IMG/VR virus record: IMGVR_UViG_3300000176_000034
Span: 1 to 31,112 of that record
Strand: one strand, 5' to 3'
DNA from: a virus
Length of the DNA stretch: 31,112 nt
Below the pieces are notes generated by a model, which had not been told where the DNA came from, made no database searches, and worked only from the letters and a program-made list of their open reading frames with translations. Numbering within the stretch: the stretch's first letter is position 1; each line of letters starts with the position of its first letter. This document shows, one piece after another, positions 1-31,112 of the stretch. The translations under genes and the position numbers were made by a program.

Positions 1-2
1 GA

Positions 3-3000
3 AAAGTTGCATGGTACGCATGGGGCGGAGATGCTGGTTATTCATGGGCAAAGAAAGTTGTTGCTCATTTGAACAGAGAAGATGAAATTAAAAAGGGAGA
101 CGTTGCAGGACACCCTTTTCATGGAAATCAATACGAAAATGGTGAGAGTGGCAAAGCCTTTGCAAGGTCAAAAGATTTTATTTTAAATAATGTTTTTACA
201 ACCCGCTCTATAGAGGGTTCGGAGTGGTCTAACTACACCATTAATTCAGAAGAAAAAGAAAACTACACGGAAAACCTTTCCAAAATAATCAGCAACCCAG
301 AAGGTTTTAAAAAGGCTCTTGCCGAATTTCCAACCAACGGAAAGCCAGACCCTGCAAAAGCAGTTATGGCAATGCTCGGCAACCTAGGTAAACCTTCGGT
401 TGTAAGTGGGTCGGAGTTTTCAAAGGGCGACGAATATCAAAGATTATTTACTGGACTTTCAGCGCCCGTAGGGAAAGGCGCAGAAGTGGTTGCGGGGTTT
501 GCGCACAGCGACAACCCAACATACGGTGGGGGAATTTACGGAACAGCCTTCTACACCAGCGAGTTGCCAAGCGAAGCGGTTGAGTACGCCAACGAGCGTG
601 GCGACGCTAGAGACCATATGCTTTTGCAGATGAGGCTTGACTGGTCTAACCCAGACGCAAGCAACGCTGGAAGTGGCAGGAGCGTAAACTATAACTTTTC
701 CAAAGAGGCAAACTTTAACGATTTGTTAAAACAAAACGGGTTTGATAAGGGAACAGCCGACCTACTTGCGGAAGGACTTAACGAAACTTCCTCGGACGCA
801 CTTAGCGGTTACAAGTATACCAATTCTGGTTATGTCAGGGTTTATGACCGTTCCATCTTGCAAATGAGCGACACCTACGCCTCGTGGGGAGAAACGGCGC
901 CAACTTCAACTGGCGACCAAATTTTTGCAAACCAGAAAGTTAATACTGATACTGGCGTATCAGCAGAGCCGATAAATCGTGCATTGGCAAAAGGCGATGT
1001 CGCAGGTCACGAATTCCATGGCAACCAGTGGACACAAATTGGCGGACACACCGCAGATGAACACCCAAAGAAATGGGCAAAGGCAATCATCAGCGAACTA
1101 CAAGCGGGTCGCTCTCCAAGCATCGGACAACACGAACTAGGTATACTTCTTAACAAAGTAGAGCAAAAGCAACTTGAAGGTTCTTTAACTGCTGATGTAA
1201 CTAACCTGCGTATTGACGGTACAAACCTTATGGGCCAAGAAGGTCTTGGTTATACACGTGAAGAGATGCCCCAAATTCCGCCAAAGATGCGTGAAGAATT
1301 TGTTGCTGATTTGGAAAAACAAGGGATTAGTTCAACAAGGGAACTTGTTGACCCAAGAAGTCTTCAGCCTTCACAAAGTGAAATTGGGCTTGCTCACGTG
1401 GCGCACCTTTACACCGTTGCCAATGGTCAAATCCCACAAACAAAATATCTTCTTGCATCAAAGGATGATTATGTTGTTGATGGTCACCACAACTGGGCAG
1501 CGGACGTAGCGCTCGCTCTTAATGACCCATCACAGAAGGTTCCAATTCTTCGCATAGACGCACCCGCACGTGAGGTGATTAGTCTTGGTCTTCAATGGGC
1601 AACAGAGCACGGCTTTGAATCAGTCCCCCTAGGAAAAGCCCGCCAAGAAGCAATTGAAAAAGCGGACAAGAAAAAAAATCTAAATAAAAAGCATTCCAAA
1701 GCAGTAAAAGCAGCAATTATTGCTGGAGTTGTTGGTGTCCCATTGGCAATAAAAGTTGCAGAAAAGGCGGCGATTAATGCGACTACAGATGCACTAGGAA
1801 TCATTGCCCGTAATGCAGTAACAACTCATGTGGCAATTGATTCAACAGCCATGGGCGACGCTTTGGCTGGAATTTATGCAGAAGCGAGCAGCGCTGGAGT
1901 TGTTTCCATTGCATCGATGCTTGGTCTGGCAGATACATCAGCAGGGAAGTACATTGCTAACGTTCTACAAAATAGCGCTTCCGTTTTAAATGGAATTGAC
2001 CAAACAACCAAAGAAATGATTATTAGCGCTCTTCAAGATGGGCTAGTAAGTGGAAATTCAACAGACCAAATCAGCACGTCAATTAATGACGTTGTAGACA
2101 ATCCACAACGTGCAGACCTAATTGCCGTAACTGAAGTTAACCGTGCTTACAACGCCGGAATCATAGATATGCTTGCAAACTCAGGCGCTACTCAGTTCAA
2201 TTGGATTGTCCGTGAGAACGGATGCACAGTTTGCTCTGAGCAAGAAGGTGTCCATGACATTGGAGACGACACACCGCCGCTTCACCCAAATTGTCAATGC
2301 GACATTGGCCAAGTGGTAGAAAAGTCAGCCGTCCGAAAAGGCGATGTGGTCGGCCATGCGTTTCATGGAAACCAGTGGCAAGAAGGAACCGGTGGGGTTT
2401 CACCTGAAAAAATTAAAGCCGCCTGCAACAGTAGGGGCGCACTAGACAAACTTGCTGAGATTTTTGGAAATACCGGGAACTACCCAACAGCCGGTGGATG
2501 CTTAGTGGTGGCCCAAGCCATTCAAAAACTTTATCCAAATGGTCAAATGAAGGCAATTGTAACAAGCAGCGAAACCCACTTGCAGTCGTACGCAGAGGCG
2601 AATCGCCCACCAATGGTTCAGCACTTTGTTGTTCAAATTGGAAAAGACCGTTATCTTGATGCCGAAGGAGTTCAGAATGAACACGAACTTCTAACAAAAT
2701 ACGGATTCCAAATGCCCGACGGCAAATACAGCGAGCAATTAATTGAAGCAACACCTTTTGTGGTGGACCACGCAAGCACGTACATTCTTTCTCCAGAAGG
2801 CGGCGCCGACAAATTTGCAGACTTTTTACGCAGTTACAGCCCAACAACTACCGTCACCAAAAAACAGGCAAGACTTATAAAAGCGGTGGTAGAAAAAGTT
2901 TTATCTGTTGCAAAGGGCGACGTGGCGGGGCACGAGTTTCATGGAAACCAGTGGACCGGGGGGCAAGGTTCAGCAAGCCTAAGTTCTTTTAAAGAATCTT

Positions 3001-3389
3001 TCGATAAGGCTTTTGCGGGCAGCCCCTTTTCGGCTTTTGTGAATCACTACAGCCTTGAGGAAATGAAGAGCGAGGGAATGAAGCCGCTCCTATCAGCAGA
3101 TGGCAAAACCGGCCTATTAATTCATGACCACGGTGACGGCCGAATTGAGGCTACGGCCCTATTTAACAATGGTGAATCCGGTGCTGGGCTCCAATTGCTA
3201 AAAAACGCCATTGACAACCACGGGGTCAACTACGTAGAATGCTTTGGACCCGCCTTACCAGTTATGTATGGCAAGTTAGGTTTTGAGGTAGAAAGCAAGA
3301 ATTCGTTTGACCCGCAGTACGCCCCAACAGACTGGAATTACGACAAGTTTGGGACGCCCGATTACTACACGATGAGGATTACAAAATGA
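3..3389 (+). CDS. Multidomain MuF head protein / polyvalent protein, 5' partial
   Basis: The frame is open to the left edge, so the true start lies outside the window; a TTG at 69 has no ribosome binding site. Visible modules, in order: an ART-like region (nt 396-938; Arg in RLFTGL, then GTAFYTS, then a VRVYDRS end); a ParB/Srx-like region (nt 1110-1640; VVDGHHNWAA); the MuF/SPP1 gp7 head-morphogenesis domain (nt 1740-2330; AVTEVNRAYNAG, then CTVC and PPLHPNCQC); a papain-like fold (Cys codon 2499 in GGC, His 2622 in QHF, Asp 2658 in YLDAEG); and a GNAT-like domain (nt 2970-3386; MYGKLGFEVES). Four KGDxxGHxFHGNQ motifs precede modules. MuF proteins sit near the portal inside the capsid and can carry effector domains; Iyer and Aravind called such phage proteins polyvalent. 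The MuF call is strong. The papain-like and GNAT-like calls are good, and the ART-like call is tentative. Enzyme activities are inferred. Confidence 0.88.
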   Translation, partial: KVAWYAWGGDAGYSWAKKVVAHLNREDEIKKGDVAGHPFHGNQYENGESGKAFARSKDFILNNVFTTRSIEGSEWSNYTINSEEKENYTENLSKIISNPEGFKKALAEFPTNGKPDPAKAVMAMLGNLGKPSVVSGSEFSKGDEYQRLFTGLSAPVGKGAEVVAGFAHSDNPTYGGGIYGTAFYTSELPSEAVEYANERGDARDHMLLQMRLDWSNPDASNAGSGRSVNYNFSKEANFNDLLKQNGFDKGTADLLAEGLNETSSDALSGYKYTNSGYVRVYDRSILQMSDTYASWGETAPTSTGDQIFANQKVNTDTGVSAEPINRALAKGDVAGHEFHGNQWTQIGGHTADEHPKKWAKAIISELQAGRSPSIGQHELGILLNKVEQKQLEGSLTADVTNLRIDGTNLMGQEGLGYTREEMPQIPPKMREEFVADLEKQGISSTRELVDPRSLQPSQSEIGLAHVAHLYTVANGQIPQTKYLLASKDDYVVDGHHNWAADVALALNDPSQKVPILRIDAPAREVISLGLQWATEHGFESVPLGKARQEAIEKADKKKNLNKKHSKAVKAAIIAGVVGVPLAIKVAEKAAINATTDALGIIARNAVTTHVAIDSTAMGDALAGIYAEASSAGVVSIASMLGLADTSAGKYIANVLQNSASVLNGIDQTTKEMIISALQDGLVSGNSTDQISTSINDVVDNPQRADLIAVTEVNRAYNAGIIDMLANSGATQFNWIVRENGCTVCSEQEGVHDIGDDTPPLHPNCQCDIGQVVEKSAVRKGDVVGHAFHGNQWQEGTGGVSPEKIKAACNSRGALDKLAEIFGNTGNYPTAGGCLVVAQAIQKLYPNGQMKAIVTSSETHLQSYAEANRPPMVQHFVVQIGKDRYLDAEGVQNEHELLTKYGFQMPDGKYSEQLIEATPFVVDHASTYILSPEGGADKFADFLRSYSPTTTVTKKQARLIKAVVEKVLSVAKGDVAGHEFHGNQWTGGQGSASLSSFKESFDKAFAGSPFSAFVNHYSLEEMKSEGMKPLLSADGKTGLLIHDHGDGRIEATALFNNGESGAGLQLLKNAIDNHGVNYVECFGPALPVMYGKLGFEVESKNSFDPQYAPTDWNYDKFGTPDYYTMRITK
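93..134 (+). repeat. KGDxxGHxFHGNQ linker motif, copy 1
   Basis: Encodes KGDVAGHPFHGNQY just before the ART-like module. It differs from the other copies at many synonymous positions, so the conservation is at the protein level. Confidence 0.85.
990..1031 (+). repeat. KGDxxGHxFHGNQ linker motif, copy 2
   Basis: Encodes KGDVAGHEFHGNQW between the ART-like and ParB-like modules of the MuF polyprotein. Confidence 0.85.
2337..2378 (+). repeat. KGDxxGHxFHGNQ linker motif, copy 3
   Basis: Encodes KGDVVGHAFHGNQW, directly after the MuF domain and before the papain-like module. Confidence 0.85.
2913..2954 (+). repeat. KGDxxGHxFHGNQ linker motif, copy 4
   Basis: Encodes KGDVAGHEFHGNQW between the papain-like and GNAT-like modules. 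Confidence 0.85.
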
Positions 3390-3517
3390 CAGAGCAAGAC
3401 AAGCCACTAGAACTTGACCTTGAAGCAATTAAAGCAGAAGTGCTTTCCGGAATGTCCAAAGAAGATGCCGAGAAATATGGCGAAAACCTTTGGCAAGCAG
3501 CCCTCAGGCAAATTTAG
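3386..3517 (+). CDS. Small acidic hypothetical protein (43 aa)
   Basis: This short ORF begins at an ATG that overlaps the TGA of the MuF gene (ATGA), so it is probably translated by coupling to that gene. The product is acidic and predicted mostly helical, ending NLWQAALRQI. I do not recognise a family. The overlap and the lack of any other ORF here are the only support. It could be a small head-assembly accessory protein, but nothing in the sequence proves that. Confidence 0.55.
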   Translation: MTEQDKPLELDLEAIKAEVLSGMSKEDAEKYGENLWQAALRQI

Positions 3518-3552
3518 TATTTCCTTTTAAATAAAGGCTTTTACGGCGGTAG

Positions 3553-3581
3553 TTGACCTATCGTTCACCGTTTGATAACCT
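3553..3581 (+). promoter_or_regulatory. Candidate promoter for the lysin operon
   Basis: TTGACC (3553-3558), a 17-base spacer and TAACCT (3576-3581) match a sigma-70-type -35 and the actinobacterial TANNNT -10. Predicted transcription would begin near 3588, leaving a leader of about 30 bases before the leader ORF. A weak CCTTT/AAAGG hairpin (3523-3537) just upstream may end transcription from the MuF gene. Confidence 0.45.
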
Positions 3582-3617
3582 TAATCGAACCCCCAATGGT
3601 CGTCCAAAGGAGGCGTT

Positions 3618-3695
3618 GTGTGCAACAACACCATCAGCATTAACCGTTTACAAATAAACGGCTTGTCCTATTCCTCTATCAAGGCAGGCTCGTGA
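3618..3695 (+). CDS. Leader ORF (25 codons) coupled to the lysin gene
   Basis: A near-perfect Shine-Dalgarno, AAAGGAGG (3606-3613), stands 4 bases before a GTG at 3618. The 25-codon frame starts MCNNTISINR and ends IKAGS with a TGA at 3693-3695. That stop overlaps the GTG of the lysozyme-like gene (GTGA), the arrangement expected for translational coupling. The ORF contains a perfect hairpin (3644-3661). It has no obvious run of one amino acid, so classical attenuation by starvation is not suggested. The lysin's own ribosome binding site (AAGG at 3681) is weak, so ribosomes may reach it mainly through this ORF. It may also be a non-functional chance frame. Confidence 0.5.
   Translation: MCNNTISINRLQINGLSYSSIKAGS
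3644..3661 (+). promoter_or_regulatory. Perfect hairpin in the lysin leader
   Basis: CCGTTTA and TAAACGG form a 7-bp stem with a CAAA loop. No T-run follows, so it is not a standard terminator. It lies inside the leader ORF, 30 bases before the lysin start, where translation of the leader would melt it. Confidence 0.5.
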
Positions 3696-4324
3696 TAGGT
3701 GCAGTGCGGGGAGGTTACCTCGCACTCGTTTTGACGATTGGTCTCTTTACCAATCTTGTCAACCAACACACTGTCGCTGCGGGGTCGGACACGTCCCAAG
3801 GCACAATAACTATTGCCTATGACCAGTCGGCGCTATCAACGCCTACAACCACGATTGCGGCACCCGTGACAACTACGACGATGGCCTTGGCGCCAACTCC
3901 GTCTTTTTTTGTTCCAACAAAGCGTGGACCGGTTCGCCCGGGGCCAGTCATGCACGCCAGCGCTTCAAGCGATGATACGTACAAAATTGGAAAAGCACTT
4001 TGGTGGACATGGACTTACGACAAGACCGCTTATCAGCCAACGGCAGATGACCCAACCCATACCCTTCCTTTAAGCGTTCAGGAAATCTTTGCCTGCATTC
4101 GTTACACCGAAAGTCGTAATCACCCCAACTCGGTAAACGTATCTAGTGGTGCTCAGGGGCTTTATCAATTCCTCCCTTACCTTTGGACTTTTGGTGCATC
4201 GGCTTTAGGTATAAAGGCACCAACGGCAATGGCGGCAACTCCGCAGCAGCAATCAGCAGTTGCGGTTTGGTTCTACAACCGTAATAACGGCTTCTACCCT
4301 GAATGGACAGACGGCTGCTCTTGA
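3692..4324 (+). CDS. Secreted Rpf/transglycosylase-like lysin
   Basis: The 210-aa product has an N-terminal hydrophobic segment (about residues 8-24), a Thr/Pro-rich linker (about 47-70) and a C-terminal lysozyme-fold domain (about 95-210). The C-terminal domain carries the resuscitation-promoting-factor pattern: CIRYTESRNHP with probable catalytic Glu140, then SGAQGLYQFLPYLW. Cys135 and Cys209 could form a disulfide, fitting an extracytoplasmic site. Such domains cleave the glycan strand of peptidoglycan, so it is likely a lysin or a wall-opening virion enzyme. The GTG start overlaps the stop of a short leader ORF. No holin was recognised next to it. The N-terminal segment could act as a signal peptide or a signal-anchor that lets the enzyme leave the cell without a holin. 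Confidence 0.85.
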   Translation: MIGAVRGGYLALVLTIGLFTNLVNQHTVAAGSDTSQGTITIAYDQSALSTPTTTIAAPVTTTTMALAPTPSFFVPTKRGPVRPGPVMHASASSDDTYKIGKALWWTWTYDKTAYQPTADDPTHTLPLSVQEIFACIRYTESRNHPNSVNVSSGAQGLYQFLPYLWTFGASALGIKAPTAMAATPQQQSAVAVWFYNRNNGFYPEWTDGCS

Positions 4325-4333
4325 TAATAATTA

Positions 4334-4378
4334 CTGGCATTTAAGCCTGAGTTCTGGTATCTTCTTGTTCACCAAGAA
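4334..4378 (+). promoter_or_regulatory. Candidate promoter with inverted repeat
   Basis: CTGGCA (4334-4339), an 18-base spacer and TATCTT (4358-4363) form a possible promoter. A perfect inverted repeat TTCTTG-TTCAC-CAAGAA (4362-4378) overlaps the -10 and ends just before the AAGGGGA ribosome binding site of the next gene, so it could be an operator or an mRNA hairpin. Confidence 0.35.
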
Positions 4379-4392
4379 ATAAGGGGAAGAAG

Positions 4393-4626
4393 ATGGATTT
4401 ACTTGAATGGCTCAAATACGGAATTGAAAACAAGTTCTGTTCACCACAGTTTTGCGAGGTGCACGATGGTGCGCCGTTAAGCGAAACAGAAATAGAAATC
4501 TGCGAGACCGGTGAATATGACGCTCTATGCCTACCAATGGTTAGGCTTGGAACTCTTGAAGACTGGGAGAATGACGCAATTGAAGCGAAGGCTTTGATGA
4601 GCAGCGAGAAGGTTCCATCAGAATGA
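4393..4626 (+). CDS. Small acidic actinophage-type hypothetical protein (77 aa)
   Basis: ATG at 4393 follows an AAGGGGA ribosome binding site by 5 bases. The product opens MDLLEWLKYGIE and contains CSPQFCEVHDGAPLSETE and then a C-L-P-M-V-R-L segment. This Cys/His-containing pattern (CxxxxCxxHDGxP) resembles a small hypothetical protein I know from actinophage genomes; no function is established. The Cys and His residues could bind a metal. It is the first gene of a tight run of four small ORFs leading to the deformylase. Confidence 0.75.
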   Translation: MDLLEWLKYGIENKFCSPQFCEVHDGAPLSETEIEICETGEYDALCLPMVRLGTLEDWENDAIEAKALMSSEKVPSE

Positions 4627-4748
4627 AGCACCGCTTAGAACGAGAAATAAAGATTGCCTTAATGGAAACTAAGTGGGCGAAATGGCGAAAGACTTATTAC
4701 GCCAACGACAAAAAATCATTATTAAATAGGTGGAAGAGGAATGGCTAA
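4623..4748 (+). CDS. Small basic hypothetical protein (41 aa)
   Basis: The ATG overlaps the TGA of the preceding gene (ATGA), and the stop overlaps the next start by 8 bases. The 41-aa product is strongly basic with several Lys, Arg and Trp residues (KWAKWRKTYY) and is predicted helical. It could bind nucleic acid, but I recognise no family. Its place in an unbroken chain of overlapping small genes is the main support. Confidence 0.55.
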   Translation: MKHRLEREIKIALMETKWAKWRKTYYANDKKSLLNRWKRNG

Positions 4749-4911
4749 AGCCTGCACCAAACCACACCAATGGTTGCTCATGAACATGGGTGCCAAGACG
4801 TACGTGATGTGCGCTGTTTGTGCTGAACGTTTTGCATTTACTGCAGAATTCAATGGTGCTCCGTACAAGGGAAAAGTTCCAGCAAAGTATGACCAGATGG
4901 GAAATCTATGA
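4741..4911 (+). CDS. Small zinc-ribbon-like protein (56 aa)
   Basis: ATG at 4741 lies behind a purine-rich GGAAGAGG. The product has the pattern C5-x3-H9-x-W, then C24-x2-C27 (MCAVC), as in short zinc ribbons where a CxxHxW strand faces a CxxC knuckle. The same C-x-H-x-W plus CxxC pattern ends the regulator encoded at 5755-6147. The gene overlaps both neighbours (8 bases before, ATGA after), so it belongs to the same operon. Function is unknown. Confidence 0.65.
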   Translation: MAKACTKPHQWLLMNMGAKTYVMCAVCAERFAFTAEFNGAPYKGKVPAKYDQMGNL

Positions 4912-5141
4912 GCAAGAGAAAAAAAATACAAGCGCTGCAATATGAATTGGAAGCAGCAAATAATACGATTAATAATCTCATGGATAATTCTATGGAAGAG
5001 CGTTGTCTTTTGACATACTGTTTTATGGTTGCCGCAAGCAGGCTTTTTGTTCATCAAGAAAATTACAAAGATGTAGACCATTTTGCTGCCGACCTTTTTG
5101 AAGAAATTCGTAAACAGTACAACGGGAGTACTTTTGCTTGA
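4908..5141 (+). CDS. Hypothetical protein with N-terminal coiled coil (77 aa)
   Basis: The ATG overlaps the preceding TGA (ATGA). The product begins with a basic stretch (MSKRKKIQALQYELEAAN) that looks like a short coiled coil, followed by a Cys-containing helical region and an acidic C-terminus. No family was recognised. The gene ends 8 bases inside the deformylase start region, so the two are probably translationally coupled. Confidence 0.6.
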   Translation: MSKRKKIQALQYELEAANNTINNLMDNSMEERCLLTYCFMVAASRLFVHQENYKDVDHFAADLFEEIRKQYNGSTFA

Positions 5142-5613
5142 AATAGTTCACTACCCGAACATGGTTCTGCAAACGCCTACAAATGACGTTACAGAGATTA
5201 ATGAAGACCTTGTAAAGGTAATCGCACGCATGGGCGAGGTCATGTACAAACTTAATGGCGTAGGGTTAGCCGCTAATCAAATTGGAATCAGCAAGCGTCT
5301 TTTTGTTTATGAGATGGGCGACAAAGTTTTGCGTGCCGTTATTAATCCACAGATTTTGGAAATGGGTGGACATCAGGTTGGAACAGAGGGATGTCTTTCT
5401 ATCCCTGAAAAATATTGGGACATTCCACGTTACGACAAAGTTCACATGATTGGGCTAAACATAAGCGGGGAAACAATTGAAGTGGAAGCAGAGGGTTTAG
5501 AGGCCTGCATCTTCCAACATGAGATTGACCACTTAGATGGCAAAACAATAATTGACCGCATTTCCAAAAAGGAAAAATGGGAAGCCTTCGGGTTTGAGTC
5601 TTCCAAAAACTAA
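5134..5613 (+). CDS. def: Peptide deformylase
   Basis: This enzyme removes the formyl group from the N-terminal Met of new proteins. All three family motifs are present: GVGLAANQ (residues 42-49), EGCLS (85-89) and QHEIDH (128-133); Cys87, His129 and His133 bind the metal and Glu130 is catalytic. The frame could open at an ATG at 5083, but homology begins at LEIVHYP, and a TTG at 5134 has GGGAG (5124-5128) 5 bases upstream, so I chose TTG. At 159 aa it is slightly short, with a short C-terminal tail after the HExxH helix, as in other phage deformylases. It overlaps the previous gene by 8 bases and is followed by a strong hairpin. Phage deformylases are known from marine cyanophages and are thought to support rapid protein synthesis. 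Confidence 0.93.
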   Translation: MLEIVHYPNMVLQTPTNDVTEINEDLVKVIARMGEVMYKLNGVGLAANQIGISKRLFVYEMGDKVLRAVINPQILEMGGHQVGTEGCLSIPEKYWDIPRYDKVHMIGLNISGETIEVEAEGLEACIFQHEIDHLDGKTIIDRISKKEKWEAFGFESSKN

Positions 5614-5642
5614 ATCCCGTCGCCTTTCGGCAAACGGGATTT
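5612..5642 (+). terminator. Hairpin after the deformylase gene
   Basis: AAATCCCGT (5612-5620) pairs with ACGGGATTT (5634-5642), and an inner GCC/GGC pair closes a TTTC loop. The stem is strong but only a short T-run follows, so it may act as a terminator, a processing site or both. Confidence 0.5.
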
Positions 5643-5718
5643 AGGGTCGTCCTTAGCGTTGTGTGCAGTCGCCCCCAAGAACAGCGTGAGTCTATCAGAG
5701 TATCTAACCCCCGTCAAG

Positions 5719-5748
5719 TTGCGAACAGTGTTCGGTTTGCGCTACTAT
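5719..5748 (+). promoter_or_regulatory. Promoter with SOS-box-like operator
   Basis: TTGCGA (5719-5724), an 18-base spacer and TACTAT (5743-5748) form a promoter whose predicted start is the A of the ATG at 5755. Between the boxes lies the perfect inverted repeat CGAACAGTGTTCG (5722-5734). The Gram-positive/actinobacterial LexA box is CGAAC-N4-GTTCG; here the spacer is 3 bases. Confidence 0.55.
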
Positions 5749-5754
5749 CCTGAC

Positions 5755-6147
5755 ATGGAAAAAACACAAAAGAAGATAATGGGAAGTCAACGTTACGAAT
5801 CAGATGAAGTAATTCGTTACATTGAGTGGCATTGGAAAGAACTTGGCTATCCGCCATCGCTCAGAGACATAGCCCGGGCAATTGGAATTAAAAGCAGTTC
5901 TACCATTCACGCCATAATTATGAAATTGGAAAGTGACGGGAGAATAGTCAGAGACCCCTATCGACGAGCCATTAAGTTGACTTCAAAATCAGCACCCGGC
6001 CAATGCAAGCACGACTGGCGAATCAAGAGCCCAAAGGCTGGAACCGTAAAAATTACTTGTGCGAAATGTAACAGAGTTACAGAAACAGAGTACGAGCCAG
6101 ATGCAGAAAACCCAACAACATGGCTGAAATACACAGGTGTTGTTTAA
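5755..6147 (+). CDS. LexA-type winged-helix regulator with zinc ribbon
   Basis: The 130-aa product starts MEKTQKK. Residues about 10-75 match the LexA N-terminal DNA-binding domain (VIRYIEWHWKELGYPPSLRD, then an ARAIGIKSSSTIHAII recognition helix and a wing ending IVRDPYRRAIKL). The LexA peptidase domain is absent. A short zinc ribbon follows (CKHDW and CAKC). A start at TTG 5659 is possible in frame, but the ATG at 5755 sits exactly 6 bases after a -10 box and begins the homology, so a leaderless mRNA is likely. It probably represses its own promoter through the CGAAC/GTTCG repeat, and perhaps host SOS genes. Without the peptidase domain it cannot self-cleave like host LexA. Confidence 0.8.
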   Translation: MEKTQKKIMGSQRYESDEVIRYIEWHWKELGYPPSLRDIARAIGIKSSSTIHAIIMKLESDGRIVRDPYRRAIKLTSKSAPGQCKHDWRIKSPKAGTVKITCAKCNRVTETEYEPDAENPTTWLKYTGVV

Positions 6148-6205
6148 ATCAACAGGGGTATGGTAACCTGTGGATAGTACCAACCCCCCTACATAGGAGT
6201 TGCAT

Positions 6206-6445
6206 ATGACACAAACATTAACCGAACTTGCTGACAAGGTTTGGCGTCAAGTTGGTCAGGGCGTTGAGCCTGAAACCTCAGATGTCAATGCCCTAATCAG
6301 CATGGCCCTTTCTCAGAAGGAAACGCTCAGCCGTCTTGCGACTGAGAACGAGTCTTTGACTAAGGAAAACGCTGAATTAAAGGCAAAAGTTGAGTCACTT
6401 GAGCCTTTTAGCCACTTAGTTCAATACGCTGAAGAAACAAACTAA
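6206..6445 (+). CDS. Small coiled-coil protein (79 aa)
   Basis: I chose the ATG at 6206, 6 bases behind AGGAG (6195-6199), over an in-frame TTG at 6200. The acidic product has a long heptad-like stretch (LATENESLTKENAELKAKVE) in its C-terminal half, so it probably dimerises. No family was recognised. Its TAA overlaps the ATG of the next gene. Confidence 0.75.
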   Translation: MTQTLTELADKVWRQVGQGVEPETSDVNALISMALSQKETLSRLATENESLTKENAELKAKVESLEPFSHLVQYAEETN

Positions 6446-6708
6446 TGGCTCATAAACTTTCTTGGGAAGAAAAGGACTTTAACGTCCAAGAAGCCAAAGA
6501 TGGCCCTTATACATTTGTTGTTTGGAACAATAAATCATTTGCTGAACTTAGGATTATTCGTAAAGAAAATGTAAATGGGATGATTTTGCCCATGCAAGAT
6601 TTCAGCGTTTTTTCACGTGATGCAAAGTCTGCTAAAAAAATGGCCCAAAAAATAAGCAAAATGTTTCACAAGGTCCGTGAATACAACAAGTTTGAAGACT
6701 TGTTCTAA
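6445..6708 (+). CDS. Hypothetical protein (87 aa)
   Basis: The gene starts at a TAATG overlap with the coiled-coil gene, so the two are cotranscribed. The product is predicted to form an alpha/beta fold with strands around YTFVVWNN and AELRIIRK, followed by a basic helix (SAKKMAQKISKMFHKVRE). I do not recognise it. The basic helix could contact nucleic acid. Confidence 0.72.
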   Translation: MAHKLSWEEKDFNVQEAKDGPYTFVVWNNKSFAELRIIRKENVNGMILPMQDFSVFSRDAKSAKKMAQKISKMFHKVREYNKFEDLF

Positions 6709-6715
6709 ACCCTCC

Positions 6716-6744
6716 TTGTAATTGTCACACCCCTCAAGTAGGGT
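6716..6744 (+). promoter_or_regulatory. Promoter of the RecB/Cas4-like nuclease gene
   Basis: TTGTAA (6716-6721), a 17-base spacer and TAGGGT (6739-6744) stand 6 bases before the ATG, so the mRNA may be leaderless. The AGGGTGG here could also serve as a weak ribosome binding site. Confidence 0.45.
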
Positions 6745-6750
6745 GGTTCC

Positions 6751-7551
6751 ATGTCAATAACACCAGTATTTTTAGGCGAGAAGCCAAATGGCGTATCACC
6801 ATCACGTGTAAGCCAATTCAAAAAATGCCCTCGCCAGTATCAATACGTAAGTGTTGAAAAGTTGCCAGAGAAGAAATCTATTGATGCCTACCGTGGGACA
6901 ATCTTCCACGCAGTTCTAGAAAACCTTTTCAAAGACCAGCCAACAGCACAAGACCGGACCATCGAAAACGCAATGGCAGAGTTCCGTAAGGTATACCCGG
7001 AATACATGACGCCAGAAATTGCAGGCGAAATGGGGCTTGATTCCGAGGCTCAACAAAAGATGGCTGCGGACATCACTTCGCACATTCGTACCTATTACAC
7101 GATAGAAGACCCTACAAAAATCAATCTTGTTTCTACCGAAATGAGAGTTGACTACGACATGGGCGGATTCGGACTTCGTGGAATTATTGACCGCCTCGAC
7201 CGAAAAGAAGATGGAACGCTAGAAATTGTTGACTACAAGACTGGCAAAACACCAAAGCCCCGATACCAAGCAGAGGCACTTCAAGCCTGCAAAATCTATG
7301 CCTACCTTTGCCAAGAAGTTCATGGTGAAAGACCAACAAGTCTTCGCCTTATTTATGTAAAAAACGGCGACACCATTGCAAAAGCCGTTACTGATAGGGA
7401 CATTCGTGATGCTGAACTAAACGTCAGAAAGACGTGGGGCTCTATTGAGGCCTGTTATGAAGCAGGTGTGTTCCCTCCAAAACCGTCGGTCTTATGTGGC
7501 TGGTGTTCGTTCCAAGATGTTTGTGAGAAGGACAACAACTCACCTTTCTAA
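6751..7551 (+). CDS. PD-(D/E)XK nuclease, RecB/Cas4-like with Fe-S cysteines
   Basis: The 266-aa product matches the PDDEXK_1 family of RecB-type exonucleases. Visible are the N-terminal SPSRVSQFKKCPRQY helix, the GTIFHAVLENLF motif, the acidic GIIDRLD motif, the catalytic IVDYKTGK core, and the C-terminal CGWCSFQDVC. Cys26, Cys249, Cys252 and Cys258 have the spacing of the 4Fe-4S cluster of AddB and Cas4. It probably trims DNA ends in phage replication or recombination, or degrades host DNA. It stands alone between two promoters. No Cas1 or Cas2 is near, so a CRISPR role is not supported. Confidence 0.88.
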   Translation: MSITPVFLGEKPNGVSPSRVSQFKKCPRQYQYVSVEKLPEKKSIDAYRGTIFHAVLENLFKDQPTAQDRTIENAMAEFRKVYPEYMTPEIAGEMGLDSEAQQKMAADITSHIRTYYTIEDPTKINLVSTEMRVDYDMGGFGLRGIIDRLDRKEDGTLEIVDYKTGKTPKPRYQAEALQACKIYAYLCQEVHGERPTSLRLIYVKNGDTIAKAVTDRDIRDAELNVRKTWGSIEACYEAGVFPPKPSVLCGWCSFQDVCEKDNNSPF

Positions 7552-7571
7552 CACCTCCTACATTTCAACTA

Positions 7572-7611
7572 TTGACAAAACAGAAAAGGGTTCTACGCTT
7601 TTGTTTGTCAA
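7572..7611 (+). promoter_or_regulatory. Capsid operon promoter inside an inverted repeat
   Basis: TTGACA (7572-7577, a perfect -35), a 16-base spacer and TACGCT (7594-7599) form the best promoter in the window. TTGACAAA (7572-7579) is repeated inverted as TTTGTCAA (7604-7611), with similarity continuing inwards, so the -35 lies in one arm of a possible operator. Confidence 0.6.
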
Positions 7612-7612
7612 G

Positions 7613-7634
7613 ACCATTGGGTTAGCCCTTTGGT
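7613..7634 (+). promoter_or_regulatory. 5' leader hairpin before the scaffold gene
   Basis: ACCA/TGGT and GGG/CCC pair around a TTAG loop with a symmetric TT mismatch, ending 11 bases before the TAAGGAG ribosome binding site. It may stabilise the capsid mRNA 5' end. Confidence 0.35.
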
Positions 7635-7657
7635 AAAGAAAGTCGTAAGGAGATTAC

Positions 7658-8368
7658 GTGGCACGAAAGTTAGTGCGTCTTAACATTCAAGAGACGAGCG
7701 GTGTAGACCACCCTGCTCACCTCACTGAAGGTTGGGTCGTTATGAAGTCTGCGGAGTCATCCGAAGTAACGGCGGTTCTTGACGAACTGCGCCCTACAGA
7801 TTCCCCTGTAGAGGCAATCACACCTGTTTCCAAGGAGGAAACTATGTCAGAAACCCCAGAGGTTGTTATCATCCCTGAGGAAGCGACTGACGCCGACATC
7901 CTAAAGGCAATGCCTGCAGCGATTCGTAAGATGCTCACAGAAGCAACGGCTAACGCCGAGGCTGCTCTAAGCGAAAGCGCTGCCCTTCAGGCAGAACTTC
8001 GCAAAGAGCGTGACGCACGTGCGGACGAAGCAGCAGTTGTTAAGGCTTCGGCTTGGTCTCACCTCAGCATTGACCCTTCAATCGTAGGACCTGCACTCCG
8101 TCGTCTCTCAGAGACAGACGAAGTTCTTGCTTCAGAGATTGTTAAGGCTCTTGATGCCGCTAACGCACAAGTAGAGACAAATGCTGTCTTCACTGAAATC
8201 GGCAGCGACTCAACTGTTTCAGTCAATGACGCTTACTCAAAGATGGAATCACTTGCTAAGTCTGCTGTTGCAGACGGCGTTGCTCCTTCATTTGAATCAG
8301 CACTCATGTCTGTTGCTCAAAGCAATCCAGACCTGTACACACAGTACCTTAACGAGAAAGGTCGTTAA
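7658..8368 (+). CDS. Capsid scaffold / head maturation-type protein (long form)
   Basis: GTG at 7658 follows TAAGGAG (7646-7652) by 5 bases. The 236-aa product begins with RLNIQETSGVDHPAHLTEG and WVVMKSA, a short N-terminal motif common in phage proteins encoded just before the decoration and major capsid proteins. The rest is acidic, Ala/Glu-rich and helical, with a predicted coiled coil around residues 95-130, as expected of an internal scaffold. It lacks a recognisable protease catalytic triad. It lies directly before the decoration and major capsid genes, under the strong promoter at 7572. A second start inside the gene (7844) probably makes a scaffold-only form. Confidence 0.82.
   Translation: MARKLVRLNIQETSGVDHPAHLTEGWVVMKSAESSEVTAVLDELRPTDSPVEAITPVSKEETMSETPEVVIIPEEATDADILKAMPAAIRKMLTEATANAEAALSESAALQAELRKERDARADEAAVVKASAWSHLSIDPSIVGPALRRLSETDEVLASEIVKALDAANAQVETNAVFTEIGSDSTVSVNDAYSKMESLAKSAVADGVAPSFESALMSVAQSNPDLYTQYLNEKGR
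7844..8368 (+). CDS. Nested internal start: short scaffold form (174 aa)
   Basis: Inside the scaffold gene, AAGGAGG (7832-7838) stands 5 bases before an in-frame ATG at 7844. This is a better ribosome binding site than that of the long form, so a 174-aa product starting MSETPEVVIIPEE is likely. It contains the whole acidic, helical scaffold part without the VDHPAH N-terminus. The arrangement recalls lambda, where Nu3 scaffold is nested in the C protease gene. Production of both forms is inferred. Confidence 0.6.
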   Translation: MSETPEVVIIPEEATDADILKAMPAAIRKMLTEATANAEAALSESAALQAELRKERDARADEAAVVKASAWSHLSIDPSIVGPALRRLSETDEVLASEIVKALDAANAQVETNAVFTEIGSDSTVSVNDAYSKMESLAKSAVADGVAPSFESALMSVAQSNPDLYTQYLNEKGR

Positions 8369-8370
8369 TC

Positions 8371-8808
8371 ATGGCATTTGAACAGAATCCATATGCTGTA
8401 AAGATTACGCTCGTAGCAGACTCATCACTTACTGCTGCAAGCCAGTTCTTGTTTGTTGCTCCTTCAACTGCCATCACAGGCACACCAAGCGCAACTGCAA
8501 TCACTGCAATCACACAGCGTCCAATTGGCGTTCTTCAGAACCAGCCAAAGATTTACACTAACGCAGCAGGCGCAACTCAAGGATACTCAGAAGCAGAAGT
8601 AACTGTTTCTGGTGTTTGCAAAGTTCAAGCCGGTGGAAACATCAGCGTTGGTTCAGTAATCGGCGTAAACGCAACTGGCCAAGCCGTTGCAATTGTTGCC
8701 GGAACTGCGACAACTCAATACATCCTAGGCACCGCTTTGTCGGCTGGAGTATCTGGTGACATTGTTACCGTTGCTATCAGTTGTGCAAACGCTGCTCGTG
8801 CGGCATAA
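8371..8808 (+). CDS. Capsid decoration protein (DUF2190-like)
   Basis: The 145-aa product is rich in Ala, Thr, Val and Gly, with a predicted beta-barrel. Features typical of small head-decoration proteins are ITQRPIGVLQNQP, the EAEVTVSGVCKVQAG strand and GGNISVGSVIGVNATGQAV. Such proteins bind the outside of the capsid and stabilise it. It sits between the scaffold and the major capsid protein, 2 bases after the scaffold stop, with a weak GAAAGG ribosome binding site. Confidence 0.85.
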   Translation: MAFEQNPYAVKITLVADSSLTAASQFLFVAPSTAITGTPSATAITAITQRPIGVLQNQPKIYTNAAGATQGYSEAEVTVSGVCKVQAGGNISVGSVIGVNATGQAVAIVAGTATTQYILGTALSAGVSGDIVTVAISCANAARAA

Positions 8809-8823
8809 GGAAGGACATAAACC

Positions 8824-9828
8824 ATGCCACAGCCAAACGTAAATAATGTTCACATTGACGCAATTTTGACTAACATCTCGGTTGCTTACATTCAGAACAC
8901 TGCAAACTTTATTGCAGACAAAGTATTCCCAGTAGTTCCAGTGGACAAGAAGAGTAACCTATACTTCAAGTACACCAAGGACGACTGGTTCCGTGACGAA
9001 GCACAACGTCGTTCAGACGGCACTGCTTCAGCAGGTTCAGGCTACGGACTGACCACCGACAACTACACCACAGACGTGTACGCCTTTCACAAGGACATCG
9101 GTGACCAGACTCGTGCTAACGCAGACAACCCACTTAACCCAGACATGGAAGCAACGCAATTTGTAACACAGCGTCTTCTTCTTCGTCGTGAAGTTCAATG
9201 GGCTACCGACTTCTTCGCCGCAGGCGTATGGACCGGTGGAGATGTTGCAGGAAACGCCTCACCAAACGGAACAACCACAACTGCGTTCTGGAACGACTAT
9301 GTTTCAGCACCAACTACATACACTTCTAACCCAATTGAAGTAGTGGACGCCGCTAAGGCACAGATTCTAAGCACCACTGGATACGAGCCAAACACATTCG
9401 TGCTTGGTTACAAAGTATTCCAAATGCTTAAGAATCACCCATTGCTCGTTGACCGTTACAAGTACACCCAAGCCGGTGCAATCATTACTGAAGACTTGCT
9501 TGCGCAACTCTTCGGTGTTGACCGTGTACTCGTTGCTAAGGCAGTAGTTAACTCAGGTAAGGAAGGCACTAACGCTCAGTCATACGGTTTCACAACTGGT
9601 AACTCAGCGCTACTTTGCTACACCGCACCTAACCCGGGCCTCTTGACACCATCTGCTGGTTACACATTCATGTGGACTGGCGTTTCTGGTGGACTTGGCT
9701 CAACTGTTGGTGTTTCACGCTTCCGTATGGAAGAGTTGAAGGCTGACCGTGTTGAGGCTGAAGTTGCATTCGACAACAAAGTTGTTGCTGCAGACCTCGG
9801 TTACTTCTGGTCAAACATCATCGCCTAG
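8824..9828 (+). CDS. Major capsid protein
   Basis: ATG at 8824 follows a strong AAGGAAGGA site. The 334-aa product shows the usual order of an HK97-fold capsid protein of the phage coat type: an N-terminal FIADKVFPVVPVDKKS segment, the YFKYTKDDWFRDEAQRR region, a long central domain with RLLLRREVQWATDFFAAG, the NTFVLGYKVFQMLKNHPLL segment, and a C-terminal part with RVEAEVAFDNKVV. Its position right after scaffold and decoration genes supports the call. The N-terminus is compact with no separate delta domain, consistent with use of the separate scaffold upstream. No tail or connector genes follow directly, which is unusual. Confidence 0.92.
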   Translation: MPQPNVNNVHIDAILTNISVAYIQNTANFIADKVFPVVPVDKKSNLYFKYTKDDWFRDEAQRRSDGTASAGSGYGLTTDNYTTDVYAFHKDIGDQTRANADNPLNPDMEATQFVTQRLLLRREVQWATDFFAAGVWTGGDVAGNASPNGTTTTAFWNDYVSAPTTYTSNPIEVVDAAKAQILSTTGYEPNTFVLGYKVFQMLKNHPLLVDRYKYTQAGAIITEDLLAQLFGVDRVLVAKAVVNSGKEGTNAQSYGFTTGNSALLCYTAPNPGLLTPSAGYTFMWTGVSGGLGSTVGVSRFRMEELKADRVEAEVAFDNKVVAADLGYFWSNIIA

Positions 9829-9844
9829 TTTTAAATTAGAAAGT

Positions 9845-10138
9845 ATGCCCGCTTTCACGCATCGTATCGTTAAAAGTTTTCCTCACAACGGTACGATGCT
9901 GGAGGCGGGCTCTTTCGCTTCTAGCCAAGATTGGACATGGCAAGGAAAGTTTTACGTCGAAACCATGGGTTGGGCGAAACCCCTAGGTCAAGATGAAGTC
10001 CAAGGACTTAACAACACGCCCGTAGTAGAAACTCCCGCCAAAGCGGTTGAGGTAAAAAAAGCAGTAAAGAAAGCACCAGCCAAAAAGGCTCCTGCTAAAA
10101 AAACGGCTGCCAAGGCTGTAAAAACTTCCGAGAAATAA
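9845..10138 (+). CDS. Small protein with histone-H1-like Lys/Ala tail (97 aa)
   Basis: The frame is open further upstream into the capsid gene, but the ATG at 9845, just past the capsid stop, is the likely start. Residues 1-60 form a small folded part (SFPHNGTMLEAGSFASSQDW). The last 30 or so are almost only Lys, Ala, Pro and Val with repeats of AKKAPAKK, like histone H1 C-terminal tails. Such tails bind DNA or acidic surfaces without sequence specificity. It may help condense DNA in the head or act as a connector. The ribosome binding site is weak, and a CGAG/CTCG hairpin with six T follows. Confidence 0.75.
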   Translation: MPAFTHRIVKSFPHNGTMLEAGSFASSQDWTWQGKFYVETMGWAKPLGQDEVQGLNNTPVVETPAKAVEVKKAVKKAPAKKAPAKKTAAKAVKTSEK

Positions 10139-10164
10139 TCCTCGCTTTTTTCCTCGGCATGGTG

Positions 10165-10170
10165 TAACTT
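10165..10170 (+). promoter_or_regulatory. -10 box of a possible leaderless promoter
   Basis: TAACTT is followed by exactly 6 bases and the ATG at 10177. There is no ribosome binding site and no clear -35, so this is one of several TANNNT-N6-start arrangements in the window. Confidence 0.35.
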
Positions 10171-10176
10171 ACACGT

Positions 10177-10437
10177 ATGTCATTCAGAGAGGCGCAAGCC
10201 CGTTTAGAGCAGGGGTCGGTCTGCAAACTATCTGTAACCTATCAGTCTTTTGACAAAGACGATAGAGAAGTATTTGATGGATGGGTCAAAGACCGCAAAC
10301 CTGTAAATTTCATTGTCCGAGTCGTTGCAAGTGACGGCGTACAAATCAGCGAGAAGACGATTCGCCATCATCTCATTGGTCAATGTATGTGTCCTGATGA
10401 CGCAGTGTGGAAAGGCGCTTACCGTGCCACTTCGTGA
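10177..10437 (+). CDS. Small HTH-like protein (86 aa)
   Basis: The ATG at 10177 has no ribosome binding site and lies 6 bases after a TAACTT -10 box. The product ends in a pattern that looks like a recognition helix of a helix-turn-helix (GVQISEKTIRHHLIGQC) followed by MCPDD. I recall similar short Cys-ending HTH proteins in actinophages, with no defined role. It may regulate the downstream phosphoesterase operon or act like a small terminase subunit. It overlaps the next gene by 14 bases. Confidence 0.75.
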   Translation: MSFREAQARLEQGSVCKLSVTYQSFDKDDREVFDGWVKDRKPVNFIVRVVASDGVQISEKTIRHHLIGQCMCPDDAVWKGAYRATS

Positions 10438-11650
10438 TGCTGAAGATTCTCTTCCAAAAAGACATAAGAACGAAATACCAAAAGGCTTAGAGCCAACAAT
10501 TAAATGGGATGGCAAAAAGGGCTACATTGATACGCCTGCGCTTGCCGTTGAGCCAGACCCCGCAATTTGGAGTGAACTAATTGCCGACTGGGGACTATCA
10601 CCAGACTTAACAGAAATTGTTGAGGGTTCAGTTCACATTCGTGGATGGGACACAAACGTTGGTGAAGGAAACGTCCAACGTATGCGTTATTACCGTGCAT
10701 CAATTCGCACCAAAGAACGTGCTGCTGACACAGAAGACATAGAGGCACTTTGCGAACTTGTTATGAAATACAAAGCGCCAAGGGCTGCAAAAAAAGGTGG
10801 CACGGGAAACCGTGCTTTTCTTATTTTGTGCTCTGACTGGCAAGCAGGAAAAGATGAAGGTGGCGGCACTGAAGCGCTTATTGAGCGAATCATAATCACC
10901 ATTGACAAAGTTATAGAACGAATTAATGAATTGATTAAAGTAGGCCGTGCACCTTCATACATTTATGTAGTGGGTCTTGGTGATTTAATTGAAGGATGCG
11001 ACGGACACTATGCGCAACAAAGTTTTTCAGTGGACCAAGACCGCAGAAGCCAAGTAAGAATTGTTCGTAGATTAATTCTTCGTCTTGTAAATGATTTAGT
11101 AAAGAACTTTGACATTCCAATTATCTTGGGCGCTGTACCCGGAAACCACGGAGAAAACAGAAAAAATGGAAAAAGTTTCACCACACTTACTGACAATGAT
11201 GATTTAGCCGTCTTTGAGCAATTGGGAGAAATATTTGCAGGCAATCCCGATTTCTATGCAAACGTTTCTGTCCCCGACATTGATAAAGTTTTGAATCCTG
11301 ACGACCTTACTCTCACTTACGACATTGCTGGCGTACCCTGCAGTTTTGCTCATGGTCACCAATTCAGAAGCGGTGGCGGCGGTTCACAAGGCAAGATTGA
11401 AAATTGGTGGAAGGGCCAAGTAATGGGACAGCAAGCGGTTGGAAGCGCAGCCATTTTGTTCTCTGGACACTTTCACCACTTTCTTACAAGTGAGGCAAGT
11501 GGTAGAACCTGTTTCCAAACTCCGGCTCTTGATGGAGGAAGTAAGTGGTTTACAGGTACTTCAGGCCAAAACTCACCAGCCGGTCTTCTTTGTCTAGGCA
11601 TCGGTCTTGACTACGGAAAACGTGGTTGGGGCGACTTGCTTATTATATGA
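10424..11650 (+). CDS. Calcineurin-like metallophosphoesterase
   Basis: I chose the GTG at 10424, which has GGAAAGG 8 bases upstream, over longer in-frame starts that run into the previous gene. The 408-aa product has an N-terminal region of about 125 residues without clear motifs, then the metallophosphoesterase blocks: SDWQAGK, GLGDLIEG, PGNHGEN, AHGHQ and SGHFHH. The first block reads D-x-Q instead of the usual D-x-H, as in many phage members. These enzymes bind two metals and cut phosphodiesters; phage members are often annotated as DNA exonucleases of the SbcD/Mre11 superfamily. It leads an operon of overlapping genes (ATGA into the next). Confidence 0.9.
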   Translation: MPLRDAEDSLPKRHKNEIPKGLEPTIKWDGKKGYIDTPALAVEPDPAIWSELIADWGLSPDLTEIVEGSVHIRGWDTNVGEGNVQRMRYYRASIRTKERAADTEDIEALCELVMKYKAPRAAKKGGTGNRAFLILCSDWQAGKDEGGGTEALIERIIITIDKVIERINELIKVGRAPSYIYVVGLGDLIEGCDGHYAQQSFSVDQDRRSQVRIVRRLILRLVNDLVKNFDIPIILGAVPGNHGENRKNGKSFTTLTDNDDLAVFEQLGEIFAGNPDFYANVSVPDIDKVLNPDDLTLTYDIAGVPCSFAHGHQFRSGGGGSQGKIENWWKGQVMGQQAVGSAAILFSGHFHHFLTSEASGRTCFQTPALDGGSKWFTGTSGQNSPAGLLCLGIGLDYGKRGWGDLLII

Positions 11651-11994
11651 AATACTACCTATCGGGCCCAATGGAGGGCATACCAAACGGAAATTACGAT
11701 GTCTTCTCAGAGGCGATTCAAAGGCTTTCAAAAGAAGGCATTGAGGTTGTCTGCCTAGCAAGCAAAGAATCCCCTGAGGGGCAAATGAAGGCCCGTATAG
11801 CGGCTCTCATGGACTGCGACGCAGTTATTGTTTTGCCTTGGTGGGCTGCATCAAATGATTCAAAGACTGAAGCGCTTGTTGCGGTTTCTACCAAAAAAGA
11901 AATTTACGCATTTAAAAAGAATGAAGCAAACATTCTCCAGCATCTTCCAAATGTAAACATCATCACCAGAGCAGAGGTTCTATCAAATGTCTGA
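11647..11994 (+). CDS. DUF4406 / nucleoside deoxyribosyltransferase-like protein
   Basis: The start is the ATG of an ATGA overlap with the phosphoesterase; a longer frame from 11626 is not needed. The 115-aa product has YLSGPMEGIPNGNYDVFSEA at its N-terminus, the family's substrate-binding motif, and MDCDAVIVLPWWAASNDSKT in the middle. DUF4406 proteins share the fold of nucleoside 2-deoxyribosyltransferases, which move deoxyribose between bases. It probably acts on nucleotides or nucleosides in the infected cell. The actual substrate is unknown. Confidence 0.85.
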   Translation: MKYYLSGPMEGIPNGNYDVFSEAIQRLSKEGIEVVCLASKESPEGQMKARIAALMDCDAVIVLPWWAASNDSKTEALVAVSTKKEIYAFKKNEANILQHLPNVNIITRAEVLSNV

Positions 11995-12478
11995 TGCTGC
12001 ATGGACTGACGGAACAGATAATGAAGTCTGGGATGTAAGCCCTTGGGAACTTCTCCCGGGCGTGCGCACGGGCGATGAATTAACACGTGGTGAAAAAGCG
12101 GCGGACCAAGTTCGCAATCGAATGGGTTCATGGGGGTTCGTCGGCTCTTTCTTGGGGTTCATGGCAATTTGGGGAATTGTAAATTCTCTTGCATTTAGAA
12201 ATCATGGCTTTGACCCTTACCCATACATTCTTTTAAATTTGTTTCTATCTATGCTCGCTGGTTTACAGGGCGCAATTCTTCTTATTGCAGCCAAGCGTGC
12301 AGACGCAGTGGCCGCAGAGCAGGCGCTTAGCCACTTAACAATTTCCAAATCAAGTAGTGAGTTAATAAAAGATGTAAGAAATGAACTTGCTAAGACAGCC
12401 GAAATGACTAAGATAATCAAACGCTTATCTGATGAAATTCACCAAACCGTTAAAGAAAAAGGAAACCAAAGTGAGTAA
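11987..12478 (+). CDS. DUF1003-like membrane protein
   Basis: The 163-aa product has the DUF1003 core: GEKAADQVRNRMGSWGFV, a first membrane helix (about residues 49-70), the FDPYPYILLNLFLSMLAG motif, and a second helix (about 79-103). A charged, probably coiled-coil cytoplasmic tail follows. DUF1003 proteins occur in bacteria and some actinophages and have no firm function. A role in changing the host membrane is possible; with two membrane helices a holin-like role cannot be excluded, though the long tail argues against it. It overlaps both neighbours by 8 bases. Confidence 0.85.
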   Translation: MSDAAWTDGTDNEVWDVSPWELLPGVRTGDELTRGEKAADQVRNRMGSWGFVGSFLGFMAIWGIVNSLAFRNHGFDPYPYILLNLFLSMLAGLQGAILLIAAKRADAVAAEQALSHLTISKSSSELIKDVRNELAKTAEMTKIIKRLSDEIHQTVKEKGNQSE

Positions 12479-12965
12479 GAACACATACGAATCAATTAAC
12501 AATTTTCTCTATGCTGAAGATGCAAGGATTAAAGCCATGGAGGGAAACCCATCGTATGTAATCTCGCAAAGCAGTTCCAATTCAGAAACTTCAAAGTTGC
12601 CTACAGAGCGACTAATGGCTGGCAAAGACGACCGTTTTCGCCAAATACTTTTGGAAATGCTTGAACTTCATGACCGTAAGCAGTCTGACTATGGGCGTAC
12701 AGAAGACCCTTTCTCAAACGTAAGGGCATCCGAGGACTATGGTATTCCGGGCTGGATAGGTAGCCTCATTCGTGCCAATGACAAAAATCGACGCCTTCAA
12801 AAGGCTGCGAGTGGCTCAACCATGACCAATGAGTCAATCGAAGATAGTCTCATTGACGGAGCCAACTATTACGTCATCGCTCTTATTCTTTACCGTGAAT
12901 GGCTTGCCAAGCAGCCAAAAGCAGCCTGCAAGTGCGGTGGCAACTGCAAGTGCGGTAAGTCTTAA
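12471..12965 (+). CDS. DUF1599/MazG-like protein with Cys-rich tail
   Basis: I chose the GTG at 12471 (8-base overlap, AAGGA upstream) over an ATG at 12432 deep in the previous gene. The 164-aa product has the all-helical pattern of the DUF1599/nucleotide-modification-associated family: LHDRKQSDYGRTEDPFSNVR, SEDYGIPGW, RANDKNRRLQ and ESIEDSLIDGANYYVIAL. Relatives resemble MazG-type nucleotide pyrophosphohydrolases. The final 12 residues, CKCGGNCKCGKS, hold four Cys in a metallothionein-like spacing not usual for the family. It likely works with the DUF4406 protein in nucleotide metabolism. Confidence 0.82.
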   Translation: MSKNTYESINNFLYAEDARIKAMEGNPSYVISQSSSNSETSKLPTERLMAGKDDRFRQILLEMLELHDRKQSDYGRTEDPFSNVRASEDYGIPGWIGSLIRANDKNRRLQKAASGSTMTNESIEDSLIDGANYYVIALILYREWLAKQPKAACKCGGNCKCGKS

Positions 12966-12968
12966 AAA

Positions 12969-12997
12969 TTCAAAAAATGTGGCAAACTAGATACAGT
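12969..12997 (+). promoter_or_regulatory. Candidate promoter of the fibre module
   Basis: TTCAAA (12969-12974), a 17-base spacer and TACAGT (12992-12997) precede the 13022 start, which has an AGGAG site. Predicted 5' leader is about 18 bases. Confidence 0.45.
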
Positions 12998-13021
12998 AAT
13001 CACGAACTCTAGGAGTCCACT

Positions 13022-13696
13022 ATGGCGCAGGTTTTCACCAACTCTGGCTTGACCGTAATCTTCAACCAGTTGAGCATTGGTGCTACGCCTTCCTCATCAT
13101 CAGTTACCTACTACGTAGGTCTGACACAGGGCGGCACAGGAACAACAGTTCCAGCAGCAACAGCAACTCTTGCTACTTTTGGTGGCGCATTTAGCGAAAT
13201 GTCAGGTTCTGGCTACGTTCGCCAATCAGTGAGTTTTGGAACACCTTCATTGGCAACTGCCTACAATGCTTCAACTCCACTTCTTACAACTACCACTTCA
13301 GCGTCAGCATCATCTGGCTCATGGGTAGTTACCCTTACTTCTACAACCGGTCTTTTGGTCGGAATGTCAATTGTTGTTGGAACAGAGTCTGTAAAGACAA
13401 TCACTGGAATCAACGGAAACCAAGTTGTTCTTTCGTCAGCACTTGCAAGCACTCAGGCCTCTGGCGTTACAGTAACTGCTGGTGACGCAGTAAGTGGTGA
13501 GCGCTCAGCCGGAGCAGCCGTAACTTTCAGCGCAACTGGAACATGGCCTGCTGCAACTGGATACTTCATTACAAACACATCTTCGGGAACTAGCGGAACA
13601 GCGTTCTACTTCTCTAATTTTGCGGACGCTTCAACACCAACGCTTTCTGCTAACGACACCCTCAAGGTCACGCCTACTTGGTTGTTGAGCAACTAA
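13022..13696 (+). CDS. Phage virion structural protein (224 aa)
   Basis: ATG at 13022 follows AGGAG by 7 bases. The product is rich in Thr, Ser, Ala and Gly and predicted all-beta. It begins MAQVFTNSGLTVIFNQL and YYVGLTQGG, an opening seen in minor structural proteins, and near its end has WPAATGYFITNTSSGTSGT and DTLKVTPTW. An insert of about 60 residues in the middle (TSTTGLLVGMSIVVGTESV) looks like an extra small beta-domain. It heads the fibre module and may be a minor tail or baseplate protein. No enzymatic motif is present. Confidence 0.72.
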   Translation: MAQVFTNSGLTVIFNQLSIGATPSSSSVTYYVGLTQGGTGTTVPAATATLATFGGAFSEMSGSGYVRQSVSFGTPSLATAYNASTPLLTTTTSASASSGSWVVTLTSTTGLLVGMSIVVGTESVKTITGINGNQVVLSSALASTQASGVTVTAGDAVSGERSAGAAVTFSATGTWPAATGYFITNTSSGTSGTAFYFSNFADASTPTLSANDTLKVTPTWLLSN

Positions 13697-13725
13697 TAGA
13701 CTTGACCCCATAGACAGGGGCGCAG

Positions 13726-15732
13726 ATGGCTAGAAGTTCTTATTCAGCAAATGATTATGTAGGCGGTGCGATAGCCGCCGTCCTAAACCCTGCAATAAGT
13801 TCATCCGACACAACAATCACCATTACTGGTGCAGATGTCACGTGGGGAACTCTTGGTTCTGCCGGTGGTTTCTTCTTAGCAATTGACTATGGATTAATTA
13901 CTGAAGAAAAAGTTTACGTCCCAAGCGGTTCGTACACTTGGACAAACGCAACAGTAACCATTACTGGAATCACACGTGGACAAGATGGAACAACAGCACA
14001 AAGCCACACAGTTGGCTCTTCGGTTGTTGTTGTGCTTACGGCAACTGACCTTAAAGAAGCAAACTACGCCGTTCAGCAAACAGTTGGAAAAGTTACAACT
14101 GCTGGTGACGTTCTTTACGCATCAGGTGCAAACTCTCTCGCTCGTTTAAGTATTGGAACGCAAGGACAAGTACTTACATCAAATGGCTCAACACCGTATT
14201 GGACAAGTGGTGCTCAGGGACCACAGGGTGCACAAGGTCTTCAAGCAAGCGTTTCAGTAGGTACTGTTACCACTGGTTCGCAAGGCTCATCAGCAACAGT
14301 TACAAACGTAGGAACATCAAGCGCCGCAATTTTAAACTTTGGAATTCCTCAAGGGTATCAAGGCGCACAGGGTTTTCAAGGGGCGGCCGGTCAGACAAAC
14401 GCACACTTATCGGTTGCAGTTGTTGACGACTCTGGAGCAACTAATGCTGGTGCATACGCAGTTGGCTCAACAGGTGCAGATGGTGGAACCGGAGTTGGTG
14501 CAACAATAACGGCAAACGCTAATGGTGTTTTAACAATTGGAACTTACACACCTGTTTATCAAGACAGAATTCTTGTAGCCGCAAATACAAACTCAAAATA
14601 CAACGGTGTTTACACACTCTCCACCGTTGGAACCAGCAGCATTAAATGGGTTTTGACACGTGCAACTGACTATGACAATCACGTTGCTGGCCAAGTTGAG
14701 CCGGGTGACTATTTCTTGGTTATTTACGGAGCAGATGCCGGTAAAACGTACATTCAGGTGAATAACGGTTCACTTACTGGTGGCGGAATTAAAATTGGAA
14801 CTGACAACATTACTTTTACTGAAACTGGTGGAGTTGGGCCTACTGGACCTCAAGGTTCTTCAGCAACCGTCGCAATTGGAACAACTACTACGGGGGCGCA
14901 GGGTACGCAGGCGCTCGTAACAAATACTGGAACTTCGTCTGCTGCTACTTTTAACTTCACCATTCCTCAGGGATATCAAGGCGCTGCTGGTAGCCAAGGT
15001 GCACAAGGTGCCAGTTACATAACATCAAGTACGACACCACTAACAATTGGAACTGGCAGTATTTCAATTACGGTTGGAACAAACCTCGCTTACACCGTTG
15101 GTTCTGGTGTGCTGATTTACAACTCTTCATCTAATTACATGAATGGAAACGTCACTGCTTACAGTTCAAGCACCGGCGCAATGACGGTAAATGTCACATC
15201 AGTTACTGGTTCTGGAACATTCTCAACTTGGACGGTAAACCTTGCTGGTCTTGCTGGCTCTGCTGGGGCACAGGGTAATCAGGGCGGTTTGACAATTGGA
15301 ACGACCACAACTGTTTCTTATGCCACTGGTGCTTCAGTAAGTAACTCTGGAACTGCAGGCGCTGCAGTTCTTAACTTTAGTATTCCGCAAGGCCCGCAAG
15401 GTGTCCAAGGAACTGCTGCATCAACTTCGGTTTCTACCAAAACATCCGCCTATACATTGGCTTCTACTGATAACGGAAACATAATTGTTCTTACTTCTGC
15501 GGCGACAATAACTCTTCCGTCTTCTGGATTTACAGCAGGGCAATCAGTGACAATTGTTGCTGCGACTACTGGATGTTCAATATCTGGAACCTCTGGCTCT
15601 GTTATTTCGACGGGTGCAACTCAAAATGCACCAACGCTTCGTACAACCGGCGCCGTTGCAACAGCAATTTACTTGGGAACTGTCAGCGGATACTCTTCAA
15701 CAACTTGGTTAGTAACTGGAGACATTGCATAA
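13726..15732 (+). CDS. Collagen-like tail fibre 1 (668 aa)
   Basis: The N-terminal 150 residues (MARSSYSANDYVGGA, SSDTTITITGA, ITRGQDGTTAQSH, GKVTTAGDVLYASG) are clearly paralogous to the N-terminus of the 1864-aa fibre and are probably the virion anchor. Then follow short Gly-X-Gln stretches alternating with three copies of a beta-module of about 35 residues (GTSSAAILNFGIPQGYQG type), one domain of the GDYFLV / NGVYTL type (nt 14395-14838), and a C-terminal all-beta domain with TLASTDNGNIIVLTSAATIT. This is the usual build of a trimeric receptor-binding fibre. The ribosome binding site is weak (GGGG). The stop overlaps the next start (TAATG). Confidence 0.88.
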   Translation: MARSSYSANDYVGGAIAAVLNPAISSSDTTITITGADVTWGTLGSAGGFFLAIDYGLITEEKVYVPSGSYTWTNATVTITGITRGQDGTTAQSHTVGSSVVVVLTATDLKEANYAVQQTVGKVTTAGDVLYASGANSLARLSIGTQGQVLTSNGSTPYWTSGAQGPQGAQGLQASVSVGTVTTGSQGSSATVTNVGTSSAAILNFGIPQGYQGAQGFQGAAGQTNAHLSVAVVDDSGATNAGAYAVGSTGADGGTGVGATITANANGVLTIGTYTPVYQDRILVAANTNSKYNGVYTLSTVGTSSIKWVLTRATDYDNHVAGQVEPGDYFLVIYGADAGKTYIQVNNGSLTGGGIKIGTDNITFTETGGVGPTGPQGSSATVAIGTTTTGAQGTQALVTNTGTSSAATFNFTIPQGYQGAAGSQGAQGASYITSSTTPLTIGTGSISITVGTNLAYTVGSGVLIYNSSSNYMNGNVTAYSSSTGAMTVNVTSVTGSGTFSTWTVNLAGLAGSAGAQGNQGGLTIGTTTTVSYATGASVSNSGTAGAAVLNFSIPQGPQGVQGTAASTSVSTKTSAYTLASTDNGNIIVLTSAATITLPSSGFTAGQSVTIVAATTGCSISGTSGSVISTGATQNAPTLRTTGAVATAIYLGTVSGYSSTTWLVTGDIA

Positions 15733-17663
15733 TGATTTACCCGGGCGTGGTTGCTTCGTCCAAAACGAATCACCTTTTCACAAGACCAAATGCACCAACA
15801 ATTGGTACTGTTACTATAAATAGTTATGGTTTACCGGCAGGCGTTACCGTTACATGGTCCGCACCTTCGTATACAACGCAAAACCAGCCAACCAATTACT
15901 ACGTATATTTGAACAATTCTTCTGGCAACACTTTGGTTTCTGGTCCAATTGCTTTTGGTACAAACACTTCTACATTTAATGTAAATTGCTCAGCAAATAC
16001 TGCTTACTGGTTTACCGTCATCGCTTCAAACACCGCAGGCTCAAGCGCATACAGCGGAAATAGCAGCACTGTTTATCCAAATAACCCGCCAGCGGCGCCA
16101 ACAATTGGAAGTGCCTCAATCAGCACATATGTAAACTCCGCAAGTTCAACTGGTTCTGCTGGTATAACCGTTTCTTGGTCGGCACCAACAATTACAAATG
16201 GAAATACTCCAACCAGTTATAAGGTATTTGATAATTATGGAGTACCTTGGGGAACCATTGCGTACCCATACACATCAACAACTGTCACCGTCACAAACGC
16301 TGCAGCACTAACTGCATACACATTTTCTGTTGCGGCAATTAACGCATCTGGCCAAGGACCCAATAGTGGAGCATCTAACCAAGTAACGCCATTTACAATT
16401 CCTACTGCTCCAACAATAGGAACAGCAACACGTGTAAGCAATACTCAGGTTTCCGTTGCGTTTACTGCTGGTTCTATAACAAGCAGTTCACCAGCAACCA
16501 CGTATTTGGTTTATGACAATGTTACGGGTGCAACGGCTTCCGGAACAAGCAGCCCAATAACAATCACAGAAACGTATACCCAAGGAAATGGTTACACGTT
16601 TAAAGTTCTTGCATCTAACGGAGCAGGAAGTTCTGCTTATTCAACGAACAGCAATTCGGTTACCCCTAATCCAAGTTATGTTGCACCAACCGTTAGTCTT
16701 TCTAGTCTTGGTTATCAATCAAGTTATGCAACGATTGGGGCAGCGTGGACGGGAACAGCAACCGCTTCAAGTACTGGCGCTTCTGAAACCTATACATTTT
16801 CTGCAAGTGGTACCGCACTTTCAACAACCTCTGGTTATGGAGGAATGGCAGTTGCTGCAAATGGCGTTGTTAGTGGAACCGTTGCTATAAATGGACCAAA
16901 CCCAACTGGTTACACCCTTACGGTAACTGCCACTGGAAATACTTCAGGCCTTTATTCTTCAACATCAACAAATGTTTATGCCGAAGGTTATGGTGAGCAC
17001 CTTTACTCGGTTGCTGGAACCTACACATTTACCGTCCCAACAGGCCCACTTGGGATTCAGCCTAGCGTTGCATTCATGTGTGTAGGCGGTGGCGGTGGCG
17101 GTGCCGGATACAGCCCGTCTTATTACACAGGTAAGGCAGGGGGCAGTTCTTCTATTGCAGGAATATCTACTGCACCCGGTGGAACAGGAGGAGGAACTTC
17201 TACCAATACGGCCACAACGGCAGGTGGTCAGGGCGCCTTTTATTTTGACTCACTTGGAAACTCTGCAAACTACGCAGATGGTGCGGTTAGCGGAAACGTT
17301 GGTCACGGAGGCTATGGAACCAGTCCATATAACGTTGTAAGTGCTACCGGTAGAGATGGCGGCTATGTAAACAACTCAAGTGGTGGAAATGGTCAAAGTT
17401 TTGGTGGTGGTGGTGGATGTGGTAATGCTTCTGGAACTTATCCCGGCGGTGGCGGTGGTGGAACAATGGCAAGCACCACCAATACTCTATATACGTCAAT
17501 GACAAGCGCCAGTTACACAGTAACCGTTGGCGCTGGTGGCGCAAGGTCCAGCGGTACGTACAATGGAGGTAGTGGCGGCACAGGAATGGTTCGTATAGTG
17601 TGGGGAGGCGGCCGTAAAATGAGCAACTCACCACCACAAGGCTCAAACGCCCTAACCAACTAA
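15732..17663 (+). CDS. FN3 and glycine-rich tail protein (643 aa)
   Basis: The start is the ATG of a TAATG overlap; the frame runs further upstream only as read-through of the previous gene. Residues about 20-320 are three fibronectin-III domains (VTVTWSAP, ITVSWSAPTIT and similar strands, each ended by a Gly-Ser-Ala-Tyr-Ser type turn). A fourth beta region follows, then a glycine-rich C-terminal domain from about residue 420 with VGGGGGGAGY, SFGGGGGCGN, YPGGGGGG and VTVGAGGARSSG, ending GTGMVRIVWGGG. Such domains fold as stacked polyglycine II helices in phage adhesins such as S16 gp38 and often bind receptors. It is likely an adhesin or fibre tip. Confidence 0.85.
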   Translation: MIYPGVVASSKTNHLFTRPNAPTIGTVTINSYGLPAGVTVTWSAPSYTTQNQPTNYYVYLNNSSGNTLVSGPIAFGTNTSTFNVNCSANTAYWFTVIASNTAGSSAYSGNSSTVYPNNPPAAPTIGSASISTYVNSASSTGSAGITVSWSAPTITNGNTPTSYKVFDNYGVPWGTIAYPYTSTTVTVTNAAALTAYTFSVAAINASGQGPNSGASNQVTPFTIPTAPTIGTATRVSNTQVSVAFTAGSITSSSPATTYLVYDNVTGATASGTSSPITITETYTQGNGYTFKVLASNGAGSSAYSTNSNSVTPNPSYVAPTVSLSSLGYQSSYATIGAAWTGTATASSTGASETYTFSASGTALSTTSGYGGMAVAANGVVSGTVAINGPNPTGYTLTVTATGNTSGLYSSTSTNVYAEGYGEHLYSVAGTYTFTVPTGPLGIQPSVAFMCVGGGGGGAGYSPSYYTGKAGGSSSIAGISTAPGGTGGGTSTNTATTAGGQGAFYFDSLGNSANYADGAVSGNVGHGGYGTSPYNVVSATGRDGGYVNNSSGGNGQSFGGGGGCGNASGTYPGGGGGGTMASTTNTLYTSMTSASYTVTVGAGGARSSGTYNGGSGGTGMVRIVWGGGRKMSNSPPQGSNALTN

Positions 17664-17671
17664 GGAGAAAA

Positions 17672-17896
17672 ATGTCAGACCAGCAAGAAATACCACAGAC
17701 ACCAATGGCGGCAAATCCTTTTGCTGTTGCTTTTATCAATGGTTCAAGGGTTGCATTGGTTCTAAATACAGACCAAATGCTTGCTGGAATTATGACTTCA
17801 GCAACAAAAGTTATAGATGTAAGTACGTTGCCCATACGCCCCGACACTGGATGGGATTACGACGGGGAAAACTTTACCCCGCCAATTGAACAATAA
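17672..17896 (+). CDS. Small fibre-accessory protein (74 aa)
   Basis: ATG at 17672 follows AAGGAG by 4 bases. The product contains FINGSRVALVLNTDQMLAGI, then TKVIDVSTLPI and ends GWDYDGENFTPPIEQ. The closing YDGxxFxxP pattern is common in small proteins next to phage tail fibres. The same domain appears at the C-terminus of the protein at 26126 and as the whole protein at 26740. A role in fibre assembly or as a fibre cap is inferred from position. Confidence 0.75.
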   Translation: MSDQQEIPQTPMAANPFAVAFINGSRVALVLNTDQMLAGIMTSATKVIDVSTLPIRPDTGWDYDGENFTPPIEQ

Positions 17897-17922
17897 AACG
17901 AGCATTCAACCCTAAAACGGGG

Positions 17923-17928
17923 TAGGGT
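17923..17928 (+). promoter_or_regulatory. -10 box before the glycosyltransferase gene
   Basis: TAGGGT stands 6 bases before the ATG at 17935, the same box and spacing as before the nuclease at 6751. ACCCT (17910-17914) and AGGGT (17924-17928) form a small hairpin. No clear -35 is seen, and the box could also be a weak ribosome binding site. Confidence 0.35.
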
Positions 17929-17934
17929 GTTCAA

Positions 17935-19170
17935 ATGATAAGTCTCTTCACTCCAAGCCACAACAGCAAGTATCTTGACGCAGCACTTGAGTCGCTCGTT
18001 AATCAAACCTACTCAGACTGGGAGTGGGTCGTTCTTTTAAACAACGGCGCCACATGGACCTGCGATGATGCAAGGGTAAAACTTTACGAAAGCGATTCTT
18101 CTGCTTTGATTGGTCTTCTGAAAAACGAAGCCGCCGCTCTTTGTACTGGCGAATACTTGGTTGAGTTTGACCACGATGACCTTCTTTCACCAAACGCTTT
18201 AGAAGAAATTGTTAAGGCTTTTGAGGAAAATGAAAACGTTGGATTTGTTTATTCTGATTTTGCTCAAATCAATGAAGACGGAACACCAAACCTTGTTGAG
18301 TTTGATACGACGCACGGTTGGGAGTTCTACGATGATGAGCACGGCTACCACGTATGCAAATCGCTTTCTCACCACCCTGCAAACCTTGCCTATGTTTGGT
18401 ACGCCCCAAACCATGTAAGAGCATTCCGTAAATCTGTTTACGATGACATTGGCGGCTACGACGTAACTATGGAAGTTTTGGACGACCAAGACATCATTTG
18501 CCGTATGTACCTTGCTTCAGATTTCTACCACATTCCAAAGAACCTTTACCTGCAGCGTGTACACACTGAAAATTCTCAGGCCAAGGCTGACCTCAATGCA
18601 AAGATTCAGCAAGAGACACACAACGTTTACGCCAAGTACATTGAACTGATGATTTTAAAATGGGCAACCGAAAATGATTTGGAATGCCTAGACCTTGGTG
18701 GCGCACACAACCCCGCCCCCGGTTACGTAACGGTAGACATTGAAGCGCCCGCTGATTACATTGGCGATGTTTTTGAAATTCTTTCATCGTTTGATGATGG
18801 AAGCGTTGGAGTAATCCGTGCTGTTGACTTTTTGGAGCACATCGAAAACAAGATTGAATTGTTTAACGAGATGTACAGAGTTTTGGCAGAGGGCGGAATG
18901 ATTCTTAGTTTCACCCCATCAACAGATGGCCGTGGAGCATTCCAAGACCCAACACACGTTGCTTTTTACAATGAAAACTCGTTTTGGTATTTCACCAGCG
19001 AAAGCCACCGTAAGTATGTTCCAGCAATTAAGGCAAAGTTTCAACGCAGCCGCCTGATGACATACTTTCCAAATGAGTGGCACCGCCAAGTGAATATCTC
19101 ATATGTTTCAGCAAACCTCATTGCCCTAAAAGACCCAAATAACCGTTACGGCGGACAACTGGACTTCTAA
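17935..19170 (+). CDS. Glycosyltransferase family 2 - methyltransferase fusion
   Basis: The 411-aa protein has two enzyme domains. Residues 1-240 are a GT-A glycosyltransferase: SLFTPSHNSKYLDAALESL, the nucleotide-sugar binding region WVVLLNNG, and the metal-binding EFDHDD (77-82). Residues 250-400 are a class I SAM methyltransferase: CLDLGGAHNPAPGYVTVDIE (motif I), GVIRAVDFLEHI (the family's DxLEHI), and YRVLAEGGMILSFTPSTDG. The methyltransferase is followed by AFQDPTHVAFYNENSFWYFT. It probably adds a sugar and methylates it, or modifies two sites on one target. It lies among fibre genes, so the target may be the fibres or capsid; host wall glycans are an alternative. Confidence 0.9.
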   Translation: MISLFTPSHNSKYLDAALESLVNQTYSDWEWVVLLNNGATWTCDDARVKLYESDSSALIGLLKNEAAALCTGEYLVEFDHDDLLSPNALEEIVKAFEENENVGFVYSDFAQINEDGTPNLVEFDTTHGWEFYDDEHGYHVCKSLSHHPANLAYVWYAPNHVRAFRKSVYDDIGGYDVTMEVLDDQDIICRMYLASDFYHIPKNLYLQRVHTENSQAKADLNAKIQQETHNVYAKYIELMILKWATENDLECLDLGGAHNPAPGYVTVDIEAPADYIGDVFEILSSFDDGSVGVIRAVDFLEHIENKIELFNEMYRVLAEGGMILSFTPSTDGRGAFQDPTHVAFYNENSFWYFTSESHRKYVPAIKAKFQRSRLMTYFPNEWHRQVNISYVSANLIALKDPNNRYGGQLDF

Positions 19171-19226
19171 CCTGTATCGCCATATAGCACAAGGGAAAAT
19201 AAAAAACCCTCGTGTAAGATTTACGC

Positions 19227-19274
19227 ATGGCTAGGCACTTTTTGGAATCAACTAGCCAAGATACGGTGAAATAG
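19227..19274 (+). CDS. Short leader ORF (15 codons) before the giant fibre
   Basis: TAAGAT (19215-19220), 6 bases and an ATG at 19227 form a possible leaderless start. The frame [15 protein letters not shown] ends in a TAG (19272-19274) that overlaps the GTG start of the 1864-aa fibre (TAGTG). That fibre start has no ribosome binding site of its own, so coupling from this ORF could set its translation. A separate TACGGT (19262-19267) lies 6 bases before the fibre GTG, so direct leaderless initiation is the alternative. Confidence 0.42.
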
Positions 19275-22200
19275 TGTCAAGGGTTGCCTACTCTCAGAAT
19301 AGTTACGTCGGGGCCGCCCCGAACGCCTATCTCTACACGGCTATTGGCAGTTCTGACACCACAATCGTTCTTACAAATACGACCGGTGGTTGGTCGGGTC
19401 TTGGAACTAATGGTTTCTACCTCGCCATCGATTTTGGAAATGCCGCCGAAGAAAAGATTTACGTACCAGCCGGTTCTTACAACTGGACTGGTCTTACGGT
19501 TACCCTTACTGGAGTAACTCGTGGAATTGACGGCACCGTTGCCGAGCCACACTCAATAAATGCAATCGTTGTTCCAATTATTACTGCAATTGACATTGCT
19601 GAAGCAAACGCTGCGGTATGGAACACAATTGGAAAAGTCCAATCGCAAGGTGACCTCATCATTGGTTCACAAGCGAACCAATTCAGCAGACTTCCAATTG
19701 GCCCCCAAGGAAAGTTTCTAGCATCAGACGGAACTACTGCTTACTGGGCAACTGGTGGATACCAAGGGACACAAGGTGCACAGGGTTACCAAGGGCAGAC
19801 CGGACCACAAGGGACGCAAGGTGTAACCGGAAGTCAAGGGCAACAAGGGTATCAAGGGAGCCAAGGCTCACAAGGAAATCAAGGTCTAACTGGTAACACT
19901 GGTCCTCAAGGAAATCAAGGTAATACTGGTTCACAAGGCTCAACAGGTTTGCAGGGACCACAAGGTAATACTGGTTCAACAGGAAGTCAAGGAGCGCAAG
20001 GCTATCAAGGCTCAACAGGTTCCACAGGACCACAAGGTTCTACGGGTTCGCAAGGCTCAACAGGAAGTCAAGGCTCAACTGGAAGCCAAGGCTCCACGGG
20101 TGCGCAGGGGAGCACGGGTGCGCAGGGGTCTACGGGTACACAAGGTTCAACTGGTCCTCAAGGTTTAACGGGTTCACAAGGTTCCACCGGAGCACAAGGA
20201 CCAATTGGTTCAACTGGTTCGCAAGGTGCTCAAGGTTCTCAAGGCAATCAAGGCCTCACTGGTTCCACGGGTGCGCAAGGTGTTCAAGGAACGCAAGGCT
20301 CAACTGGAACGCAGGGTTCTACTGGTGCACAAGGCTCACAAGGTTTTCAAGGTTCAACTGGTTCACAAGGTGCAACCGGAAGCCAAGGGGCTCAAGGCTA
20401 TCAAGGTTTTCAAGGCGTAACTGGAGCAACCGGCGTTCAAGGAACACAAGGAAGCACTGGTTCAACTGGTGCTCAAGGTCTTACTGGTCCACAGGGTTCA
20501 CAGGGGTACCAAGGAGCAACTGGTGTTCAAGGTTTAACGGGAACACAGGGTGCAACTGGAGCGCAAGGGAATCAAGGTTTTCAAGGGACGCAAGGAACAA
20601 CTGGCTCACAAGGCGCAACCGGTTCTCAAGGCGCAACTGGACCGCAAGGTTCTCAGGGGCTACAAGGAACAACTGGCTCTCAGGGTGCAACTGGTCTTCA
20701 GGGGCCTCAGGGATATCAAGGCTCAACTGGAAGTCAAGGTTCAACGGGTTACCAAGGAGCAACAGGAAGCCAAGGTGCGACTGGAAGCCAAGGTTACCAA
20801 GGGTACCAAGGTCAAACTGGACCACAAGGTGTTACTGGACTGCAGGGACCCCAAGGTGTTCAGGGTGCAGCGTCTTCTCTTAACGCACACGCCGCAGTTG
20901 TTGCAGTTGACTATTCAGGAGTAACAAACTCTGGCGTTTACGTAGCAGGAACACTTGGAGCAGATGGTGGTTACGGTATTGGCGCAACACTAACGGCATC
21001 GGCAAATGGTGTTTTAACCATCGATGGTGTTAACCCAGCAGTTGGTCAACGTGTACTGGTAAATAATCAAACCCCACAAACTCGTAACGGTATTTACCTC
21101 GTAACAAATTCTGGTGGAACAAGTGCCAAGTGGATTCTTACTCGTGCTTCAGACTATGACAATAGCAATCAAGGTGAAGTTTCTGTTGGTGACTATGTTT
21201 TTTGTACCAATGGAACTTTGTACGCAGGCACTACTTGGACGCAAATTGATTACGGTTCTCTTTCTGACTTAAGTATTATAATTGGAACAGACAATATTCA
21301 CTTTGCGGAAACAGGTGGAATTGGACCTCAGGGTTATCAAGGACCACAGGGTGTTGGTGGCGCCCATGGTTACTACGGTTCGTTCTGGGATACAACAACA
21401 CAATCTGCCGCAGTAGTAAATACTGCCTATGACATAAATCTAAATAGTTTTGGTGACACAAGCGGAATATCCTTAACAACACCAAATATTATTATTGCAA
21501 GTCCCGGTGTTTACAACGTTCAATTTTCTGCTCAGTTTATTAGAAACTCTGGTGGAACTGGTAATGCGTATGTTTGGATTAATCAAAATGGAACAGATGT
21601 TGCCGCCTCTGCCGGTGATGTTCAACTAGCAGGTAACAACTACGCAATTATTCAATCGTGGAATTACCTAATCACCACTACAACCGCTAATGAATACGTA
21701 AAATTCCGTTGGGCGACAACCGATTTATCAATTAAAATAGTAACTCTCGCTGCAACTTCTTTTGCACCTCTTACACCTTCAATGATTGTTACCGTGCAAC
21801 AAGTCATGTACACCGAAACTGGTGCACAAGGGGCTCAGGGACCTCAAGGGGGTCAGGGCGCACAAGGCTCTAATGGTGCACAAGGTTTTCAAGGAATCTC
21901 CGGAACTAATGGAACGCAGGGTGCTGCTGGTGCACAAGGTGCGACTGGTTCTCAGGGGGCACAGGGGGCACAAGGTTCAATAGGCTCTCAAGGTGCAACT
22001 GGTTCACAGGGGCAACAGGGTGCGCAAGGTTTTACTGGTTCGCAAGGTGCAATTGGATACCAAGGATACCAAGGCGCAACTGGCTCGCAAGGAAGTCAAG
22101 GATACCAAGGGTCAACTGGTTCACAGGGAAATCAAGGAAACCAAGGTGCCACTGGAACAACTGGTGCACAAGGGTCTCAGGGTTCTCAAGGACAAACCGG

Positions 22201-24868
22201 TTCGCAAGGTTCTACCGGTGCACAAGGCTCTACCGGCGCTACTGGTTCTCAAGGAACGCAAGGTCTAACTGGTGCTCAAGGCTCAATTGGATACCAAGGG
22301 TATCAAGGCTACCAAGGACCACAAGGCGTTATTGGACAAACTGGTTCAATCGGTCCGCAGGGATATCAAGGTGCAACCGGTCTTCAGGGCAATCAAGGCA
22401 ACCAAGGTTCAACTGGAGCGCAAGGAACTACTGGCTCCCAAGGTACAACTGGTTCGCAAGGAAATCAAGGTGCCACCGGGTCGCAAGGTACGCAAGGATA
22501 CCAAGGTTCAACTGGTGCGACTGGTGCACAGGGGACGCAAGGAATAACCGGCTCTCAAGGAAATCAAGGTTTCCAAGGTTCGGTTGGTGCCACTGGCTCG
22601 CAAGGAACGCAGGGATACCAAGGTCAAATTGGTGCAACTGGTGCCCAAGGTAATCAAGGATTCCAAGGTACAACCGGTGCCACCGGTGCGCAAGGCGTTC
22701 AAGGTTTCACTGGTTCACAGGGACCAATTGGTTATCAGGGTGCAATTGGTTATCAGGGTTACCAAGGCTCAACTGGTGCGCAAGGTAACCAAGGTTTCAC
22801 TGGAGTTCAAGGCCCTCAAGGGAATCAAGGGACGCAGGGTTTAACTGGGCCACAAGGTACGCAAGGTAATACTGGAACGCAAGGACCAACTGGTTACCAA
22901 GGACCTCAAGGGTCACAAGGCGCACAAGGGGCTCAGGGTTATGTCGGTGCACAAGGTGCAACCGGTAATCAAGGACCACAAGGTTACCAAGGACAACTTG
23001 GTTCACAGGGTCCACAAGGTTATGTTGGTACACAAGGTTCGTACGGACGTGGTTACAACGTAACTTCAAACACTTCTTACACAATTGCTGCAAGTGGAAT
23101 TTTTACCTTCTACACAAACTACACAGGTGCGTACGTACCGGGTTCAGTAATTGACGTTATTAGTGCTTCTACTTCTTATTACATGGGTGGAACAATCACC
23201 AATGTAGTGACCGACACAAGCATTACAGTTAACATCACAAGTTCATACGGAAGCGGCGCTTTTTCTGACTGGCAATTCACCATTGGTGGATACGGAAGTC
23301 TTGGAACTGGCTCTGGTACACAAGGGCCGCAAGGGACTCAAGGAGTTCAAGGGAATCAAGGTGTTCAAGGCGCCGGTTACCAAGGTGTTCAAGGCGCTAC
23401 TGGTTCTCAAGGACCTCAAGGTTACCAAGGAAATCAGGGTGCTGGCACTCAAGGAAATCAAGGTTACACAGGTCTTACTGGTGACCCGGGAATTGTTAAC
23501 CAATCCATTGCACCAACCAATACTGGAATTCTATGGATGGATACAACATCCACACCAACAATTGTTCAGGGGTACCAAGGAGTCCCCGGAACTCAAGGTT
23601 CAACCGGTTTACAAGGTCCTCAGGGAAATATTGGTGCGCAAGGAACACAAGGTAGTCAAGGTGCATCCGTCCAAGGGCCTCAAGGGTATCAAGGTGCACA
23701 AGGCGTATACGTATCAGCAAACGGTGTTGCACCAGTTGATACAACTCTTCTTTGGCTTGACAATTCTGCTTCAGGAAATGGAACGCAGGGACCACAGGGG
23801 TCTCAAGGGGCACAAGGGTATCAAGGCGCATACGGTGGACCTCAGGGAACTCAAGGGGCACAAGGCCGTCAAGGGGTTCAAGGGACGCAAGGCTATCAAG
23901 GACCAGCACCACTCGCCGCAATTGGAACGGTTACCGTTGCACCAACGCCACAAGTTACGGTTGGTAACTCTAACGGAACAGCAACATTTAATTTTGGATT
24001 AGTTCAAGGACCACAGGGTTACACCGGAGCCCAAGGGCCTCAAGGTTTTCAAGGAAATCAAGGTTCTACTGGTACCGCAGCATTTGTTGGAGCGCAAGGC
24101 CCACAAGGTTTTCAAGGGAATCAAGGATTTCAGGGGAATCAAGGGAATCAAGGATTTCAGGGCTACCAAGGTTTTCAAGGGACTCAAAGCGGAATCACAA
24201 TTGGAACAACGACAACGCTGGCTTCTGGTTCTCAGGCAACAGTTTCCAATTCAGGAACAGCGGGTGCATCCGTACTTAACTTTGGGCTACCTCAAGGTTA
24301 CCAAGGAAACCAAGCGGGAATCACCATTGGTACAACATCGACTGTTGCATATGGAGTTCAGGCTGCAGTATCAAACGTAGGTACTGCTGGCTCAGCAATT
24401 CTGAACTTCTCGCTACCTCAGGGACCTCAAGGTTATTCAGCAGCAACAACAAATGTTGCAATGAATGCACCGCTTGAGGCATTCCAAGTTGTTACTGCAG
24501 CGCCAACAGCAACTCAAACCATCTACCTTGGCGCTTCTTCAATTTGGTATTTCACTTCGAATTCTGCAAATACATTTGCATTAAACTTCTCCGCCGGTAT
24601 CGCTGGTTCTACAGTTCCTTTAAATACGCTTCTTGCAATTGGACAATCAATTGGTGTAACTGTTCTTGTTAAAAACGGTGCAACAACTTTGTATTATGCA
24701 ACTGGATTCCTAATTGATGGAAACGCCGTTACGCCTATTTGGCAAGGTGGAACGGGTGCGCCAACTGCTGCTGGAGCAGCGAATTCGGTTGACATCTATA
24801 ACTTCACCATATTAAAAACGGCTGCCAATACCTACACAGTTTTGGCCTCAACGAACTACTTTAAGTAA
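19274..24868 (+). CDS. Giant collagen-like tail fibre (1864 aa)
   Basis: Residues 1-160 repeat the anchor domain of the 668-aa fibre ([38 protein letters not shown]). Then come two uninterrupted Gly-X-Y blocks (123 and 135 triplets), separated by a domain of the NGIYLV/GDYVF type (nt 20882-21325) and a TNF/C1q-like beta-domain (nt 21350-21815). After the second block: a small beta-domain, further short Gly-X-Y runs, two P-x-DT-LWLD modules, three beta-modules ending LNFGLPQG, and a C-terminal domain of about 135 residues shared with the 922-aa fibre. The fold would be a trimeric collagen rod with bead-like domains. The start is a GTG without ribosome binding site, overlapping a short ORF. Collagen-like phage fibres are well known; this is a large one. 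Confidence 0.92.
19757..20863 (+). repeat. Collagen-like Gly-X-Y block 1 (123 triplets)
   Basis: The block encodes 369 residues of unbroken Gly-X-Y. X is mostly Ser, Ala, Thr, Tyr, Asn or Phe; Y is mostly Gln or Thr. Pro is rare and confined mainly to X. GSTGSQ units recur, with codon variation. Confidence 0.95.
21821..23035 (+). repeat. Collagen-like Gly-X-Y block 2 (135 triplets)
   Basis: The block encodes 405 residues of unbroken Gly-X-Y with the same Gln/Thr-rich Y position. GYQ triplets are frequent, including runs such as [10 protein letters not shown]. Confidence 0.95.
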
Positions 24869-24870
24869 TC

Positions 24871-25857
24871 ATGCCATTAGCGTCAACTAGCGGTTCATCA
24901 TCACAAGGATTTGGATTTCTTAAAACGTTTCACAAAATCCTTGCTGACAACTTCACCCGCTCTGCAACTCAAGGTGGCCTAGGAACATCAACTAATGGTG
25001 CTACATGGAACTCTATAACCGGAACTTGGTACGTAAACTCAAACAATCAAGCCCAATCAGATGCAACCTCAACTGTATATCCGGTTTCTGCAATAGATGT
25101 AAACTCTTTTAATCAAACCGCCAGTGCAGTTGTTTCAGAGGGAACCGGAGTAGCCGTTTGGGTATCAGCACTAGGAACTTCTTGGTACGCTGCAACAAGT
25201 TACAATGTAAATAGCACGTATGCGTGCAATCCATATTCTTGCAACTGCAGCAATTGTTGCCAGACTTGCAACGTTTCGTGTAATTGCGTTACTACGCCGT
25301 GCACGCAATCTTGTGTAACCTCTCCACAAACCTGTTCGGGTGGAGGCACGTCGTGCTCTGGTGGTGGCTGCAACTGCACTGCTTATGGTGAAAAAGGTGC
25401 TGCGTACTGCTGTGGAAGCGACCCTCTTGTTTGCGTTGACATTCCACCAACTTGTACCGGTGGAGGCACTACCTGTACCTGCACCGGTGGGGGTACTTCG
25501 TGTGACACTTGTGCGGTTCCCTGTAATTGCGTTTCTTGCAATTGTTCTACTTGTTACCAATCTTGTGGTTCTGTTAATTATTACATGAGAATTTTGCAAA
25601 ATTTAAGTGGTGTAGTTAGTACTGTTACAAATGATGTTTCTCTTAGTAGTCAAGCCGTAGCGATTAAAGTGCAGGCAAATGCTGATTCTGGCTCAATTAT
25701 TGCCACCGCTTACTCTGACACTGGGTTTTCAACAGTTTTGGGAACGGCAAATTTTTCACCAACAATTGGGCTTCAGAGTCAATACGCTGGTATAGTAAAA
25801 GCACCTACTAGCAATAGCCAAGGTTCAACAATCACCAGTTTCCGAGCGCAGGTATAA
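24871..25857 (+). CDS. Virion protein with 28-cysteine insert (328 aa)
   Basis: ATG at 24871 follows the fibre stop by 2 bases. Residues 20-110 (HKILADNFTR, GGLGTSTNGATWNSITGTWY) and 235-328 (YYMRILQNLSG, AVAIKVQANADSG) look like two halves of one beta-sandwich, similar to laminin/concanavalin-type domains in phage tail proteins. Residues 119-232 interrupt it with 28 Cys in 114 residues, arranged as CNC, CC, CSGGG and CTGGGT units. The insert could be a disulfide-rich or metal-binding knob at the virion surface. It is the first of several structural genes between the two largest fibres. No family with certain function was recognised. Confidence 0.82.
   Translation: MPLASTSGSSSQGFGFLKTFHKILADNFTRSATQGGLGTSTNGATWNSITGTWYVNSNNQAQSDATSTVYPVSAIDVNSFNQTASAVVSEGTGVAVWVSALGTSWYAATSYNVNSTYACNPYSCNCSNCCQTCNVSCNCVTTPCTQSCVTSPQTCSGGGTSCSGGGCNCTAYGEKGAAYCCGSDPLVCVDIPPTCTGGGTTCTCTGGGTSCDTCAVPCNCVSCNCSTCYQSCGSVNYYMRILQNLSGVVSTVTNDVSLSSQAVAIKVQANADSGSIIATAYSDTGFSTVLGTANFSPTIGLQSQYAGIVKAPTSNSQGSTITSFRAQV
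25225..25566 (+). other. Cysteine-rich insert region (28 Cys in 114 aa)
   Basis: It runs from Cys119 to Cys232 of the 328-aa protein. It contains two related CxGGGTxC sub-repeats (around 25336 and 25456), suggesting internal duplication. The flanking sequence on both sides is normal beta-sandwich composition with no cysteine. Confidence 0.9.
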
Positions 25858-25859
25858 AA

Positions 25860-26126
25860 ATGACAAACGAAGCAGCAAGTGAGCGACCAGCAAGACCTTG
25901 GGATTTGTGGAATAAAAACATTGGTCGTGTGGCTACGGTTGTTGCAGATGAGCGTTTTGAAATTTGCAAAGCCTGTCCTAACTATGTTTCCCTAACCCAC
26001 CAATGCACCGAATGCGGTTGCATTATGAATGCCAAGGTGAAACTTCCAAATGCTTCTTGCCCAATTGGAAAATGGTCCGCAGTAAGTATTTCTTACAAAA
26101 CCGATGACACAAAGAAAGACCAATAA
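25860..26126 (+). CDS. Zinc-ribbon protein (DUF6171-like, 88 aa)
   Basis: The product has the pattern FEICKACPNYV, then QCTECGCIMNAKVKLPN and CPIGKW. The four or five Cys make a CxxC...CxxCxC ribbon that probably binds zinc. Near-identical small proteins (ICKACP...CxxCGCxM...CPIGKW) are common in cyanophages and other T4-like phages, where they lie among structural genes. No role is established. Start is the ATG at 25860 just past the previous stop; its TAA overlaps the next start (TAATG). Confidence 0.82.
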   Translation: MTNEAASERPARPWDLWNKNIGRVATVVADERFEICKACPNYVSLTHQCTECGCIMNAKVKLPNASCPIGKWSAVSISYKTDDTKKDQ

Positions 26127-26740
26127 TGTCAACACTTAATGCTCCTCAAAATCTTCAAGTCTTCCCATCTAATAATGCACTAATTGTAAATTGGCTTCCA
26201 ATTGTTGACCCATCTTTGGGGGGATACAGCATCTCAATAACTGATGAAGCGGGAACGCTTAAAAGCATTGCAATTACCAAGGACTCAACATCTATTTCTA
26301 TTGATAATTTGACCAATGGAGAAAAATACTCTATTTCTATCGCATCTGTAACGGATGAAGGCATTGGTGAATACTCAATTCCGGTTGTTGGGGTTCCAGA
26401 CAATACTCGCCCAGTAGAACCACCGCAAGTAAATACTTCAACATCGCCTGAGCCATTAACACCACAGGCAGTGCCACCAGTAAAACTTGCAATGGTAATT
26501 GATGGTGAAGTGGTTGACGTTTTGTTTACTGATGAGCGACTGGCTGCAATTTTTCTAAGCGCCCCAACCGTTGTAGACGTTACTGACGCAACCTCGGAAG
26601 TAAAGGCTGGCTACTTGTTTGATGCTAAAACCAGAATGTTTTCTATACCGCCAATTAGCATTGACACAACAAATCTCACGGGTGAATTAAATAATTTGGC
26701 GCCCATGGGAACACCAAATATTCCACCAACAGTTAACTAA
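26126..26740 (+). CDS. FN3 protein with fibre-accessory domain (204 aa)
   Basis: The start is the ATG of a TAATG overlap. Residues about 5-90 are one fibronectin-III domain (PQNLQVFPSNNALIVNWLPI, GEKYSISIASVTDEGIGEYS). A Pro/Thr-rich linker follows. Residues about 125-190 (LAMVIDGEVVDVLFTDERL, TVVDVTDATS, GYLFDAKTRMFSIPP) match the short accessory domain of the proteins at 17672 and 26740. FN3 domains in phages often bind surface carbohydrate, and here the domain may link fibre parts. The stop overlaps the next gene (TAATG). Confidence 0.8.
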   Translation: MSTLNAPQNLQVFPSNNALIVNWLPIVDPSLGGYSISITDEAGTLKSIAITKDSTSISIDNLTNGEKYSISIASVTDEGIGEYSIPVVGVPDNTRPVEPPQVNTSTSPEPLTPQAVPPVKLAMVIDGEVVDVLFTDERLAAIFLSAPTVVDVTDATSEVKAGYLFDAKTRMFSIPPISIDTTNLTGELNNLAPMGTPNIPPTVN

Positions 26741-26967
26741 TGCCCGAAACAATGCCCCCGGTCCCAGAGATTGCCAAATTAGTAAAAGTGGCAATAATTA
26801 TTGACAACGTTGTTCAGGCAACAATGTTTCTTAAGCCCGAATTAGCACTTAAGTTTCTTTCGGGTAGTCCACTTTCTTGCGTCAATATATCTGCACCAAA
26901 TGGTGCACAATTGGCTACGGGCGGGGACATTTATGACCCAACAACAGGAAAATTCACAACCCCTTAA
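26740..26967 (+). CDS. Small fibre-accessory protein (75 aa)
   Basis: The start overlaps the previous stop (TAATG). The product has LVKVAIIIDNVVQATMFLKP, LSCVNISAPNG and a closing DIYDPTTGKFTTP. It is a stand-alone version of the C-terminal domain of the protein just upstream and resembles the protein at 17672. The two adjacent genes probably arose by duplication of that domain. Function is inferred only from location among fibres. Confidence 0.75.
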   Translation: MPETMPPVPEIAKLVKVAIIIDNVVQATMFLKPELALKFLSGSPLSCVNISAPNGAQLATGGDIYDPTTGKFTTP

Positions 26968-26975
26968 GGTTTAAA

Positions 26976-27851
26976 ATGGCTACTGTAACTCATTTATATT
27001 CTGACCCTAACGAGATTTACGACCCTGCAAACAAAAATTGTAAATCGCTTTACTATGAATTAATTGACAAAGGACCAACTGTTCCATTCGAAATTGGAAA
27101 ACCACTTTTTTCTGCAACCGGAGAAAGCGCAACGGACCTTTTTACCAAAATGTTTGGTGGAATTGGTGGAAAAGAAGAAGAACTTATTGTTATTCACTTT
27201 GAGGCAAAAAAAGATTTCAATGGTGACCTTTCTTTTCCTTTGGAAATAATGACCAAAATGAACGGCAATTTTCTTTTTGTTGGAGAAATGAAACCCCATT
27301 ATTCAACTGGAAGCAAAACAAAAGTAACTTCTTTTAAAGATGACCTTTCTAGTTATGAAGACCCAATTCAGCCCTCAAACAGACCCGGCGGCGCTTTCTA
27401 CCACAATGAAGGTCAAGTATTTATTGCTGGAGTTTTGACATTTAAAGACTCAAATGATTATTACCAATTCATGCAAACAATTTCTCAAACAGCAATTGCT
27501 GCAATTAAAACATTTGATACAGAAGGAAAATTAGGGGAAGTGGGTACGTCAGAGCCGTATTCAGGAATTTTTTCTCACGTGGGTACGCCAGAAATTAAAA
27601 AAATAGGTGGTTGGCAGGGTTGGGATAATCCTCATCCGCTACAAAAAGAAACTACAAAAGTTCGTGCCCTATTTTCTTTTGCAATAAATGTAAACAATGA
27701 TTTAACCCCTTTCTTCAAAGTTGACCTTTGCGATGAGCCAATCCCAGTGGGCTCTTTGGCGGTTGACGGGGTTTATGTAGACGTACCAACCTTTAGGCGC
27801 CAGTTCTCAGAGCAAATGGTTACTTTTGCTTTGGACTTTCTTCAAGCCTAA
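26976..27851 (+). CDS. Unrecognised protein in the fibre module (291 aa)
   Basis: ATG at 26976 has a modest AAGG 7 bases upstream. The product is not low-complexity: it has mixed alpha/beta composition with segments such as LYSDPNEIYDPANKNCKSLY, EEELIVIHFEAKKDF, PGGAFYHNEGQVFIAGVLTF and GGWQGWDNPHPLQ. I see no signal peptide, membrane helix or catalytic motif that I recognise. The codon use is somewhat more AT-rich than the fibres around it. It might be a structural or host-interaction protein unique to this phage group. It is the last gene before the promoter region of the 922-aa fibre. Confidence 0.75.
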   Translation: MATVTHLYSDPNEIYDPANKNCKSLYYELIDKGPTVPFEIGKPLFSATGESATDLFTKMFGGIGGKEEELIVIHFEAKKDFNGDLSFPLEIMTKMNGNFLFVGEMKPHYSTGSKTKVTSFKDDLSSYEDPIQPSNRPGGAFYHNEGQVFIAGVLTFKDSNDYYQFMQTISQTAIAAIKTFDTEGKLGEVGTSEPYSGIFSHVGTPEIKKIGGWQGWDNPHPLQKETTKVRALFSFAINVNNDLTPFFKVDLCDEPIPVGSLAVDGVYVDVPTFRRQFSEQMVTFALDFLQA

Positions 27852-27899
27852 ATAAATACCGGTTTATGCCCTAGAATAATGGTTTAGGAAGGACTGTCA

Positions 27900-30668
27900 A
27901 TGGCTCAACTGAAATATTGGAACGGTTCGACATGGGTAACTGCCGTTGTCGGTTCTCAGGGCTATCAGGGAGTCCAAGGTGCAAATGGAGCCCAAGGGCA
28001 ACAAGGTTTTCAAGGCTACCAAGGGAATCAAGGCGTAATCAGCACCAGCAATGGAGTGCCGCCTACAGATACATCAGTTCTTTGGTATGACGCAACCGCA
28101 ACTTCAACAGTTGGAGTAGCAAACGCAACGCCCGGCGGTGTTGTTTATGGAGCGGCCGATGGAACTGGATTAACAACAGCATCTGGAACCTCTGGCTCTT
28201 TCCTTATGTCTTATGGAAACGTAGCAAATGGTGGGCCTGAGTTTATTCAGTTAAACGTTCATGAACCGGTAAACGTTGCCACTACAGGAAGCAATATTCC
28301 TGCAACATACACTCTTGGAAATGCTTTAACAAGTACTGGAAACAATACTAACGATTATCCAGTTTGGGCAGACCTTCTTACAATCACCGCAACTGGTGCT
28401 TTTTACGTTGACGGAATTCTTATTAACGCTGGAGACCGTGTTCTTTTTAAAGACCAAACTAACGCAGCGTCAAATGGAATTTGGCTATGCACAACTGCTG
28501 GCTCCGTTGGGGTAAGTGCTGTTTTTTGTAGAGATAATGATGGCGACACAATTTCAAAACTTGCAGCGGCGACTGTCTCTGTTTATAACGGAGCACTTAA
28601 TGGTGGCTCTACGTGGCAAACAACGCTTTCCAATTCTGGTGTTCTTGGAACAACAGGAATTTATTTTACCCTTTCAGTTACTAGCGCTACAGGTGTTGGT
28701 ACCGCAGGTCAATTGCTTATGTCTTATGGAGGAACTGGTCAGGCAGGGCCTAACTGGGTTTCTTTTGGGGTTCACGAACCAGTAAGTGCTGCCTCAACAA
28801 CAAATGTTGCTGGAACATATACGGTTGGTGCAAACACCTCTCTTGACCCTGCGCAAGCATCCGATACTTTTGTAACAACGGCAACAGGAACCCTAGTAAT
28901 AGATGGTTATACGGTTCAAACTGGCGACCGCATTTTATTAAAAGACCAATTAAATGGCGCTCAAAATGGAATCTGGCTTATCACCACTGCAGGTTCTAGT
29001 GGCATTGCAACTTCAATGGTCCGTGACAATGATGCAAATACTTTTTTTAAATTAGCCGCATCTATTGTTCAAGTTCGTCAAGGCAATTCAAATAGTGGCT
29101 CAGTATGGACTTGCTCATCTTCCTCTACGGGGACCATGGGGATAACACCAATTAATTTTTCTTATAACGTTTCAGCAATTGGTGGCTATGGTCAAGCAGG
29201 GCAATTGCTTATGTCATATGGAGTTCCCGGTATTAATGGACCGCCGCAATATATTCAATACAATGTCCATGAACCCGTCCAAGTTGCAACAACCGGAAAT
29301 AATATTTTTGGAACATATTCAAACAACACCCCGGGCTCGGTAACCAACGACTCTACATTTGTAGTATCAGCAACTGGTCCATTAGTAATTGATGGATATA
29401 CGGTACAAATTGGTGACCGCATTCTTATAAAAGACCAGACAATTGCATTCCAAAATGGTGTCTATGTATGTACAACTCAGGGTGTCTATGGAATTAATGC
29501 AGCATTTGTAAGAGACAATGACGTTGACACTACAAACAAGTTGGCGGCTTCCGTAGTTCAAATTCTTCAAGGAAATCAAAACGGTGGAACAGTCTGGTTT
29601 TGTTCTTCTAAGTCAACCGACACAATGGGAACAACTGCAGTCAACTTTTCTAAGCCCCTAACATCTTCAACAACAGGAACTTCTTCCCAATTGTTAGCGT
29701 CTGGCGGACCATCTTCTTCCGCTGGTTTCTACCAGTTTGGTTCTCACCCAGTTGTACAGGTTTCTTCAACGGGAACCAACATTGTTGGAACGTACGCAGT
29801 CGGCGCAAATACAACAAACGATGTAGGAACTGCATCTGACACATTCACCATCACTGCCACCGGAGCGTTTGTTTTGGATGGGTACACGGTCGGTCTTGGT
29901 GACCGAATCTTGCTAAAAGACCAAACTGCTGGTCTCCAAAACGGCGTCTACAAGTGCACAACCTACGGAACAACTGGTGTTTCAGCAGTATTCGTTCGTG
30001 ACTTTGACGCCAATACAATTGGAAAATTAGCCGCCGGAAACTTCTCAATCCTTCAAGGGTCATCATACGGAGGAACAACTTGGTACTGCACCAATAAAAC
30101 AACCGACACCCTTGGAACTACAGCGATTACGTTTAGTAACCCAATTTTTGCAACCAACACCCCAACGGCTAACCAAGTTTTGGCCGCAAACGCATCTGGT
30201 GTCGCTACATGGCAAAGTGCCCCTGCGGTTTCTACTATTTCTACCAATACCGTATTTACGGCTCCGCTTGAAGCAATACGCTACTCAACTAGTGCAATCG
30301 CATCGTCTCAAAGCATTTACGCATCCCTAGGCTCTGTTTGGTTCTACAACGCAGCGGCAACAGCAAACTGGACGCTTAACATAACTGGTAGTTCTACCCC
30401 GACAACGCTTAACTCAATTCTTGGAGTTAACCAATCAATTACCATTGCGGTAATGGTTCTTCAGGGTGGAACCGCTTGGTATAACTCCGCAATACAAATT
30501 GACGGTAACGCAATCACCACAACTGCGGGAACATACGGAATTGTTTATTGGTCTGGTGGAACTGCGCCAACATCTGGAAACGCTAACCAAATTGACGTTT
30601 ACAACTACACAATTATTAAAACCGCATCAAACTTCTACACAGTTCTTGCAGGATTGACTAAGTTCTAA
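27900..30668 (+). CDS. Repetitive tail fibre (922 aa)
   Basis: ATG at 27900 follows AGGAAGGA by 6 bases; TAGAAT at 27872 may be a -10. The product opens MAQLKYWNGSTWVTAVVG, has a short Gly-X-Gln run, one P-x-DT-VLWYD module, then four tandem copies of a repeat of about 155-170 residues. The repeat core is VIDGYTVQTGDRILLKDQ, then NGIWLITTAG and a VRDNDAN segment. The C-terminal 140 residues (TAPLEAIRYST to TVLAGLTKF) match the C-terminus of the 1864-aa fibre. That C-terminal domain is widespread at fibre ends in aquatic phages and is likely a trimer tip. Stop overlaps next start (TAATG). Confidence 0.9.
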   Translation: MAQLKYWNGSTWVTAVVGSQGYQGVQGANGAQGQQGFQGYQGNQGVISTSNGVPPTDTSVLWYDATATSTVGVANATPGGVVYGAADGTGLTTASGTSGSFLMSYGNVANGGPEFIQLNVHEPVNVATTGSNIPATYTLGNALTSTGNNTNDYPVWADLLTITATGAFYVDGILINAGDRVLFKDQTNAASNGIWLCTTAGSVGVSAVFCRDNDGDTISKLAAATVSVYNGALNGGSTWQTTLSNSGVLGTTGIYFTLSVTSATGVGTAGQLLMSYGGTGQAGPNWVSFGVHEPVSAASTTNVAGTYTVGANTSLDPAQASDTFVTTATGTLVIDGYTVQTGDRILLKDQLNGAQNGIWLITTAGSSGIATSMVRDNDANTFFKLAASIVQVRQGNSNSGSVWTCSSSSTGTMGITPINFSYNVSAIGGYGQAGQLLMSYGVPGINGPPQYIQYNVHEPVQVATTGNNIFGTYSNNTPGSVTNDSTFVVSATGPLVIDGYTVQIGDRILIKDQTIAFQNGVYVCTTQGVYGINAAFVRDNDVDTTNKLAASVVQILQGNQNGGTVWFCSSKSTDTMGTTAVNFSKPLTSSTTGTSSQLLASGGPSSSAGFYQFGSHPVVQVSSTGTNIVGTYAVGANTTNDVGTASDTFTITATGAFVLDGYTVGLGDRILLKDQTAGLQNGVYKCTTYGTTGVSAVFVRDFDANTIGKLAAGNFSILQGSSYGGTTWYCTNKTTDTLGTTAITFSNPIFATNTPTANQVLAANASGVATWQSAPAVSTISTNTVFTAPLEAIRYSTSAIASSQSIYASLGSVWFYNAAATANWTLNITGSSTPTTLNSILGVNQSITIAVMVLQGGTAWYNSAIQIDGNAITTTAGTYGIVYWSGGTAPTSGNANQIDVYNYTIIKTASNFYTVLAGLTKF
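28194..30143 (+). repeat. Four tandem fibre repeats (GDRILLKDQ type)
   Basis: Units at 28194-28706, 28707-29198, 29199-29681 and 29682-30143. Each starts with a LLMSYG-like strand, then an EPV or HPV segment, the GDRxLxKDQ loop and an NGxY/W strand. They are diverged at DNA level, so the duplication is old or under diversifying change. Confidence 0.85.
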
Positions 30669-31112
30669 TGCCTATTATTTCTGGTCAGGGCGATGACTCC
30701 GCTAACGGGTATGGTGAATTTACCACTCCGTACTATGGCTCATCTTTATATACTTTTCCAACCGGAAGTTATGTAACCTTCAATGGGACATCAGGATATA
30801 CGGGGCCATCTCTTTCTACAGCAATAAGCACATTGAGTTCCAATGTAAGCACAAGTTGGTCAAGTAATACTTTGTATTTCAATACTTCTGGTGGAATACA
30901 ACTTTGGACCGTACCAAGCACGGGGACCTTTACAATACTTGCTGCTGGTGCGGCGGGTGGAACTGCAAGTTCGGTGGGTGGAAGGGGTTTAATTTGGTCA
31001 GGAAATTTTTCCCTTGTATCTGGGACTATCTTGTACATTCTTGTAGGCCAGTTGGGTGTTAGTAGTGGGTATGGAGGCCCCCCCGGAGGCGGCGGCGGCA
31101 CCTTTGTTCTTC
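30668..31112 (+). CDS. Glycine-rich tail protein, 3' partial
   Basis: The ATG overlaps the previous stop (TAATG), and the frame is open to the window end (148 codons seen). It begins MPIISGQGDDSANGYGEF and then has a beta region. From about residue 75 it matches the glycine-rich domain of phage and animal proteins (PF12810 type): LWTVPSTGTFTILAAGAAGG, GRGLIWSGNFSLVSGTIL, ILVGQLGVS and then PPGGGGGTFV. It is likely a receptor-binding or fibre-tip protein. The remainder lies outside the window. Confidence 0.82.
   Translation, partial: MPIISGQGDDSANGYGEFTTPYYGSSLYTFPTGSYVTFNGTSGYTGPSLSTAISTLSSNVSTSWSSNTLYFNTSGGIQLWTVPSTGTFTILAAGAAGGTASSVGGRGLIWSGNFSLVSGTILYILVGQLGVSSGYGGPPGGGGGTFVL

Follow-up and report, generated by a model that had tools for sequence, protein, structure and literature searches.

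A cysteine-rich insert in a lectin-like phage protein that probably forms a disulfide-laddered stalk on a tail adhesin

What might 28 cysteines be doing in one short segment of a viral protein that has none elsewhere? The protein is encoded in the window, by which we mean the whole 31,112-nucleotide stretch that was analysed (IMG/VR virus record IMGVR_UViG_3300000176_000034, positions 1 to 31,112), by an open reading frame at 24871-25857 on the forward strand. It is 328 residues long, and every cysteine lies at residues 119-232 (window positions 25225-25566), giving an insert that is 24.6% cysteine between flanks (residues 1-118 and 233-328) with zero; the other open reading frames of the window have 0-9 cysteines each. 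A sequence-only reading of this locus had described cysteine-free flanks around a 28-cysteine insert, which an exact residue count bore out, and had picked out CNC, CC and CTGGGTxC units, all of which are present, the last twice and alongside CSGGGTSC. It had also allowed that the segment might be frameshifted. We found that the reading frame is uninterrupted from flank through insert to flank, that the insert cysteine codons are mixed (15 TGC and 13 TGT), and that a separate 91-kb contig, IMGVR_UViG_3300020718_000010, contains 2,701 bases matching the window at 100% identity. We conclude that a frameshift and an assembly error are both unlikely. The features of the gene and its downstream neighbour are listed in Table 1.

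Table 1. Features of the gene for the cysteine-insert protein and of the adjoining gene (window coordinates).
Feature	Position	Strand	Basis
Whole gene, jelly-roll adhesin-like protein with Cys-rich insert	24871..25857	+	54 members with both halves
N-terminal beta-sandwich half, residues 24-117, Cys-free	24940..25221	+	AF2 pLDDT 83-96; conserved LGT..G..W..G.W and WYAA motifs
Long beta-strand, residues 104-123, sandwich to insert	25180..25239	+	AF2 secondary structure
Ascending arm, residues 119-169, 14 Cys	25225..25377	+	14/28 Cys precede centre; mirror pairing with descending arm
Presumed tip, residues 170-179 (TAYGEKGAAY)	25378..25407	+	Longest Cys-free insert stretch, central Cys gap 11; presumed from relatives
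Descending arm, residues 180-232, 14 Cys	25408..25566	+	Nested Cys pair sums 348-352, all 14
Long beta-strand, residues 227-245, insert to sandwich	25549..25605	+	AF2
C-terminal beta-sandwich half, residues 233-328, Cys-free, GIVKAPxxxxQGST motif	25567..25854	+	AF2 pLDDT 78-98
88-aa RPARPWD protein, 6 Cys (CxxC..CxxCGC..C)	25860..26126	+	phrog_13558, E=3e-15

The 328-residue protein had no significant sequence match in Pfam, PHROGs, NCBIfam or PDB. Likewise, tblastn with the protein or its joined flanks against isolated phages returned nothing even at E=10, the flanks found nothing among plasmids, and no isolated phage was matched by any of three relatives. Homologues were found in viral contigs, upstream of relatives of the RPARPWD gene, and their alignment yielded a C-terminal motif, GI[IV]K[AS]Px4QGxT, that is independent of the insert and retrieved 51 viral stretches when viral contigs were scanned with it. 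A W-motif scan added one member; a scan of genome contigs gave two matches, neither of them significant against the family profile. Generic cysteine patterns (CNCxxCNCxxC and CNCxNCC) were discarded as probes of viral contigs, as their matches were mostly off-frame repeat DNA. The family as we define it comprises 54 distinct proteins from viral contigs, the window's included, found with the strict and a looser C-terminal motif and having both halves of the domain; most members were thus retrieved through the insert-independent motif or the neighbouring gene.

The sequence-only reading had left room for close relatives without cysteine enrichment and had proposed that relatives be searched for the insert and its length variation. 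All 54 two-half proteins carry a cysteine-rich insert, of 87-595 residues with 6-64 cysteines (flanks, 0-3), always at the same site, between a W[WY]xA strand and a strand resembling YYLRLL. The inserts diverge faster than the flanks (for example, 76% against 99% amino-acid identity), and the cysteine columns are invariant in relatives L316, L318, L320 and L333. L318 and L320 have flanks about 99% identical and inserts 76% identical, with every cysteine position and the middle kept; hypervariation of arm residues is a possible explanation of this difference. One viral record encodes two divergent copies of the protein (L297; 2859-3752 and 10848-11759), with 14 and 12 insert cysteines.

An AF2 model of the window protein aligned with 21 relatives gave a confident lectin-like sandwich, with pLDDT of about 78-98 over both halves, in agreement with the earlier proposal that the insert splits a beta-sandwich. 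The predicted base is a two-sheet jelly roll of the kind seen in lectin/CBM-type phage receptor-binding domains. Foldseek against the PDB returned 8zdp_v, 8zdq_v (E 2.8e-4), 8zdo_a and 9n6a, followed by legume lectins; these top matches (E 3e-4 to 1e-2) are the Douge central fibre gp20 and BppU gp23 and the TM4 gp23 receptor-binding domain (8ZDP, 8ZDQ, 8ZDO, 9N6A). The Douge and TM4 domains, which sit on phage tail tips, share the lectin/CBM-type jelly roll with the window base, with 8% identity in the structural match and no detectable sequence relationship. Against predicted viral proteins, the best matches were uncultured-phage proteins, followed by minor tail proteins of Mycobacterium and Gordonia phages. 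The Douge CBM-type domains bind host-surface glycans (PMC13033339). The simplest reading is that the window protein would be a phage adhesin with a putative role in receptor binding.

One clue to what the cysteines do is their number, which is even in all 54 inserts. Evenness held in 32/32 clusters formed by single linkage at 50% insert identity (2^-32 = 2e-10) and in all 20 clusters at 35% (p about 1e-6), a statistic that rests on a moderate number of independent lineages, and G, S, T, N, P, Y, Q and V counts in the same inserts were even about half the time. A preference for even cysteine numbers in exported bacterial proteins has been taken to indicate disulfide pairing (PMC7678975). In 25 of the 54 inserts the total is 2 mod 4, that is, not a multiple of four. 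That all totals are even and nearly half are not multiples of four points to inserts whose cysteines would be fully paired in putative disulfides rather than held in metal clusters.

The sequence-only reading had offered the binding of many metal ions as one of two options. Under it the insert would consist of metallothionein-like or zinc-Cys4 modules that store or need metal, and the CxC and CxxC spacing of the window insert is indeed metallothionein-like, while the adjoining 88-residue protein has a zinc-ribbon-like cysteine pattern. Zn-Cys4 sites by themselves predict totals that are even and divisible by four, a rule that 25 of the 54 inserts break, and to our knowledge metallothionein-type clusters follow no parity rule. 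Histidine is almost absent (0.5 per insert on average), the insert cysteines of many relatives are spaced widely, 10-20 residues apart, and modules pair across two arms, as described below. Cysteine count and spacing across the family thus do not fit metal sites of either type, and we regard this option, disfavoured on all these grounds, as very improbable.

The arrangement of the cysteines in the window insert suggests how they might pair. They are split 14 + 14 about a cysteine-free centre, and when the i-th cysteine from the left is nested with the i-th from the right, the two positions add up to 348-352 in each of the 14 pairs. This near-palindromic spacing has a mean mismatch of 1.07 residues, as against 6.4 when the gaps are shuffled (p = 0.0002; p = 0.003 when the two halves are shuffled separately). 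It can also be seen in L315 and L321 and, more weakly, in L325 and L266; in most relatives, whose arms differ in module length, a one-register mirror test was not significant. In the AF2 model the strands at residues 104-123 and 227-245 extend from the sandwich into the insert and, if paired end to end, have a register of 349-350, which agrees with that derived from the cysteines. Residues 128-224 have pLDDT below 50, most of the insert being at about 40 or less, and an AF2 model of L325, a relative with single-cysteine modules, was not confident in the insert either and matched nothing in the PDB significantly. With insert pLDDT low in both models, a hairpin past the first turns is not predicted by AF2, and the rest of the window hairpin beyond the two strands is putative.

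Many inserts in the family are built as N-terminal repeat modules, a non-repeated middle and then a series of different C-terminal modules. In one type, the first-arm module is CTGGTVSCTDSTNTCTPGGCGT, with four cysteines, and the second-arm module is YTRTQNTNVTT, with none; the counts on first and second arm are 11/11 in L273, 5/5 in L137, 2/2 in L264, L270 and L304, and 1/1 in L286. In another, a first-arm CDQSQVTNTSNPPSGNCC with 3 or 5 cysteines accompanies a second-arm YSCYTSTRTVTNP with one, at 7/7 in L258, L260 and L302, 5/5 in L276, 2/2 in L268, and 1/1 in L287, L289 and L291. With fixed patterns, module counts on the two arms were equal in 16 of 18 scorable inserts, which was reached in 0 of 100,000 permutations, a p-value that is indicative only because the patterns were written after the sequences had been read and the relatives are not independent. 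In L259 and L295 the fixed pattern also matched a tip segment, and the counts are 1 and 1 by inspection.

The arms also covary in cysteine content. Four-cysteine modules ending in CG face the cysteine-free YTRTQNT, and odd-cysteine modules ending in CC face YSCYT with its single cysteine; a cysteine gained on the first arm (CG to CC) is therefore matched by one on the second (YTR to YSC), which keeps totals even despite odd modules. Of two close relatives, L319 has one extra rung compared with L328, with three more cysteines on each arm, and in L271 four CxCG units lie, by eye, opposite four CxxC units. One pair counts against matched rungs: L291 and L298 differ by a two-cysteine module on one arm only. 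Apart from this module, which lies in the descending arm and spans 63 bases in frame, they are identical across all compared bases; the difference may reflect a recent loss or gain of a rung or an effect of repeat assembly.

A disulfide-rich knob without ladder order, in which bonds form locally inside each module or inside a compact tip and equal arms arise, for example, from the trimer packing of separate strands, would account for the four-cysteine CTG..CG modules and the CPSGG..C modules, which are self-contained, and for AF2 not extending the hairpin. Odd-cysteine modules in equal numbers on both arms nevertheless require pairing across arms or between subunits, the cysteine spacing of the window is palindromic, and L319 and L328 gained or lost three plus three cysteines jointly; we consider such a knob unlikely. 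The pairing could instead be intermolecular, with the cysteines joining one subunit to the next in a fibre trimer or a lattice, and a trimeric state is common among phage fibres. Strict evenness per chain is what intrachain pairing predicts, whereas bridges between subunits would be compatible with odd counts, and we give this explanation very little credence.

We conclude that the protein is probably a tail adhesin with a lectin-like base, a two-stranded hairpin stalk laddered by disulfides and a variable tip. From the lectin/carbohydrate-binding-type jelly roll at the base, the chain would exit between two neighbouring strands to build the first arm of an antiparallel hairpin, form the variable tip and return as the second arm. 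Every insert cysteine would pair with another of the same insert, either within a module or from arm to arm in the manner of ladder rungs; for the window protein we propose 14 bridges between the arms. Insert length would change mostly as rungs are added or lost on both arms. The thiols would be made in the reducing cytoplasm and oxidised upon release or in late assembly, and the oxidised insert would be a stalk, stiff and resistant to proteases, that holds the tip out towards the surface of the host. The disulfides, the timing of their oxidation and receptor binding are what we infer for this protein, as is its location in the virion, for which we rely on fibre-type gene neighbours, the fold match to phage baseplate and fibre domains, and adhesin and tail-fibre neighbours in cyanophages. 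Thus the second option of the sequence-only reading, cross-linking, is favoured, with its tough knob replaced by an ordered intrachain ladder forming a stalk with a tip.

The gene that precedes that of the cysteine-insert protein (19274-24868) encodes a 1,864-residue protein that matches Pfam Collagen (E=3e-140) and has long Gly-x-y runs of collagen-like type, in which Gln, Ser and Thr are abundant. The RPARPWD gene lies directly downstream in 37 of the 49 loci with enough downstream sequence, and in 32/43 after omission of the window itself and of loci found via the RPARPWD gene; in cyanophages S-SRM01 and S-CBS2 its homologue comes immediately after genes that carry adhesin-tip and tail-fibre annotations. 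The 88-residue product may act in fibre assembly or in the handling of thiols. The 'gp37-gp38 adhesin tip complex' gene of Synechococcus phage S-SRM01 (L339:2820-3908) has an insertion of its own, rich in Cys and Trp and flanked by Gly-rich stretches; no homology was seen, and the insertion is perhaps convergent. Thioredoxin was found in only one of eight records. A thioredoxin-like gene (L338, the record of L275) lies in the same phage record as a 36-cysteine insert protein. The major capsid protein of the window is nearest, at about 54%, to those of Arthrobacter and Microbacterium phages, an affinity that makes an actinobacterial host plausible. Elsewhere in the window, a long open reading frame (3-3389) has domains set apart by a KGDVxGHxFHGNQ[WY] motif, which occurs four times; by sequence impression, 5083-5613 is a putative peptide-deformylase-like phage gene, and 17935-19170, amid fibre-type genes, encodes an apparent glycosyltransferase and methyltransferase-like protein.

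Phage host range is set by tail adhesins, yet most adhesins of uncultivated environmental phages lack annotation. The analysis turns an odd cysteine cluster into a testable rule, that all cysteines pair and rung numbers match between arms, and the parity and rung-matching tests can be used to flag similar proteins in other metagenomes. If the proposed architecture is correct, these would be among the most disulfide-dense virion proteins and a natural scaffold of adjustable length with a swappable tip, and one would have to ask how correct oxidation is achieved in a protein made in the cytoplasm.

Open-licence PMC texts yielded no paper that describes such a protein. The Douge and TM4 domains belong to cultured mycobacterial phages, and an insert with tens of cysteines is not mentioned in the available part of PMC13033339. 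Tentaclins are also phage surface proteins with proposed receptor binding via a variable hairpin (PMC10743442); identity with them was rejected, as they combine C-type lectin and Ig domains and are diversified by DGRs, with no cysteine ladder. Bovine antibodies with ultralong CDR H3 share a beta-ribbon stalk rising from a beta-sandwich, a cysteine-rich variable knob and a bias to even cysteine numbers (PMC7366855), but have no homology to the family, diversify their cysteines in the knob by somatic mutation, and have no ladder of matched rungs. Cystine ladders are known from theta-defensins, and a ladder-like, 37-residue loop with three disulfides from green-algal HAP2 (PMC6327110); both share parallel disulfide rungs with the proposed stalk, whereas the three disulfides of the HAP2 loop compare with 3 to 32 putative bridges here, on modular arms. 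The protein would be a phage receptor-binding protein of known type, and its architecture may itself be new. We see about an even chance that environmental phages use an undescribed protein architecture here, a modular antiparallel disulfide ladder that can reach some 30 bridges and grows as rungs are gained in matching fashion on two stretches far apart in one chain; it would serve as an adjustable rigid stalk for a swappable receptor-binding tip, although it would be synthesised in a cytoplasm, where disulfide formation is not expected.
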